In this document: piece by piece, positions 1 through 64,000 of the stretch
Numbering within the stretch: position 1 is the stretch's first letter
Layout: each line of letters opens with the position of its first letter
From: Desulfobacteraceae bacterium
GTDB taxonomy: Bacteria > Desulfobacterota > Desulfobacteria > Desulfobacterales > Desulfosalsimonadaceae
Assembly: GCA_011390465.1 (NCBI GenBank)
Contig: JAABSH010000007.1
Coordinates: 1-64,000 of the forward strand
Direction of reading: 5' to 3'
Length of the DNA: 64,000 bases
Notes under the pieces: model-generated
What the model saw: only the letters and a program-made list of their open reading frames with translations
Databases searched by the model: none
What the model was told of the DNA's origin: nothing
Position numbers and translations under genes: made by a program

Positions 1-99
1 GAGGCGCGCAAATCCCGAGCAATGATGCGTACTTGGCGTACGCTGAAGCAGCGAGGGATGCAGCGCAACAAAGAATTTGGACTTTTTACGAAGCCGTCA
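1..99. repeat. Dispersed TIR-bearing repeat, truncated by window edge
   Basis: This stretch is an inverted, diverged copy of the element at 18387-18530. Shared blocks include TGACGGCTTCGTAAAAAGTC (minus strand, 80-99), the AAATTCTTTGTT block and the small hairpin CGTAC-gccaa-GTACG. It ends exactly beside the stop codon of the adenylate cyclase gene. It is probably a small non-coding mobile or palindromic repeat; the far end lies outside the window. Confidence 0.75.
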
Positions 100-2394
100 T
101 TATTTGGTCTGCATCACATACGCACCATTCCAGTCCGGTGCCGGGGGATCTGACTGGTAAGCCCTGCAGCGCGCCATCATGACCCGGCTGGGCGGGTCAT
201 CCGGGATTTTTGTCATGGCCTGCTCAAAAAAACCGATGGCCAGGTCCCACTGCCGCTGGCGGTAGGCGTTCAGGCCGTTTTCATACAGACGGATGCCCTG
301 GATCTGATTGTCATCCGCCTGATCTCTAAAGCCGATAAGCTCATAGATTTTGACGGGAATGGTTTTGCCCACCACATTGATGGCGTCCAGCTCCCGGGCG
401 AAAATTATTGCTTTTGCCGCTTCATAGGTGGTTTCACTGATCATGGAAAAGGTGCCGTATACCTTGTTGACCCCTTCCAGCCGGGCCGCCGTGTTGACCG
501 TATCTCCCATCATGGTGTAATCCATCCGGTTTTTGGAACCCATATTGCCCACCACGGCCGGGCCGCTGCACAGACCGGCCCGCATGCGGATGGTCAGATT
601 TTTTTCTTTTTCCCATTTTTCCCGAAGCATGGAAAGCCTGTTCTGCATTTTTATGGTGGCAGCACAGGCGGCCTGTGCGTGATTTTCCAGATCATTGGGA
701 GCTCCGAACATGGCAATGATGGCATCTCCTTCGTATTTGTCCACCATGCCTTTTTGATCCAATATAATATCTGACATTTCCGTTAAAAATTCATTGAGCA
801 GTTCCACCAGGGCATCCGGGGCAAGTTTTTCAGAAATGCTCGTAAAACCGGCCACATCGGAAAAAAAAGCTGTAATCTGCCGTTCTTCACCGCCCAGCAT
901 CAGCCTGTCCGGGGACGCAATCAGCTGATCCACCACTGCCGGGGCCAAATAGGTTGAAAAAGCATTTTTAATGAATCGCTTCTGCTTTTCTTCCACAACA
1001 TACCGGTATACGGAAAGGCTGATATACATCAGCACAATCGTGACTGCCGGATACACCGTATTCAGCACAATGCCCCGGGTGGAAAAAAAATACACGCAGA
1101 CCAGAATATATCCGGTCAGCAAAGCGATGGCCGTCATAAAACCGGAAATTACTTTTATTTTCGGGATCAGCCACCCCAACAGGCCCCCCAGCAACAGCAT
1201 GGCCGCAATATCCAAAAGCTTCACCTGGACCGGCTGGTGGAGAAAATCCCGGGCCAGGATACTGTCCATGAGATTGGCATTGATTTCCACCCCTGGAAAA
1301 TCCGTGTCAAAGGGTGTGACCCGCAGGTCATATACCCCGGTGGCTGTAACCCCCACCAGTACCAGTTTGTCCTTGAGGCGTGCCGGGTCCACCTGCCTGT
1401 TTAAAATATCTGTTACCGGGATATGGGGAAAGGTTTTGGCCCGGCCCCGGTAATTGACCATGATCCGCCCCAATTCATCTGTGGGAATCCGGATATCGCC
1501 GATCTGGATGTGGCTGACCCCGGTCTCGTCCACAAAAACCGTTAATGGCCGGTCCAGGTAGGCGGCGAGTGCGTTCATGGATAAATGGGCATAAAGGGTG
1601 TTGTTGAATTGGAAAATTCCTGGGACCCAGCGGATCACCCCGTCTTTGTCCGATACCATGTTAAAATAGCCGCTATAGGGTGTGGCTTCGGCAATGACCG
1701 GGATATTGGACTCCGGGGCAAATACTTCCAGAAATCCAGTGTTGAGAAATGCTTTTTCTGATGTATACTGAACAGAGCGGCAGGCCGCACCGGCAATGGT
1801 TGCCTGGTGGCGACTCAGAATTTCCGGGGTGATATGGGCGGTTTCATCCGGCTTGATGTGGAAAAAATGGCCCAGCACAACGGCGGTTCCCGACGCCCCG
1901 GCCGCAGCAATGGCCGCGGCCAGGTGCTGATCATTATCCGTCTGGACAATCAGTTGGTCTGCATGGGCTTTTAGTGCGGGATTTTCAATGTGAAGGGCGT
2001 CCATGGCCTGCCGCAGATCGGCCAGGGCCGCCACGCTGGTGTTGTCCGGTTCGCTGAAAACAATATCAAACACAATTGTCCGGGCCCCGGCTTCGACCAG
2101 ACGCTGGACAAGGGCTGCGATTTTTTTTCGGGGCCAGATCCATTTTCCTTCTTTTTCCAGACTTTTTTCGTCAATAACCGCAAGCACCACGTCCCTTCCG
2201 GGTGATTTTTCGCCTCTGGCCACAAACCGCAGGTCAATGGTTTTCAGTTCAATGATATCCAGAAACGGAAGGATATGCCGGCTGCTGCCGGCAATAATGC
2301 AGGCAGCAAGAATCACCAGGATGATAAAAAAAGATGGCGATACCTTTTTTTTTATGATGGTGATAAACCGTTTTTGGGGGGTTGGGACGTTCAT
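100..2394 (-). CDS. CHASE2-domain class III adenylate cyclase
   Basis: Membrane receptor cyclase of 764 residues, expected to make cAMP in response to an extracytoplasmic signal. An N-terminal membrane segment (about 19-38) is followed by a large CHASE2 sensor domain (about 50-390), three closely spaced membrane helices (about 395-470) and a class III cyclase domain (about 505-690). The cyclase domain shows the metal-binding Asp in FFSDVAGFTSISE, then DKYEGDAIIAMFG and MDYTMMGDTVNTAARLE; the Lys and Asp at the purine-specifying positions favour ATP over GTP (family knowledge). A short C-terminal tail looks like a TPR-type helical pair (YENGLNAYRQRQWDLAIGFF). It stands alone, and its stop codon abuts a dispersed repeat. 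The ligand cannot be told from sequence. Confidence 0.9.
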   Translation of the reverse strand: MNVPTPQKRFITIIKKKVSPSFFIILVILAACIIAGSSRHILPFLDIIELKTIDLRFVARGEKSPGRDVVLAVIDEKSLEKEGKWIWPRKKIAALVQRLVEAGARTIVFDIVFSEPDNTSVAALADLRQAMDALHIENPALKAHADQLIVQTDNDQHLAAAIAAAGASGTAVVLGHFFHIKPDETAHITPEILSRHQATIAGAACRSVQYTSEKAFLNTGFLEVFAPESNIPVIAEATPYSGYFNMVSDKDGVIRWVPGIFQFNNTLYAHLSMNALAAYLDRPLTVFVDETGVSHIQIGDIRIPTDELGRIMVNYRGRAKTFPHIPVTDILNRQVDPARLKDKLVLVGVTATGVYDLRVTPFDTDFPGVEINANLMDSILARDFLHQPVQVKLLDIAAMLLLGGLLGWLIPKIKVISGFMTAIALLTGYILVCVYFFSTRGIVLNTVYPAVTIVLMYISLSVYRYVVEEKQKRFIKNAFSTYLAPAVVDQLIASPDRLMLGGEERQITAFFSDVAGFTSISEKLAPDALVELLNEFLTEMSDIILDQKGMVDKYEGDAIIAMFGAPNDLENHAQAACAATIKMQNRLSMLREKWEKEKNLTIRMRAGLCSGPAVVGNMGSKNRMDYTMMGDTVNTAARLEGVNKVYGTFSMISETTYEAAKAIIFARELDAINVVGKTIPVKIYELIGFRDQADDNQIQGIRLYENGLNAYRQRQWDLAIGFFEQAMTKIPDDPPSRVMMARCRAYQSDPPAPDWNGAYVMQTK

Positions 2395-2546
2395 TTTTTA
2401 TGGGGACAGCGTTTTTGCTAAAAAATATATCCAAATTCGTTGAAAAAATCAAAAGATATCTGTTTTTTGTGCATATGCCGGCGGTTGGGTTGCTCAAAGG
2501 CAGGGTAAGTATTGCGTTTTTCACCTGAATTGGATATGGAAAATTT

Positions 2547-3344
2547 ATGAAATCTGTTTATATAAAAATCCAGCAGCAGGCCATCCGGATTGCCGAAAGG
2601 TATCCGGCATCGGATTTTTATGCGGATTATGCAGAACAGATGGATTTTTCCGTGGATTTTTTTTCTACTGATGCGGTCGTTTGTGATTTGCACAAATTTG
2701 TGGCCGGTGAAATTGATGACGACTTCGGCCACGGACTGGATCATGTGCGCAAGGTGGCCATGGATGCCGGTGCCCTTGCCATCATTGAATGGCAAAACCG
2801 GGGGTGGCAGCTTCAGGAACAAAAACTGCCGGAATACCGGAGAGTGCCCTTTGCGGAACTGGCGCACCAGGTCCGCATGGCCCAGTGCGCGGGGCTGCTG
2901 CACGATATACGGCGAAAAGAAGAAAATCACGCAAAGGCCGGCGCGGTATTTGCGGAAAAGATACTGGCAGACTTTGCGTTTTCACCGGCAGAGGTAACGG
3001 ATATCTGTATCGCCATCGGCAATCATGAGGCATACCGGGAGACGGAAGCCTGCCGGTGTGCGGCGGGGGAACTGCTGTCCGACTGCCTCTATGATGCGGA
3101 CAAATTCCGGTGGGGCACGGAAAATTTTACCCATACGGTGTGGGCCATGGTGGCTTACAGCAACATGCCCATTAAAAAATTTGTGCACCTTTATCCAAAA
3201 GGGGTTTCATTTCTGGAAAAAATCAAATCCACCTTCAGAACCCCCACCGGCCGGCGGTACGGCCCTCAGTTTATTGACATCGGGCTGCAGGTGGGGGAGG
3301 ATGTCTATCAGTACATTCAGCAGGAATTCGCTGAATATTTGTAA
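2547..3344 (+). CDS. HD-domain metal-dependent phosphohydrolase
   Basis: A 265-residue cytoplasmic protein of the HD superfamily. The metal ligands are visible: His62 and His66 in HGLDHVRK, the HD pair His119-Asp120 in GLLHDIRRKE, His128, His160 in IGNHEAYRE and Asp183 or Asp185 in LYDADKF. Such proteins usually hydrolyse nucleotides, cyclic nucleotides or phosphate esters; the substrate here is unknown. The neighbour at 100-2394 is a cyclase, but the two genes diverge, so a shared cyclic-nucleotide role is only a guess. The 3' end converges on minE with a 4-base gap. ATG start; the ribosome site is weak (GGATATGGAAAATTT). Confidence 0.85.
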   Translation: MKSVYIKIQQQAIRIAERYPASDFYADYAEQMDFSVDFFSTDAVVCDLHKFVAGEIDDDFGHGLDHVRKVAMDAGALAIIEWQNRGWQLQEQKLPEYRRVPFAELAHQVRMAQCAGLLHDIRRKEENHAKAGAVFAEKILADFAFSPAEVTDICIAIGNHEAYRETEACRCAAGELLSDCLYDADKFRWGTENFTHTVWAMVAYSNMPIKKFVHLYPKGVSFLEKIKSTFRTPTGRRYGPQFIDIGLQVGEDVYQYIQQEFAEYL

Positions 3345-3348
3345 CACT

Positions 3349-3639
3349 TCAGGCCGCCGGAATTTCCCGCCCGCTGCGGGCGGAAATTGCGGAAATAATA
3401 GGTGTATTGAAAATCAGGGCCGAGCTTTCCTCTGACCGTTTGATATCTATCTGGATAGAGTCTCTGTCGATTTCAAAGTACCGCGAGATCACCTCCACCA
3501 GATCCCTTTGAAGATCCGCCAGGGTATCTGCTTTTATTTCAAGCTTGTCCGTGAGCAAAGCAAATTTAAGCCGTTTTTTGGCAATATCCTTGCTCTCATT
3601 TTTATTCATCAATTTTTTCAGCAGGGTATTGAATTTCAT
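3349..3639 (-). CDS. minE: Cell division topological specificity factor MinE
   Basis: 96-residue MinE, third gene of minCDE. It displaces MinD from the membrane and gives the Min system its pole-to-pole behaviour. The N-terminal helix carries the membrane-targeting and MinD-binding region (AKKRLKFALLTDK, about 20-33), followed by the dimeric topological domain (DLQRDLVEVISRYFEID). Length matches the family (about 85-100). It starts 9 bases after minD ends, so the two are co-transcribed and probably translationally coupled. Confidence 0.95.
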   Translation of the reverse strand: MKFNTLLKKLMNKNESKDIAKKRLKFALLTDKLEIKADTLADLQRDLVEVISRYFEIDRDSIQIDIKRSEESSALIFNTPIISAISARSGREIPAA

Positions 3640-3648
3640 AAAAGATCC

Positions 3649-4449
3649 TTAATTTTTACGACTGAATTTGGAGCCGAGTTTTTTCCAGAAACTCTTCTGA
3701 ATCATGGGATTTTCAACGGGAAGGTCCGGGTGACCGTCAAGGCGCATGGCAATGCGCTGAAGGGCCATGCCGGCTTTTGAATCCTCCTGTAAAATCAAAG
3801 GGGTGCCGGTGTTGGTGGCCACCACGACTTTTTCATCCATTTCAATCAGTCCGATGAGATCAATGGACAAAACATCCACCACGTCTTCATGGCTCAGCAT
3901 ATCGCCGTTTTCCACCATTTTGGGGACAATGCGGTTTACAATCAGTTTCGGGGTGATGGACTGGGCGTAAAGCAGGCCGATGATTCTGTCCGCGTCCCTG
4001 ACCGCGGAGACTTCCGGCGTACAGACCACCAGGGCTTCATCTGCCGCGGCAATGGAATTTTTAAACCCCTGTTCAATGCCGGCCGGGCAGTCCAGAAGGG
4101 TGATGTCAAATTCCTTGCGGAGTTTGTTGGTCAGCCATACCATGTTTTCAGGTTTAATGACATCCTTGTCATCACTCTGGGAGGCGGGAATCAGGAACAG
4201 GTTGTCGATTCTCCGGTCTTTTATGGCGGCCTGTTTTATTTTACATTTCCCCTGGATGATGTCCACAATATTGAAGACAATGCGGTTTTCCAGTCCCATC
4301 ACCACATCCAGGTTTCTGAGACCGATATCCATATCCACAATGGCGACCCGTTTTCCCTGCACGGCAAGGGCCGCGCCAATGGAGGCGGTGATGGTGGTTT
4401 TCCCCACGCCGCCTTTTCCTGACGTTACTACAATAACTTTTCCGTCCAC
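3649..4449 (-). CDS. minD: Septum site-determining ATPase MinD
   Basis: 266-residue ParA/MinD-family ATPase. It binds the membrane in the ATP form and recruits MinC. The deviant Walker A motif GKGGVGKTT sits at residues 11-19 with both lysines present. Further family motifs are VDMDIGLRNLDVVMGLENR, and DCPAGIEQGF as Walker B region. The C terminus (KSFWKKLGSKFSRKN) is the amphipathic membrane-targeting helix expected of MinD. Length matches E. coli MinD (270). Second gene of the min operon, 57 bases after minC. Confidence 0.97.
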   Translation of the reverse strand: MDGKVIVVTSGKGGVGKTTITASIGAALAVQGKRVAIVDMDIGLRNLDVVMGLENRIVFNIVDIIQGKCKIKQAAIKDRRIDNLFLIPASQSDDKDVIKPENMVWLTNKLRKEFDITLLDCPAGIEQGFKNSIAAADEALVVCTPEVSAVRDADRIIGLLYAQSITPKLIVNRIVPKMVENGDMLSHEDVVDVLSIDLIGLIEMDEKVVVATNTGTPLILQEDSKAGMALQRIAMRLDGHPDLPVENPMIQKSFWKKLGSKFSRKN

Positions 4450-4506
4450 ACTTCACCTCATTGGTCTTAAAATTGCCGTTAAATAAACAAACCCGTAACT
4501 AAAGCG

Positions 4507-5211
4507 CTATCGGACCTCCGGCCATGCCAACCGCCTGAACGGATTCCCTTTTGTGTAATTATCCACAACAATGGCGTTATTTTCAACAGATGCAAATTCC
4601 GGATATGTCCCGTTTCTGTCGGTGCCTTCAGCAATGCCGGCGGCCACAAATCCGCCGATCTGGATCTGGGTGGGTTTGAATTCCAGGGCCATGATAATGG
4701 CCTCTTCATTGTCCGGCTGGCCCGCTGATGCCTTGCCCTGAAGGCATCCCAGAATGATGATGTCGCCGCCGGCGATCACTTCCGCGCCGGGATTCAGATC
4801 TCCGAGAATCACCAGATGCTTCCGGGCCTGAATTTTTTGGCCGGACCGGACCCGGCCGGCAATGATCAGGCCGTCGTTGCGATAGTGGTGCCAGGCATTG
4901 CCCATATCTTGCTGCCGGATGCGGTTCCGGTTTACCGCGCGTTTGGGCGGGGTGGGCTTGGTGACATGGCCCACCTGGAACTGGGCTTTCAGGTAACTGC
5001 CCAGTTCCGCTATCAGCCGGTCATGGTCACTGCTGTCCGCATCCCCCGTGTCAATGATGACCCGGGCATTGATGGCCAGGTGCTTTAACCGTTCAAAGGG
5101 TTTATTTAATTCGGTTTTTAACTGGTCAACCGGCAAGTCGGGATTTACGGAAACCCAGAGGCTGTCGCCGACACCTTTTAACTTGACCGGTAGTTCCTGA
5201 TTTGGGGTCAT
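4507..5211 (-). CDS. minC: Septum site-determining protein MinC
   Basis: 234-residue MinC, which inhibits FtsZ polymerisation away from mid-cell. The N-terminal domain (about 1-105) contacts FtsZ. A linker rich in Pro/Arg (about 106-120) joins the C-terminal beta-helix domain (about 125-230), which has VRSGQKIQARKHLVILGDLN and AEVIAGGDIIILGCLQGKA, the surface that binds MinD. First gene of minCDE; a sigma-70-like promoter lies about 55 bases upstream. Confidence 0.95.
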   Translation of the reverse strand: MTPNQELPVKLKGVGDSLWVSVNPDLPVDQLKTELNKPFERLKHLAINARVIIDTGDADSSDHDRLIAELGSYLKAQFQVGHVTKPTPPKRAVNRNRIRQQDMGNAWHHYRNDGLIIAGRVRSGQKIQARKHLVILGDLNPGAEVIAGGDIIILGCLQGKASAGQPDNEEAIIMALEFKPTQIQIGGFVAAGIAEGTDRNGTYPEFASVENNAIVVDNYTKGNPFRRLAWPEVR

Positions 5212-5266
5212 CAGATCACTTCTGGAAATTTGAAGGATTTATAAAATACCATATATTTAGTGTATA

Positions 5267-5296
5267 TGTATATTAAAAATACAACATATATGTCAA
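5267..5296 (-). promoter_or_regulatory. Candidate sigma-70 promoter of minCDE
   Basis: On the minus strand TTGACA (5291-5296) is followed after 18 bases by TATACA (5267-5272), about 55 bases before the minC start. The region is very A+T-rich. The -35 match is perfect and the -10 box matches four of six. Judged by eye only. Confidence 0.5.
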
Positions 5297-5312
5297 GCGA
5301 GAAAAAATATGG

Positions 5313-7163
5313 TTAAACCGCAAAAGATCCGTCCAGCATGTCAACGGCCGCACCGTTGGTTTCACCGATGGCATTGAATTTGCCCATGGTCACCGGCAGC
5401 AGGGCGCGGATGAAGAATTCCGCTGTCTTGAGCTGGCCATAATAAAATGCTGCGTCTTTGTTTTTTTCCGCTTTGGCCCGCATGGCGGTCCAGTCATCAC
5501 CGCCCGCCAGTTTGGTGAGTTTTTCAATGGCAATGGTGGCGCGCCACAGATGCATCCACGCGAATGTCACATCACCGGTGACATCCAGGAAGGGATGGGC
5601 AAAGGCAAACGCGTTCAGGATATTGTCCGACATGGCAGTTTTGGCAAGATACAGGGCCGTTTCGCTGAGCCGGCTGAGGGCGGTTTCAAAATTGTCCGTG
5701 AGATGGCTGAGAGCGGGAATGCCTTTGGCCTGGGTCAGGGTTTTCTGCATCAGCCCGAGAAAATCAATAAAGGGTTTGCCTTTTTTCATGCCCAGTTTCC
5801 GGCCCAGCAGGTCCATGGCCTGAATGCCGTTGGTGCCTTCATAAATCATGAAAATCCGGCAGTCCCGCATGAGCTGCTCCACGGGGTATTCTTTGATATA
5901 GCCATACCCGCCGTAAACCTGGACCGCGTGGCTGGTGACCTCAAGGGCCTTGTCCGTGATGTAACCCTTGATAATGGGGGTCAGGATGGCGGTGAGATCT
6001 TCATATTTTTCTTTTTCCGCGGAATCGGCTGCCAGGCCTTCCAGATCCTGAACATAGCCGCCGTAGTAAATCAGGCTGCGCATGCCGTCCACATACGCCT
6101 TCATGGTCATGAGCTGACGCCGCACATCCGGATGCTCGATAATGGCCACATCCTTGGCATTCGGGTCTTTCCCGGCGGTCAAATGTTTGCCCTGGATTCG
6201 TTCCCGGGCATAATTCAGGGCGTAAATATAGGCGGCCGTGGATACGGCAAACCCCTGAAGCCCCACCAGCTGGCGGGCTTCATTCATCATCAGGAACATG
6301 GCGCGCATGCCTTTGTTTTCTTCGCCAATGAGTTCGCCGACGCAATTGCCCTTGCCGCCCAGGGTCAGGGAGCAGGTGCAGTTGCCGTGCAGACCCATTT
6401 TTTCTTCAATGCCGGTGCAGACCACGTCATTGAATTCTCCAAGACTGCCGTCGTCATTGACCCGGTATTTGGGAACCAGAAAAAGAGAAATCCCCTTGGT
6501 GCCGGCTGGCGCCCCTTCGATTCGGGCAAGCACCGGATGCACAATGTTTTCCACCATATTGTGCTCTCCGCCGGAGATGAAAATTTTAGACCCGGTAATG
6601 GAATAGGTGCCGTCCGGATTTTTTTTGGCCGTGGACTCCAGCGCCCCCACGTCAGAGCCGGCATTGGGTTCGGTAAGCAGCATGGTGCCGGCCCACTGGC
6701 CGGTGTAGATTTTTTCCAGGTAGAGGTTTTTCTGTTTTTCCGTGCCAATGATTTCGATCATTTTGCCGGCCCCGTGGGTCAGGCCGTGATACAGCATAAA
6801 GGCCGGATTGGCGCCGTAAAAATATTCATTGGCCGCAAGCGAAACCGCCTTGGGCATGCCCTGGCCCCCCCACTGGGGGTCATCCACCATGCCCAGCCAT
6901 TCTCCTTCATTGTAGAGTTTAAACACCCGGTGATATTCTTCCGGCACCCGGACTTCACCATTGTCAAAAACGCATCCTTCATCGCTCAGATGTTGGGTGG
7001 GCAGGATTTCCTTGATGGCCAGATTTCTGGCCTCAGACACGATCATGCCAATGGTTTTTTTGTTAAACTCCTGAAATTTATCATTTTTTGCCAATTCCCC
7101 GACATTGAGCTGTTCATGAAGGACAAAATCCACGTCTCTTCGGTCTGCGATCATTTGCGCCAT
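5313..7163 (-). CDS. Acyl-CoA dehydrogenase, DmdC-like long form
   Basis: 616-residue flavoprotein that oxidises an acyl-CoA to the 2-enoyl-CoA and passes electrons to ETF. Core acyl-CoA dehydrogenase motifs are present: LTEPNAGSDVGAL and KIFISGGEHN in the FAD/substrate region, and YGGYGYIKEYPVEQLMRD leading to the catalytic-base segment MIYEGTNGIQAMDLLGRKL (Glu in YEGT). The N-terminal 70 residues and the C-terminal domain of about 130 residues make it longer than classic 380-residue enzymes; this layout is typical of the DmdC/long FadE-like group. Substrate chain length cannot be read from sequence. It is monocistronic in appearance and sits upstream of the min operon on the same strand. 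The ATG start is preceded by a GGAG-type ribosome site. Confidence 0.92.
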   Translation of the reverse strand: MAQMIADRRDVDFVLHEQLNVGELAKNDKFQEFNKKTIGMIVSEARNLAIKEILPTQHLSDEGCVFDNGEVRVPEEYHRVFKLYNEGEWLGMVDDPQWGGQGMPKAVSLAANEYFYGANPAFMLYHGLTHGAGKMIEIIGTEKQKNLYLEKIYTGQWAGTMLLTEPNAGSDVGALESTAKKNPDGTYSITGSKIFISGGEHNMVENIVHPVLARIEGAPAGTKGISLFLVPKYRVNDDGSLGEFNDVVCTGIEEKMGLHGNCTCSLTLGGKGNCVGELIGEENKGMRAMFLMMNEARQLVGLQGFAVSTAAYIYALNYARERIQGKHLTAGKDPNAKDVAIIEHPDVRRQLMTMKAYVDGMRSLIYYGGYVQDLEGLAADSAEKEKYEDLTAILTPIIKGYITDKALEVTSHAVQVYGGYGYIKEYPVEQLMRDCRIFMIYEGTNGIQAMDLLGRKLGMKKGKPFIDFLGLMQKTLTQAKGIPALSHLTDNFETALSRLSETALYLAKTAMSDNILNAFAFAHPFLDVTGDVTFAWMHLWRATIAIEKLTKLAGGDDWTAMRAKAEKNKDAAFYYGQLKTAEFFIRALLPVTMGKFNAIGETNGAAVDMLDGSFAV

Positions 7164-7376
7164 GGGGTTTCATCTCCTTTTGCGTGTTAATATTTGTTAA
7201 ATCTGTTGTGTGATTCGTATTTATTGAAATATCAGCCAGATATTTCAATTATGAAAATTTCTGACTTTTGGCTGAAAATTTTTAAAATAATCATGGGGTA
7301 AAGTCAAGGGGCTTGAAGGGAATTTGGCGGGACCGGCAGGGGGATTATTGCGGATGCTTCCCCGCGTTAAAATTTC

Positions 7377-7441
7377 CTCCGCGACCCCATCACCTCGGCA
7401 GGAAAAAAATATATCCCGCGCCGAGGCGCAGGGCCGCGGAG
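7377..7441. repeat. G+C-rich palindromic element
   Basis: Arms CTCCGCG (7377-7383) / CGCGGAG (7435-7441) and inner arms CCTCGGC (7393-7399) / GCCGAGG (7420-7426) enclose an A/T loop. The right side carries the GAGGCGCAGG word shared with the elements at 15947-16001 and 37317-37346. The rest of the 7164-7456 spacer is A+T-rich and holds no gene that I can support. Confidence 0.55.
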
Positions 7442-7456
7442 AATTGATAGGATAGA

Positions 7457-8308
7457 TTATTTTAGCCAGTCTTCAATTTCAGCGGTTTCATAATCTTCCT
7501 GCTGCAGGGAAAGATCCAGGTTGATTATCAGCCCGGCATGTTGTTGGGCTTCCGGGTCATTTTTGAGGCCCATGTGCAGATCCCGGGTTTTGTGCACACT
7601 TTCCAGGGCATTTTTAAGGGCCGCGCCAACCGCGGCGCCGGTAATGATATTGCCTTTTTTCAGGCGCGGTTCCATCCCGTTTTCCGCGACTTCTTCAGCC
7701 ATGTGGGCCAGCTGTTTCATTTTGGTAAAAGAAAAATCAATGATCTGCCATCCCATGGTGTCGTTGGTCTGAAACACCCAGGCATTGCGCAGGGCCTGAA
7801 GCATCTGGGTATATTTGACTTCCACAATATTTTGCAGTTTTTCCACCAGTGCGTCGGACAGTTCATTATCTTCGCCCGGCAGGGTATCCGCCTGTTCCGG
7901 CGTCAGTTTATCATGGGTGCGCTGGAATTTTCGCGCGTGAATTTGTGATTCCCAGGCTTCCCGCTCGAGCACCCGCCGGATGTGCGGATCATCCATCAGC
8001 TCCGCTTCTTTCATGTAGTGGGGAATCAGTTTTTCCTCATACGCCACATAGGATTTGAAAATGGTTTTGCGGCTGGTGGGATCATAGGGGTAGGGGGCGG
8101 GATTGAGATCCGGTTCGCCCCCGAGTTTGCCGATGATCATGCCCAGCCAGTGCATGTGCCACATCTCTTCCCTGGCCCGGGACAACAGCCCGGCGCCCAT
8201 GGGGGTGTCTTCTCCTTCCAGATAACTGTGCACCAGATACCGGATAATGGCGGCATGCTCGTCCGCAATATCCCGGTTCAGCATTTGAATGAGTTTTTCA
8301 TTTTCCAT
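7457..8308 (-). CDS. Ferritin-like domain protein, probable two-module
   Basis: 283-residue protein with a ferritin-like di-iron signature: Glu in the first helix (RDIADEHAAIIRYL), ExxH in the second (REEMWHMHWLG), then Glu in the third and ExxxH in the fourth (EREAWESQIHARKF). A second helical half (about 150-250; EVKYTQMLQALRNAWVF, EEVAENGMEPRLKKG) looks like a degenerate repeat of the fold. Bacterioferritin-like proteins of this kind store iron or detoxify peroxide; which applies is unknown. The start is set at 8308: AGGAG lies 8 bases upstream of this ATG, whereas a TTG two codons earlier would be too close. Cytoplasmic, apparently a single gene. Confidence 0.8.
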   Translation of the reverse strand: MENEKLIQMLNRDIADEHAAIIRYLVHSYLEGEDTPMGAGLLSRAREEMWHMHWLGMIIGKLGGEPDLNPAPYPYDPTSRKTIFKSYVAYEEKLIPHYMKEAELMDDPHIRRVLEREAWESQIHARKFQRTHDKLTPEQADTLPGEDNELSDALVEKLQNIVEVKYTQMLQALRNAWVFQTNDTMGWQIIDFSFTKMKQLAHMAEEVAENGMEPRLKKGNIITGAAVGAALKNALESVHKTRDLHMGLKNDPEAQQHAGLIINLDLSLQQEDYETAEIEDWLK

Positions 8309-8350
8309 GGTCAATGCTCCTGAAAGTTAAGAGGTTAAACAGGTATGGGT

Positions 8351-8393
8351 AGAAAAATAAAAAAAGCCGGAAAACACGTACTGTGGTTCCGGC
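8351..8393 (-). terminator. Rho-independent terminator after exported protein
   Basis: On the minus strand GCCGGAA (8387-8393) pairs with TTCCGGC (8366-8372) across a 14-base loop, followed by a T-run (8351-8365). It lies 24 bases after the stop of the gene at 8417-9067. Confidence 0.85.
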
Positions 8394-8416
8394 TGGTAAT
8401 ACAAATGTTGGTAATT

Positions 8417-9067
8417 TTAAGGAACAGTGGTTAACGTGGCGTCATCAAAAGTGACCCAGTAACCTTTGTCATAGTTTTCAATATTCAGGGAAAATTCCAT
8501 TCCGCCGTCACCGGTGCTGGTGATGGTAGCCGGACCCAGGTTAAGGGCATGACCTTCGATGATATTGCTCCCGCCGTCATCAATGGTTCCACTGAAGCTG
8601 TTGAAATCCGCAAAAATTTCCCCTTCAACCTCTTCAAACCCGAACCGCACGGATTTCAGTTCGCGCGTATCCGGTTTGTCAATATCAGTAAAATCCAGCT
8701 CAAAGTAAAATTTGTTGGCATGAAAATCATTTTCCGGAGTCGTGAGGCTTTCTCCGATACGGACATTGGTCCAGTCTTCATCCCAGGTGGATGTGGTGGG
8801 ATTTGGATCTTTGTAATCATAATTGCTGTGATATCCCAGCTTCAAGGAGTCGATTTCCGTATAGGTAAACGCCTGAATGTTGAACCAGGCCCGGGCCGTG
8901 TCGAGGGTACCGTCTGATGTGATATTAAAACTGGAAAAACCCGTGGCGTAAATTTCCGTCAGTTCATCGTCATTTAATGCCCGCAATTCAGCAACGCCTG
9001 TCGCCGGCAGGGCAAACGCAAAAAAAGCGCACAGAATAAAAAACACAAGTATTTTTTGAAAATTCAT
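8417..9067 (-). CDS. Exported protein of unknown function, DUF6160-like N terminus
   Basis: 216 residues. A clear Sec signal peptide (KILVFFILCAFFAFALPATGVA, about residues 5-26, cleaved near GVA-EL) is followed by LRALNDDELTEIYATGFSSF. This resembles the LxxLDDxELSxVxGQ motif seen just after the signal peptide in DUF6160-type exported proteins. The mature part is acidic and beta-rich with many Thr, Asp and Gly and no Cys. No catalytic motif is visible. Alone in its transcription unit, with its own terminator. Role unknown; a surface or periplasmic structural protein is possible. Confidence 0.65.
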   Translation of the reverse strand: MNFQKILVFFILCAFFAFALPATGVAELRALNDDELTEIYATGFSSFNITSDGTLDTARAWFNIQAFTYTEIDSLKLGYHSNYDYKDPNPTTSTWDEDWTNVRIGESLTTPENDFHANKFYFELDFTDIDKPDTRELKSVRFGFEEVEGEIFADFNSFSGTIDDGGSNIIEGHALNLGPATITSTGDGGMEFSLNIENYDKGYWVTFDDATLTTVP

Positions 9068-9191
9068 ACTGGCTCCGTTTGAAATTACAGGATGTCAGTT
9101 AACATCTGAAACAATGTTTATATTTTTATATTACGTTATTCTCCAGGAAATGCCCCTGAAAGTCAATAGAAAATAAAGAATATAAAACCCG

Positions 9192-9293
9192 TCAGATATC
9201 TCTTTTCCGGATGGCAATGGCAATGCAGACCCCGGCACCGCCCCAGGTCAGGCTCAGTCCGAAAATCATCATTAAAATGGCACTGGTGGTCAT
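9192..9293 (-). CDS. MetS-like small subunit of NSS transporter
   Basis: A 33-residue membrane microprotein of one helix: MTTSAILMMIFGLSLTWGGA followed by GVCIAIAIRKRDI. The FGLSLTWGG pattern and the basic C terminus match the MetS-type small subunits found after Na+-coupled amino acid transporters of the NSS family (MetPS of Corynebacterium is the studied case). It starts 28 bases after the stop of the transporter gene and has a GAGG ribosome site. Its size would make most gene callers miss it. It probably stabilises or activates the large subunit. Confidence 0.85.
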   Translation of the reverse strand: MTTSAILMMIFGLSLTWGGAGVCIAIAIRKRDI

Positions 9294-9321
9294 GAAATCC
9301 CTCACTTGTTATTAATGCTTG

Positions 9322-10806
9322 TTATGAATGACTGGAAAAGGGCGGTGTTTTCCATTGGATGAAAGAAAGTATCACCCCCAGCCCGATGGCCGCGGCCCAC
9401 ACCCCCCAGCCCAGGCAGATCAGCGCGGTCAGGGAATAATCGCCATAAGGGGTCCGGATATCCCCGACCAGGTTTTGGACCGCGGTTACCCCCAGCAGCA
9501 CCGGTGTAAGCACTTTGATGCAGAAATTCCACCATGGCCCCACAGTGAAATCAGACATCGGGTGGATGTGGTCTTTGATGCGGGTGAGGTTGAAAAACCA
9601 TCCCAGCAGGATGACTTCAATTAATCCGGAAAACACAATGTTAAAATTGTTGATAAAATGATCCACAATATCCAGAATCAACAGCCCGCTGCCGGTGGTG
9701 AACACAAGACTCAGGGCCCCGCAGAACAGGCAATAACCGGTGGCCACTTTTTTTCTGCTGAGATCAAATTTATCCATGAGGCCGGATACCACGGTTTCGC
9801 TGATGGATATCTCCGAGGACATTCCGGCGCACACCAGGGAGAGAAAAAACAGGACCCCCACGATTGTCTGCATTACCGGCAGCTGGTTCACTGCTTCCGG
9901 CAGGGTGGCAAAGGCCAGAAAGACGCCGGACAGTTTTGCCGGCAATTCCCCGCCGCTCTGGTGCATCATAAAACCGATGATGCCGAAAACCGTTATGCCG
10001 GACAGCAGGCTGAACCCGCAGTTCACAAAACCCGTGATAAACGCATTGTTCACGATGTCGGATTTTTCCGGCAGATAACTGGAATAACAGATCATAATGC
10101 CAAAGGCGATACTCAGGGAAAAAAAGATCTGCCCGTAGGCCGCAACCCAGACCCGGGCATCCAGGATCCGGGAAAAATCCGGTTTGAACAGCAGCTCCAG
10201 TCCTTTTGCCGCGCCGGGCAGGGTAACACTGCGCACCAGCAGAACTATCAAAAGAAAAAACAGAATCGGCATGAAGATTTTATTGGACAGTTCAATTCCT
10301 TTTTTAACGCCGCTGAACAGCACCAGAAAATTAAGGATCCACACCAGGGCCACGGTCAGCGCAATGGTCGGCCGGATACCGCCGAACTGGAGCGGAGAGG
10401 CGGTGAGTCCCAGAAAATTTTCCGTAAAAAATTTAACAGTTTCCGCGCCCCAGCCCTGGAAAAAGGAGAACCCGATATAGTTGAACGCCCAGGCAATAAT
10501 CACTGCATAATAAACAGAAATGATAAAACTGATGGCCAGCTGCCACCAGCCCAGCCATTCCCATTTTTTGTTGATGCGCGCAAACGTAAGTGGTGCGGAC
10601 CCTTTCATTTTGTGGCCGATGCCGAATTCCAGGATCAAAATCGGGATGCCCGCGGTGAGCAGGGCGAAAAAATAGGGAATCAGAAACGCGCCGCCGCCGT
10701 TTTCATAGGCCATATACGGAAACCGCCAGATGTTTCCCAGGCCAATGGCGGACCCCACCGCCGATAAAATAAAACCGGTTCTGCTTCCCCATTGTTCCCG
10801 TTTCAT
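9322..10806 (-). CDS. Sodium-dependent amino acid transporter, NSS family
   Basis: 494-residue inner-membrane symporter of the neurotransmitter:sodium symporter (LeuT-type) family, with about 11-12 helices. The diagnostic first helix is present (GFILSAVGSAIGLGNIWRFP, about 10-29), with the unwound Na+/substrate site and the Gly-Asn-x-W-R-F-P motif, followed by YENGGGAFLIPYF. It imports an amino acid with Na+; the MetS-like partner downstream suggests a Met/Ala-type system, though specificity is not proven. It forms a two-gene operon with that partner. The 254-base region upstream (10807-11060) shows no gene or clear repeat. Confidence 0.93.
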   Translation of the reverse strand: MKREQWGSRTGFILSAVGSAIGLGNIWRFPYMAYENGGGAFLIPYFFALLTAGIPILILEFGIGHKMKGSAPLTFARINKKWEWLGWWQLAISFIISVYYAVIIAWAFNYIGFSFFQGWGAETVKFFTENFLGLTASPLQFGGIRPTIALTVALVWILNFLVLFSGVKKGIELSNKIFMPILFFLLIVLLVRSVTLPGAAKGLELLFKPDFSRILDARVWVAAYGQIFFSLSIAFGIMICYSSYLPEKSDIVNNAFITGFVNCGFSLLSGITVFGIIGFMMHQSGGELPAKLSGVFLAFATLPEAVNQLPVMQTIVGVLFFLSLVCAGMSSEISISETVVSGLMDKFDLSRKKVATGYCLFCGALSLVFTTGSGLLILDIVDHFINNFNIVFSGLIEVILLGWFFNLTRIKDHIHPMSDFTVGPWWNFCIKVLTPVLLGVTAVQNLVGDIRTPYGDYSLTALICLGWGVWAAAIGLGVILSFIQWKTPPFSSHS

Positions 10807-11060
10807 CAGATCAAATTCTCCAGGTTTCCGGATTCAGATAAACGCCCGCCATCGGCAAGCGCTGGTTGAAATTAATCTATTCTACTGATTTTTAATCTGG
10901 ATTCAAGGATAATTCACAGGATAAAACCAGGATTGTTTCTGTTTTTCTGATGCAAAAAAGGAAGAAAAAGGCTGAAAATACTTGCCCGTAGGCGGATGAA
11001 TCGCTAAGGTTGCGGACAGCTGTTTCAATAAACGTGACAAGAAAAAAAGGATGACAGGTA

Positions 11061-11924
11061 TTGAGGCGGATCGGCATATATGTAAAAAAGGATGCGGAAG
11101 CCATCAGCCGGGCGGATGCGCTGGAAAAATGGCTGATTTCAAAAGAGATTGATGTGCTGCGGGTTCAGAGTTACGGGCCCGAGGACACGGAAAAAGAGGC
11201 TGCCGGAATTGAAGAAAAACTGGCGGATGAATTTATCTGTGTGTTTGTGCTCGGAGGCGACGGCACGTTTTTAAGCGCTTCCCGGTGGCTGGGGGCCCAT
11301 AAAATTCCATTGATCGGCGCCAAATTTGGTGATGTGGGATTTATGGCGGAAATTACCGGTGAAACCCTTTTTGCCGCTGCTCAGCGGATTCTGGAGAATG
11401 AATATGTGATTGCGGAACGGTCCCGGCTGCTGGTGAAAGTGGTGCGGGCCGGGAGCGAAATTGCCGAAGAAACCGTCTTGAATGACGTGGTGATCAACAA
11501 GGGGGCCCTGGCCCGGCTGGCAAACATTGAAACTTATATTAATGATCATTATCTCACCACTTACCGCAGCGATGGCCTGATTGTCGCAACCCCCACCGGC
11601 TCCACTGCCTATTCCCTTGCGGCGGGCGGGCCGGTCATGCATCCGGGCGTGCAGGGAATCATTATCAATCCCATCTGTCCTTTTACCTTGACCAACCGGT
11701 GCATGATCCTGCCGAACACGGTCAATATCAAGATCCGGCTGGCCAAAAAAACCACGGATGTGTTTATAACCTTTGACGGTCAGCAAGTGCTTGAAATAAC
11801 GGATCAGGATGTGGTGCTGATCACAAAAAGCCCCCATCCTTTGAAAATCATTAATTTTCCGGACCAGAATTATTTTGATATTTTAAAGGCCAAGTTATTA
11901 TGGAGCGGCGGCCCCCTGAAATAA
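11061..11924 (+). CDS. nadK: NAD kinase
   Basis: 287-residue NAD kinase, which phosphorylates NAD to NADP. The signature GGDGT is at residues 65-69 and is followed by FLSASRWLG; the second conserved block is NDVVINKG and the third is SDGLIVATPTGSTAYSLAAGG. The start is a TTG; a nearby ATG at 11051 is out of frame. The last 27 bases overlap, tail to tail, the gene on the other strand (11898-13115), so the two messages are complementary at their 3' ends. Confidence 0.95.
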   Translation: MRRIGIYVKKDAEAISRADALEKWLISKEIDVLRVQSYGPEDTEKEAAGIEEKLADEFICVFVLGGDGTFLSASRWLGAHKIPLIGAKFGDVGFMAEITGETLFAAAQRILENEYVIAERSRLLVKVVRAGSEIAEETVLNDVVINKGALARLANIETYINDHYLTTYRSDGLIVATPTGSTAYSLAAGGPVMHPGVQGIIINPICPFTLTNRCMILPNTVNIKIRLAKKTTDVFITFDGQQVLEITDQDVVLITKSPHPLKIINFPDQNYFDILKAKLLWSGGPLK

Positions 11925-13115
11925 AAGAGACCTGCCGATTTTTTTCAGTTTTAATGTTGACCCGTTCTCTGCAATCCGCATAAGTGCGGACAGATCATTC
12001 ACCATGATGGCTGCCTTTGTATCCGGCGCAATGTTTGAATGTTCAAAAAACGGTTTGATCTTTTCCAGGCAGTGGATGGCCTGCATCCTGAAAAACAGTC
12101 CAATCGACAGCAGCCTGTCGCTTTGCAGGTTTTGTTCCGGGAGCCGGTCCAGTTCTGTGGCCAAAATACGGGAAATTTCATCCAGGCCCTCTATGCAGCA
12201 TTGCAGTTCTCCAGCCGCCTGCATCAGGTCCGCTGACAAAGAATCGGCTCTCTGGCTCAGGTGTCTGATGAGTGCGGCAAACACAACCCTCAACCCGCCG
12301 GTGATGGGTCCGGTCATAAGGGTGTCCTCCACCGTTCTGAAGGGTACCACCATTTGTTCATATGCCCGGCCGGGTTCTCCCAGCACCTGATCCGCTGATA
12401 CCCGGCAGTCCGTGAGGCGGATGCCGCCGTGGCCGCAGGGACGGAGAAAGGGGAAATTTAAGGGCCCGGTTTTTTCAAGCCCGGGCGTGTCTTTTGAAAC
12501 CATAAACGCGGAGAACTGGTTTTTTCCCGAAGCCTTGCCGGTTATGGCAATAACAACGAAATAATCTGCCATGGGACTGTTGGTGAGATAGGTTTTTTCG
12601 CCGTTTAACAGGTAGCCGTTTAACAGGTCTTTGGTTAACAGATCTTGGGCAACGGTTTTTTCCGCGGTTGCGGCAAGATGCTTTGGATGGGCCCCGACCT
12701 TGGGTTCGGAAACCGCGAAACACGCGGTTTTTCGGCCGGCAGCCAGATCCGGGAGCCATTGGGTTTTTTGTGCGTCTGTTGCAAATGTGCTCAGCAGCCA
12801 GGAGCCTACGATTTCATGGACCAGCCAGCTCATGGCCACTCCTAAGGTTTCGCCATGAATCACAAGCTGTTTTCCGGCATCCCTCAGGTGCGCAAAAGAT
12901 CCGCCATAACCCTTATATGCGGTATCAACGCGGATGCCGAACAAATGATTTTCCGCCATTTTCTGCCACAGATCAGGTGGAAATCCGGTTAAGTGGTGCA
13001 GATTCGGATAAGGGGCAATGTGGGTTTCTGCCGCATGGCGGAATTTTGTAGAAATATTATTTTTATCATTGCTTTTGTCATTGCTTTTGTCTGGGGTTTT
13101 TTTGTGAAGGTTCAT
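11898..13115 (-). CDS. Divergent acyl-CoA dehydrogenase-like protein
   Basis: About 405 residues from the ATG at 13115; an upstream extension in frame (to 13340) is possible but overlaps the divergent gene and reads as non-coding. The central part has the acyl-CoA dehydrogenase fold signature (AVSEPKVGAHPKHL, GEKTYLTNSPMADYFVV) and a helical C-terminal domain. It lacks the usual C-terminal YEGT/S motif with the catalytic Glu, and the N terminus has a short Asp-Lys-Ser-Asn repeat encoded by a duplicated 12-base unit. It may act on an unusual substrate, use another base, or be a non-catalytic partner. The 3' end overlaps nadK by 27 bases. Ribosome site is weak. Confidence 0.75.
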   Translation of the reverse strand: MNLHKKTPDKSNDKSNDKNNISTKFRHAAETHIAPYPNLHHLTGFPPDLWQKMAENHLFGIRVDTAYKGYGGSFAHLRDAGKQLVIHGETLGVAMSWLVHEIVGSWLLSTFATDAQKTQWLPDLAAGRKTACFAVSEPKVGAHPKHLAATAEKTVAQDLLTKDLLNGYLLNGEKTYLTNSPMADYFVVIAITGKASGKNQFSAFMVSKDTPGLEKTGPLNFPFLRPCGHGGIRLTDCRVSADQVLGEPGRAYEQMVVPFRTVEDTLMTGPITGGLRVVFAALIRHLSQRADSLSADLMQAAGELQCCIEGLDEISRILATELDRLPEQNLQSDRLLSIGLFFRMQAIHCLEKIKPFFEHSNIAPDTKAAIMVNDLSALMRIAENGSTLKLKKIGRSLLFQGAAAP

Positions 13116-13320
13116 GTAAAAAAATTCCAGTTTTTTTGCATAATTTTGCATAGTACCGAAATGCAGCGATTTGATCCTGAACAACCATAAAACGATTTTC
13201 CTTTGTTCGCAAGTTTTGAATAAATCTGATTTTATTTGAATTTTTGCCGTGTTGGGCAGGCTTTTTGCGTAATCGGTTTGAAGATTATATGAATGTTGTC
13301 GGGTATAAGGTTTGAGCAAC

Positions 13321-14913
13321 GTGACGGAAAAAAAATCCATTCTCCTTGTTTATCCGCCACTGGCAAAACCCTGCGAGCCCCCGGCCGGCATTGCCCGGCT
13401 GGCCGGTGCGCTCAAGAGCGGCGGCGTGGACTGCCGGGTATATGACGCAAACCTGAAAGGGATTTTATATCTTCTAAGGCAGCCGGCTGGCGAAGCAATT
13501 CATGCACCACTTCATCAACCAGACACCTGGTCGAAACGGGCCCTGAAAAATATCGAACAGAACCTTCGGTCATTAACATCATGGGACACGTATGCGTCCA
13601 TTGACCGTTACAAGCGCGCGGTAATGGATGTGAACCGGGTGCTTCATGTTGCAGGTCAGCATTTTGGTGCTGCCATCTCACTGTCCAACTACACCCACAG
13701 CGCGCTTTCTCCGGTGCGGAGCACGGATTTGCACCAGGCAGCGGAAAATTTTGATCAGAATCCTTTTTTTCCGGATTTTCAGAAACAGTTTACAAGGTAT
13801 TTTGACGCGAAAGCGCCGGAGATTATCGGATTTTCCGTCAATTTTATGAGCCAGGCCGTTTGCGCTTTTGCCATGGCCGGGTTTGTCCGCACCCGGCTTC
13901 CAGGGGCGCGAATTGTGTTTGGCGGCGGCCTGGTGACGTCCTGGATGCATATCCCGGGATTTCAGAATCCCTTCACCGGTCTGGTGGATGATCTGGTATC
14001 CGGACCAGGGGAAGATTTTCTGCTCAAAGCATGCGGTGCGGAAAATTCAGCAGGACCAGCGCGATCGGCTGACGGAATCTGCGATTTTGCCGGTTTTGAT
14101 ATGGATAATTACCTTGCCCCGGCCCGGGTGATTCCTTTCAGTACCTCCCGGGGCTGCTACTGGCAAAAATGCGCGTTTTGTCCGGAAAAATCAGAGCACA
14201 GCCGGTATCAGCCCCTGGACGTGGGCCATGCGGCTGAAACCGTCAAAACAATGGCCCGGGATGCAGGCGCCGGGCTGATTCATTTTACGGACAATGCCCT
14301 GTCCCCGAAATTTTTGCGCTGTCTCATTTCCCAGCCGCCCCAGTCGCCCGGGGCGCCCCGGACGCCCTGGTACGGGTTTGCCAGAATTACCCCGCACCTG
14401 GCGGATCAGGCGTTTGCCAAGGCCTTAAAACGGTCCGGATGCGTAATGCTGAAGCTGGGGGTGGAATCCGGGGACCAGGACGTGCTGGATTCCCTGGAAA
14501 AGGGCGTTAATCTCCAGACGGTATCCGCAACCCTGAAAACGCTGAAAAAGGCCGGCATTGCCACCTATGCATACCTGCTGTTCGGCACCCCGGCGGAAGA
14601 TGCGGCCTGTGCTGAAAAAACCCTTGAATTCACAAAACAGCATGCGCCCTTTATTGATTTTCTGAACCTGGCGGTATTTAATCTGCCAGCCTACAGCCCG
14701 GAAGCAGACGGCCTTGACACAACGGATTTTTATGCCGGAGACCTGTCCCTGTACCGGGAATTTTTCCATCCCAAAGCCTGGCACCGGGACCGGGTGCGCC
14801 GGTTTCTGGCCAAGTCTGTTAAAAAAGACCCTGCCATCAAGGCCATTCTTAACCGCGATCCTCCGTTTTTTACCTCCAACCATGCGCCGTTTATGGTCAT
14901 GGCAAAATCGTGA
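13321..14913 (+). CDS. B12-binding-type radical SAM protein
   Basis: About 530 residues. The N terminus (ILLVYPPLAKPCEPPAGIAR) is the Rossmann-like cobalamin-binding domain typical of class B radical SAM enzymes, although no clear DxHxxG lower-ligand motif is seen. The radical SAM core begins near residue 275 with SRGCYWQKCAFCPEK, a CX4CX2C cluster motif, one residue longer than the common CX3CX2C. TIM-barrel elements follow (KLGVESGDQDVLDSLEKG, YAYLLFGTPAE). The GTG at 13321 is preferred since AAGG lies 10 bases upstream; a TTG at 13312 is too close to it. Product unknown. No precursor peptide or partner gene is adjacent. Confidence 0.85.
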   Translation: MTEKKSILLVYPPLAKPCEPPAGIARLAGALKSGGVDCRVYDANLKGILYLLRQPAGEAIHAPLHQPDTWSKRALKNIEQNLRSLTSWDTYASIDRYKRAVMDVNRVLHVAGQHFGAAISLSNYTHSALSPVRSTDLHQAAENFDQNPFFPDFQKQFTRYFDAKAPEIIGFSVNFMSQAVCAFAMAGFVRTRLPGARIVFGGGLVTSWMHIPGFQNPFTGLVDDLVSGPGEDFLLKACGAENSAGPARSADGICDFAGFDMDNYLAPARVIPFSTSRGCYWQKCAFCPEKSEHSRYQPLDVGHAAETVKTMARDAGAGLIHFTDNALSPKFLRCLISQPPQSPGAPRTPWYGFARITPHLADQAFAKALKRSGCVMLKLGVESGDQDVLDSLEKGVNLQTVSATLKTLKKAGIATYAYLLFGTPAEDAACAEKTLEFTKQHAPFIDFLNLAVFNLPAYSPEADGLDTTDFYAGDLSLYREFFHPKAWHRDRVRRFLAKSVKKDPAIKAILNRDPPFFTSNHAPFMVMAKS

Positions 14914-14924
14914 AAAATTGTCCG

Positions 14925-14986
14925 GTTGACACCTTGATTCGCATTTTGGTATCAACCGGTAAACATTAACGGCTTTGTACAAAGCC
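14925..14986. promoter_or_regulatory. Two inverted repeats after the radical SAM gene
   Basis: GTTGACACC (14925-14933) pairs with GGTATCAAC (14949-14957) with one G-T pair, and GGCTTTGTACAAAGCC (14971-14986) is a perfect 16-base palindrome. The first could end the upstream transcript, although no T-run follows. The second looks like a protein-binding site. Neither has a known function here. Confidence 0.4.
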
Positions 14987-15032
14987 ACTGACTTGGTGAT
15001 GCGTCGTTTTTTCATCAAGGAATTTCTTTTCA

Positions 15033-15118
15033 CCACAGAGATCACAGAGGACCCAGAGAAAACCTTTTTATTTTTCTCATCATCCCTCTCTGTGGTCTCA
15101 GTGCCCTCAGTGGTTTTG
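15033..15118. repeat. Palindromic CACAGAG-type repeat
   Basis: CCACAGAG (15033-15040) with further CACAGAGG and CCCAGAG words pairs with CTCTGTGG (15088-15095) and CCCTCAGTGG around a T-rich loop. The same words recur in the palindrome at 44173-44380. It fills most of the spacer before the cyclophilin gene. Confidence 0.5.
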
Positions 15119-15217
15119 TACGATTTTTCAGGAACATAAGCATGGGTTCCGCAGATGCAGTCGCTTTTGGCAACGGCAGCAAAGCGATAAATATTAAGAA
15201 ATAAAAGGAGACAGCAC

Positions 15218-15715
15218 ATGATAAAACTCGAAACCACCATGGGCGATATTGTGATTGAACTGGATGCGGAAAAAGCCCCCAAAACCGCGGCCAATTTTTT
15301 GGAATACGTGAATGCCGGCCATTATGACGGCACCATTTTTCACCGCGTGATCAATGGATTCATGATTCAGGGCGGCGGCATGACCGAAGACATGAAGGAA
15401 AAACCCACCAGTGCGCCCATTGAAAATGAGGCGGACAACGAACTGAAAAACGCGGCCTATACGGTTGCCATGGCCCGGACATCGGATCCTCACAGCGCCA
15501 CGGCCCAGTTTTTTATTAACGTGAAAAACAACGATTTTCTGGACCACAAAAGCAAAACCCCGGACGGCTGGGGCTATACGGTATTCGGAAAAGTGGCCCA
15601 GGGCCACGGCGTGGTCAACAAGATCAAGGCGGTTCCCACGGGCCGCACCGGCATGCACGATGATGTGCCCAAAACGCCGGTGGTGATCAACAAGGCGTCA
15701 GTGGTGGAAGGGTAG
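15218..15715 (+). CDS. Cyclophilin-type peptidyl-prolyl cis-trans isomerase
   Basis: 165-residue cytoplasmic cyclophilin (no signal peptide), similar in size to E. coli PpiB. It catalyses cis-trans isomerisation at proline in folding proteins. Active-site blocks are seen: [14 protein letters not shown] and the segment ending [17 protein letters not shown] good ribosome site (AGGAGACAGCAC) precedes the ATG. It stands alone between two palindromic repeat elements. Confidence 0.95.
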
Positions 15716-15751
15716 GGGGCTGGGAAACAGCGGTTTTTGTTAGATAAATTT

Positions 15752-15778
15752 TAAGGTTTCAGGTGTCGGGTGTCAGGA
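15752..15778 (+). repeat. Short period-7 array after cyclophilin gene
   Basis: Units of seven bases (AAGGTTT, CAGGTGT, CGGGTGT, CAGG) about 40 bases after the cyclophilin stop codon, in the sense of that gene. It is the shortest of six related arrays in the window. Confidence 0.5.
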
Positions 15779-15946
15779 TATGCAAGCAGATTCTGAACAC
15801 GGATAACTGAACCCTTTTATTTTTCCAATGGTCAGCAATGCCTAATTTTAAATGATCAGTTTTAATGTAATCGTAAAAAGCTTTTGACGGCATTCTCGCC
15901 GCTGTATGAATCAATAAGAAATCCCCGTCCATAATATTTTTTATCC

Positions 15947-16001
15947 CGCAGAGGCGCTGAGGCGCTGAGATTTTTTTCTCTGCGAGCTCTGCGCCTCTGC
16001 G
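15947..16001. repeat. G+C-rich palindromic element
   Basis: An 11-base perfect inverted repeat, CGCAGAGGCGC (15947-15957) and GCGCCTCTGCG (15991-16001), with additional GAGGCGCTGAG words and a T7 loop. Belongs to the same family as 7377-7441 and 37317-37346. Confidence 0.65.
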
Positions 16002-16143
16002 CGAGATAAGATTTTTTTAAGATGCACTTATTTGGAAACCTTCAGTTTTCAATGATCAGGGTGGACTTCGTTTACGCATAAACATCAGCTAATGCAATCT
16101 TCTGCCAGTGTAACAGGAGAAAAAAGTTGCCAATCACCCTTTG

Positions 16144-16172
16144 TTGACATTTGTCACAAATGGGTTTATTGT
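16144..16172 (+). promoter_or_regulatory. Promoter with embedded operator for AbrB-like gene
   Basis: TTGACA (16144-16149) and TATTGT (16167-16172) are separated by 17 bases. The spacer holds an inverted repeat CATTTGT-c-ACAAATG (16148-16162), which overlaps the -35 box. AbrB/MazE-type proteins commonly bind such sites in their own promoter, so autoregulation is likely but not shown. Confidence 0.5.
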
Positions 16173-16232
16173 CAGTTCTAAAAGCAATTAACGCATTAAG
16201 CACATTAACCAGGAGTATTCAGGAGTATTCGC

Positions 16233-16505
16233 ATGGCTGAAATCAATATTCTTAAAACCGATTCCCGGGGAAGAATCACTCTGCCGCGACCGTTTAGATC
16301 CGAGTCCCTTTTTGAATACACCATCGAAGGCGCCCAGCTCACGCTTTACCCCGTCAAAACCGTCAGAAAATTTCCAGATATGTCGAATTTGCCGGAAGAA
16401 GAACTGTCCGCGGAATGGAAATCCATGGAATTAAAGGTAAATCAGAATGCACGACCCGGAATCACGGCCGACAGTCCGTCCGATTTACGAGCACCTGAAA
16501 TCTGA
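16233..16505 (+). CDS. Orphan SpoVT/AbrB-like DNA-binding protein
   Basis: 90 residues. The N-terminal 45 residues have the swapped-hairpin AbrB/MazE pattern (KTDSRGRITLPRPFR, then a short beta segment IEGAQLTLYPV). The C-terminal half is charged and looks disordered. Such domains act as antitoxins or transition-state regulators, but no toxin gene is adjacent. The ribosome site is duplicated in tandem: AGGAGTATTC occurs at 16211-16220 and 16221-16230, and the second copy gives an ideal 7-base spacing to the ATG. The last codons lie inside a period-7 array, so the C terminus may be recent. Confidence 0.65.
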   Translation: MAEINILKTDSRGRITLPRPFRSESLFEYTIEGAQLTLYPVKTVRKFPDMSNLPEEELSAEWKSMELKVNQNARPGITADSPSDLRAPEI

Positions 16506-16524
16506 CACCTGAAACCTGAAACCT
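16494..16524 (-). repeat. Period-7 array at ettA 3' end
   Basis: Units CCTGAAA, TCTGACA, CCTGAAA, CCTGAAA, then CCTG on the plus strand; read in the ettA sense they are purine-rich (TTTCAGG). The array begins 2-3 bases after the ettA stop codon and also encodes the last residues of the AbrB-like gene. Confidence 0.6.
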
Positions 16525-16526
16525 GC

Positions 16527-18212
16527 CTAATCCCTTGTCAACTGACGGTATTTGATCCGGTGGGGCCGGTCGGCCTCCGCGCCTAAACGGCGCTTGCGGT
16601 CTGCCTCATAATCCGAATAATTGCCCGCGAACCAGACCACCTGGCTGTCTCCTTCAAACGCCAGAATATGGGTGGCGATCCGGTCCAGAAACCAGCGATC
16701 ATGGCTGATCACCACGGCGCACCCGGCAAAATTTTCCAGGGCTTCTTCAAGTGCCCGCATGGTGTTCACATCCAGATCATTGGTGGGTTCGTCCAGCAGA
16801 ATCACATTGGCCCCCTGTTTGAGCATGCAGGCCAGGTGTACCCGGTTGCGCTCCCCGCCGGAAAGCAGGCCCACTTTTTTCTGCTGTTCCGTGCCGGTAA
16901 AGTTAAACCGCGCCACATAGGCCCGGGAATTGACCTGCATGTCGCCAAGGGCAATTTTGTCTTCGCCCCCAGACACCGCTTCCCAGATGGTTTTTTCCGG
17001 ATCCAGGCTGTCCCGGCTCTGGTCCACGTAAGCCAGCGAAACCGTATCCCCGATTTTAAGCGTTCCGGAATCCGGCTCTTCATGCCTGGTGATCATCCGG
17101 AAAAGGGTGGTTTTGCCGGCCCCGTTCGGACCGATCACGCCGACAATGCCGCCCGGGGGCAGCAAAAAGTTCATGTTTTCAAACAGCAGCCGGTCGTCAA
17201 AGGATTTGGACACATTTTCCGCTTCCACCACCACGTTTCCCAGTCTCGGCCCCGGCGGAATAAACAGCGATAAATCCTTTGACCGGGACACATTTTCCGA
17301 AGACAGCAGTTTTTCATAGGCGCTGATCCGGGCTTTGGATTTGGACTGCCGGGCCTTGGGAGACATGCGGATCCATTCCAGTTCCCGTTCCAGGGTTTTC
17401 TGGCGCTGGCTCTCAGCTTTTTCCTCATGCCGCAGGCGCTCCTGTTTCTGTTCCAGCCAGGACGAATAATTGCCTTTCCAGGGAATGCCCCGGCCCCGGT
17501 CCAGCTCCAGAATCCAGCCGGCCACATTGTCCAGGAAATACCGGTCATGGGTCACGGCAATGACCGTGCCTTCATATTTTTGCAGGTGACGTTCCAGCCA
17601 GCCCACGGTTTCCGCGTCCAGATGGTTGGTGGGCTCATCCAGCAGCAGAATATCCGGCTTTTGCAGCAGCAGCCGGCAAAGGGCCACCCGCCGCCGTTCC
17701 CCGCCGGAGAGAATCTTGACCGGGGTGTCGCCGTCCGGACACCGCAGGGCATCCATGGCCATTTCCAGGCGCGCGTCCAAATCCCATGCATCTGCCGCAT
17801 CCAGCTTTTCCTGAACTTCTCCCTGGCGGGTGATGAGCTGGTCCATTTCATCGTCAGACATGGGGTCTGCGAATTTTTCATTGATCCGGTCGTATTCCTT
17901 GACCAGGTCCACAATCTCCTGAACCCCTTCTTCCACAATCTGGCGCACGGTTTTGGCCTCATCCAGCACCGGCTCCTGTTCCAGAAATCCCACGGAGTAG
18001 CCCGGGCTCAAGGTCATTTCACCGTTGAATTCCGTGTCCCGGCCCGCCATAATCCGGAGCAGGGTGCTTTTGCCGGCGCCGTTTAATCCCAGTACGCCGA
18101 TTTTGGCCCCATAAAAATAGGAAAGGGAAATATTTTCAATAATGGGTTTTTTATCGTGATATTTGCTCAAGCGCATCATTGAGCAGATAATTTTGTCCGG
18201 TTGCTGGCTCAT
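16527..18212 (-). CDS. ettA: Energy-dependent translational throttle ABC-F ATPase
   Basis: 561-residue ABC-F protein of the EttA group, a soluble ATPase with two nucleotide-binding domains that binds the ribosomal E site and gates entry of the ribosome into elongation according to ATP/ADP ratio (E. coli knowledge). Walker A motifs GLNGAGKST (first domain) and GPNGAGKTT (second), and signatures LSGGERRRVALCR and LSGGERNRVHLAC are intact. The inter-domain linker has the charged helical P-site-interacting segment (KAESQRQKTLERELEWIRMS). Length matches E. coli EttA (555). Single gene with a period-7 array directly after its stop. Confidence 0.93.
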   Translation of the reverse strand: MSQQPDKIICSMMRLSKYHDKKPIIENISLSYFYGAKIGVLGLNGAGKSTLLRIMAGRDTEFNGEMTLSPGYSVGFLEQEPVLDEAKTVRQIVEEGVQEIVDLVKEYDRINEKFADPMSDDEMDQLITRQGEVQEKLDAADAWDLDARLEMAMDALRCPDGDTPVKILSGGERRRVALCRLLLQKPDILLLDEPTNHLDAETVGWLERHLQKYEGTVIAVTHDRYFLDNVAGWILELDRGRGIPWKGNYSSWLEQKQERLRHEEKAESQRQKTLERELEWIRMSPKARQSKSKARISAYEKLLSSENVSRSKDLSLFIPPGPRLGNVVVEAENVSKSFDDRLLFENMNFLLPPGGIVGVIGPNGAGKTTLFRMITRHEEPDSGTLKIGDTVSLAYVDQSRDSLDPEKTIWEAVSGGEDKIALGDMQVNSRAYVARFNFTGTEQQKKVGLLSGGERNRVHLACMLKQGANVILLDEPTNDLDVNTMRALEEALENFAGCAVVISHDRWFLDRIATHILAFEGDSQVVWFAGNYSDYEADRKRRLGAEADRPHRIKYRQLTRD

Positions 18213-18386
18213 GGTTCATCCTTTCTGTGAATAGGTGTTATGGGTCATTATTGCTGAGCGGTTATCTCCTTCTATCCTGAAACCCCGATTCTTGTCCAGT
18301 AAATAACCGGCAGAAGATTTCATTGGGCAGCCGCGAACGTTCCGGAAAAATTTTGCTGTTCAGGACTGCTGCACAGTTGTAATTTT

Positions 18387-18530
18387 TGACGGCTTCGTAA
18401 AAAGTCCAAATTCTTTGTTACGCTTCATCCTCAGCTGCTTCAACGTACGCCAAGTACGCCTCATTGCTGAGGATTCGCGCGCCTCGAATTTGAAGCTTTT
18501 TACGTTGCCGTCCGAATTCGACTTTTTACG
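18387..18530. repeat. Dispersed repeat with 11-bp terminal inverted repeats
   Basis: CGTAAAAAGTC (18396-18406) and GACTTTTTACG (18520-18530) are perfect inverted repeats flanking about 113 bases. Inside, CCTCAGC pairs with GCTGAGG around the hairpin CGTAC-gccaa-GTACG. A diverged copy begins the window (1-99). It has no coding capacity and resembles a MITE or REP-like element. The rest of the 18213-18638 spacer holds A+T-rich DNA and presumably the promoter for the genes from 18639; I see no further gene. Confidence 0.75.
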
Positions 18531-18638
18531 GAACAGTTAATTTTTAGGTTTCAATTATATTATGTAACGGGTAGGGTATAAAAAGCATCTAAAGACCGAT
18601 TCTTTTACAGAACCCATTTTACTTGCAAGGAGGAAATT

Positions 18639-18833
18639 ATGATTTGTTCTTTTTCAAATTTGAGTGAAAAAGCATTGCAGGAAATCAATGCCCTGGAAAA
18701 AGAAATCAATACCCCGGTGCTGGCATTTTCCTGCCATGATGTCCCGGCGGCCATTTTGGCCGATGATGCCCTGGCCAAAGTGGAAACCCTTGAGAAAAAA
18801 CTCGGGCTCAGCCTGCTGGCGGTGAAAGCCTGA
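18639..18833 (+). CDS. Small protein of unknown function, 64 residues
   Basis: A real-looking small gene: a strong ribosome site (AAGGAGGAAATT) precedes the ATG. The protein has an amphipathic helix (SEKALQEINALEKEINTPVL), a central CHDVPAAILADDALAKV segment and a hydrophobic tail. Two Cys are present but no metal motif. Not recognised. It lies 76 bases upstream of another small gene and then the acetate transporter, on the same strand. Confidence 0.6.
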   Translation: MICSFSNLSEKALQEINALEKEINTPVLAFSCHDVPAAILADDALAKVETLEKKLGLSLLAVKA

Positions 18834-18909
18834 GGTTTTTTGTGTGTTTTTTGCGATTTTTATTTTTTTTATTTTCGGCATGCAGGAAGAAATACCCGGA
18901 GGCGATTTT

Positions 18910-19122
18910 ATGAAAACATGCAGCCTGAATCATTTTTTGGAAGCAGTGAAACCCTGGCTGGACAGTGACTATATCCGAAGCGCGCACCTGGATGGGGCCG
19001 GCAATTTCGTGCTGAATTTTTCAGACGGCGTAAAAAATGTTTACCGGATTGACGACTGCAACAAGTCTCAGCTGGAAGAAGTCCTGGTGGATTTTCAAAA
19101 CAGGGGAATCCGTGTTTTGTGA
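18910..19122 (+). CDS. Small protein of unknown function, 70 residues
   Basis: The ATG at 18910 follows CCGGAGGCGATTTT, a good ribosome site; a longer frame back to 18844 starts inside a poly-T stretch and is unlikely. The protein (SLNHFLEAVKPWLDSDYI, then an antiparallel beta pattern HLDGAGNFVLNFSDGVKNVY and the tail QLEEVLVDFQNRGIRVL) has the look of a small alpha-beta regulatory domain. Not recognised. Same strand as the acetate transporter, 112 bases away. Confidence 0.6.
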   Translation: MKTCSLNHFLEAVKPWLDSDYIRSAHLDGAGNFVLNFSDGVKNVYRIDDCNKSQLEEVLVDFQNRGIRVL

Positions 19123-19234
19123 TCATCATCTGGCAGATTTGCTCGATAACAGTCAAATGCTTTGTTGACCTGAACAGATTGTCAGTCGTAGCGTATCACA
19201 CTATTTACTAACTTAACTATGGAGGGATTAGCGA

Positions 19235-19828
19235 ATGGAAGAAGTTAAATTGGGGAATCCGGCTGTCGTGGGGCTTGGTGGGTTTGGCATGACAACATTA
19301 ATCCTGCAGTTTCATAATCTTGGATGGGTTGGGTTGGGGCCTGTATTGTGGATCGGGCTGTGTTTTGGCGGGACGGCTCAATTGATTGCGGGATTGTTGG
19401 AGTTCAAAACCGGCAACAATTTCGGTTTCGGTGCTTTTACCGCTTATGGCGCATTCTGGATCTCTCTTTGTCTGTTTGTTATTTTCGGATCAAATCCGGA
19501 AATAGTGAAGGCTTATCCCGTTTTCAAGTTCAATGCCCATGAACTGGGTATGTATCTGGTTGTCTGGACGCTTTTCACAATTATCTTTTTTATTGCCACC
19601 CTTAGGCATCACACGGCACTGATCATTCTTTTCGGCACCCTTGTCATCGGTTTCATCGGTCTGGATCTGAAAGAGCTTCTCGGCATGGAAATTGCCGGTA
19701 CGATCGCCGCCTGGGATTTGATTTTATGCGCTTTGACTGCCTGGTATCTGATGGCCAAAATCATTCTTGACGAGGTCGGTATTATCTTACCGGTCGGAGG
19801 CCCCTGGATTGGTGATGGCAGCAAATAA
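19235..19828 (+). CDS. Acetate uptake transporter, GPR1/FUN34/YaaH (SatP) family
   Basis: 197-residue inner-membrane protein with six helices. The family motif near the N terminus is present as NPAVVGLGGFGMTTLILQ (NPxPxGLxxxGxTT). Known members move acetate or succinate with protons, or act as acetate channels. This fits an organism that handles acetate through the acetyl-CoA pathway. A good ribosome site (GGAGGGATTAGCGA) precedes the ATG. Helices continue to IILPVGGPWIGDG at the C terminus. Confidence 0.9.
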   Translation: MEEVKLGNPAVVGLGGFGMTTLILQFHNLGWVGLGPVLWIGLCFGGTAQLIAGLLEFKTGNNFGFGAFTAYGAFWISLCLFVIFGSNPEIVKAYPVFKFNAHELGMYLVVWTLFTIIFFIATLRHHTALIILFGTLVIGFIGLDLKELLGMEIAGTIAAWDLILCALTAWYLMAKIILDEVGIILPVGGPWIGDGSK

Positions 19829-19923
19829 CCGGTATCCTGTTCATCCAGTCAACGGTTTGCCGGCTGGGGTTCTCTTTTCCAAAATTGTGTAAGCAGAGAA
19901 TTACGGTTTAGTGAAGTCATAAA

Positions 19924-19981
19924 GGGCCTGATTGAAAGTAATCGCATCTGTATGTTTCAGACGATTACCGGAGACAGGCCC
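19924..19981 (+). other. Two-tier hairpin between acetate transporter and KaiC/PPDK fusion
   Basis: GGGCCTG (19924-19930) pairs with CAGGCCC (19975-19981), and GTAATCG (19938-19944) with CGATTAC (19962-19968); the tiers are separated by a near-symmetric 7/6-base internal loop and capped by a 17-base loop. No T-run follows, so it is not a simple terminator. It may be an RNA leader element for the gene at 20071. Confidence 0.5.
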
Positions 19982-20070
19982 TGATATTTCCTGATGCCCT
20001 CTGCGGGTGCACCGGATGGTAAAGAAATTTATCTGGTTCCCGTAGAATAACAAAGGAGTGCCTTTTACCC

Positions 20071-22689
20071 ATGGCATTATATTCTGATGTCAGCACGGGC
20101 TGGAAAAGCCTGGATTCCATTATTGACCACCTGCGGCGCGGCGATAACGTGGTCTGGCAGGTGGACGCCATCGACGATTACCAGCGGCTGGTGAGCGCTT
20201 TTGTCAATCAGGCCCTGGCCGGGGGCGAACGGGTGGTGTATTTTCGGTTCGCCCGGCATCTGGCCCTGCTGGAGCCCCGGAAAAATCTGGCGGTGCATCA
20301 CCTGAATGTGGAAAAAGGATTTGAATCCTTTTCCGCCCAGATCCACGGCATCATTACCCGGGAAGGCAAAAATGTTTTTTACGTGTTTGATTCCCTGTCC
20401 GACCTGCTGCATTTCTGGGCCACGGATCTGATGATCGGTGATTTTTTTTCCATCACCTGCCCCTATCTTTATGAGCTCAACACCATTGCTTATTTCGCCA
20501 TTCTCCGGGACCGGCATTCGTTTAAGGCCATTGCACGGATCCGAGAAATCACCCAGGTGCTCATCGATGTCTACAATTACAAAGGCCAGGTCTGTATTCA
20601 TCCGGTGAAGGTGCAGCACCGGTATTCCCCCACCATGTTTTTCCCCCATGTCAAACAGAAAGAGAAACTTCAGCCGGTGATTAACAGTGTGGACGCCACT
20701 GAGCTGTTTACCCACCTGGCCAGCCAGAAAACCGGGGTGGCCCAGCGGCACCTGGATTACTGGGACCGTCTGTTTCTGCAGGCCAGAAACCTGGAAGAAA
20801 CCAATGCCCGGCCCGAAGAAAAGCGGGATATGGTGGAACAGCTCAGCCGGCTGCTTTTGACCCGGAACAAAAAGCTGCTGGCACTGATGCGGGAGCATCT
20901 GAGTCTGGAAGATCTTCTGCGGATCAAGGTCCGGCTGATCGGCACCGGATTTATCGGGGGCAAATCCGTGGGCATGCTGCTGGCGCGCAAGATTCTTGCC
21001 AATGACACAGGCGTTGCATGGGAAACCGTGCTGGAGCATCATGATTCCTTTTATATCGGCTCGGATGTGTTCTATTCCTACATTGTGCAAAACGGCTGGT
21101 GGAAGCTGTTTATGGCTCATAAAACCCGGGAGGGATATTTTGAACGGGCCGCGGAACTGCGGGAAAATCTGCTCACCGGTGTTTTCCCCGAGGAAATCAC
21201 CGAGCAGTTTCAGCTCATGCTGGAATATTTTGGCCAGTCCCCCATCATTGTCCGTTCTTCCAGTCTGCTCGAAGATGCATTCGGCAGCGCGTTTGCCGGA
21301 AAATATGAAAGCTGTTTCTGTGTCAATCAGGGGCCGCCGGAAAAACGCTATGAAAAGTTCGAAGAAGCGGTGCGCTATATTTTTGCCAGCGCCATGAATG
21401 AGGATGCCCTGGCATACCGCCTGCAGCGGGGACTGGACCGGATGGACGAGCAGATGGCCCTGTTGGTGCAGCGGGTCTCCGGTGCGTATCACAACCATTA
21501 TTTTTTTCCGGAAATGGCCGGCGTGGGGCTTTCCCACAACCCGTTTGTGTGGAAAAAAGGCATGGACGCAAAAGCCGGCATGATCCGGCTGGTTTACGGG
21601 CTGGGCACCCGGGCCGTGGACCGGGTGGAAAATGATTATCCCCGCATTATCGCCATTGATGATCCCCTGACCAAACCCCTGGCCGGCCTGAAAGATATCC
21701 GCCGGTTTTCCCAGCATTCGGTGGATCTGCTGAATCTGGTGGAGAACCGCATTGAAAGCGCCACCTTTGATGCCCTGATAGAGAAAAAGGTGCCCGCGCG
21801 CATTGACCTGATCACCACCCGGGATACGGAAGCCATGCAGGCCCTGCGGGACATGGGCCGGCCGGAAAAGGACCAGCGGATTCTGACCTTTGATCCGTTT
21901 TTAACCACCACCCCCTTTATTGATGTGATGCGCGCCATGCTTCGCCGATTGAAAGAAACCTATCGTCATCCGGTAGATATTGAATTTACAGTGAATTTTA
22001 ATCAGGCAGGCGATATTCAGATCAATCTGCTTCAGTGCCGGCCTTTCCAGACCATCGGCATGGGGGGCCGGCAGCCCCTGCCGGAATCAATCAGCGAAGC
22101 GGCCACCCTTATCCGGATGGACGGCCGGTTTATGGGCGGCAATATTGCCCAGCCCATCCGCATGATTATTTATGTGGATTCAGAGCCTTACACCCGGCTG
22201 TCCCTTTCGGAAAAATACAGCGTGGCCCGGCTCATCGGCAAGCTGAACCGGGAAATCGCGGATCGGGAAAAAACGCCCACCCTGCTTTTGGGGCCGGGCC
22301 GCTGGGGAACCGGTACCCCGGCCATGGGGGTGCCGGTGCATTTTTCCGAAATCAACCATATCGCGGCCATGGCGGAAATCAGCTACCGGGACGGCAGCCT
22401 GATTCCGGATCTGTCCTTTGGCACCCATTTTTTTCATGATCTCATTGAAACCCAGATTTTCTACATGGCCATTTATCCGGAACAGGCGGATGTAATGTTC
22501 AACCGCCAGTGGTTCATGGATCAGGAAAATCTGCTCGAAACCCTGAGCCCGGTGGACGGGCATCTGGCCCATGTAGTGCGGGTGGCGGATGTCCGGGATG
22601 CCGGCATGGTCATTCACTCGGATGTGGCCTCCCAGAAAGTGCTTTGTTATCTGGGGGGAAAAAAAGAACCTAATCTTCAGGCTCCGTGA
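20071..22689 (+). CDS. KaiC-like domain fused to PEP/pyruvate-binding (PPDK N-terminal) domain
   Basis: 872 residues. Residues 1 to about 215 resemble a KaiC/RecA-type domain: WKSLDSIIDHLRRGDNVVWQ aligns with the start of KaiC domains, and VFYVFDSLSDLLHFW aligns with Walker B. The P-loop is missing: QVDAIDDYQRLV stands where GxxxxGKT should be. Residues about 280-680 are the ATP-grasp PEP/pyruvate-binding domain of PEP synthase and PPDK (IIVRSSSLLEDAFGSAFAGK; later LLQCRPFQ). The phosphohistidine swivel and the PEP-binding barrel are absent, so it cannot be a complete PEP synthase. The C-terminal 190 residues hold LLGPGRWGTGTPAMG. It ends 20 bases inside rmuC, tail to tail. Function unknown; a regulatory phosphotransfer or nucleotide-sensing role is possible. 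Confidence 0.8.
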   Translation: MALYSDVSTGWKSLDSIIDHLRRGDNVVWQVDAIDDYQRLVSAFVNQALAGGERVVYFRFARHLALLEPRKNLAVHHLNVEKGFESFSAQIHGIITREGKNVFYVFDSLSDLLHFWATDLMIGDFFSITCPYLYELNTIAYFAILRDRHSFKAIARIREITQVLIDVYNYKGQVCIHPVKVQHRYSPTMFFPHVKQKEKLQPVINSVDATELFTHLASQKTGVAQRHLDYWDRLFLQARNLEETNARPEEKRDMVEQLSRLLLTRNKKLLALMREHLSLEDLLRIKVRLIGTGFIGGKSVGMLLARKILANDTGVAWETVLEHHDSFYIGSDVFYSYIVQNGWWKLFMAHKTREGYFERAAELRENLLTGVFPEEITEQFQLMLEYFGQSPIIVRSSSLLEDAFGSAFAGKYESCFCVNQGPPEKRYEKFEEAVRYIFASAMNEDALAYRLQRGLDRMDEQMALLVQRVSGAYHNHYFFPEMAGVGLSHNPFVWKKGMDAKAGMIRLVYGLGTRAVDRVENDYPRIIAIDDPLTKPLAGLKDIRRFSQHSVDLLNLVENRIESATFDALIEKKVPARIDLITTRDTEAMQALRDMGRPEKDQRILTFDPFLTTTPFIDVMRAMLRRLKETYRHPVDIEFTVNFNQAGDIQINLLQCRPFQTIGMGGRQPLPESISEAATLIRMDGRFMGGNIAQPIRMIIYVDSEPYTRLSLSEKYSVARLIGKLNREIADREKTPTLLLGPGRWGTGTPAMGVPVHFSEINHIAAMAEISYRDGSLIPDLSFGTHFFHDLIETQIFYMAIYPEQADVMFNRQWFMDQENLLETLSPVDGHLAHVVRVADVRDAGMVIHSDVASQKVLCYLGGKKEPNLQAP

Positions 22690-23980
22690 CAGCCGGAGGC
22701 AGCTCAAGCATTTCTTCCGCCTCTGCGCCCGGCAGCTGTTCCACGGACCGCAGCTTGCGCTGCATGGCCCGGCTGCGGATGCCGGTTTGTTCAATTGTCC
22801 GGCTTGCGGTGGTCAACTGGCGCTTTACTTTTTCCAATACATCGCCAAATTTGTTGAACTCGGTTTTGACGGCCCCCAGAACCCGCCACACTTCAGATGT
22901 GCGCTGTTCAATGGCAAGGGTTTGAAAACCCATGCGAAGGCTGTTCAAAATGGCCACCAGGGTTGTGGGCCCTGCCAGAACAATTCGAAACCGCTGCTGC
23001 AGATCATCGGTCAGGGCCGGTTGGCGCAGAATTTCCGCGTACAGGCCTTCTGTTGCAAGAAACATTATGGCAAAATCCGTGGTGGCCGGCGGATTTACAT
23101 ACTTGTCGTGAATGTCCTTTGCAGCGGCCCGAACCGCCCGCGCCAGGGCGTCCGTGGCGGCCCCCACCGCTTCCGGATCAGCCTTGTCCGCCGCATCCTG
23201 AAGCCGAATATAGTCCTCCTGGGGAAACTTGGAATCAATGGGCAGCCATATGCAATTGTCCGGATCATCTTTTGGTCCCGGCAATTTGACGGCGAATTCA
23301 ACCCGCTCAGCGGAGCCGGCCTTTACACAGACATTTTTTTCATACTGCTCGGTGGTGAGGATCTGTTCCAGAATGGCGCCAAGCTGGAATTCCGCCCAGG
23401 TGCCCCGTGCCTTGACATTGGTTAACACCCGCTTGAGATCTCCCACGCCCGTGGCCAGGTTCTGCATCTCCCCAAGGCCCTTATGCACGGCTTCCAGCCG
23501 GTCACTGACGATCCTGAAAGATTCCCCCAGCCTTTTTTCGAGGGTATCGTGCAGTTTTTCATCAACGGTTTTTCGCATCTCGTTGAGTTTTTTTTCGTTG
23601 CTTTCCTGGAGTTCTTTGACGCGGACATCAAAGGTGGTGCGGATGCCGTCCAGAGCCCTCTGGTTGGACGCGGTGAGGTCTTTTAATTGGTGGGCCATTG
23701 TTTCAAGGTGACTCTGCTGTGCCTTTCCCAATCCACTCAGGGTCTTGAAGACGGTATCATTGGCCGATTTAAGCCCCGCGGACACCTCTTCGCGAAGTTC
23801 TTTGCCGGCACTGCGCGTCTCTCTCCGGCTGAATCGCAGTTCGGCCCGCATTTCTTTTATGGCCGCCTGAAATCCCCTTGAGACAGCTATCATAGCGGCG
23901 ATGGTGAAGATTGCCGTCAGTACGGTTACGGCAAGAATTATCCATAAAAGCATTTCAGTGGTGATGGTGGTCTGGAACAT
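22670..23980 (-). CDS. rmuC: DNA recombination protein RmuC
   Basis: 436-residue RmuC family protein. One N-terminal membrane segment (about 10-32) is followed by a long coiled coil (about 35-175) and the restriction-endonuclease-like RmuC domain (about 180-380: TWAEFQLGAILEQILT, LPIDSKFPQEDY, FAIMFLATEGLYAEIL, LAGPTTLVAILNSLRMGFQ). It limits inversions between short inverted repeats in E. coli; the biochemical activity is presumed nuclease. The many palindromes in this window make its presence apt, but that is only an association. The 3' end overlaps the gene at 20071 by 20 bases. Confidence 0.95.
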   Translation of the reverse strand: MFQTTITTEMLLWIILAVTVLTAIFTIAAMIAVSRGFQAAIKEMRAELRFSRRETRSAGKELREEVSAGLKSANDTVFKTLSGLGKAQQSHLETMAHQLKDLTASNQRALDGIRTTFDVRVKELQESNEKKLNEMRKTVDEKLHDTLEKRLGESFRIVSDRLEAVHKGLGEMQNLATGVGDLKRVLTNVKARGTWAEFQLGAILEQILTTEQYEKNVCVKAGSAERVEFAVKLPGPKDDPDNCIWLPIDSKFPQEDYIRLQDAADKADPEAVGAATDALARAVRAAAKDIHDKYVNPPATTDFAIMFLATEGLYAEILRQPALTDDLQQRFRIVLAGPTTLVAILNSLRMGFQTLAIEQRTSEVWRVLGAVKTEFNKFGDVLEKVKRQLTTASRTIEQTGIRSRAMQRKLRSVEQLPGAEAEEMLELPPAVTEPED

Positions 23981-24161
23981 TCTGAGTTCCCTGCAAAAAA
24001 ATGAAAGGAATTGGTTAACCCGATAGATTGTATGTTCTGCCCATGGTTATCAGCATAGAGCGGTAAATTCAACCGTTTCGTCGGTTTCGTCCGTCTTGTC
24101 GCAGCCTGTTTCATGCAGGTTTTTATGGAAAAATTGATTTTTGACTTGCTTAATTCAACAC

Positions 24162-24196
24162 AAAAAGCCCGGCGCATTTATGCGCCGGGCTTTTTT
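24162..24196 (-). terminator. Strong bidirectional terminator
   Basis: AAAAAGCCCGGCGCA (24162-24176) pairs with TGCGCCGGGCTTTTTT (24181-24196) around a 4-base loop, with A and T runs on both sides. It ends transcription coming from gdhA on the minus strand and can work in either direction. Confidence 0.93.
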
Positions 24197-24284
24197 ACCA
24201 TTTTTTGATCAAAGGACTGGGGTAAAAGATTCAGCAGGCCTTTATCGATAATCAGTTTCCAGGATTCCGCCGGATCAGCATTCC

Positions 24285-24367
24285 CTTCAGTCTTCAATCT
24301 CAGTCTTAAACCTTCAGTCTTCAGTCTTAAACCTGAAACCTGACACCTGACACCTTCAACCTTAACC
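24285..24367 (-). repeat. Period-7 array at gdhA 3' end
   Basis: Twelve units of about seven bases on the plus strand (CTTCAGT, CTTCAAT, CTCAGT, CTTAAAC, then CTGAAAC, CTGACAC twice, CTTCAAC, CTTAACC). One unit has six bases. It stops two bases from the gdhA stop codon and is purine-rich in the gdhA sense. Confidence 0.7.
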
Positions 24368-24369
24368 CC

Positions 24370-25758
<1,389 letters not shown>

Positions 25759-26337
25759 TCAATCTTTGACAATATAAATTTTGCCCATGGAATCCGGCGG
25801 AATCTGGCCGTACCAGTTTTTCCGGTAAAAACGGAAATCCTCCGCTGTCACGCCATCATAGCCCGCGAATTCAGTTTTCAATTCGTCTATGCTGTCGTAA
25901 CCCGCGCCGAAAAAGGGCAGTTTGGAAAAATAGGGACGGCTGCTGCGCATGTCCCCCACCACGGCAAAATGGACCGGGAACTCAGGAGCGCCGATGACCA
26001 GCAGGTACCTTTCTTTTGAGCCGGCAATATGATAGTCAACAGGGATATCGTTAAACCGGATTTCAGAAAATTCCCTGTCCAGAATTTCAGCAGCGTCTGT
26101 TGTGGAGACATCCTGTAACGACATAAAATCCGGACTGTCAAAAAATCCTAACGTGTACAGGGCCACGCTAAAGCTTGTCACCTGTTCGTAAATCGGATGA
26201 TTGCGGTCGCACAGAGATGTGATTTCATCCATTCTCTCGCTTACCAGAATCCCTTCATGATCCATTTTTACCATTCTGGGTTTAAAGGGAGCCGGTGCGC
26301 CGGTGCCCGCGGATTCGTATTTCAGATTCTTCTGCAT
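25759..26337 (-). CDS. Unknown protein in gdhA operon
   Basis: 192 residues from the ATG at 26337, chosen since AAAGGAGGTTCTCCC precedes it; a longer frame to 26409 has no ribosome site. The protein is soluble, acidic and rich in aromatic residues. Recognisable stretches include KMDHEGILVSERMDEITSLC and GAPEFPVHFAVVGDMRSSRP. No catalytic motif or known domain is clear. Its tight spacing to gdhA suggests a shared transcript and perhaps a role in nitrogen supply, which is inference. Confidence 0.65.
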   Translation of the reverse strand: MQKNLKYESAGTGAPAPFKPRMVKMDHEGILVSERMDEITSLCDRNHPIYEQVTSFSVALYTLGFFDSPDFMSLQDVSTTDAAEILDREFSEIRFNDIPVDYHIAGSKERYLLVIGAPEFPVHFAVVGDMRSSRPYFSKLPFFGAGYDSIDELKTEFAGYDGVTAEDFRFYRKNWYGQIPPDSMGKIYIVKD

Positions 26338-26655
26338 GGGAGAACCTCCTTTTGTTCTTTTGTTGAACGTTTTTACTGCCACGTTGCAGAATAGAAATGC
26401 AACGGCCATGCCAGAAGTGTTTAAATGTTTTTTTTAAATTTAACTTATGGATATTATGTAATATAATTAATTTAATAACGCGAAGGGGAAAAACAGCAAA
26501 GCCAGGCCGCGTTCAGGAAAGCAACCTGTCAGGTATCGGAAAAAGCCTGGTGATTGGTAGATAAAGAGATAACAATACGATTTAATGAATTATTTTTGCA
26601 GGTGTGCAAAATTTGAACAAAAATGAAAGAGTTGAACAGGAACGTTTGCTTCCTT
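26338..26655. other. Intergenic region, A+T-rich
   Basis: Spacer of 318 bases between the sigma-54 regulator's 3' end and the gdhA operon start. It is strongly A+T-rich in 26420-26480 and should hold the gdhA operon promoter, but I cannot pick one box pair with confidence. No repeat or gene seen. Confidence 0.4.
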
Positions 26656-28119
26656 TTAACTTTCCCGTTCAATCTGTTTTTTGAGGCGATGGCGCAGGGT
26701 GTTTCTGCTGATACCCAGGATTCTGGCGGCCTGGACTTGGTTGTCGTCGTATTCCCGGAGGGCGGCCCGGATCAGGGTTTCCTCCACCAGCGCGATGACA
26801 GTGGCATGAACATTTTCATGGGACAGGCGCAGGATGTCCGGAAGAAGGGTTTCCAGTTTTTCGCGCAGCTGGTCCAGGAGCTGCTCCAAGGTCAAGCCGG
26901 TCAAGCTGGTCAGGCCGGCCAGCCCGTTTCCGTCCCGGTCCTCGGGAATCATAAGGTCTTTTTCCGAAATAATATTTCCCGCGGACAGCAGCACGGCCCG
27001 GCGAATGCAGTTTTCAAGCTCCCGCACATTGCCGGGCCAGTTGTAGGCGGAGAGTTTTTGAAGGGCGCTGTCCTTGATATAGCACCGGGCCAGGTGGTAT
27101 TCTGCGGCAAACCGCTCCAGAAAATAGTCCACCAGCAGGGGAATGTCTTCCGTCCGTTCGCGCAGGGGCGGTATGGCAATGGAAATTACGTTCAGCCGCC
27201 AGTAAAGATCCTGACGAAAGCGGCCGGCCGCGACTTCTTTTTCAATATCCCGGTTGCTGGCCGCCAGAATCCGGACATCCACGGGAATTACCCGGCTGCC
27301 GCCCACCCGCTCGATTTCTTTTTCCTGAATGGCCCGGAGCAGCTTGGCCTGAAGGGGAAGGGACATTTCCGTGATTTCATCCAGAAACAGGGTGCCCTGG
27401 TCGCAGCGTTCAATTTTTCCCATGACCGTGCGGTCCGCGCCGGTGAACGCCCCCCGTTCGTGGCCGAACAGCTCGCTTTCAAACAGGGGCTCGGGCACGG
27501 CCGCGCAGTTTACCGCAATAAAGGGTTTTTCCTTGCGCCGGCTGTGATGATAAATGGCCCGGGCCACCAGTTCTTTGCCCGTGCCGGATTCGCCGGTGAT
27601 GAAAATGGAAACCGTTTTTTCCGCGATCTGGCCGATGCGCTTATAGATTTCCTGCATGTTGCGGCTGGTGCCGATAATCTGGAGCGCGCTTTTTGGTTTT
27701 GAAACCGCGGGCGCTGTTGTTTCCGACACTGGAAATCCCACCACATCCTTCATCTGGCGATTGACGGCCAGGGCTTCGCCCACAATGCGGGTGAGATCCA
27801 TCTGGTCAAAGGGTTTGACCAGGTAATCATAGGCCCCGCGCTTCATGGCTTCAATGGTAAGATTGGTGGTGCCATAGGCGGTCATCAGGATCACCGGGGT
27901 TTTGGGATCGATTTTTTTGATTTCATCCAGAGCATCCAGCCCGTTGATCTCGGGCATTTTATAATCCAGCATCACCAGATCAAAATTGTCCCGGCCAATG
28001 GCGCTAATGGCTTCCCGGGCGCTGGCAAGGGCGGTAACGTCATACCCCTTGCGCAGGAAAAACCGCTTCAGGAAATGCAGCAGGCCTTCGTCATCGTCAA
28101 TCAGTAATATTTTTTCCAT
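26656..28119 (-). CDS. Sigma-54-dependent response regulator, NtrC family
   Basis: 487 residues. A receiver domain (1-120) with phospho-acceptor Asp52 (VMLDYKMPEI) and Lys102 precedes an AAA+ domain (about 148-385) with Walker A GESGTGKE at 176-183 and the sigma-54 contact loop GAFTGA at 223-228. A linker with repeated Gly-Leu-Thr units (AGLTSLTGLTLEQL) precedes a Fis-type helix-turn-helix at the C terminus (DNQVQAARILGISRNTLRHR). It activates sigma-54 promoters when phosphorylated by the kinase encoded just upstream; the frames overlap by 23 bases, which ties their translation. Targets unknown. Confidence 0.95.
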   Translation of the reverse strand: MEKILLIDDDEGLLHFLKRFFLRKGYDVTALASAREAISAIGRDNFDLVMLDYKMPEINGLDALDEIKKIDPKTPVILMTAYGTTNLTIEAMKRGAYDYLVKPFDQMDLTRIVGEALAVNRQMKDVVGFPVSETTAPAVSKPKSALQIIGTSRNMQEIYKRIGQIAEKTVSIFITGESGTGKELVARAIYHHSRRKEKPFIAVNCAAVPEPLFESELFGHERGAFTGADRTVMGKIERCDQGTLFLDEITEMSLPLQAKLLRAIQEKEIERVGGSRVIPVDVRILAASNRDIEKEVAAGRFRQDLYWRLNVISIAIPPLRERTEDIPLLVDYFLERFAAEYHLARCYIKDSALQKLSAYNWPGNVRELENCIRRAVLLSAGNIISEKDLMIPEDRDGNGLAGLTSLTGLTLEQLLDQLREKLETLLPDILRLSHENVHATVIALVEETLIRAALREYDDNQVQAARILGISRNTLRHRLKKQIERES

Positions 28120-30052
28120 TGATTTTATCTTTTTCCGTTATTTCATCCAGCGGGGTATCCGAAGACACCGGCAGAAAAATGGAAAACACCGTGCCGGACT
28201 CTATTTTGCTTTTTACTCGGATCACACCGCCGTGGTTGCGGATGGTGGTGAGCACCAGGGACAGTCCCAGGCCCGTGCCCGTGGCTTTTGTGGTGAAAAA
28301 AGGTTTAAAAATGTTTTCCGTCTGATCCGGGGCAATGCCGTGGCCGGTGTCCGCGATATCAATGCGCACGCAAGGAATGTCCCGGCCGGTGACCGCGAAA
28401 ATATCGGTGGCCGCGGTCACTTTCAGGGTACCGTTGTCGGGCATGGCGTCAAGGGCGTTGACCAGCAGGTTGATCAGGGCTTCGGCCAGCAGCCGCCGGT
28501 CCCCGGAAATTACCGGCAGGTTTTCCGCAAGCTCCATTACCAGGACGCATTCCTGGCGGTTTACCTGGGGCCGGACCATGATCAGCAGATCAGAAATAAA
28601 GGGTTTCAGCGCAATTTCAGCAAACCTGAGATCCTGGGGTCTGGCAAAATCCAGAAACCGGTTGATGGTGGCTTCGATGCGGCCGATCTGGTTCATGGCG
28701 ATATTGAAATCTTCTTCATATTCCGGCGAAATTTCGATTTCCGCCTGCACCGACTCCAGAAACAGTTTGATGGAGGTCAGCGGCGTTCGGATTTCGTGGG
28801 CCACGGCCGCGCCCATTTGTCCCATGGCCGCCAGCTTTTCCGCCCGCTCGGCCATGAGCCGGGTTTTTTTAAGAATCAGATCCGCTTCTTTGAGTTCTGC
28901 CTCCTGCCGGCCGACTTTTTCCTTGAGCCGGGCATGGCGTTCCTGCAGCCGCCGGGCCATGTCCGTGAGCGCATCCGAGAGTTTGCCGATTTCATCGTTG
29001 CGATGGGTTTTTCCCATGGTCGTATTGTCCAGCCGGGTGTCAAAACGGGAATGGGCGATCTGGCCCGCATAGCGGCTCAGTTTGCGGATGGGGGCCACAA
29101 TATGATAGGCGATCAGAGAGGTGAGCATGAGGGCGGAGGCAATAAACACCAGCAGGGTAAGATAGATGACGTTTCGGAGACTGCCGGCCGCGGCCATGGC
29201 TTCGGCCCGGTCCTGCTCCACCACGATAAACCAGTCTGTGTCCCCCACGGGCAGGGAAGCTCCCAGCACTTCAATGCCCCGGTAGTCCAGATAGGCTTTT
29301 TTCCGGTCGGTTTTTTCAAAAATTTTGCGAAAGCTGTCGGACCGGGAAATATTTTCAGTCAAAATTCGGTGGGGGTCCCTGTGGGCCAGAAAACGGCCTT
29401 CCCGGTCCACCAGATAACATTCCCCGGTTTTTCCCAGCGATACATTCAGGATAAAGGAAATGATTTTTTGGGTGCCCACATTTCCGTAAACCGCGCCTGC
29501 CGGCTGACGGTTCGGCTGGCTGTTTGGGCCGGGAACGGGCACAAAGATATAAAACGAGGATTCTTTTTCATCATTGGCATAGGTGATGTCCGAGACAAAC
29601 AGATCGGTAGAAACAGGGGGCAGGGAAGGCACCTGCAACGCGGAGCCCGAGGGCAGGGCCGCGTCCCGGGGGCTGGCCCCCGTCACCGCGCCGGATGCGG
29701 AAACCACAACAAGACTTTTATAAACCCCGTATTTTTCCCGGATCAGATCAAGATACGGGGTTATCCGCGCCGGATCCATGGAGCGCACCAGAGACGACTC
29801 CGCCACCATGGAAACATCCGCCACCCGTTCCGCCAGCCAGCCCTGGAGCAGGGCGGCTTTGTCCTCCGTCACATTTTCAAGCTGGCGCACCACCATGCGG
29901 GTGATGAGGGCTTCGGAAAAATAAATGGAAAAATAACCAATGATCAGTACCGGGGCCAGGGTCAGCACCAGAAAGGTCACCATCACCTTGGCCCTGAGGG
30001 TGAAAGTCCATTTTTTTGGGTTTTTCAAGGGGTTTTGGTCCGCAATGGCCAT
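28097..30052 (-). CDS. Membrane sensor histidine kinase with Cache-type sensor
   Basis: 651 residues. A membrane helix (about 23-43), a large periplasmic Cache-like ligand-binding region (about 45-330), and a second helix (about 335-358) are followed by HAMP, a coiled coil, HisKA with phospho-acceptor His419 in VAHEIRTPLTSIK, and HATPase_c with NLLVNALDAMPDNG (N box), DTGHGIAPDQ (G1) and TGLGLSLV (G2). It pairs with the NtrC-type regulator that overlaps its 3' end. Cache sensors often bind small organic acids or amino acids; the ligand is not known. Confidence 0.95.
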   Translation of the reverse strand: MAIADQNPLKNPKKWTFTLRAKVMVTFLVLTLAPVLIIGYFSIYFSEALITRMVVRQLENVTEDKAALLQGWLAERVADVSMVAESSLVRSMDPARITPYLDLIREKYGVYKSLVVVSASGAVTGASPRDAALPSGSALQVPSLPPVSTDLFVSDITYANDEKESSFYIFVPVPGPNSQPNRQPAGAVYGNVGTQKIISFILNVSLGKTGECYLVDREGRFLAHRDPHRILTENISRSDSFRKIFEKTDRKKAYLDYRGIEVLGASLPVGDTDWFIVVEQDRAEAMAAAGSLRNVIYLTLLVFIASALMLTSLIAYHIVAPIRKLSRYAGQIAHSRFDTRLDNTTMGKTHRNDEIGKLSDALTDMARRLQERHARLKEKVGRQEAELKEADLILKKTRLMAERAEKLAAMGQMGAAVAHEIRTPLTSIKLFLESVQAEIEISPEYEEDFNIAMNQIGRIEATINRFLDFARPQDLRFAEIALKPFISDLLIMVRPQVNRQECVLVMELAENLPVISGDRRLLAEALINLLVNALDAMPDNGTLKVTAATDIFAVTGRDIPCVRIDIADTGHGIAPDQTENIFKPFFTTKATGTGLGLSLVLTTIRNHGGVIRVKSKIESGTVFSIFLPVSSDTPLDEITEKDKINGKNITD

Positions 30053-30172
30053 GGCCGGGCTTTCGGTTTTGGGTTTCAGATAGTTGAACCGTTGAAACGG
30101 CCGGCCGGGTCTCTAAGATCCAGGCCGGGCAGCATCATCCGTCTTTGAGTATTCAGAATCCGGGAAAAAAGT

Positions 30173-30763
30173 TCAACCCCAAAAAAAAACTTTTGAAATG
30201 CGCTCAGGCGTTTGGAATGCCACCCCTTCCATTTCCAGAAGGGCTTTTTTCATGGCCTGGCCGCTGCCGAATTCGCCCAGGCCGCCGTCTGAGCGGATGA
30301 CCCGGTGGCAGGGAATGATAAGGGGAAAGGGATTGGTCGCCATGGCCGTGCCCACGGCCCGGGCCGCTCCGGGATTGTTGAGACGGGCCGCCAGGCGGCC
30401 GTAAGAACTGACCCGGCCCCGGGGAATGGCAGACACGGCAAGGAGCACCTGCCGGCGAAAAGGCGGGCAAGGGTCCAGCCGGAGCAAATGCAGCAAATGC
30501 GGCGGAAAACTGAGCATCCGGCCGTCAAGAAATGCCTGAATTTGCCCGGCCATGGCATGGATGTCCGGGCAGGATGCCTTTATCGTATTTGAAACAGATG
30601 CGGGTTTTTGGGTTGATTTTTCGGCCGGTGGTTGCGGGATTTTTTTTAATTTGGCCCTGTCTGACGCGGGAAGCCTGATTTCCATTACTTCCGGCGCACC
30701 TTCAGCCAGGTGCCACACAATGGCAACCGTTCCAATTTTGGTGTTTATGTCCCATCGAAACAT
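30173..30763 (-). CDS. ogt: Methylated-DNA--protein-cysteine methyltransferase
   Basis: 196-residue O6-alkylguanine repair protein. The active-site Cys152 is in IIPCHRVI, preceded by the helix-turn-helix region RGRVSSYGRLAARLNNPGAARAVGTAMATNP and followed by GGLGEFGSGQAMKKALLEMEG. The N-terminal half is variable and has a Pro/Lys-rich insert (about 40-60). A suicide enzyme acting on DNA. Just 110 bases after the kinase start, same strand but upstream of it; an operon is possible. Confidence 0.93.
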   Translation of the reverse strand: MFRWDINTKIGTVAIVWHLAEGAPEVMEIRLPASDRAKLKKIPQPPAEKSTQKPASVSNTIKASCPDIHAMAGQIQAFLDGRMLSFPPHLLHLLRLDPCPPFRRQVLLAVSAIPRGRVSSYGRLAARLNNPGAARAVGTAMATNPFPLIIPCHRVIRSDGGLGEFGSGQAMKKALLEMEGVAFQTPERISKVFFWG

Positions 30764-30793
30764 ACTGGATTAATGACGCTTCCACCTTCCTTC

Positions 30794-30857
30794 TTCCGCC
30801 TTCAGCCTTCCGCTTTCCGCTTTGAACTTTCAGCTTTGAACTTTCAGCTTTCAGCTT

Positions 30858-30877
<20 letters not shown>
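30794..30877 (-). repeat. Period-7 array overlapping pckA 3' end
   Basis: Twelve clean seven-base units on the plus strand: TTCCGCC, TTCAGCC, TTCCGCT twice, TTGAACT, TTCAGCT, TTGAACT, TTCAGCT twice, TTCACCT three times. The last three units encode the C-terminal codons and stop of pckA (KVKGER). In the pckA sense the strand is almost pure purine (GGTGAAA). Confidence 0.85.
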
Positions 30878-32498
<1,621 letters not shown>

Positions 32499-32507
32499 CG
32501 GCATCTC

Positions 32508-34676
32508 CTAATTTTTGTGCCCGCTTCTGACCGCCGCCCTTTTTTTTCGCACCGGTGGTTCTTCTTCCTGATCCTCAACCGATGTTTCTCCTGTTTGTTT
32601 TCGGGCGGCAAGGGCCAGATCCCGAACCTTTGCGATATCCGCATCCGTAAACACGCCGTTCACTCCGGAGATGGCTGCCAGGCGCATCCCGTGCTTAAGT
32701 CCCATTTTGTAAATGGCTTTTACTTTTTCCCATTCAATATCCCGGCCAATGGTGAAAACTTCAAACCGCCGGTCCAGGGCCAGCACAATGGTTTCAGCCA
32801 GGCAGGCGTATGCCACTTTCGGGGGCAGGCCGATATCCTTCATTTTGGGGTCTCCGGGCAGCAGAATTTCCCCGGATTCAATCACCAGCACATCCGGCCG
32901 CTTGGCCACATCCTCAGGAGACAGATCCAGGGGCCGGGCCACATCCGTAATCACGCATCCGGGTTTTACCTTTGTAATATCCAGGATTTTTTTACCCATG
33001 CCGGAGGTGGCGGTCACAATGACATCCATCTCAGGGGTATGTTTATCCGGATTTACGACGGTGTGGAGTTTTACATCAGGGGTTTCCTTGAGAATGGATT
33101 CTTTGAGGGCCATGAGTTTCACAATATTTCTGCCGCACAGGTAAACTTCTTCAAAGGCCATGGCCAAAAGCCGGCAGCACACCGACCCGATAGCCCCGGT
33201 GGCGCCGAATACCATGGTTTTGCCGTTGATTTTTTTGCCTTCTTCAATTTCAATGAGTCCCATGCGCCGCACCGCGTCCGCCGCGGCCCAGAGCGCGCCG
33301 GACGCGCTGTAGCTGTTGCCCGTGGTAATGGGAATGGCGGCTTTTTTCGCCACGGTGACCCCGGCATCTCCCACCACTTTGGTGAATGCTCCCAGCCCCA
33401 TAATCTGGGCCCCGAGCCGTTTGGCCATGCGGGCGGCCATGAGCAGGCGTTTGTAAGTGAATTCCGGAGAATGGGTCATCATCTGTTTGGGCGTGCCGCC
33501 CACGGTGATCAGCCACCCTTCGGCTTCTACGCCGGTGGGGGACTTGATGCCGGTTATCGTGGAATAAACCCAGGGCGGGGCATAGGCCACTACTTTTTCC
33601 ACTGCATCCACGGCCCCGGGAATATTGACAAAGGGTTTGACGGCTTTTTCCAGCTTGAACTGCTCCTGGGACAGGGGATGGATGACAAAGGCAAACCGGG
33701 TTTTGTGTTTGGGTTCACCGCCCGGATAGACCAGCCGGGGCCGCAGACCGGTCTCGCTTTCGGTCATCAGTTCCAGCATCTCTTCATCCGTAATCTGGTG
33801 CTCTTTTTTGCCCAGTGCGGCAATCACCAGGGCTTCCTGTACATTCACCCCCACCACTCGCTTGAGCAGTTTGGGGGTGGTGTCGATAATGACGTCAACC
33901 CCCTGGTTTTTTAAAAATTCGATTCGGTCATCATAGGCCGTGGTGGTGATAATGGTTTTGCCCCCCAGCTCTTCCGGGGTGCAGTCTCCGATGTAGCTGT
34001 AGAAGTTGTGATAGGGCACCACAATGATGTGGGCTTTCTGCATGGCTTTGCGTATAATATGCTGATTCCATCTTTTCAGGGGAATGGCGGAATCGGACAG
34101 GCGTTTGCTGGGTACCCATTTTAAAATATCATGGATCCCCTTGGCATAAAGCTCCAGATCCTTAAAAGAATGAATAAAACGGGAAATGCCGCTGTCAATG
34201 ACCGGATCGGCAAATGTCAGGTTTTCCGTAAATTCCGACATCACGCTGGCCATATGGAGGTTGTTAATCCCGGAGAGAAACAGCACGCGGGAATTGTTGA
34301 AATACCCGGTGTATTCAAATTGAAGGGACCGGATGGCCCATTCATGGGCCACTTTGATCAGATGATCGCCGGTGGTGACCGGCGTTTTGAGCCGGGAGCG
34401 CAATTTGGCGATTCTGCCGGAATCATCCCGAACCTGGTTCAGTAAATTTGAGGCCATGCCGATGAGGCGGCCGGTCTTTCTGGGCACCGGCAGTTTAACG
34501 CTGCCCAGGCCGAAAGCATCGGTTTCCGCGTCCAGCTGGATCAGCAGGTCAATGGCTTTATCGTAATCGCCATTGGTGCCGATGCGTCTGATTTTAAATT
34601 TCTGGCCCAGAAAAGTGCTCTGGAATTCATAATTATTGGCGCTTGATCCAAGACTGATACTGATAACCTGTTTCAT
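32508..34676 (-). CDS. Acyl-ACP reductase-like module with 320-residue N-terminal extension
   Basis: 722 residues. Residues about 328-674 match, along their full length, the long-chain acyl-ACP reductase (AAR) of cyanobacteria: AFVIHPLSQEQF aligns with the AAR N terminus, LGAFTKVVGDAG and TTGNSYSA with its LGGFTS and TTGNTHTA, the Rossmann loop is GATGAIGSVCCR (491-502), and Cys625 in YACLAETIVLAL sits at the catalytic Cys of AAR. Residues 1-320 form an extra domain of unknown type with a second Rossmann-like look (SRVLFLSGINNLHMASV; GKTIITTTAYDDRIEFLKNQ). The tail from 690 is charged. A fatty acyl-thioester to aldehyde reductase is a fair inference; a relative of shifted function is possible. 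Operon with pckA; an acyl-CoA synthetase gene lies upstream. Confidence 0.75.
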   Translation of the reverse strand: MKQVISISLGSSANNYEFQSTFLGQKFKIRRIGTNGDYDKAIDLLIQLDAETDAFGLGSVKLPVPRKTGRLIGMASNLLNQVRDDSGRIAKLRSRLKTPVTTGDHLIKVAHEWAIRSLQFEYTGYFNNSRVLFLSGINNLHMASVMSEFTENLTFADPVIDSGISRFIHSFKDLELYAKGIHDILKWVPSKRLSDSAIPLKRWNQHIIRKAMQKAHIIVVPYHNFYSYIGDCTPEELGGKTIITTTAYDDRIEFLKNQGVDVIIDTTPKLLKRVVGVNVQEALVIAALGKKEHQITDEEMLELMTESETGLRPRLVYPGGEPKHKTRFAFVIHPLSQEQFKLEKAVKPFVNIPGAVDAVEKVVAYAPPWVYSTITGIKSPTGVEAEGWLITVGGTPKQMMTHSPEFTYKRLLMAARMAKRLGAQIMGLGAFTKVVGDAGVTVAKKAAIPITTGNSYSASGALWAAADAVRRMGLIEIEEGKKINGKTMVFGATGAIGSVCCRLLAMAFEEVYLCGRNIVKLMALKESILKETPDVKLHTVVNPDKHTPEMDVIVTATSGMGKKILDITKVKPGCVITDVARPLDLSPEDVAKRPDVLVIESGEILLPGDPKMKDIGLPPKVAYACLAETIVLALDRRFEVFTIGRDIEWEKVKAIYKMGLKHGMRLAAISGVNGVFTDADIAKVRDLALAARKQTGETSVEDQEEEPPVRKKRAAVRSGHKN

Positions 34677-35134
34677 TCATTGCCTCCTGAAAACGTTGGG
34701 TTGGATCGGGTTCTACCGGTATCCGCGATGAAATATATCAAAAATTTTGTTATGGGTTAATCTGACAGATTTAAATTTTATCAAAAAACATAAAACACAC
34801 AAGTAATTAATTGGCAGATGCATTTATTTCTGATCTTTGTTTTGGCCCATGATCAATGTTAATGCCTGATTAATATCTGGTTAATACCTGGCCAATACTT
34901 GCGGGCCGCAGGATCACGGCCATCCGACCCGAAGTACGGAGCCGAAGCACGGACCCGAAGCACGGATATGGGGCAGCGGCTTGGCGGCAGGTGCCGGAAA
35001 GCAACAGGCAACAAAAAGGCCGGCAGTACCTGTGGGCATTGCCGGCATTTTTGATTTTTTTTGCTTCAGTCTTCTACCTTCTACCTTCCACCTTCCAGCT
35101 TTGAGCTTTCAGCTTCGACCTTTCAGCTTTGAGC
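34677..35134. repeat. Intergenic region with three tandem arrays
   Basis: A period-11 array (34860-34903: TAATGCCTGAT, TAATATCTGGT, TAATACCTGGC, CAATACTTGCG), a period-13 array (34931-34969: GAAGTACGGAGCC, GAAGCACGGACCC, GAAGCACGGATAT) and a period-7 array (35064-35133, ten units such as CTTCTAC, CTTTCAG, CTTTGAG). The last ends one base before the stop codon of the acyl-CoA synthetase and is purine-rich in its sense. The A+T-rich part at 34700-34860 should hold the promoter for the gene at 34676. No gene seen. Confidence 0.7.
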
Positions 35135-36931
35135 TTATTTATACAACGCCTCTATTTGATCATCATACTTTTCAAACACCACCCGCCGTTTCAGCTTCAT
35201 GGTCTGGGTGAGCATGCCGTTTTCCAGGGTGAAATCGTCTGCGATAAACAGAAATTTTTTCGGAATTTCATACCCGCCGTATTTTTGTTTCAAAAATTCC
35301 GTGATTTCAGCGGTCAGCATATCCTTGATCGCTTGATTTGCCACCATTTCTTTGGGATCCGTGGGGAGATTGTTGGCTGCGGCATATTTGCCCAGCACTT
35401 CGAAATCCGGAATCACGATGCAGACATTGTATTTTTTGCCTTCTCCGGAAATCATGGCATTGGCGATGTTCGGCAGGAGCCGGATATCCTCTTCAATGGC
35501 GCCGGGAAACACATATTTACCGTTCTGGAGTTTGTACTGTTCCTTGATCCGGCCGGTGATCCACAGATAGCCGTCTTCATCCAGCCGGCCCCGGTCCCCG
35601 GTGCGGAAGCCGCCGTCCACGGTCATGACCGCCCGGGTGGCTTCCGGCTTGTTGTGATAGCCATGCATCACGTTGGGACCGTAAACAATGATTTCCCCGT
35701 CATCACTGCCGTCTTCCACCACGGACGGGTCAATCACCACTTTGACGCCCTCAATGGGCCGCCCCACGCTGCCGGTTTTAAATGCGGAAAAGCAGTTCAT
35801 GGTTACGGCCGGTGAGGTTTCGCTCAGGCCGTAACAATCGAACACGGGAATGCCGATATCGGAAAAAAAGTTGGAGATTTCAATGTTCATAAGCGCGCTG
35901 GCGGTGAGTGCGCCCTCGAGCCGGCCGCCGAATTTGTCTCGGATTTTCTGGAAAACGATTTTGTCCGCTATTTTTAATTTCAGGTTTACCATGAAACTGG
36001 ATTTTCCGTCTGCTGCCAGTTCCCGTCGTTTTTTGGCGCTGTTCACGCCCATCTCAAAAAGGGCTTTGGCAAGACCGCCGGTTTCGTTCATTTTGGCCCA
36101 CAGGCCGTCATAAATTTTGTTGAACACCCGGGGAACCGCGATCATGAAGGTGGGTTTGATGAGCGCCAGATCATCGCCCAGGGTGGCAACGGATTCCATA
36201 AACCCGATGGACCCGCCCACCAGCATCCAGTTATACAGCTCTGCGGTCTGGCCGTAAGAATGGGCCCAGGGCAGAATGGAAATGCTGCGGGAGGTTTCAT
36301 TCAATACATCCTGGTAAATCCGGTTGCCGCCCACTGCATTGGACGTGAAGTTGTTGTGGGACAGCAGCACGCCCTTGGGCTCGCCCGTGGTGCCGGAGGT
36401 ATAGATTAATGCGGCGATATCGTTTTTTTTGGGTTTTACAGCGGGAGCCGGATTTTTTTTGCCCAGGTCTTCGAGCGCCGCCATGGACCCCTTGCCCTCT
36501 GCTTCCACCACAAAAATCTGCTCCAGATCGGGCAGGCGGTCTTTAAATGCCGATATTTTTTTGTAAATTTCCGGTTTGGAAACCATGAGCAATTTCACGT
36601 TGCTGTCTTTGAGAATATATTCCCAGGTGCTTTCCAGTTCCGCTTCATACATGGGCACAAACCTGGCCCCTGCGCCGTATGCGGCAAACGCGGTAATGGC
36701 CCATTCCGGCCGGTTGTTGCCGATAAAGCCCACCACGGTATGCGGGCCGATGCCCTGCTGCACCATGCCGCCGCGAAGATTGTCCACCCGCTCACCCATC
36801 TCGCCGTAGGTCATCCAGTCAAGATCGTCACCCGCCTTGTTTTTTACGCCGAAAAGCGGATTGTCCTTGAATTTTTTGACGCCGCTTTCAAATAGTTCCA
36901 CCAGGTTTTCCGGTGTTTTGGTCTCCTGCAT
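35135..36931 (-). CDS. Long-chain acyl-CoA synthetase (AMP-forming)
   Basis: About 598 residues, ANL superfamily. It activates fatty acids to acyl-CoA with ATP. Motifs: P-loop YTSGTTGEPKGVLLSHNN, YGLSETSP, and FRTGDRGRLDEDGYLWITGR, with the C-terminal Lys region near QKYGGYEIPKKF. The start is set at 36931, where TAGGAGAGTGTACG precedes the ATG; an in-frame extension to 36976 lacks a site. It may feed the reductase-like protein encoded downstream as well as beta-oxidation; the 458-base gap suggests separate promoters. Confidence 0.93.
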   Translation of the reverse strand: MQETKTPENLVELFESGVKKFKDNPLFGVKNKAGDDLDWMTYGEMGERVDNLRGGMVQQGIGPHTVVGFIGNNRPEWAITAFAAYGAGARFVPMYEAELESTWEYILKDSNVKLLMVSKPEIYKKISAFKDRLPDLEQIFVVEAEGKGSMAALEDLGKKNPAPAVKPKKNDIAALIYTSGTTGEPKGVLLSHNNFTSNAVGGNRIYQDVLNETSRSISILPWAHSYGQTAELYNWMLVGGSIGFMESVATLGDDLALIKPTFMIAVPRVFNKIYDGLWAKMNETGGLAKALFEMGVNSAKKRRELAADGKSSFMVNLKLKIADKIVFQKIRDKFGGRLEGALTASALMNIEISNFFSDIGIPVFDCYGLSETSPAVTMNCFSAFKTGSVGRPIEGVKVVIDPSVVEDGSDDGEIIVYGPNVMHGYHNKPEATRAVMTVDGGFRTGDRGRLDEDGYLWITGRIKEQYKLQNGKYVFPGAIEEDIRLLPNIANAMISGEGKKYNVCIVIPDFEVLGKYAAANNLPTDPKEMVANQAIKDMLTAEITEFLKQKYGGYEIPKKFLFIADDFTLENGMLTQTMKLKRRVVFEKYDDQIEALYK

Positions 36932-37528
36932 CGTACACTCTCCTATTGTTGGGGCCGGATTTTCATTGTCCGGCAATTTTAAATTTTACGCTGGTGTTTG
37001 CTGATCAAAAACCTCAAAAAAAACCGGGCTTCATCTGTCCCGCCCGATACAGACATTGTTGATTTTATAAAGATTATTAATTGAACTAAAAACGGTTTTT
37101 TAAGTCAAGACAAATATGCTTTGCCTCGGGGTTGCTTGGTGCCGATAGTGAGTTTTGATACATCCACTTTCAGGTGCTGATGATGGATCTGGCACTCTCT
37201 CAGAAAAATCTTCCGATAAGGGTGAATCTGTAGTACATATATTTTTCCATAACTTCGGCAAAAATGCCAAAAACCGGCACTGATTTTTAAAAACCCTTTT
37301 TCCTCGCAGTGGCGCGGAGGCGCAGGGCAAAAAATCCCTGCGCCTCTTTGGCTCTGCGGAAGTACCGGAATTGATAAAACGCCGGCAACAATAAGGAATA
37401 TTCAACGGAACATACCGGTGATGTTTGCGATGATGTATAAAAATTTCCTTGAGCGGATTCAATAGTCATATTAGATTTTAAAATTTTAACCGGTAACCCA
37501 AATAAATCAGAAAAGAAAGGCGATCCTT
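36932..37528. repeat. Intergenic region with G+C-rich palindrome
   Basis: GAGGCGCAGGG (37317-37327) and CCCTGCGCCTC (37336-37346) form a perfect 11-base hairpin with an A-rich loop, extended by imperfect arms (CTCGCAGTGGC / GGCTCTGCGG). Same family as 7377-7441 and 15947-16001. The rest (about 500 bases) should hold the divergent promoters for the synthetase and the helicase; small open frames there lack ribosome sites and look spurious. Confidence 0.55.
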
Positions 37529-40477
37529 GTGCGTGCATTGCAATCAAAATTGACAACGGAATTTATTCGGCAGGAAGTGGCGGATTCGGATGTTATTTTC
37601 AGGCGGGGAGAGCGGCTGTTTGAATACGGGGCCTGCATCAACCGAAAAGCGGATCTTCACGCCGGCAGTTTTGTCTATGAAGTGGACGGCAGTTACGGCG
37701 ATTATACCATTGAAATTGATTTCAAGGAAAATGATGTTGAAACCTTTTGCGACTGCCCGTATCCCGGCACAGGATGCAAACATACCGTGGCCGCGCTTCT
37801 GGATATCCGGCACATTATGAGCAGCAACCGACAGCGCGCGGCCGCAGCCGCGCCAGGTCCGGATGCAGCAAACCGGCAGACACCAGACCCGCAAAAACCC
37901 GACCCGTGGCTTTCCCGGGAGGAAATCCGGGCTCAGGCCCTGGAGGACCGGCGCCGGCGGGCCAAATCCGAAAAAATGCGCATCATTAGCGGCGACATGT
38001 TCAAAGGCGAGCATCTGGTGGAAACGCCGGCAGGAAAACAATATGGGGTCACCCTGCATGATCCCGCCGCCGGGCGGGGCCATTGTTCGTGTCCGGATTA
38101 CCTGACCAGCGGCCTGTCCACCTGCAAGCACCTGATGGCGGTCACGGACATGCTCAAGGGAAAAAAGAATTTTGCCGACACCGTGGCGCAGGAGCGGTTT
38201 CCGTTTGTGGATATTTTCTGGGATGCGGCAGCCCGCCGGCCCCGCGTATTCTGCGATGACCCGGCACGGGAACCGGAAGATATTCAGGCGGCCCTGACGG
38301 AATTTTTTGATGATACCGGGCGTTTTTATGCTGATGACCTGTGTGCATTTACCCCGCTGCTGTCCCTGCCGGACCGCCACAAGCGGGTGCGCATCCAGCC
38401 CATGGTACTGGAAAAAGTAAACAATGCCTGGGCCCGCCGCCAGATGGCGGATCTTGAAGATCATTATGAACCGGATTTTTCCGTGATCAACACCCGGCTC
38501 TATGATTACCAGAAAGACGGGGTCAGATTTGCCTTGTTTAAAAAAGCCGCCCTGATCGGCGATGAAATGGGCCTTGGCAAGACCCTTCAGGCCATTTGCG
38601 CGTCTGTTTTAAAAAGGGATATTTTCGGGTTTTCAAAGGTGCTGATCATTACGCTCGCGTCCTTAAAAGAGCAGTGGGCCCGGGAAATTCAGCGGTTTAG
38701 CCGGGAAAGCGCCAAAATTGTGGCCGGCAATCCGGACCAGCGGCGGCAATGCTATCTGGGCGATGATGCGTTTTTTAAAATCACCAATTACGAGGCCGTG
38801 CTCCGGGATGTGGGGGTGATCCGCCAGTATCGGCCGGATCTGGTGATTCTGGATGAAGCCCAGCGCATCAAGAATTTCAATACCAAAACTGCGGACACGG
38901 TCAAGCGGATTCCCCGGGAGCACGCCCTGGTGCTCACGGGCACCCCCCTTGAGAACAAGCTGGAAGATGTCTATTCCATTGTTCAGTTTCTGGAGCCGGA
39001 TTTGCTCTCGCCGCTCTGGTCTTTTGCCGCGGATCATTTTATGCTCAGCCGGGACCAGAAAGGCAAGATTCTGGGTTACCGGAATCTGGAAAAGCTGCAT
39101 CAGCGGCTTCAGCCCATTGTGATCCGGCGGAAAAAGAGATCCGTGCTGGACCAGCTGCCCGATGAAATCGTGAACAATTATTACGTTGACCTTACGGAAC
39201 GGCAGGCCAAGATTCACCTGGGGTATGCCCAGCTTCTGGGGCCGATTATCAATAAAAAATTTCTCACGCCCATGGACATCCGGCGCATGCAGGAACTTTT
39301 GCTTAAAATGCGCCAGGTATGCGACTCCACCTATCTTATTGACCGGAAAACCCATATTTCCCCCAAACTCAAAGAACTGGAATCCATTATCAGCGAGTTG
39401 GTCGGTGACAGCGATCACAAGGTGGTGATTTTTTCCGAATGGACCACCATGACCTATCTGATCGCCCGGCAGTTGTCCAACAGCGGCATTGCGTTTGTGG
39501 AACTCTCCGGCAAAGTTCCGGTGCCCAAACGCCAGGCCCTGATTGATGAATTTTCCAACAATCCGGACTGCCGGGTGTTTTTGTCCACGGATGCCGGGGG
39601 CACGGGGTTGAACCTTCAGGCCGCGGACTGCGTGATCAATTTTGAGCTGCCCTGGAATCCCGCAAAAATGAACCAGCGCATTGGCCGGGTGAGCCGTATC
39701 GGTCAGAAGAGCAGTGCCATTAACGTGGTGAATCTGATTGCCAAAGCCAGTATTGAGGAACGGATTTACGCGGGCATTCAGATGAAAACCGATCTGTTTC
39801 AGGGGGTTTTTGACGGCACCACGGACATGGTGGAATTCAGCCGCGAAAAGCGCACAGAACTGCTCAACCAGCTTCGGGAGATGATGCAGGAGCCGCTCCT
39901 TGAGGTGGCATCCGACCCCGTGCCGGCGGAAGAAATCCCTGAGGATACGCCCCATTTTCTTAATCCCAGAGTGCTGAAAGAAGAAAAGGATTCAGATCGT
40001 GTTGCCGCAGCCGGTGTTTCATCGGGCATTGATACGCCGGAACTGGAACCGGAATTAGAAATGGATTCGCCAGAACCAGATACGCCGGAACCAGATACAC
40101 CGGAAATGGATACACCGGACCTCATTGCCTATGACAAAGAAGAAAATGAGGACCCTGCCGCTCCGGACAGTATTTCGCCGGAGAGTTTTTCACCGGACAG
40201 TCTTTTGCCGGAAAGGGAATTGACCCAAACCGCGGCATCCGCTTCAGGCGCTGGGGCCGGCCCGGCAGGCAGCAGGGACACAGCAGCTCCCATGACCGGC
40301 CCGGATGATCCGGAAAAAATGGAAACCGTGCTCAATTCCGGCATGGCCTTTATCAGCGGGCTCATGGAAATGGCCACCGGCCGGAAAATGGCACCAGCAG
40401 CAGATGACGGTAAAATGATTCAGGTTGACAGAACCACGGGTGAAGTTACCATGAAATTCAAACTCCCCGGATTTTGA
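37529..40477 (+). CDS. SNF2-family helicase with two SWIM zinc fingers
   Basis: 982 residues, GTG start. Two SWIM fingers lie near the N terminus: Cys74-Cys76-Cys83-His85 (CxCx6CxH) and Cys186-Cys188-Cys199-His201 (CxCx10CxH). The SNF2 ATPase follows: GDEMGLGKTLQAI (about 345-357), LDEAQRIKN (about 440), TGTPLENKLEDVYSI, and the helicase C half STDAGGTGLNLQAAD and QRIGRVSRIGQ. Residues about 800-940 are acidic and Pro-rich with repeats of the type PEPDT. The last 45 residues (FISGLMEMATGRKMAP onward) look like a separate binding patch. Such motors remodel protein-DNA complexes; the SWIM fingers probably bind DNA or partner protein. Only 18 bases separate it from the gene of unknown function at 40496. 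Confidence 0.93.
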   Translation: MRALQSKLTTEFIRQEVADSDVIFRRGERLFEYGACINRKADLHAGSFVYEVDGSYGDYTIEIDFKENDVETFCDCPYPGTGCKHTVAALLDIRHIMSSNRQRAAAAAPGPDAANRQTPDPQKPDPWLSREEIRAQALEDRRRRAKSEKMRIISGDMFKGEHLVETPAGKQYGVTLHDPAAGRGHCSCPDYLTSGLSTCKHLMAVTDMLKGKKNFADTVAQERFPFVDIFWDAAARRPRVFCDDPAREPEDIQAALTEFFDDTGRFYADDLCAFTPLLSLPDRHKRVRIQPMVLEKVNNAWARRQMADLEDHYEPDFSVINTRLYDYQKDGVRFALFKKAALIGDEMGLGKTLQAICASVLKRDIFGFSKVLIITLASLKEQWAREIQRFSRESAKIVAGNPDQRRQCYLGDDAFFKITNYEAVLRDVGVIRQYRPDLVILDEAQRIKNFNTKTADTVKRIPREHALVLTGTPLENKLEDVYSIVQFLEPDLLSPLWSFAADHFMLSRDQKGKILGYRNLEKLHQRLQPIVIRRKKRSVLDQLPDEIVNNYYVDLTERQAKIHLGYAQLLGPIINKKFLTPMDIRRMQELLLKMRQVCDSTYLIDRKTHISPKLKELESIISELVGDSDHKVVIFSEWTTMTYLIARQLSNSGIAFVELSGKVPVPKRQALIDEFSNNPDCRVFLSTDAGGTGLNLQAADCVINFELPWNPAKMNQRIGRVSRIGQKSSAINVVNLIAKASIEERIYAGIQMKTDLFQGVFDGTTDMVEFSREKRTELLNQLREMMQEPLLEVASDPVPAEEIPEDTPHFLNPRVLKEEKDSDRVAAAGVSSGIDTPELEPELEMDSPEPDTPEPDTPEMDTPDLIAYDKEENEDPAAPDSISPESFSPDSLLPERELTQTAASASGAGAGPAGSRDTAAPMTGPDDPEKMETVLNSGMAFISGLMEMATGRKMAPAADDGKMIQVDRTTGEVTMKFKLPGF

Positions 40478-40495
40478 CGGAGGCATACCCCATTT

Positions 40496-41968
40496 ATGAA
40501 AAAGAATCTGGAGATCCGGCAGGTCACCAATCCCTTTATCATCCGGCTGTTTGCCCGGGGGGGCCTGCTGACGGATGCTGACGGCATTATGGAGGTTCAG
40601 AGCCTGCTGCACAACGCCCTGGCGGAAGTCACCCGAAATGAATCAGGCTGGCACCAGGCCGTGGCCCGGATCAACGCCATCCTGATCCGGAGCCGCCTGC
40701 AGGCCAGAATATATCCGGCCGGCCGGATTCCTTTTTTTCAATATCCGGTAGGAGTTGTTTTCAGAACCACCGGGGAATACTGCGTGGTTTTTGAACTGGA
40801 CAATCTGGACAACGGACGTCTGGAATTGCCCATGCCGGTAGAAGCCAACATGTCCCATGTATTTTTTATGGATTTGCTCAAAGATATTATCCGAAAAAAT
40901 CAGGATATGGCCAATAACGGCCTTCCCTATGAGATAATGGCCCGGCTTTGCAAAATTGAGGGGCTTCGCCATTACGGGGTGACCCTGCGGCAGCCCGCGG
41001 AGCTCATGGGAGAAGATTTGCTGGTCATCAGCGAAGCGCCTTTTGGTCTGGAGCTTCGATATCCCTTGAAAAAATTTCAGGATCACGCCATCCGGTATAA
41101 TGTCCAGTGCGTGATTGACCGGGAAACAAAAAAGGAAGTCAAAACCATTCCGGAAGTATTTTTTATCTGGGAACTGCTTCAGGATATTGCCCGGGCCTGG
41201 CCGGAAAACAAGTCTGCGGCGGATCTGGTCCGTCTGGTGGAAAAATCCCTGGGTGCCCTGTATCTGCGGGGTGTTACCCGACGGCGGTGGCGTCCGGATA
41301 AAACCCTTACCAGTGACCATGTGCCCATCAGCTGGATGGTGGACCGCGCGGAGGTCATCCGCGATGTGGCCGAGAGTCCGCCCGGCATTGTGAGCCTGCC
41401 TTTGCTGGGCGAAAAACCGCCATCGGCAAAATTGAGAGGAGAAACATCAGCAGATGAAAATGCGCATGACATCCGGTTTATGGTCAGTTTTAAAGGCCTG
41501 ACCGAAGACGCGGCCAGGCGTATTGAAACCATTTACGAAAAAGATTCGCTTCCCGCTTCTTTGAAAACCCTTTTCCCTTTGAAAAAAAAGAATCATGACG
41601 CTGAAAAAGCCCCTGTTTCCCGGCAGGTGACCTTTCAGAAAGCCCCCCGGGACCTGTTCCGGGCCATTTTAAAAGCGGTTCAGCGGCATTTGAGCATATC
41701 CTGTGTTGACCTGTGCCATTCCATTAAAACGGAAATGCGGCGGTTCAACCTGACGCAGATTTTCAGCCAGGATCTGGTGTGTGTTGAGGTCGAAAAAAGC
41801 GGGCCCGTGGTTTATGTGTCTGAAACGTTATCAAACCGGATTTATAAATTTATCATCGAGCGCCGCACGGATGAAAATACCGAAAGCTACGGTGTGATTC
41901 AGGTGGATGACGAAGATGATGAAATCCGGCGGTTTTCCATCTCCAAAAGCCGGATGCCCCTGGCCTGA
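40496..41968 (+). CDS. Unknown protein paired with SWIM-SNF2 helicase
   Basis: 490 residues, soluble, mixed alpha-beta, no membrane segment. I recognise no domain. Visible stretches include a hydrophobic N terminus (NPFIIRLFARGGLL), a conserved-looking central block (YEIMARLCKIEGLRHYGVTL), a basic segment (YLRGVTRRRWRPDKTL) and a C-terminal part with charged strands. There is a helical region with QVTFQKAPRDLFRAILKAVQRH that could bind DNA. It follows the helicase at 18 bases and surely shares its transcript, so it is probably the helicase partner. No nuclease or methylase motif seen. Confidence 0.8.
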   Translation: MKKNLEIRQVTNPFIIRLFARGGLLTDADGIMEVQSLLHNALAEVTRNESGWHQAVARINAILIRSRLQARIYPAGRIPFFQYPVGVVFRTTGEYCVVFELDNLDNGRLELPMPVEANMSHVFFMDLLKDIIRKNQDMANNGLPYEIMARLCKIEGLRHYGVTLRQPAELMGEDLLVISEAPFGLELRYPLKKFQDHAIRYNVQCVIDRETKKEVKTIPEVFFIWELLQDIARAWPENKSAADLVRLVEKSLGALYLRGVTRRRWRPDKTLTSDHVPISWMVDRAEVIRDVAESPPGIVSLPLLGEKPPSAKLRGETSADENAHDIRFMVSFKGLTEDAARRIETIYEKDSLPASLKTLFPLKKKNHDAEKAPVSRQVTFQKAPRDLFRAILKAVQRHLSISCVDLCHSIKTEMRRFNLTQIFSQDLVCVEVEKSGPVVYVSETLSNRIYKFIIERRTDENTESYGVIQVDDEDDEIRRFSISKSRMPLA

Positions 41969-42109
41969 AATTACAGGTAAAAACCCACGTTTTTCGGATA
42001 TCAGGCGGCAATGTGACTGGTAATCCGGTTTTTTGCCAAACACTCAAATTTATCCAGCTGATTTCCGGTGCCCAAATAAGACCAGATCGTTAATTCAAAA
42101 GGAGGGACG

Positions 42110-42466
42110 ATGAGATTTTCAGTTCTGCTGTTTGCCCTGTATCAAATTTTAAAAGTCGCTTCGGTGACCAACAAGCCATTTAAAAAATATATCCGCAAGA
42201 TCAGCGCAAAAATTCTGATTAAAACCGAAGACGGCGAGCGGGCCCGGCTGTTTATTTTTGACAAGGGCAAGCTGACTTCTGCGCCCGGGGACCATAAGAA
42301 CTTTGATGCGGCCCTGGTCTGGAAAGATGCTGCCACGGGATTTTCCGTAATGACCAGCAAGAAAAAAGATGCGTCATTTAATGCCGCGGCCGAGGGCAAA
42401 TTAAAGGTGCTGGGCATGAGCGTCTATGCCCAGTGGTTTGAAGACGGAATCAAGATGGTGATGTAA
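42110..42466 (+). CDS. Small SCP2-like protein
   Basis: 118 residues. The N terminus (FSVLLFALYQILKVA) is hydrophobic and may be a membrane anchor or lipid-facing helix. The rest follows the pattern of small SCP2 sterol/lipid-carrier domains: a beta sheet (KILIKTEDGERARLFIFDKGKL) then NAAAEGKLKVLGMSVYAQWF. SCP2 domains bind lipids or fatty acyl-CoA. It lies 19 bases before the TPP-dependent enzyme with its own GGAGG site, so the two are co-expressed. The family call is by pattern only. Confidence 0.55.
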   Translation: MRFSVLLFALYQILKVASVTNKPFKKYIRKISAKILIKTEDGERARLFIFDKGKLTSAPGDHKNFDAALVWKDAATGFSVMTSKKKDASFNAAAEGKLKVLGMSVYAQWFEDGIKMVM

Positions 42467-42485
42467 ACCAAAAAAGGAGGAATCC

Positions 42486-44153
42486 ATGGCAGATATATAC
42501 GGCGGTCATCTGGCGGCAAAATACATGAAAAAAGTGGAAAATGTTACCACGGTATTTACCATTTCCGGCGGGCACATTGAAAATATTTTAGACGGGTTTA
42601 CGGAATACAAGATCCGCACCATTGATGTGCGCCACGAACAGGCGGCCGCCATGATGGCTCATGCCTGGTCGATTTACAATAATGAACCCGGAGTCTGTCT
42701 GGTCACCGCCGGGCCGGGATTTACCAATGCCCTGACCGGCATTGCCAATGCGTATCTGGACAACGCGCCCCTGGTGGTGCTGTGCGGCCGCCATCCCCTG
42801 CGGGATGATCTGACCGGTGCGCTGCAGGAAATGAACCAGATTGATATGGTCAAACCCGTCACCAAATGGAGCGCCACCTGCTATGATATCAAACGGATTC
42901 CGGAATATCTGTCCATCGCGTTTCGCCAGGCCACCATGGGACGCCCCGGCCCGGTGTTTCTGGAACTGCCCCCGGATATTCTGTTTGCCGCCGTGGATGA
43001 AAAGGATGTCACCCTGCCGCGGCGCCGGCGGCATAAATCCGCCACCCACCCGGATGAATCAGAACTGGCCGAAGCCGCCCGGATAATCAACAGCGCCCAG
43101 CGGCCCATGTTTATCGGCGGCAGCGGGGTCCGGATGAGCGGCAGCACGGATGCCCTGAAAGCGTTTATCGAAAAAACCGGTTTTCCTTTTGCCCTTTTAA
43201 ATAACGGCCGGGGCGCATTGCCGGACAGTCATTCTCAGTCCATCAATGACGGCGGATTTACCGGCATCATGACCGGCGCGCCTCAGGCGGATGTCATTGT
43301 TGCCGCCGGCGTCCGGTTTAACTGGGTCATGCAGGCCACTAAACTGTTTCCGGATGCTAAAGTGGTGCGCATTGACATTGAAGAATCAGAAATCGACCGA
43401 AACCGGACATCGGAAGTCGGGTTGGTGGGCGACTGCGGATATGTGTTCAATCAGCTTCTGCCCCTGGTTCAAAAAAGAGATCATAGTCAGTGGATCACGA
43501 AACTGAGAAATGCGTACAAGGCGTTTATGATCACCGAACTGGAACAGCGGGAAAATCCGTCTGATCCCATCCATCCCAACCGGCTGGTGGCGCAGATTAT
43601 GGCAACATTCGGAGAAGACGCCTATTACGTGGCCGACGGCGGGGACACCAGTTATTACGGCCTGGCCGGTTTTGCGTCGTCAAACCCGGCAGGCGTCCTG
43701 GTGCCGGCCGGAGCGCTGCTGGGATGCCTGGGCACGGGAATCCCTTTTGCCATGGCCGGCAAACTGTCCCACCCGGATAAGCCGGTGATTGTCTTGAACG
43801 GGGACGGGTCTTTCGGGTTCAACAGCATGGAATTCGATACCGCGGTGCGGCACGATATTCCCATTATCTGCGTGGTCAATAATGACTGTGCCTGGGGAAT
43901 GATCAAGCATTCTCAGGGCATGAGTATCGGAAAAGACCGGTGCACCTGTGCGGAACTCGGGATGCGGCACTATGAGAAAATGGTGGAAGGCTTAGGGGGG
44001 TACGGCGAACTGGTTACGGAGGACGATCAAATTATTCCGGCCCTGCGGCGGGCCATGGAATCGGGAAAACCGGCATGCATCAATGTGGTGACAGACCCCA
44101 CGGTCACCAGCCCGGCCACGGTGATGTTTTATCAGAATTTTGCGGATTTGTAA
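42486..44153 (+). CDS. Thiamine-diphosphate-dependent lyase/synthase
   Basis: 555-residue enzyme of the acetolactate synthase/oxalyl-CoA decarboxylase/2-hydroxyacyl-CoA lyase group. The catalytic Glu is in VRHEQAAAMMAHA, with TAGPGFTNALTGIANA in the PYR domain, a central domain (PMFIGGSGVRMSG), and the TPP/Mg site NGDGSFGFNSMEFDTAVRHD ending in NNDCAWGM. Exact substrate is uncertain; IlvB is less likely as no small subunit or ilv gene is near. With an SCP2-like lipid carrier in front and a VOC protein behind, a 2-hydroxyacyl-CoA lyase role is a reasonable guess. Confidence 0.85.
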   Translation: MADIYGGHLAAKYMKKVENVTTVFTISGGHIENILDGFTEYKIRTIDVRHEQAAAMMAHAWSIYNNEPGVCLVTAGPGFTNALTGIANAYLDNAPLVVLCGRHPLRDDLTGALQEMNQIDMVKPVTKWSATCYDIKRIPEYLSIAFRQATMGRPGPVFLELPPDILFAAVDEKDVTLPRRRRHKSATHPDESELAEAARIINSAQRPMFIGGSGVRMSGSTDALKAFIEKTGFPFALLNNGRGALPDSHSQSINDGGFTGIMTGAPQADVIVAAGVRFNWVMQATKLFPDAKVVRIDIEESEIDRNRTSEVGLVGDCGYVFNQLLPLVQKRDHSQWITKLRNAYKAFMITELEQRENPSDPIHPNRLVAQIMATFGEDAYYVADGGDTSYYGLAGFASSNPAGVLVPAGALLGCLGTGIPFAMAGKLSHPDKPVIVLNGDGSFGFNSMEFDTAVRHDIPIICVVNNDCAWGMIKHSQGMSIGKDRCTCAELGMRHYEKMVEGLGGYGELVTEDDQIIPALRRAMESGKPACINVVTDPTVTSPATVMFYQNFADL

Positions 44154-44172
44154 TACAATGACCAAGGGTAAA

Positions 44173-44380
44173 TGTAACCCCAGAGGTCACAGAGGTCACG
44201 GAGAAAAATAGTATTATCTGGTTATCCACTTAACTCAAGTTGCCGGGTTTATATCGGTATCGAAATCGGGATCGGATTCGATAGCGATTTCGATACCGAT
44301 ACCGATGGCTGAACTTGAACCGGATAAGCAAATTTTTGTTTATGTTCCCCTCTCTGTGTGCCCTGTGTCCTGCGTGGTAA
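44173..44380. repeat. Nested long palindrome of about 210 bases
   Basis: A perfect 16-base inverted repeat, ATCGGTATCGAAATCG (44253-44268) and CGATTTCGATACCGAT (44285-44300), sits in the middle. Outside it TCAAGTT/AACTTGA and TTATCC/GGATAA pair, and the outer arms are CACAGAGG-type words (44180-44207) against CTCTGTGTGCCCTGTG words (44351-44370). It fills the spacer between the TPP enzyme and the VOC gene. Related in the outer arms to 15033-15118. Confidence 0.65.
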
Positions 44381-44409
44381 CTATTTTAAAATTGGTGTGA
44401 GGTAACGTT

Positions 44410-45021
44410 ATGATTTATCTGGATGATTTGTTAACGGCGGACGATTTCAACCAGGAAGTCAACGACCTGGGCGGTGGTTTTATGGCGCGACATGGACTGG
44501 AAAAAGTCCATCAATTGGGTCTGGTGGTGCCGGATGTGGAACAGGCGGCTGAAGCGCTCGAGCAAAAAGGGATTGGCCCGTTTTTTATTGCTGCCGGCTC
44601 ACCGCGGTTCTGGACGGAAAAAGGAGAAAACCGCTCAGTTGCCGGAAAGTTGGGGCTGGCGTATCACAGGGGAGTGGAGCTGGAGCTGCTGGAACCTGTG
44701 GAAGATTCGAATTTTTACACCCGGAGCCTGGCCCCGGATGGCCGGCCAGTGGTTCAGCATCTGGGATTTCTGGTCAGGGAAACAGATGCCTGGGTCCGAA
44801 AGGCAGAAAAGGCCGGAATGGGGGTGTGGGTCCGGGGAAAGTTGATTGCCTGGCCCATGTCCGCGGATTTTGCCTATCTGGAACCTGAGCCGGAATCCGG
44901 GTTGATCATGGAATTTATTGACTGGCGGTTTTTGGGGATCAATACCAGCCCGTTTCCGGGTTTTTTGAAAATGTTGGGAAGGCTGGAGAAATGGTCGGGA
45001 AAACGCTGTGTTGCCCTGTGA
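44410..45021 (+). CDS. VOC (glyoxalase-fold) family protein
   Basis: 203 residues. Two beta-alpha-beta-beta-beta modules of the vicinal oxygen chelate fold: the first opens with KVHQLGLVVPDVEQAAEALE, the second with VVQHLGFLVRETDAWVRKA, and Glu in LELLEPVE and MEFIDW would serve as metal ligands together with the two His. Methylmalonyl-CoA epimerase and glyoxalase I belong here, but the sequence is not close enough to assign. It follows the TPP enzyme across a palindromic spacer; a shared pathway is possible. It converges with the mechanosensitive channel gene. Confidence 0.75.
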   Translation: MIYLDDLLTADDFNQEVNDLGGGFMARHGLEKVHQLGLVVPDVEQAAEALEQKGIGPFFIAAGSPRFWTEKGENRSVAGKLGLAYHRGVELELLEPVEDSNFYTRSLAPDGRPVVQHLGFLVRETDAWVRKAEKAGMGVWVRGKLIAWPMSADFAYLEPEPESGLIMEFIDWRFLGINTSPFPGFLKMLGRLEKWSGKRCVAL

Positions 45022-45033
45022 TTCGTCTTTCTT

Positions 45034-45119
45034 TCCTTCAGCCTTTCAGCTTCCCCCTTTGAGCTTTCAGCTTCCACCTTTCAGCTTCCAGCTTTCACCT
45101 TTCACCTTCCCCTTCAACC
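45034..45119 (-). repeat. Period-7 array at mscS-like gene 3' end
   Basis: About twelve units on the plus strand (TTTGAGC, TTTCAGC, TTCCACC, TTTCAGC, TTCCAGC, TTTCACC twice, then TTCCCC, TTCAACC). The stop codon of the channel gene on the minus strand is inside the array (45114-45116). Purine-rich in the sense of that gene. Confidence 0.75.
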
Positions 45120-45929
45120 TTCTTTATGCTCATAAATATGCACATCCCGCTGGGGAAAGGGGATGCTGATGCCATTGGCGTCAAAGGCTTTTTTGAGTTT
45201 TTCCGTGAGGCTGAAATAAACATCCCAGTAGTCACCGGTTTTGACCCAGGGCCGCACCGCGAAATTAACGCTGGAATCTCCCAGTTCAATCACCGCCACC
45301 AGGGGCTCAGGGGTACTCAACAGCCGGGTTTCTTCCGCCAGCACATTATTAATAACCTGCCGGGCCTTGTCAATATCATCGCTGTACCCGATTCCCATTA
45401 TCAGATCCATCCGGCGGGTGCCTTTGATGGTCCAGTTAACAATGTTGCCTTCAGTGAGCTTGGAATTGGGTACGATAATGGTTTTATTGTCCGGCGAGGT
45501 GAGAATCGATGTAAAAATGGATATTTCCTCCACTGTGCCGGCCACGCCGGCGCCTTCAATATAATCTCCCACCTTGAACGGCTTGAAGATGATCATGAGA
45601 AAACCCGCGGCAAAATTGGAAAGTGACCCCTGAAGGGCCAGCCCAATGGCAAGGCCGGCGGCACCGACGATGGCAATAAACGACGCCGTCTGAATGCCAA
45701 GCTGGCCTAAGGCGGCGATAATGACAAACGCGATCAGCGCGATGTAGGTTAAACTGCAGACAAACCGGACAATGGTAGGGTCGATTTTGCTGCGCTCCAT
45801 CAACCGTTCAATAATTTTGGTGACCAGTTTGGCAATAAGCCGGCCGAAAAACAGAATCAGCAGGGCAAAAATCAGTTTGATGCCGTAAATCGTGGCAAGT
45901 TCCCATACTTTTTGAAGCACTTGTTCCAT
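45114..45929 (-). CDS. Small-conductance mechanosensitive channel, MscS family
   Basis: 271-residue inner-membrane channel, about the size of E. coli MscS (286). Three membrane helices (about 15-35, 60-82, 88-110) are followed by the pore helix GAAGLAIGLALQGSLSNFAAG with its Gly/Ala pattern, and the beta domain FKPFKVGDYIEGAGVAGTVEEI. It opens under membrane tension to protect from osmotic shock. It begins 33 bases after the b-type subunit gene of the ATP synthase F0 operon, in the place where the F1 genes would be expected. Confidence 0.93.
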   Translation of the reverse strand: MEQVLQKVWELATIYGIKLIFALLILFFGRLIAKLVTKIIERLMERSKIDPTIVRFVCSLTYIALIAFVIIAALGQLGIQTASFIAIVGAAGLAIGLALQGSLSNFAAGFLMIIFKPFKVGDYIEGAGVAGTVEEISIFTSILTSPDNKTIIVPNSKLTEGNIVNWTIKGTRRMDLIMGIGYSDDIDKARQVINNVLAEETRLLSTPEPLVAVIELGDSSVNFAVRPWVKTGDYWDVYFSLTEKLKKAFDANGISIPFPQRDVHIYEHKEG

Positions 45930-45962
45930 GGGGGGGTGTTTTCCTTAATTCTCAGGATAACA

Positions 45963-46574
45963 TCAGGCGGATGCTTGGGAAACGGTTGAAAGACTGTCAA
46001 TAAACAGTTTCTGGAGTTTTGCCTGATCCGTACGGGTGATTTCGGACGGTAGCCTGGACAATGCCAGGGTGCTGGCTTCATCCACCAGTTCCGCCATAAA
46101 CCGGGATTTGGCCTGGACGATCTGGTTGGCGGCTTTCATTTTTTCCGCCTCAATAATATGTTTTCCCTGGACTTTGGCATTTTCAATAATTTCCCGGCGG
46201 GCATTTTCACCGTCTGAGATAATACGGGCTTTGATCTGCTCGAACCGGACATTGCTCTCTTCAATCATTGTCGCCGCTTTTTTAATTTTGGCATCCAGGG
46301 TATTTTTTTCTTTCTGAAGCCGGTGAATCTTATCGGCAATTTCATTCTTCTGGTCATTCAAAAAGTTCATCAATGGTTTGCGACCGTATTTGACAATGAT
46401 AAACGCAAGAATGAAAAAGTTTATCCACAGCATGACCTCGTCATAAACCGGTCGCCACTCTCCGCCGGCTGCTGCTGCCGGCGCCGCCATGAAAACAAGC
46501 ATGACAGCGGCCCGGACGGTGATGAGAAGATAGCGCCCGGCATATTTTCGGTATGGAAAGGTTTCATTATTCAT
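45963..46574 (-). CDS. atpF: ATP synthase F0 subunit b (second copy, b'-like)
   Basis: 203 residues from the ATG at 46574, which overlaps the stop of the preceding b gene by 8 bases; a longer frame to 46673 reads into that gene and is rejected. An N-terminal hydrophobic stretch (about 15-35, AVMLVFMAAPAAAAG) looks like a signal or first helix. It is followed by a membrane helix (MLWINFFILAFIIVKYG) and a long charged coiled coil (FLNDQKNEIADKIHRLQKEK). It forms half of the peripheral stalk that ties F1 to the a subunit. The delta gene usually following is absent. Confidence 0.88.
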   Translation of the reverse strand: MNNETFPYRKYAGRYLLITVRAAVMLVFMAAPAAAAGGEWRPVYDEVMLWINFFILAFIIVKYGRKPLMNFLNDQKNEIADKIHRLQKEKNTLDAKIKKAATMIEESNVRFEQIKARIISDGENARREIIENAKVQGKHIIEAEKMKAANQIVQAKSRFMAELVDEASTLALSRLPSEITRTDQAKLQKLFIDSLSTVSQASA

Positions 46575-47025
46575 TGGCCAGTCTCCGATCCAAAACTTTT
46601 TCCATAATAATGACAGCCAATTTCTCAGATTCCGCTTTGATATCCTGGCTGGCTTTTGAGATTTGGCGGTCAATAAATTGCTGGCTTTCTTTTTTTATGG
46701 CCGCAATTTCTTCCCGGGATGTCTCAAGAATCTCCTTGGCCTGGGCAGCGCCTTCTTTCTCCAGCTTCTCTTTTTCCTGGTTGGCTGTTTCGATGGCCGT
46801 CATTTCCTGAATTCTGACCTGTTCATTGATTGTCGCAAGTTCGGTTTCTGATTTTTCAATGTTCGCGGAAATCTCATTCAAGTGTTCTTCCCGTTCGACC
46901 ATGATATGGCTGAGGGGCCGGAACATGATCCGGTTGATCAGAAAAAGGAATATGAGAAACGAGACCAGCTGGACAATCAGCGTTTCATTAATTGATATCA
47001 GTGCAATGTTGCTGACAATATGCAT
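46567..47025 (-). CDS. atpF: ATP synthase F0 subunit b
   Basis: 152 residues. One membrane helix (LIVQLVSFLIFLFLINRIMF, about 16-35) with the Arg-x3-Arg cytoplasmic edge, then a coiled coil of about 115 residues (VEREEHLNEISANIEKSE onward) that forms the peripheral stalk. Similar in size to E. coli b (156). Two different b genes next to each other imply a heterodimeric b/b' stalk. Ends 8 bases inside the next gene. Confidence 0.93.
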   Translation of the reverse strand: MHIVSNIALISINETLIVQLVSFLIFLFLINRIMFRPLSHIMVEREEHLNEISANIEKSETELATINEQVRIQEMTAIETANQEKEKLEKEGAAQAKEILETSREEIAAIKKESQQFIDRQISKASQDIKAESEKLAVIIMEKVLDRRLANE

Positions 47026-47057
47026 CAGTCGTGTCCGTAATAATGATTATACTGAAA

Positions 47058-47306
47058 TTAAACAACAAACAGAAGAAGCAGCGCAATAACCAGCGCGTAA
47101 ATGCCTGTAGACTCTGAAACTGCCTGCCCTACCAGCATGGTCCGGGTCAAAAGACCGGCTTCCGCGGGATTGCGGCCGATGGCTTCGCACGCTTTTGCTG
47201 CGGCCAGACCTTCACCCACGCCCGGGCCGATGGCGCCCAGTCCCATTGATAATCCTGCTCCCAGAAACGCTGCCGCCTGAACAATGTGAATACCTTCAAT
47301 AGCCAT
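47058..47306 (-). CDS. atpE: ATP synthase subunit c, single hairpin, Na+-type
   Basis: 82 residues, two helices. The ion site matches the Na+ type: Glu32 (PGVGEG), Val63, Glu65, Ser66, Thr67 and Tyr70 (AVSESTGIYAL). Numbering equals that of Ilyobacter tartaricus c, with Glu for Gln at 32, as in the two-carboxylate c ring of Fusobacterium. The loop RNP is present. It follows, by 107 bases, a gene for a four-hairpin c protein, so the rotor ring may hold both kinds. Confidence 0.95.
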   Translation of the reverse strand: MAIEGIHIVQAAAFLGAGLSMGLGAIGPGVGEGLAAAKACEAIGRNPAEAGLLTRTMLVGQAVSESTGIYALVIALLLLFVV

Positions 47307-47414
47307 GGTTAAACCTCCAAATTGATAATGATGTGATCGTGATCAGTATTTTAAATTAACAATTGATGAATATTTTATCCAAAAAATAAAGTAGTTATTT
47401 CCGGCCGGTGCCGG

Positions 47415-48389
47415 TTACGCCACGAAAATAAGGATCAGTGAAATAACCAGCGCGTAAATGCCTGTAGATTCCGCCACCGCCTGGCCCACCAGCATGCTTC
47501 GGGTCAGAGTGGCCGTCCCTTCTTCATTGCGGGCGATCCATTTAACTGCACTCTGTCCCGCAAATCCTTCTCCAATCCCTGGACCGATGGCGCCGATACC
47601 CATGCATAGCCCCGCGCCCAAGAGAGCCATTGACGCGGCAATGGATTCAGCCGCCGGAAAGTTTTTGAAAATCAGAATACAGGCGATCAGTAACCCGTAA
47701 ATAGCCGTTGTCTCGGTGACTGCCATGCCAAGCAACATAACATTGGTAGTTCTCGTGGCGCCTGCCGGCTGCCGGGCAATGCCTTCACAGCCGGATTTCG
47801 CCACAAGTCCTTCTCCGATCCCGGAGCCGATGGCGCCCAGACCGGAAGCCAGGCCGGCGCCAAGGATCGCCGCCCAGGTGGGGGACACCGGCTTGCCGGT
47901 GAAGTCAATAAATAATAAAATCAAAGAGGTAACAAGGGCAAAAATGGCCGGACTTTGGGCAATGGCAGAACCCGCAAGCATAATCGTCGTGATCCGGTTT
48001 TTCATTTGCGGTTGTCTTTCAATGCCGATACATGCTTCAGCCGTGGGCAGTCCCGAACCAATCCCGGAACCAATGGCACCGAGTCCCATGCATAAGCCTG
48101 CCGCGAGGAAAGTAGCGATCAGCAGGGGTGAAGTATGGGAAAAATTGGAAAACAGGAGCAGCATGGCAATAATGAGCGCAAAAATCGATGCCGTTTCCGC
48201 GATGGCCTGACCTACCAGCATGGTTTTGAACAGGTCCCCTGATAATTGGGGATTTCGGGCGATCGCCTCATTTGCTTTTGAAGCCGTATATCCTTCACCA
48301 ATGGCCGCACCGATAGCGCCGAACCCCATTGCCATGCCGCCGCCCACAAAGGCGGCGACTTTCATCCAAACTTGAATATCATCCGTCAT
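47415..48389 (-). CDS. atpE: Fused four-hairpin ATP synthase subunit c
   Basis: 324 residues made of four c-type hairpins with a period of 80-81, giving eight helices. TM1 ion-site residues are Glu32, Ser112, Glu193 and Glu274; the TM2 carboxylate positions are Glu65, Gln145, Glu226 and Glu307. Hairpin 2 has thus lost both acidic residues (SGIGSGL; IAQSPAIFAL) and should bind no ion, while hairpins 1, 3 and 4 keep the Glu-Ser/Thr pattern of Na+-type rings. The loops keep an RNP or RQP-type polar turn in hairpins 1-3; in hairpin 4 it is RNE. Linkers of 6-11 residues join the hairpins. Acetobacterium woodii has a two-hairpin c1 with one lost carboxylate, and some archaea have longer fusions. 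The start lies 3 bases after atpB. Confidence 0.95.
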   Translation of the reverse strand: MTDDIQVWMKVAAFVGGGMAMGFGAIGAAIGEGYTASKANEAIARNPQLSGDLFKTMLVGQAIAETASIFALIIAMLLLFSNFSHTSPLLIATFLAAGLCMGLGAIGSGIGSGLPTAEACIGIERQPQMKNRITTIMLAGSAIAQSPAIFALVTSLILLFIDFTGKPVSPTWAAILGAGLASGLGAIGSGIGEGLVAKSGCEGIARQPAGATRTTNVMLLGMAVTETTAIYGLLIACILIFKNFPAAESIAASMALLGAGLCMGIGAIGPGIGEGFAGQSAVKWIARNEEGTATLTRSMLVGQAVAESTGIYALVISLILIFVA

Positions 48390-48392
48390 GAT

Positions 48393-49067
48393 TTATTTTA
48401 CCTGTACCGCGATATAAACAATCGTAAGCATTGTGAAAACAAAAGCCTGAATGGCGCCCACAAAAATGGTAAAAAACGCATTCAGAAACGGTGGGAGCAA
48501 AATGCTGTAAACCAAATGCGACACCACCAGAATGATGATGGATCCGCCCATGATGTTGCCGAAAAGCCGGAAGGAGATGGAAACCACTTTTGCCAGTTCG
48601 CCGATGAGATTCAGCGGCATCATGAAAAAAATCGGCTCAAAATATTCTTTGATATATCCTTTGAATCCTTTTGCCCGGATCCCGGCATAATGGGCGATGG
48701 CAAATCCCATGAGCCCCATGCTGAGCGGCGTGTTCAGATCTTTGGTGGGTTCTTCCATAAACGGCAGCATGCCGCACCAGTTGGATGCCAGAAGAAACAT
48801 GAACAGGGCGCAGATCAGGGGGCCGTATTTTTTCCCGAGTTCTTCGTCCATGGCGTCTTCGGTGAGCCCATAGAGCTGATTGATGAAGAGTTCGCCCACC
48901 ACCTGCACCGTGCCGGGAATGATCCGTCGGCTTTTTGACGCCAGATAGCCGAACAGGAGGAGAAAGCCGAAAATCGCCCATGTCATGACAATGACTCCAA
49001 TGTTGAAGGTCATGTCATGGCCGAAAAACGGAACAATGAGTTGATTGATTCTGCCTAGTTCTTCCAT
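48393..49067 (-). CDS. atpB: ATP synthase F0 subunit a
   Basis: 224 residues with five to six membrane helices. The stator Arg essential for rotation is in VSISFRLFGNIMGGS, and the last helix contains GAIQAFVFTMLTIVYI with the conserved Gln. The loop EEPTKDLNTPLSMGLM matches bacterial a subunits. It forms the ion half-channels against the c ring. It overlaps the upstream atpI by 13 bases. Confidence 0.95.
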   Translation of the reverse strand: MEELGRINQLIVPFFGHDMTFNIGVIVMTWAIFGFLLLFGYLASKSRRIIPGTVQVVGELFINQLYGLTEDAMDEELGKKYGPLICALFMFLLASNWCGMLPFMEEPTKDLNTPLSMGLMGFAIAHYAGIRAKGFKGYIKEYFEPIFFMMPLNLIGELAKVVSISFRLFGNIMGGSIIILVVSHLVYSILLPPFLNAFFTIFVGAIQAFVFTMLTIVYIAVQVK

Positions 49068-49468
49068 AATAAGTTTTCAGTGCTATTTTTTTTTCGTGTT
49101 GAAAAATAAACCTGGCTGATGATGCCGTCTGCCAGGATGACCATCTGGATCATAAAGAGGCCGACTACCGTGCCCCAGAGGTTGAACTGAGAAAGTTTCA
49201 GGGATATGGCTATGGGAACGGCAAGCAGGCCGTAGCGGATGATAATCCACAGAAAAGAAAAAATCGTGGCCTTCTTTCGGGTCGTACCGATCCGTGACGG
49301 CAAGGATTCCGCCATGAGAATAAAATTGACAATACTGAAAATGGTTCCCAGGATCAGACCCTTGCCCACGGGCTTGAAACCGAGAACAAAAAGCCCGAGC
49401 CCGGCACCCAGAGCAAGAAGAATGGCCAGGGAACCGTATTTTTTCTGGATGTGTTTAATCTGTTCCAT
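49055..49468 (-). CDS. atpI: ATP synthase subunit I
   Basis: 137 residues with four predicted helices (SLAILLALGAGLGLFVLGF; GLILGTIFSIVNFILMA; and two more). AtpI-type proteins help assemble the c ring in several bacteria. Position (second in the F0 operon, directly before atpB), size and hydropathy support the call. Overlaps both neighbours by 13-14 bases, so translation is coupled. Confidence 0.85.
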   Translation of the reverse strand: MEQIKHIQKKYGSLAILLALGAGLGLFVLGFKPVGKGLILGTIFSIVNFILMAESLPSRIGTTRKKATIFSFLWIIIRYGLLAVPIAISLKLSQFNLWGTVVGLFMIQMVILADGIISQVYFSTRKKNSTENLLWKN

Positions 49469-49811
49469 TTGAACTGTCCTTTGACTTGTTCACTGGTGAC
49501 TTGTTGGCCTGCGGCCCATTGAGTGGCGGTTTGGTTGCCGGTCCATACGGGGGAACTGCTGGGTGGGCATCCTTTTCTTCATATATTTCCATAATCTGCC
49601 GGTAAGTCACCATTGCGCCGCCGATTACGCCCAGAAAAATAAAAATGGTTACAAAAATACCTCTGGTGCCAAGCCATTTGTCGATCTGAAAACCCACAAA
49701 AAAACAAAAACCAATACATCCGGCCATGGTCAGCCCCAGCTGCATGACGATCTGCGTATTTTCCGCCCAGGGCCGGTTTTTCTGATAATCAAAAATTTTT
49801 TTATTGTTCAT
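49455..49811 (-). CDS. AtpZ-like small membrane protein
   Basis: 118 residues, two helices (IVMQLGLTMAGCIGFCFFVG and GIFVTIFIFLGVIGGAMVTY) with GFQIDKWLGT between them, the usual pattern of AtpZ/AtpI-family proteins that open F-ATPase operons. The C-terminal 45 residues are polar and Pro/Lys-rich. First gene of the operon, with a promoter about 35-60 bases upstream. The ribosome site is weak. A role in assembly or in Mg2+/Ca2+ supply has been proposed for the family. Confidence 0.8.
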   Translation of the reverse strand: MNNKKIFDYQKNRPWAENTQIVMQLGLTMAGCIGFCFFVGFQIDKWLGTRGIFVTIFIFLGVIGGAMVTYRQIMEIYEEKDAHPAVPPYGPATKPPLNGPQANKSPVNKSKDSSNGTD

Positions 49812-49845
49812 CTCAAAATTTATATTAAATAGGATGAAAGAAGGT

Positions 49846-49875
49846 TTGATAGCAGATTCTGCTTTCCTGCGTCAA
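49846..49875 (-). promoter_or_regulatory. Candidate promoter of the F0 operon with internal palindrome
   Basis: On the minus strand TTGACG (49870-49875) and TATCAA (49846-49851) are 18 bases apart. The spacer holds AGCAGA-t-TCTGCT (49851-49863), a perfect 13-base palindrome that could be an operator. The rest of 49812-50079 is A+T-rich with no gene. Confidence 0.45.
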
Positions 49876-50079
49876 GGAATTCTTTAAAAAAATTTTTCCC
49901 TTTAAAATCAAGGAGTTTTTATTTGCAGTCACGGAAGGAGATATTTTTATTGCCAAAAACCTGAAAAGAAAATGCATGGGAAAGGGGAAGGCGAAAACCG
50001 TGTCTTGATTGGATGCCTTTCAGACATTTTGCCGGCCGGCGTACTGGCATGCGCTGGAAAATCCGGCATTAAAAACGCA

Positions 50080-51222
50080 TCAGGACCCCGTCAGCACCTG
50101 GGGGATGATCCGCTTGAGCTGGGTCTGCATGAAAAACCCGTTTCCTTCGGGCGCCATGAGGCCCACAAACCGGAAATTGCCCTGTTTGTAGACATCCGCG
50201 CTCATCATCATGATAACGGCTTTTCCGGTATGGATGGTAAAGCTGGTGCACCGGTCCAGGCCTTTCTGGTTGACGGTTTTGCTGCAACTGGCAAACAGGG
50301 TGTTTAATTCCTTGGCAAAATCCTTGATGTCGATGGATTCCGCGGCCACATCCGTGGCCAGTACATTGCCCGCGGGATTTAAAATCGCCAGGCCGAGATA
50401 GCCTTTGATGGTCCGCAGGATATTGACATGACGGGTCAGGGCGCTCTGGAGTTTGGAGGGGTTGCCGGCAGACGGCGCGGATGGCGGCGCGGCCTGCGAA
50501 ACCGGGGTCGGCTGTCCGGCGGCGTTGGGGCCGGGGGCAGGGCGGGGTTTGGGCTTTTCCTTCCATACGGCACCGGCGATTTCCATGAGTTTGGTGTTAA
50601 TTTTCTGGACGGCTCTGTTTTTGGGCAGGCTTGAAAAGGAAATGCCCACGCCTTCCCATTTTGCCATTTCCCTTGCGGCCTGGTCCCCGGTCAGGTTATT
50701 GTGCTGGGCGTCCAGCAGCACACCGGTGTCAAAATACATCAAGCCTTTTTTCCGGCCGCCGCTGGTGACTTCCATACAGCCGGTTTTTCGGCCCAGCACC
50801 AGCAGGGGCAAAAAATGTCTGAGGGTCATGCCTCGCATGGCCAGGCCCTCGTCCTTCAGGTTCAGCCCGACAAAAATGATGGAGGCCAGTGCCCCGAACT
50901 CAAAGGGTTTTTCAAGATAATACAGCATATCCCCATGCCCGCTGCGGTCTTTAAACCAGGGCCGGGGTTTACCCGGTTCCATCATCACCACACAGGGGGT
51001 GGCGGGATAATTCCGCGTCATGTACGCCAGCAGCTGGACCCCGTCAAGATCCGGCAGAATGAGATCCGTTATGAGAACCGTGATTTTTGTTTTTTTCAGG
51101 ATATCGACAGCGGTTTTTCCGCTCTGGGTGGTTAAGAGTTCAAAGTGATGCAGTTCTTTGAAACCCTTTTCAATTTTTTTCAGGTTTTCAGCATCTTTGT
51201 CGACAATAAGGACTTTATCCAT
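50080..51222 (-). CDS. Response regulator with DUF4388 and roadblock-like domain
   Basis: About 380 residues. A receiver domain (KVLIVDKDAENLKKIE; phospho-acceptor Asp in LITDLILPDLDGVQ) is followed by a DUF4388-like domain (GRKTGCMEVTSGGRKKGLMYF, GVLLDAQHNNLTGDQAA), a Pro/Ala-rich linker (about 235-265) and a C-terminal roadblock/LC7-like domain (GYLGLAILNPAGNVLATDVA). In myxobacteria and relatives these modules act with small GTPases such as MglA; no GTPase gene is adjacent. The ATG at 51222 (after GGTGAAAATA) is preferred over a GTG three codons upstream. No DNA-binding domain. Confidence 0.85.
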   Translation of the reverse strand: MDKVLIVDKDAENLKKIEKGFKELHHFELLTTQSGKTAVDILKKTKITVLITDLILPDLDGVQLLAYMTRNYPATPCVVMMEPGKPRPWFKDRSGHGDMLYYLEKPFEFGALASIIFVGLNLKDEGLAMRGMTLRHFLPLLVLGRKTGCMEVTSGGRKKGLMYFDTGVLLDAQHNNLTGDQAAREMAKWEGVGISFSSLPKNRAVQKINTKLMEIAGAVWKEKPKPRPAPGPNAAGQPTPVSQAAPPSAPSAGNPSKLQSALTRHVNILRTIKGYLGLAILNPAGNVLATDVAAESIDIKDFAKELNTLFASCSKTVNQKGLDRCTSFTIHTGKAVIMMMSADVYKQGNFRFVGLMAPEGNGFFMQTQLKRIIPQVLTGS

Positions 51223-51450
51223 TATTTTCACCGGTAATTATGAGTGTTTCAGGCGGATGCCTGGGAAACCGGGCGTGGTTCTCTGCCGGGATCGGCCATC
51301 GCAGCCTGCACCGAACGTGTAAGTATTTTGATAAGTTAGTTATTGCCGGTCTGTCAATAGAATTCTGGGGTAATGGCATGATATCTTGATAAAAACAGGT
51401 TTTACAAGGTTGCGGATGCCCTTTTTGATAATTTGTGATACGTAACTGGA

Positions 51451-53115
51451 ATGCTGATGAGAATCGTTTATATTTTTAGTTTCTGGTGCATTGCTCTGGC
51501 CGTTGCCGGCCAGGGGCCGGCATGGGCGGAAACGTTTAAAATTGCCAGCTACAATGTGGAAAATCTGTTTGACCTGAAAACGGATAAAACAGAATATCCG
51601 GATTACCAGCCCAACGGCAGGACCGGATGGACCCGGGCCATGCTTTCGGCAAAGCTTGCCAATATCACCCGGGTGATCAAAGATCTGGATGCCGATATTG
51701 TGGCGCTTCAGGAAATCGAAACCCGAACCGCCCTGGACCTGCTGCAGCAGTCCCTGGCCAATGCCGGCGCAGTCTATGAATATAGCGCCATTTCGCGTCA
51801 GCCGTCCGCTGCAGTGAAATGCGCGCTTTTGTCCCGGTTTCCGGTGACCGCGCAGGAATCCATTGCCGTTGGCAAAACAGACCGGGCCTCCGCCCGGCAT
51901 ATCCTGAAAGTGCGCTTAAAAATTGCGGACCGGCCCCTGATTGTTTACGTAAATCACTGGAAATCCAAGGCCGGCCCGGAAAGCCGGCGCATGGTCAGTG
52001 CTGAAACACTTGCCCGGGAAATCGAAAGCCTTGGCTGTGATACGGATTATGTGCTCACAGGTGATTTTAATTCCGATTACAACGAATATGAAACATTTCA
52101 GAAGATAGAGCGGTTAAATGACACCGGCGGCCGCACCGGGATCAATCATTTGCTGGGCACCACGGCAGAAGGCCGGCTGGTGGATGAATCGTTTCTGGCA
52201 GCTCAGAACGGGTGCGGGTTTTTGTATAATCTCTGGCTGGAAGTGCCGGCGTATCGGCGCTGGTCGGTTAATTTTTTCGGCCGGAAAAACAGCCCGGACA
52301 GCATCATTGTGCCCAAGGCCCTCTATGATGACAACGGCATTTCTTATGTGGATGATTCTTTTGACCGGTTTGATCCGGATTATCTGTTTGCGGAAAACCG
52401 GGTGTTTCGGTGGCAGCGGGCTGCCCGGAACGGAAAACCCGGGACCGGCCGGCATCTGGGACGCGGGTTTTCAGATCACTTGCCGGTGGTTGCAAAATTT
52501 TCCACGGCCCCGTTCCGCATTGCCGGGTCTTCAGCATCTGCCGCCTCCGGGCCTCCTGCAGTGGCGACCATTGCGGATTTGTACCGTTATGACCGCCATG
52601 ACAGGGATGCTTTTCCGGTGCGGCTTGAAAATGCCGTGGTCATTTACAGACACCGGGAAAATGCCGTGCTGAAACAGAGAAATGGCCGGGCCGTTTATGT
52701 TTACCGGGCCGCCCCGGACCTTGCCACGGGCAGGGTCTGCCATCTTACCGTGACAGCGGTGAACCGATTTTACGGAAATTTCGAAATTACCGGGCTTCGG
52801 GATATTCAGCCCGTGGATACGGTGCCGGATCTGTCGCCATTTTATCTGTCCGGTAATGGGTACGGTAAAGTTTCCGGCCGGGAAATTGATTTTTCCGCGC
52901 CGGAATTATGCAATGAGGTGATCTCTCAGGCCTCCGGCATTGTTGCCGATGGCTGGTTTTTCTATGGTGACAATCACAAAATCAGGATTTATTTTAAAGA
53001 TCCTGCCCGGGCGCCAAAAGATTTTTCCAGTATTGTGTTGCATCAAGTGCGGATCGGATACCATCATCATCCTGAAATTATAGTCGAAAAATTAGAACAG
53101 AGCAAAACGCGCTGA
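51451..53115 (+). CDS. Exported endonuclease/exonuclease/phosphatase-family protein
   Basis: 554 residues. A signal peptide (VYIFSFWCIALAVAGQGPAWA, cleaved near AWA-ET) precedes an EEP catalytic domain (about 28-355): Asn in IASYNVENLF, Glu in ALQEIETRT, His in YVNHWKSKA, Asp and Asn in TGDFNSDYN, and the Asp-His pair in SDHLPVVAKF. The C-terminal 190 residues (ATIADLYRYDRH onward) resemble the OB-fold region of secreted nucleases such as YhcR. Thus a secreted or periplasmic nuclease is likely, perhaps for phosphate or nucleotide scavenging; a phosphatase activity is the alternative. Single gene. Confidence 0.85.
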   Translation: MLMRIVYIFSFWCIALAVAGQGPAWAETFKIASYNVENLFDLKTDKTEYPDYQPNGRTGWTRAMLSAKLANITRVIKDLDADIVALQEIETRTALDLLQQSLANAGAVYEYSAISRQPSAAVKCALLSRFPVTAQESIAVGKTDRASARHILKVRLKIADRPLIVYVNHWKSKAGPESRRMVSAETLAREIESLGCDTDYVLTGDFNSDYNEYETFQKIERLNDTGGRTGINHLLGTTAEGRLVDESFLAAQNGCGFLYNLWLEVPAYRRWSVNFFGRKNSPDSIIVPKALYDDNGISYVDDSFDRFDPDYLFAENRVFRWQRAARNGKPGTGRHLGRGFSDHLPVVAKFSTAPFRIAGSSASAASGPPAVATIADLYRYDRHDRDAFPVRLENAVVIYRHRENAVLKQRNGRAVYVYRAAPDLATGRVCHLTVTAVNRFYGNFEITGLRDIQPVDTVPDLSPFYLSGNGYGKVSGREIDFSAPELCNEVISQASGIVADGWFFYGDNHKIRIYFKDPARAPKDFSSIVLHQVRIGYHHHPEIIVEKLEQSKTR

Positions 53116-53214
53116 TGCGCAGTCGCGGGTTTCTTTTTTCATGAAACCATGGTAGGCCCAATACCGGATTTTTATTTTGACCGGAATTTATTTTAACAGG
53201 ATAAGGATACCCTT

Positions 53215-53886
53215 TTGGCATTCAAAACCGCCTTTGCCCATCACCGGTACAAGCTCATCGCGGCCGCTGCTGCCCTCGTGCTGCTGTGTGCCGCGGGAAT
53301 CTGGGTTTTTATTGAATTTGACCTGTTTCACCGGATCATGGCGCTGATCAATGAAAAAACCCCGGCAGGCCTTTTTATTTCACTGATGGCGGTGCTGCCC
53401 CTGGTAGGGGCGCCCCTTAGCCTTTTTTTATTTTTTTTAGGGGTAAAATTCGGCCTGGCCAAAGGCTTGCTGCTGGTTTTGGTAATGATGCCGTTTCATC
53501 TGCTGGTGGCCTATTTTTTATCCTGGGCTGTGCGCCGGCCCCTGGTGAAGTATCTGGTGGGCCGCAAAAATTACCAGATTCCCGTGGTGCCGGAAAACAA
53601 GGCGTTTATTTTCAGTTTTTTGTTTCTCACGTTTCCGGTATTCCCCTATGTGGTGAAGCTTTACATGCTGCCCCTGGCCGGGGTGCCGTTCCGGTATTGT
53701 TTCTGGCTGAACTGGGGGGTGCAGGGAATTATGTGCATTCCCTTTGTTCTTTTGGGACGCTCTGCCGCGGACCTGAACCTGTGGCTGTTTGGTGCGGCCG
53801 CGGCCGCTTTTGCCGTGCTGTATCTGTTTCTTCGATGGGCCAAAACCCAGTACATGGCCCTGCAGGAAAACCCGAAAAAACCCTGA
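53215..53886 (+). CDS. TVP38/TMEM64-like membrane protein
   Basis: 223 residues, TTG start with AAGGATACCC upstream. About five membrane helices; the family core lies in GAPLSLFLFFLGVKFGLAKG and the re-entrant region with PVVPENKAFIFSFLFLTFPVFPY. The DedA/TVP38 superfamily includes lipid scramblases and transporters, and this member's substrate is unknown. It follows the EEP gene at 99 bases on the same strand and ends at a hairpin terminator. Confidence 0.75.
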   Translation: MAFKTAFAHHRYKLIAAAAALVLLCAAGIWVFIEFDLFHRIMALINEKTPAGLFISLMAVLPLVGAPLSLFLFFLGVKFGLAKGLLLVLVMMPFHLLVAYFLSWAVRRPLVKYLVGRKNYQIPVVPENKAFIFSFLFLTFPVFPYVVKLYMLPLAGVPFRYCFWLNWGVQGIMCIPFVLLGRSAADLNLWLFGAAAAAFAVLYLFLRWAKTQYMALQENPKKP

Positions 53887-53887
53887 C

Positions 53888-53924
53888 CTGCCGCTGTCTG
53901 CGGTATATGCGGCAGTCTCTTTTT
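53888..53924 (+). terminator. Rho-independent terminator after TVP38-like gene
   Basis: CTGCCGC (53888-53894) pairs with GCGGCAG (53909-53915) across 14 bases and is followed by TCTCTTTTT. It begins two bases after the stop codon. Confidence 0.8.
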
Positions 53925-54102
53925 AATCAGGTCAATTAATTGAATTTGAAGGGATTTAAATTTTATTTTCAAAAATTTTTATTTCAGGATTGACCCGGAT
54001 TTTTTTATGGCATATGCTCAAAAATTCATTGCCGGGGGAGGGATATCGGGGTCGGTATACCGGGGGCAGTATACCGGAGAAAACATAACAGGGTCAGTGT
54101 TT

Positions 54103-54228
54103 CACAACCGTCTGACCGTTGTGAGCGGGCCTTATGGCAACCCACTGTGTTGCCCAAAAAAACACAATAAATTTCACGTGAAAAATTATGACCATGTTAT
54201 TGACAAACAATTTTTTTTCATATTTAAT
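54103..54228 (+). promoter_or_regulatory. Candidate promoter and operator upstream of acs operon
   Basis: TTGACA (54200-54205) and TTTAAT (54223-54228) are 17 bases apart. About 80 bases upstream CACAACCGTC and GACCGTTGTG (54103-54123) form a near-perfect 21-base palindrome with one mismatch pair, a likely regulator site. GTATACC words recur at 54055-54075. If this promoter is used, the leader before acsD is about 210 bases and includes CGGGA-ata-TCCCG (54314-54326). No gene is supported in 53925-54440. Confidence 0.5.
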
Positions 54229-54440
54229 AGGAACCTTTTTATGAGCTAAACGTATTTTTTTTTACAGGCTCCTGAATGCATCGGAATTGCGGCAAAATCA
54301 CGGGCCCTTGACGCGGGAATATCCCGGAAACGGGTTTATATATAAGGTATATGTTTAATGTAAAGGATGCCGCCGGACAAGCGGGATCCACCAGGTTGAT
54401 ACGATATTAACCCTATTACTTAGATTAGGAGGATGTAACA

Positions 54441-56006
54441 TTGGGCTTTGAAATGGTAAAAGAATCTTATGCAGGAAGCATAAAACCGATCACTATCGGT
54501 AAGGGTGATAAGGCGGTCACTGTGGGCGGTGCCAGCAGCTATCCGTTTTATCTGTTTGAAGGGGACATGCCCAATAAACCCAAAATCGCAATGGAGGTTT
54601 GGGACATGGAACCGGCGGACTGGCCGGAAGCAGTAAAAAAACCATTTGCGGATGTCCTCTCCGACCCCGCAAAATGGGCGAAAAAATGCGTGGAAGAATA
54701 CGGCGCGGATGCCATCGTGCTTCAGATGAAGAGCACGGATCCCAACGACAAAAATGCCAGTGCCGCGGATGCAGTGAAAACCGTTAAAAAAGTACTCAAG
54801 GCAATTAAGGTGCCCCTGATCATCTGGGGTGTTGCCAATCCGCAGAAAGACGAAGAAGTGTTAAAAGCCATTTCCCAGGAATGTGAAGGGGAAAACTTGA
54901 CCCTGGGGCCGGTGGAAGAAGCCAATCACAAAGGTATCGGCGCCAGCGCCATGGGATATGGCCACACCCTTATCTCTTCTTCCCCCATTGACGTAAACCT
55001 GGCCAAACAGGTGAATATTCTTCTGGAAAACCTGGGCGTGCCCCTGACCAAGGTCATTGTGGACCCCACTACCGGCGGTCTGGGCTACGGTATGGAATAT
55101 TCTTATTCCGTTATGGAACGTCTCGGCATGGCCGCCCTGACCCAGGGTGACGATAAGCTCCAGCTCCCCATGATCAACAATCTGGCCAATGAAATCTGGC
55201 GGTGCAAGGAAGCAAAACAGCCCGTCGATGAAGCCCCGGAACTGGGTGATCCCGAGCGCCGCGGCATTATGATGGAAGTTGTCGGCGCGGTCGCTTACCT
55301 CCTGGCCGGCTCCAGTATTACGATCATGCGGCATCCGGAAGCGGTTCGGTTGATCAAATCTTATATTGATCTGATGGTAGACGGCGGCAGTGCCAAAGAT
55401 GTGGCGGGTATTACAAAACAACTCGATGATGTGGATATTGATTTTGCCAAAATGGCGCCCAAACCGGATTTGACCATCGAAGAAGAAGCGAAGAAACCTG
55501 CCGCCAAAAAAGCGGCCGCGCCCAAGAAAGAAGCGGCCCCGGCAAAAGCAGCCGCCCCCAAGAAAGAAGCCGCGCCCAAGAAAGCAGCGCCCAAGGCGGA
55601 AGTAAAAGCAGAAAAAGCAGAAGCAGCCCCTGCTCCTGCGGCTGATCCGGAAGCTGAGGCCAAAGCGGCTGCGGACGCCAAGGCGGCCGCGGAAGCCAAA
55701 GCCAAAACAGATGCGGAAGCTGCTGCCAAAGCCAAGGCAGACGCCGACGCCAAAGCCAAAGCAGATGCGGACGCCAAAGCCAAAGCGGAAGAAGAAGCAG
55801 AGGCCAAGGCCCGATCTGAAGCTGCTGCCAAACGGGAAGCTGAAGAAGCCGCTATCCGTGAAAAACGGGCCCAGGAGCGGGAAGAAATGATGGCAAAACA
55901 CGCCACGGAAAAAAAGAAATCCGTTTCCATGACCGCAGCGAGCGTCCAGAAAACCGAACAGGAAAAGATGCTCGAGCGGCTCGATAAGGTTCACAAAAGA
56001 GTGTAA
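54441..56006 (+). CDS. acsD: Corrinoid Fe-S protein small subunit with Ala/Lys-rich tail
   Basis: 521 residues. Residues 1 to about 345 are the small subunit of the corrinoid iron-sulfur protein (acetyl-CoA decarbonylase/synthase delta): VTVGGASSYPFYLFEGDMPN, VILQ-type barrel strands, DPTTGGLGYGMEYSYSVMER. It helps carry the methyl group to acetyl-CoA synthase. Residues about 346-521 are an added tail of Ala, Lys, Glu and Asp (blocks such as AAAPKKEAAP and AKAKADADAK) that should form a long helix, ending in a charged coil. Known small subunits are about 310-325 residues. TTG start at 54441, set by AGGAGG 8 bases upstream. First gene of the acs operon. Confidence 0.93.
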   Translation: MGFEMVKESYAGSIKPITIGKGDKAVTVGGASSYPFYLFEGDMPNKPKIAMEVWDMEPADWPEAVKKPFADVLSDPAKWAKKCVEEYGADAIVLQMKSTDPNDKNASAADAVKTVKKVLKAIKVPLIIWGVANPQKDEEVLKAISQECEGENLTLGPVEEANHKGIGASAMGYGHTLISSSPIDVNLAKQVNILLENLGVPLTKVIVDPTTGGLGYGMEYSYSVMERLGMAALTQGDDKLQLPMINNLANEIWRCKEAKQPVDEAPELGDPERRGIMMEVVGAVAYLLAGSSITIMRHPEAVRLIKSYIDLMVDGGSAKDVAGITKQLDDVDIDFAKMAPKPDLTIEEEAKKPAAKKAAAPKKEAAPAKAAAPKKEAAPKKAAPKAEVKAEKAEAAPAPAADPEAEAKAAADAKAAAEAKAKTDAEAAAKAKADADAKAKADADAKAKAEEEAEAKARSEAAAKREAEEAAIREKRAQEREEMMAKHATEKKKSVSMTAASVQKTEQEKMLERLDKVHKRV

Positions 56007-56019
56007 CAAGATAAATCAC

Positions 56020-56070
56020 AATGCCTGAGGCGCGACTTCCGGACAAGCGTTATCGGAAGGCGCCGGCATT
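56020..56070 (+). other. Hairpin in acsD-acsA spacer
   Basis: AATGCC (56020-56025), GGCGC and CTTCCG pair with CGGAAG, GCGCC and GGCATT (56065-56070) around a 12-base loop, giving about 17 base pairs with two small bulges. No T-run follows, so it is more likely an RNA processing or stability element than a terminator. Confidence 0.65.
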
Positions 56071-56102
56071 CCAAAATTAAAAAATAAGAGGAGGAACCTC
56101 TG

Positions 56103-58124
56103 ATGGCAGAAGAAAAAAAAGCAGAAAAGGCCATGAAACTGGCCGACCCGATTAAGTCATCCATTGACAAGGCAACCCAGCAGATGATTGCCCGGGCACA
56201 GGAACTGGGCATTGATACGGTCTGGGATCGTGCGGAAAATATGAAACCCTGCGCCATCGGCATGCAGGGCATTTGCTGCAAGAACTGTGCTATGGGACCC
56301 TGCCGGCTGCCCCTGCCCAAAGGCGGCATTCAAGGCAAAGATACCCGTAAGGGTCTGTGCGGTGCCACCGCCAATACCATCGCGGCACGAAATTTTATCC
56401 GCATGGTGGCCGGCGGCGCGGCAGCCCACTCTGATCATGGCCGCAGCGTGGCCGAAGTTTTCCGGGCGGTTGCACGGAAAGAAAGCCATGATTATGAAAT
56501 CAAAGACACCATTAAACTGAAAGCGGTTGCGGAAGCTCTGGGGGTTGCCACCACAGTGGAAGTTGACGGCGAAGTAAAAGATCGCGACATGGACGAAATC
56601 GCCCTGGAAACCGCTGAAGTGGCGTTTGCCGAATGGGGTAAACCCGAAGGCGAGCTGCTTTATCTGAAACGGGCACCGGAAGCATTGTATGAAAAGTGGA
56701 AAAAAGCCGGTGTCCGGCCGAGAAATATCGACCGCGAAATCGTTGAAATTATGCACCGTACCCATATCGGTGTTGATATGGATTATAAAAACCTGGCAAA
56801 ACAGGGCGTCCGGGCCGCGATTGCGGACGGCTGGGGCGGTTCCATGCTGGCCACTGACCTTCAGGACATCCTGTTCGGGACCCCGTATCCGATGCAGTCC
56901 GAAGCCAATCTCGGCGTCATGAAAGCTGATCATGTCAATGTGGTGATTCACGGTCATGAACCCGTACTGTCCGAAATGATCATTGTGGCTGCCCAGGATC
57001 AGGAAATGATTGACTACGCCAAATCCAAGGGCGCCAAAGGCATTCAGCTCAGCGGCATGTGCTGCACGGCCAATGAAATGCTCCAGCGTCACGGTGTCCC
57101 CGTTGCCGGTACCTTCCTGCAGCAGGAACTGGCCATTATCACCGGTGCCTGTGATGCCATGGTTGTCGACATTCAGTGTATTTTCCAGAACGTGGCCAAT
57201 GTTGCCGAATGTTTCCACACCAAACTCATCACCACCCATCCCATTGCCCGGATGGAGCAGGAATCCACCCTGCACATTGAGTTTGATGAACACCATGCCT
57301 TGGAAGACGCCAAGCGCATCCTCAAAATCGCCATTGACAATTTTGAAAACCGCGCCACCGAGATTATGATTCCCTCCCAGAAATGCACCCAGATCGGGGG
57401 CTTTGGCGTGGAATCCATTGAATATCACCTGGGCGGCACCTACCGGGGCAGCTACTATACCTTGAATGACAATATCATCAACGGCCGCATTCGCGGCATT
57501 GCCGGTGTGGTTGGCTGCAACAACGCCCGGACCCGGCACAATGAAGGCCATATTGCCATTGTCAAAGAACTGATCAAAAACGATGTAATTGTTCTGACCA
57601 CCGGCTGCAACGCCATTGCCTGCGGTATGGCAGGGCTGCTGACACCGGAATCCGCTTCCGTATACTGCGGTCCCGGGCTGGCGGAAGTCTGTGAGACCGT
57701 GGGTATCCCGCCGGTTCTGCATGTGGGTTCCTGCGTGGACAACAGCCGGATCCTCCTGGCCGCCACGGAAGTGGTCAAGGCAGGCGGTTTGGGCAATGAT
57801 ATTTCCGATCTGCCCGCGGCTGGCAGCGCACCGGAATGGATGAGTGAAAAAGCCATCAGCATCGGCCAGTATTTTGTTGCCTCCGGTGTGTACACGGTAT
57901 TTGGTTACACTTTCCCGACCTCCGGCGCGCCGGTATTTGAGAACTATCTGTTCCATGAAATGGAAAAACTCTACGGCGGCATGTGGGATTTTGAAGCAGA
58001 TCCCATCAAGCATGCGCATAAGATGATTGCCCACATTGACAAGAAACGCAAAGCCCTTGGTATTGACAAAGCCCGGGAACGTGTTCTTATGGATATGGCG
58101 GATCGTCAGGCCCTGGAAGCTTAA
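56103..58124 (+). CDS. acsA: Carbon monoxide dehydrogenase catalytic subunit
   Basis: 673 residues, Ni-Fe CO dehydrogenase of the bacterial AcsA/CooS type. It interconverts CO and CO2 and feeds CO by tunnel to acetyl-CoA synthase. Cys clusters for the D and B [4Fe-4S] centres are near the N terminus (GMQGICCKNCAMGPCRL). C-cluster ligands are in QLSGMCCTANEM, GVVGCNNARTRHNEGH, TTGCNAIACGMAG and HVGSCVDNSRI. Size matches Moorella AcsA (674). The ribosome site AGGAGG lies in a small hairpin (AGAGG at 56087-56091 with CCTCT at 56097-56101) right before the ATG, which could tune translation. No cooC/acsF nickel-insertion gene is in the window. Confidence 0.97.
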   Translation: MAEEKKAEKAMKLADPIKSSIDKATQQMIARAQELGIDTVWDRAENMKPCAIGMQGICCKNCAMGPCRLPLPKGGIQGKDTRKGLCGATANTIAARNFIRMVAGGAAAHSDHGRSVAEVFRAVARKESHDYEIKDTIKLKAVAEALGVATTVEVDGEVKDRDMDEIALETAEVAFAEWGKPEGELLYLKRAPEALYEKWKKAGVRPRNIDREIVEIMHRTHIGVDMDYKNLAKQGVRAAIADGWGGSMLATDLQDILFGTPYPMQSEANLGVMKADHVNVVIHGHEPVLSEMIIVAAQDQEMIDYAKSKGAKGIQLSGMCCTANEMLQRHGVPVAGTFLQQELAIITGACDAMVVDIQCIFQNVANVAECFHTKLITTHPIARMEQESTLHIEFDEHHALEDAKRILKIAIDNFENRATEIMIPSQKCTQIGGFGVESIEYHLGGTYRGSYYTLNDNIINGRIRGIAGVVGCNNARTRHNEGHIAIVKELIKNDVIVLTTGCNAIACGMAGLLTPESASVYCGPGLAEVCETVGIPPVLHVGSCVDNSRILLAATEVVKAGGLGNDISDLPAAGSAPEWMSEKAISIGQYFVASGVYTVFGYTFPTSGAPVFENYLFHEMEKLYGGMWDFEADPIKHAHKMIAHIDKKRKALGIDKARERVLMDMADRQALEA

Positions 58125-58180
58125 TTCGAAAGAATTATTTGAAAATATAATGAATTAAATCCTCAACGAAGGAGGAAAGC

Positions 58181-60394
58181 ATGTCAAAATTAATCGCGTT
58201 TGCAGCCATTCAAGGCGGCTATAAAGTTGTTTCAACAGCAGAAGGCCAGTTGCGGCAGATACTCAGTGAAATGAATGCGGATACCAAGGTGGAATTTCCC
58301 AATACCGGGTATTATCTGCCGGTGATTTATTCCCTTACCGGAATGAAAGTGGAAACCCTTGAAGATCTGAAAAAACCCCTGGAATTTGCCCGCGGGCTGC
58401 TTCCGCCCCATGTAAAAGGCAAAAATCACCTGCCCTACCTCGGCCCCCTGCTGGATGCCGGTATGGCCGCCATTTTCGCCTATGAAATCCTTGAAGCCAT
58501 CCGCATTGTGCGGCAGCCGGATTTCTACTTTTCCCAGGAAGATCCGGATCTGGACGCCGGCAAAAAATGGGTCGGTCCGGCAGATGATGTTATCTTAAGA
58601 AAACGTGGCGTTGAATTTGTTGACGGTTCCGCTCCCGGGTTCGCCGCCATTGTCGGTGCGGCCCCCACCTCTGAAATCGCCAAGATGATCGTGGAAGACT
58701 ATCAGAAACGCAGTCTTTATATTTTCTGCGCTGCCAGCCACAACGGCACTTCAGTGGTTGATCAGCTGATAGAACAGGGCGTGCAGATCGGCTGGAATAC
58801 CCGTATCGTTCCGTTTGGTCCGGATATTTCTTCAGCGGTTTTTGCCCTGGGGTTTGCCAACCGTGCCGCCATGACGTTCGGTGGTGTTGAACCTGGTGAT
58901 TACAAAAAAATTCTCAAATACAACAAAGACAGAATCTTTGCGTTTGTCAACGCCCTGGGTGATATCGGTACCGAATGGGGTGTGGCGGCGGCGGGTTGTG
59001 TTAACTGGGGGTTTCCGACCCTGGCGGACACGGACATTCCGGAAATCCTGCCTACGGGTATTTGTACTTACGAACACGTGGTCGCCAATGTGGCCCATGA
59101 TGAAATCGTTCAGCGGTCCGTTGAAGTGCGCGGCCTGAAAGTAACGGTCAATGAAATCGATATTCCCATGTCCTTCGGCCCTGCTTATGAAGGGGAACGG
59201 GTTCGCGGCGCTGACCTTTATGTTCAGTGCGGCGGCGGCAAGACCCAGTGCACCGAGCTGGTAAAAATGGCGGAAATGAATGAAATCGAAGACGGCAAAG
59301 TGGAAATCGTGGGACCGGATATTACGGATCTCAAAGAAGGCGATACCTTCCCGCTGGGTATTTATGTCCAGATCGCTGGCCGTGAATTCGAGACCGACTT
59401 TGAACCCATCATGGAACGTCAGATTCACCATCTGGTAAACTACATCCAGGGCATCATGCATATCGGCCAGCGCGACATTTCCTGGATCCGCGTCAGCAAA
59501 TCCGCCATTGAAAAAGGGTTTACCTTAAAAGACATCGGCGTGGTGCTGCATGCCAAATTCCACCAGGATTTTACCAAGATCGTGGACAAGGTTCAGGTGA
59601 CCCTGTATACCAAGAAAGCGGATGTGGACAAGATGACCGACCGGGCCCGGGCCGAGTACAAGACCCGTGACGAACGCGTTGACAAGATGACGGATGAGAG
59701 TGTGGATACTTTCTACTCCTGCACCCTGTGCCAGTCTTTTGCCCCCAACCATGTCTGCTCCGTAAGTCCGGAACGTACCGGTCTCTGCGGTGCCTACAAC
59801 TGGATGGACTGCAAGGCCTCCTTTGAAATCAACCCCACCGGTCCGAACCAGCCCATTAAAAAAGGCGAATGTCTGGATCCCGTACTGGGTCAGTGGAAAG
59901 GCGTCAATGACTTTGTTTATAAAGCATCCCGTGGCGCGGTCACCCATTACAACTTTTATTCCATCGTGCATGATCCCATGACCACCTGCGGGTGCTGTGA
60001 ATGTATCGCCGCGCTGCTGCCGTCCTGCAACGGCGTAATGACCGTCAGTCGCGACTATTCCGGCGAAACTCCGTCCGGTATGAAGTTCACCACCCTTGCC
60101 GGTGTAATGGGCGGCGGTGCTCAGTCTCCCGGATTTGTGGGTCATTCCAAATACAACATCATCCAGAAGAAATTTATCCTGGGTGACGGCGGACTGCTGA
60201 GAATGGTCTGGATGCCCAAGATGCTCAAAGAAGAACTCAAGGATCGGATTGAACAGCGCGGCGAGGAAATGGGCTGTCCGGATCTGTATGACAAAATTGC
60301 TGATGAAACCGTCGGCACCACGGAAGAAGAAATTCTGCCGTTTCTTCAGGAAAAAGGGCATCCCGCACTCGACATGGAACCGCTTGTCGGCTAA
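58181..60394 (+). CDS. acsB: Acetyl-CoA synthase, alpha/beta-type subunit
   Basis: 737 residues. It joins CO, a methyl group from the corrinoid protein and CoA to acetyl-CoA, or cleaves acetyl-CoA in the oxidative direction used by many sulfate reducers. The A-cluster Cys motifs are present: Cys514 and Cys517 in YSCTLCQSF, then RTGLCGAYNWMDCK and later TTCGCCECIAALLPSCNG. The full N-terminal domain is present (IAFAAIQGGYKVV; LPYLGPLLDAGMAAIF), so this is the bacterial type with the CODH-binding domain, not the shorter archaeal form. Strong GGAGG site 56 bases after acsA. Confidence 0.97.
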   Translation: MSKLIAFAAIQGGYKVVSTAEGQLRQILSEMNADTKVEFPNTGYYLPVIYSLTGMKVETLEDLKKPLEFARGLLPPHVKGKNHLPYLGPLLDAGMAAIFAYEILEAIRIVRQPDFYFSQEDPDLDAGKKWVGPADDVILRKRGVEFVDGSAPGFAAIVGAAPTSEIAKMIVEDYQKRSLYIFCAASHNGTSVVDQLIEQGVQIGWNTRIVPFGPDISSAVFALGFANRAAMTFGGVEPGDYKKILKYNKDRIFAFVNALGDIGTEWGVAAAGCVNWGFPTLADTDIPEILPTGICTYEHVVANVAHDEIVQRSVEVRGLKVTVNEIDIPMSFGPAYEGERVRGADLYVQCGGGKTQCTELVKMAEMNEIEDGKVEIVGPDITDLKEGDTFPLGIYVQIAGREFETDFEPIMERQIHHLVNYIQGIMHIGQRDISWIRVSKSAIEKGFTLKDIGVVLHAKFHQDFTKIVDKVQVTLYTKKADVDKMTDRARAEYKTRDERVDKMTDESVDTFYSCTLCQSFAPNHVCSVSPERTGLCGAYNWMDCKASFEINPTGPNQPIKKGECLDPVLGQWKGVNDFVYKASRGAVTHYNFYSIVHDPMTTCGCCECIAALLPSCNGVMTVSRDYSGETPSGMKFTTLAGVMGGGAQSPGFVGHSKYNIIQKKFILGDGGLLRMVWMPKMLKEELKDRIEQRGEEMGCPDLYDKIADETVGTTEEEILPFLQEKGHPALDMEPLVG

Positions 60395-60405
60395 GCAGGT
60401 GTTTT

Positions 60406-60489
60406 CGTCATCATAAAGCTCAGGCCATTGCGGGACAGCGGTTTACCGCCACCCCCGCAATGGCATCACCTGAATGTGATGACGTTTTT
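60406..60489 (+). terminator. Terminator-like long hairpin between acsB and acsC
   Basis: Outer arms CGTCATCA (60406-60413) and TGATGACG (60477-60484), middle arms GCCATTGCGGG (60424-60434) and CCCGCAATGGC (60454-60464), inner arms GCGGT and ACCGC (60438-60449). TTTTT follows at 60485-60489. It could partly end transcription or protect the 3' end of the acsA-acsB message, giving lower acsC and acsE expression. Confidence 0.7.
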
Positions 60490-60540
60490 GATAATCTTTT
60501 GGAATTGGATATTATTGATTAAGTATATAAGGAGACAAAA

Positions 60541-61878
60541 ATGGCACTAACTGGTATACAGATTTTCAAGCTCCTTCCGAAGACCAACTGTAAGGAGTGC
60601 GGGGTCCCCACCTGCCTTGCCTTTGCGATGAACCTGGCTTCCGGCAAGGCGTCCCTGGACGACTGCCCGTACGTATCGGATGAGGCACGGGAACAGCTGG
60701 CGGAAGCTTCTGCTCCCCCGATTCTGCCGGTTCAGATCGGTAAAGGCGTTCGGAAACGGACCATTGGGTCGGAAACTGTGTTGTACAGACATGAAAAAAC
60801 ATTTTACAACCCCACGGCACTTGCTGCCAGAGTCAGCTCGGACATCAGCGACGCGGATCTCAAAGCCAAGCTGACGGCCTGGAATGCGCTTCAGTTTGAA
60901 CGGGTAGGATTCAATCTGCGGCCGGAACTGGTGGCGGTGCAGGATGCCGGCGATGCCAAGGCATTTGCCAAAGTCGCCAAAATCATTGCGGAAACCTCTG
61001 AATTCAACCTGATCCTGATGAGTGAAAATGCGGATGCCATGAAAGCGGCGGTGGAAGCCACCAGCTTTAAAAATCCGCTGATTTACGCGGCAACCGAAAA
61101 GACCCTGGATGATTTCGCGGCCATCGCAAAAGACAATGATCTGCCCCTGGCCGTCAAAGCAGACTCCGTGGAAGCCCTGATTCCCCTGACCGACAAGCTG
61201 GTGGAAATGGGCCTGAAAAAACTGGTGCTGGATTCCGGCTCCCGGGATGTAAAGCAGGCGTTTGAAGATCAGGTCGGCATTCGCCGGGCCGCTCTGAAAG
61301 CGAGCAACCGGTCTCTGGGATTCCCCACCATTACATTTCCCTGTGAAATGGCGTCCAACCTGGATGTGGAAACCATGCTGGCGGCCATGTTTGTTGCCAA
61401 ATACGGCGCCATCACCGTGCTGTCGGATTTCACTGCGGAATCTCAGTTCTCGCTGCTGCTGGAACGGCTTAATATTTTTACCGACCCGCAGCGCCCGATG
61501 ACGGTAACCGAAGGCATTTATGAAATCGGAAATCCGGATGAAAATTCCCCGGTATTGATTACCACCAACTTTGCGCTGACATACTTTATTGTTTCCGGTG
61601 AAATCGAAGGAAGCAAAGTACCGGCCTGGCTGCTGATAAAAGATACTGAAGGACTTTCCGTCCTTACGGCCTGGGCCGCCGGCAAGTTTGCCGGGGATGA
61701 TGTCGGCATGTTTGTAAAAAAATGTGGAATTTCAGACAAAGTGAAAAACAAGGAACTGATTATTCCCGGATATGCCGCCGCCATCGTGGGTGAAATTGAA
61801 GAAGAGCTGCCGGACTGGACCATTACGGTCGGCCCGCGGGAAGCTCCTCATCTACCTGCGTTTTTGAAAGCAAAATAA
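60541..61878 (+). CDS. acsC: Corrinoid Fe-S protein large subunit
   Basis: 445 residues, gamma subunit. The N-terminal [4Fe-4S] domain has Cys17, Cys20, Cys25 and Cys42 (TNCKECGVPTC, DDCPY). A TIM barrel follows (about 90-320), and the C-terminal domain (about 330-445) holds the B12 cofactor. It takes the methyl group from methyl-tetrahydrofolate through AcsE and passes it to AcsB. Size matches Moorella AcsC (446). A good ribosome site (AAGGAGACAAAA) follows the long hairpin. Confidence 0.97.
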   Translation: MALTGIQIFKLLPKTNCKECGVPTCLAFAMNLASGKASLDDCPYVSDEAREQLAEASAPPILPVQIGKGVRKRTIGSETVLYRHEKTFYNPTALAARVSSDISDADLKAKLTAWNALQFERVGFNLRPELVAVQDAGDAKAFAKVAKIIAETSEFNLILMSENADAMKAAVEATSFKNPLIYAATEKTLDDFAAIAKDNDLPLAVKADSVEALIPLTDKLVEMGLKKLVLDSGSRDVKQAFEDQVGIRRAALKASNRSLGFPTITFPCEMASNLDVETMLAAMFVAKYGAITVLSDFTAESQFSLLLERLNIFTDPQRPMTVTEGIYEIGNPDENSPVLITTNFALTYFIVSGEIEGSKVPAWLLIKDTEGLSVLTAWAAGKFAGDDVGMFVKKCGISDKVKNKELIIPGYAAAIVGEIEEELPDWTITVGPREAPHLPAFLKAK

Positions 61879-61920
61879 CTATATATTAACACCGGATTGA
61901 TTTTTGTTGATTTGGACACG

Positions 61921-61952
61921 GCCGCATGATGAACTTATACTCGTCATGCGGC
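61921..61952 (+). other. Hairpin in acsC-acsE spacer
   Basis: GCCGCATGA (61921-61929) and TCATGCGGC (61944-61952), a perfect 9-base stem with a 14-base loop and no T-run. Likely an mRNA processing or stability element. Confidence 0.6.
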
Positions 61953-61997
61953 TGTGGTCAATATCAGCCCTCAATTCAAAAAATGGAGGTAGAACAA

Positions 61998-62888
61998 ATG
62001 TTATTGCTTGGTGAAAGTTTAAACGTCATGTCCAAAAAGATCGGTGCCGCATTCAAAGCGCGGGATCCCAAGCCGATCCAGGAAGAAGCCCTTTTTCAGA
62101 AAAAGCAGGGAATGGATTATATCGACATCAATCTCGGCCCCGCAAAAAAAGACGGCATCGAATTAATGCCCTGGGTTATTCAAACGGTCCAGGAAGTGGT
62201 CGATGATATTCCGCTGGTGCTGGACACTTCAAATATCGATGCCATTGAAGCCGGTCTCAAGGTCTACAAGCCGACGGCAAAGGCGCCCCTGGTCAACTCG
62301 ATTATGTGCCGTGCGGAACGATATGAAAAGATGATCCCCATTGTCGCGGAATATAATGCCGATTTTATCGCGTTGATGTGGGGACCGGACGGATTGCCCA
62401 GAGATGAGAACGAACGCGCGGCATTGTGTGTGGAACTGCTGTATGCGGCCAATGAAGCCGGTATTGAAAATGACCGGATCTGGGTGGACGGCATTGTTAC
62501 CCCGGTGAACATTCAGCAGCAGCAGTGCGTCAGCCTTCTGGAATTCCAGAAAATGCTTCCGGATATCGCACCGGGCGCCAAGAGCACCTGCGGTCTGTCC
62601 AATATTTCCAATGGCCCCCCCACTCATCTGCGGCCGATTCTGAACACCACCTACATGGTCATGCTGGAAAGATACGGCATGTATTCCGTGATTTCCGATC
62701 CATTGGATGAACGCCTCACAGCGGTTGCCAAAGGCCAGCGTCCGGAAATCGTGGACATGGTCCATAAGGCCATGGACGGCGAGGCCCCGGATCCCGGCAC
62801 CCTGGAAAAAGAACTGGCGGATTTTGTCAAGACCGTTGATGTTATTCTTGGCAGAACCCTGTATTCTGATTCCTGGCTGGAGCTGTAA
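61998..62888 (+). CDS. acsE: Methyltetrahydrofolate:corrinoid protein methyltransferase
   Basis: 296 residues. It transfers the methyl group from methyl-THF to the cobalt of AcsCD (or the reverse). TIM-barrel pterin-binding features: GMDYIDINLGPAKKDG, the Asp in PLVLDTSNIDAIEAGLK and LVNSIMCRAERYEKM, and STCGLSNISNGPP. The ATG at 61998 is chosen since AATGGAGGTAGAACAA precedes it and the family N terminus (LLLGESLN) follows; a frame opening at 61926 runs through the intercistronic hairpin. Somewhat longer than Moorella AcsE (262). Last acs gene, followed by a terminator. Confidence 0.93.
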   Translation: MLLLGESLNVMSKKIGAAFKARDPKPIQEEALFQKKQGMDYIDINLGPAKKDGIELMPWVIQTVQEVVDDIPLVLDTSNIDAIEAGLKVYKPTAKAPLVNSIMCRAERYEKMIPIVAEYNADFIALMWGPDGLPRDENERAALCVELLYAANEAGIENDRIWVDGIVTPVNIQQQQCVSLLEFQKMLPDIAPGAKSTCGLSNISNGPPTHLRPILNTTYMVMLERYGMYSVISDPLDERLTAVAKGQRPEIVDMVHKAMDGEAPDPGTLEKELADFVKTVDVILGRTLYSDSWLEL

Positions 62889-62942
62889 GAAAGATACGCG
62901 AAAACGGTTCAGAGATCGTTTCAGATTTAATAGAAAAATGAT

Positions 62943-62979
62943 AAAAGCCCCGCTCTGGATTTTCAGGGCGGGGCTTTTT
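62943..62979 (+). terminator. Rho-independent terminator after acsE
   Basis: AAAAGCCCCGC (62943-62953) pairs with GCGGGGCTTTTT (62968-62979) around 14 bases, with a T-run. It ends the acs operon message, though the DUF3786 gene follows at 20 bases and may get read-through. Confidence 0.92.
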
Positions 62980-63000
62980 CTGTTTTACGGGAGAGGTTAA

Positions 63001-63615
63001 ATGGCAAGGGTTGATGATTATTTTAATGCAAAAAAAATCAGTGTTGAAGAGCTTGCAAACCAGTCTTTTGATGATATTGCCCGCTGTTCAGGATTTCAAA
63101 AAACCAGTGACCAGCACCTGAAGGTGCCGTTTTTAAATCGGACCTATGAGATGCATTATCCGGATTTTGACTTTACGGACACGGCGGATTCCAACGCGGA
63201 GGTGCCGATTCAGGAGCAGGTGTTGATTCTGCACTATATCAGCGCCATGAAAACCGTATCGCCAGCCGGGCAGTGGATTGCTTACCGGGAAATTCCCGGG
63301 GCGTCATTTTATTTCAGCGCCTTTGTAAAGCGGGCCATTGATCCGCTCAAAAAAGTGTTCGGCAAAAATACCAAAGCCTTTGTGGCGGCCGCGGAAAAAC
63401 TCGGGGGAAAACGGCTGGATCTGGGGGACGCGGCCTTTGAATTTCAGATGTTTCCCAAGGTGCCGTTGCAGCTGATCGTGTATGAAGGCGATGATGAATT
63501 TGAACCGGAAGCCAATATTCTTTTTGATGCCACCGCCGGTGAATTCCTCTCACCGGAAGACGGGGCCTGGCTCGCCGGCATGGTGGTTTACCGCCTCATG
63601 GCCCTTGCCCGGTGA
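63001..63615 (+). CDS. DUF3786-like protein after acs operon
   Basis: 204 residues, soluble. The pattern fits DUF3786: LNRTYEMHYPDFDF, EQVLILHYISAMKTV, WIAYREIPGASFYFSAFVKR and FPKVPLQLIVYEGDDEFEPEANILF. Members are common in anaerobes with the acetyl-CoA pathway, but no activity is known to me. It starts 22 bases after the operon terminator with its own ribosome site (GGGAGAGGTTAA). A link to CODH/ACS assembly or cofactor supply is inference from position. Confidence 0.75.
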   Translation: MARVDDYFNAKKISVEELANQSFDDIARCSGFQKTSDQHLKVPFLNRTYEMHYPDFDFTDTADSNAEVPIQEQVLILHYISAMKTVSPAGQWIAYREIPGASFYFSAFVKRAIDPLKKVFGKNTKAFVAAAEKLGGKRLDLGDAAFEFQMFPKVPLQLIVYEGDDEFEPEANILFDATAGEFLSPEDGAWLAGMVVYRLMALAR

Positions 63616-63710
63616 AATGGGGCCATCGGTTTATCAAAGATTCAGTTTTTTTATGGGTAAGAAATAAAAAAACGGGACAATAGCGGGACAGTTTGAAAAA
63701 TTTTTTTTAT

Positions 63711-63786
63711 TGGTGCCCCCGGCAGGAATCGGACCTGCGGCGCATGGATTAGGAATCCATTGCTCTATCCACTGAGCTACGGGGGC
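63711..63786 (-). tRNA. tRNA-Arg (anticodon CCT)
   Basis: Read on the minus strand: acceptor GCCCCCG pairs with CGGGGGC, a D arm TAGCTCAGTGG, anticodon stem ATGGA/TCCAT with loop TTCCTAA (anticodon CCT), and a T arm with GGTCCGATTCC. The CCA end is encoded (63711-63713). It reads AGG codons. Confidence 0.97.
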
Positions 63787-63800
63787 AGTTTGCGTTGGGG

Positions 63801-64000
63801 TTATTCCACATACAGCTGCTGACCGGGATGGATGACGCTGTTTTTGGTCAGATTGTTGAGCTGCAAGAGTTTGTCCAGGTTCATATCATGTTTATTGGCG
63901 ATTCCGGAAGGAGAATCACCGGTTTTTACTTCATACAGGCTCAGTCCATGATGGGGGCCGGTGGGGATTTTCAGTAACTGGCCGATGGTCAGGTTAACGG
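63801..64000 (-). CDS. LysM-domain protein, 3' part
   Basis: The gene runs off the window; only its last 66 residues are seen. They contain one LysM module near the C terminus (LYEVKTGDSPSGIANKHDM, then LDKLLQLNNLTKNSVIHPGQ and QLYVE) and the end of an earlier one (LTIGQLLKIPTG). LysM repeats bind peptidoglycan, so the protein is probably a periplasmic or envelope cell-wall binder or hydrolase. The stop lies 15 bases upstream of the tRNA gene on the same strand. Confidence 0.85.
   Translation of the reverse strand, partial: VNLTIGQLLKIPTGPHHGLSLYEVKTGDSPSGIANKHDMNLDKLLQLNNLTKNSVIHPGQQLYVE

Follow-up and report, generated by a model that had tools for sequence, protein, structure and literature searches.

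The closest described system is that of Acetobacterium woodii and Clostridium aceticum, where a c subunit with two hairpins (c1), the second blind, that is, without its ion site (Q....QT), is encoded beside a normal c (according to the available text of PMC7911925). The accepted ion-to-ATP ratio of A. woodii is 3.3 (PMC5662883, available part). The rotor determines this ratio, and for F-type enzymes with 8-15 c subunits the accessible portion of PMC12229609 gives 2.7 to 5 ions per ATP. More generally, the ProAD survey (PMC11738941) allows for c/K subunits of two or more hairpins, any of which may have or lack a site; its available text gives no account of the series described here or of FO sets lacking F1. 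The fused c protein analysed here has A. woodii c1 as its best PDB match (4bem_J) both by sequence (5e-26) and by fold (Foldseek 2.1e-6, rmsd 1.6 over 161 columns). Brandt and Mueller, in a 2015 work on hybrid rotors, reportedly list a dozen species with one F-type and one V-type c gene. For sulfate reducers, no description of a fused c was found in the literature searched, most subscription papers lying outside its scope; in the accessible text of the Desulfobacterium autotrophicum genome paper, ATP synthase is mentioned once, in a legend (PMC2702500).

The window, the whole stretch of 64,000 nucleotides that was analysed, comes from a draft genome of a Desulfobacteraceae bacterium. On its minus strand it carries the membrane genes of an F-type ATP synthase in the order Z-I-a-c4-c-b-b':

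49455..49811, minus strand, atpZ-like gene (Pfam PF09527, ATPase_gene1)
49055..49468, minus strand, atpI (Pfam PF03899)
48393..49067, minus strand, subunit a, atpB (Pfam PF00119), with the motif FRLFGN
47415..48389, minus strand, four-hairpin c subunit of 324 aa, pattern site-blind-site-site, ATG start
47058..47306, minus strand, single-hairpin c subunit of 82 aa with the full two-carboxylate Na+ motif (Pfam and motif)
46567..47025, minus strand, b-type subunit (Pfam PF00430)
45963..46673, minus strand, second b-type subunit (Pfam PF00430), start listed as TTG

The real start of the second b-type gene may lie downstream of the TTG. The Arg of FRLFGN in subunit a is the rotor-facing arginine. 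A ribosome site, GGAGG, stands immediately 5' of the 82-aa single c gene. Scans for promoters and terminators gave 13 and 11 sites against 6.4 and 7.0 in shuffled sequence, and we do not use them as evidence; no Rfam RNA family matched within 44000-51500. The next gene downstream of the cassette encodes an MscS-like channel (45114-45929, minus strand); among 42 annotated loci, a same-strand MscS match was present only at one from the same genus (L142), with one other on the opposite strand (L145).

The 324-aa protein is matched four times by ATP-synt_C (Pfam; 211.8 bits, cut-off 24), with hairpin periods of 80, 81 and 81 residues, and the two-helix hairpin profile (PF00137) is accompanied by the F-type partners a, I, Z, b and b'. 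At the TM1 positions the four hairpins carry Glu32, Ser112, Glu193 and Glu274, and at the TM2 positions Glu65, Gln145, Glu226 and Glu307, so that an acid is present in TM2 of every hairpin except the second. The sequence-only reading, which had proposed four c hairpins at a period of 80-81 residues with both acids lost in hairpin 2 alone (Ser112 and Gln145), is thereby borne out. Read at P28,E32 / V63,E65,S66,T67,Y70 in Ilyobacter numbering, the sites of hairpins 1 to 4 are AE/IETAF, SS/IQSPF, SE/VETTY and PE/VESTY, and that of the 82-aa protein is PE/VESTY. The two-carboxylate motif (E32,V63,E65,S66,T67,Y70) is complete in the single c and in hairpin 4; hairpin 3 departs from it at T66, and hairpin 1 at I63, T66, A67 and F70. 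AlphaFold predicts helices compatible with four hairpins at moderate confidence (mean pLDDT 73.5, pTM 0.74), from an alignment of only 4 sequences, with five models spanning 35.9 to 73.5, and the prediction is silent on ring composition. That same reading had also considered a collapse or join of separate c genes, which is very unlikely here, since assemblies other than this one carry the same four-hairpin gene (89% and 86% identity).

Queried with the fused protein (E<=1e-24), two genome samples that both include the window's own genome gave a multi-hairpin c match in 169 of 389 genomes for the order, leaving 220 without, and in 43 of 395 for the phylum, 9 of these 43 again belonging to the order. 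We read 176 distinct proteins from 174 genomes, 24 of them elsewhere in the phylum and 150 of the order, fewer than the 169 with a match. One truncated protein (G023) is outside the pattern tally of 175 but has a row in the subunit-a tree. The 175 complete proteins have 3-6 hairpins each, one to five of them blind, in these patterns (+, TM2 Glu kept; o, lost):

three hairpins: +o+ 8, +oo 3
four hairpins: +o++ 18, +o+o 1, +oo+ 64, +ooo 60
five hairpins (12 of 175): +ooo+ 5, +oooo 7
six hairpins: +oooo+ 1, +ooooo 8

Other four-hairpin c genes, for which a search of Desulfobacterota had been suggested, occur widely. The form, presented earlier as unfamiliar in a sulfate reducer, is widespread in the order, ranging from 3 to 6 hairpins with up to 5 blind. 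The window's genus alone has nine fused genes, two +o++, three +oo+ and four +o+, and the window's one-blind form is among the mildest of the series. Three loci from Clostridiales Family XIII (L054-L056) were dropped as single-hairpin proteins, and the viral contigs searched held no relative of the fused c.

The suggestion that the Gln145/Ser112 loss might be conserved also finds its answer in these proteins. The TM2 Glu (E65) is kept in hairpin 1 of all 175 and lost from hairpin 2 of all 175, and in 428 of the 429 blind hairpins Gln has taken its place, with Ser in the remaining one. Every one of the 429 has lost the TM1 acid too (S 149, G 135, N 87, A 56, V 1, I 1). Position 66 is S or T in every one of them, and Arg comes first in the polar loop in 393. 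In Fusobacterium nucleatum, a subunit's site is completed by Ser66 and the Val63 carbonyl of the one beside it (PMC3692424, available text); by analogy, a duty to the neighbour's site may explain why residues at positions 63 and 66 are retained while the hairpin's own ligands go. The longest blind run per protein is 1 in 27 proteins, 2 in 67, 3 in 65, 4 in 8 and 5 in 8. Hairpin 1, the sole remaining site in 78 of the 175 (+oo, +ooo, +oooo and +ooooo), has F70 throughout and A (162) or S (13) at position 67. Lacking the complete Na+ motif, it would seem not to be a plain Na+ site. The F70 and A/S67 that replace Y70 and T67 may give it weaker or altered ion binding compared with the other sites.

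We propose a model where the 324-aa gene encodes a fused rotor segment in a mixed Na+ rotor like that of A. woodii, taken much further, with the cassette using the genome's F1, and we put the probability of this at roughly 70%. The protein would be a segment of a Na+-type F-ATP synthase, of which few copies, perhaps one, would join many single c subunits in one c ring, and this mixed ring would turn past subunit a and its arginine motif. Each blind hairpin would occupy a place in the ring without carrying an ion, and if fused and single c are both built in, the ring would have fewer sites than hairpins and would probably pass fewer ions per ATP.

Blind hairpins have a dN/dS of 0.062 and active ones of 0.071, in 37 disjoint pairs of four-hairpin proteins that share a pattern; the pairs were chosen at 82-98% protein identity, which favours low values, in both hairpin kinds alike. 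These ratios indicate that blind hairpins are under purifying selection, as active ones are. The neighbouring a subunits (168 loci and an outgroup) were placed on a FastTree tree, errors in which would inflate the counts of change. It requires at least 35 changes in blind-hairpin number, against 70-86 with shuffled labels (100 sets), and at least 14 in total hairpin number, against 28-32 (100 sets). A ring of mixed composition could also hold blind hairpins for assembly or for a fixed ring size, with selection not acting on the ion/ATP ratio. Hairpin 2, blind in all proteins with the 3-hairpin forms included, stays constant while the rest varies, as such a role would have it; however, the changes in blind number along the tree, and its differences within the window's genus, speak against a structural role of this kind, which we regard as unlikely although deserving of some weight.

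Among loci with at least 600 bases downstream, a single-hairpin c lies next to the fused c in 166 of 169, the exceptions being G071 (a second copy), G069 and G048. Its motif, at 168 loci, is PE/VESTY in 161 and PQ/VESTY in 6, and is cut in one; Arg comes first in its loop in only 66 of 170, the residue there being mostly Lys. The predicted ribosome-site energy averages -10.3 kcal/mol for the single c and -5.5 kcal/mol for the multi-hairpin c, and the single c has the stronger site in 161 of 167 pairs, the multi-hairpin c in 5, with 1 tie, a comparison that uses predicted starts in related sequences and leaves 8 of 175 unscorable. Such a predicted bias is in keeping with a ring in which many single units stand beside a few fused ones. 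The mixed ring suggested in the sequence-only reading is supported as far as sequence can carry it, since the pair is nearly fixed and the loss of sites is conserved and under selection. Two loci (L074 in G197 and L207 in G057) have two single-hairpin c frames beside the fused c. At four loci with six-hairpin forms (L039, L040, L041 and L042), position 32 of the single c holds, in place of Glu, the Gln found in Ilyobacter.

If the ring were instead built from the fused protein alone, for example from three four-hairpin or two six-hairpin copies, the single c would serve another ring or stage. The totals are suggestive, in that 4x3, 3x4 and 2x6 all give 12 hairpins, and three loci have no adjoining single c. 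Yet five-hairpin forms do not fit a 12-hairpin ring, +ooooo taken twice would leave 2 sites only, and both the adjoining single c and its stronger predicted ribosome site are close to universal, which makes a ring of this composition improbable.

No F1 genes accompany the cassette in the window. In all frames, no match (E<=1e-3) was found there to the genome's own delta, alpha, gamma, beta or epsilon. The host assembly (3.9 Mb in 119 contigs, listed as 100% complete, with dsrA above the curated cut-off and two RnfC_N matches) has three F- or N-type membrane gene sets, namely that of the window, an I-a-c set on C42 and an N-ATPase on C50, and one canonical F1, b'-b-delta-alpha-gamma-beta-epsilon, on C61. 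The sequence-only reading does not mention that the cassette lacks F1, nor that the genome has a second a/c set and just one canonical F1. The c subunit on C42 has the ion site CQ/MESLY, with L at 67. ProAD gives a rule for calling an H+-type from an incomplete Na+ set (PMC11738941, available text), by which the C42 set, with part of the Na+ set absent and L67, would be called H+-type. The N-ATPase was set aside as a partner of the cassette, having its own alpha and beta. Within its operon, a PF00999 Na+/H+ exchanger gene (L008:4687-5937) lies between PF09527 (AtpQ-like) and atpR.

Most relatives resemble the window. Of 86 loci with at least 5.5 kb downstream, read on the same strand, 79 are without F1 genes and 7 have them (G631, G651, G516, G589, G420, G409 and G559), none from the order; a weak 27-bit match at G133, the sole one on the other strand, was left uncounted. 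The seven have the order Z-a-cN-c1-b'-b-delta-alpha-gamma-beta-epsilon, and these complete F1FO operons show that the fused c goes with a true ATP synthase. Among 25 selected genomes, most of them near-complete, a reading by gene order and frame length gives exactly one canonical F1 in 21 (in G203 with a partial beta) and two in none; it is incomplete in G089, G183 and G216, and none is seen in G611, where the contig carrying the Na+ operon breaks off. Two full a genes other than the N-type are present in all 25, with a further fragment in G183. The F1 operon is freestanding in G660, G104, G707, G150, G045, G024 and G148, and in G409, G516 and G589 the only canonical F1 lies in the Na+ operon, which leaves the H+-type a-c set an orphan. 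No b gene was detected beside the H+-type a-c sets at any of the 12 a_H loci fetched. The simplest account would be that both membrane parts use one F1, and most likely the window's cassette, too, uses the one canonical F1 of its genome, though an FO that is silent or put to another use is also conceivable.

Alternatively, an FO cassette without F1 might be a duplicate in decay, or might only let Na+ through, passively or under regulation, instead of being a motor of its own. The 79 loci without same-strand F1 genes and the lone canonical F1 of the window's genome would sit well with this. Against it stand the purifying selection on every hairpin, the cassette's own b subunits, the complete operons of relatives and the arginine motif of subunit a, RL[FY]GN being present in 166 of 169 neighbouring a subunits (exceptions L110, a fragment, L111 and L236), and we hold a passive or decaying cassette to be doubtful at best. 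The L110 and L111 loci both belong to G183, which thus has two fused-c loci, one of them beside the subunit a fragment. An assembly artefact or pseudogene is negligible as an explanation: many of the genomes are drafts in many contigs, but the fused genes occur in 174 genomes, several assembled in one contig, as open frames with dN/dS near 0.06.

Returning to a mixed Na+ rotor driven by or driving the genome's F1, simple arithmetic illustrates what blind hairpins could do. In an assumed 11-hairpin ring with one fused copy, sites would number 10 for +o++, 9 for +oo+, 8 for +ooo and 6 for +ooooo, and the ions per ATP would be 3.33, 3.0, 2.67 and 2.0. Synthesis at 2.0 ions per ATP and 50 kJ/mol requires 259 mV, so the forms with the most blind hairpins seem better suited to pumping Na+ at the expense of ATP. 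Ratios this low would be of use for exporting Na+ with ATP or where the sodium-motive force is high, and the window's one-blind form could work in either pump or synthase mode. A sodium-pumping Rnf2 is abundant and constitutive in six studied Desulfobacteraceae (PMC11887813, in the text available), and so a Na+ gradient may be at hand.

The longest blind runs are harder to accommodate. The Bacillus PS3 enzyme with a fused c10 lost ATP synthesis through one E56Q exchange (PMC8809890, available part), and on that basis a row of neighbouring blind hairpins, which reaches five in 8 of 175 proteins, should fail under the usual scheme. Five blind hairpins span about 160 degrees of an 11-hairpin ring, and the present half-channel scheme does not readily allow a site-free arc of that extent. 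A further reading, somewhat less likely than not, is that one F1 head serves two interchangeable motors of different gearing, an H+ motor (I-a-c) and a Na+ motor geared by its blind count, with a site-free arc of up to five hairpins.

If the blind units are built in, they would alter the Na+ cost of each ATP. Most relatives encode this membrane motor without its own catalytic head. The graded natural series, with 1-5 blind of 3-6 hairpins and variation even within the window's genus, makes the relation of rotor sites to energy yield and to pump or synthase mode testable. Ion/ATP ratios near 2 may exist. The blind arcs would challenge the usual rotation scheme, given the Glu to Gln result in PS3 (PMC8809890, in its available part), and an F1 shared by two FO parts, if true, would amount to a novel means of changing the coupling ion.

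Compared with the A. woodii type, the arrangement here is alike in having a fused c of Na+-type beside a normal c gene, with hairpin 1 active and hairpin 2 blind. It differs in size, with 3-6 hairpins (four in the window) and up to five blind, whereas the acetogens have exactly two hairpins. The TM1 ligand of the blind hairpin, kept as Q in acetogens, is lost here (S, G, N, A, rarely V or I), and the single c has the two-carboxylate motif in place of the acetogens' Q. Further, the A. woodii type sits inside an F1FO operon, whereas the window is without F1 genes and only 7 of 86 relatives' loci have them. The single c and hairpin 4 share E32, V63, E65, S66, T67 and Y70 with F. nucleatum (motif in the available text of PMC3692424), but the ring described there has 11 single-hairpin subunits and 11 sites, with no blind hairpin (PMC3692424, same text).

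The c/K subunits of A/V-type enzymes likewise have fused hairpins (M. jannaschii 3, M. kandleri 13, E. hirae 2), several with lost ligands (PMC2359735, accessible text). M. kandleri, however, keeps all its sites according to that text, and the partners in the window are F-type a, b, AtpI and AtpZ; identity as an A/V-type K subunit was set aside, the Pfam-matched neighbours being F-type. As an N-ATPase does, the cassette adds a further rotary ATPase beside the F-type, and the host has a true N-ATPase as well (C50), but N-ATPases have their own alpha, beta and AtpR and a beta-first order, all of which the window's cassette is without. In sum, the fused c represents a genuine variant of the hybrid Na+ rotor, both conserved and widespread, which exceeds every described case that we found in its number of hairpins and of blind ones.
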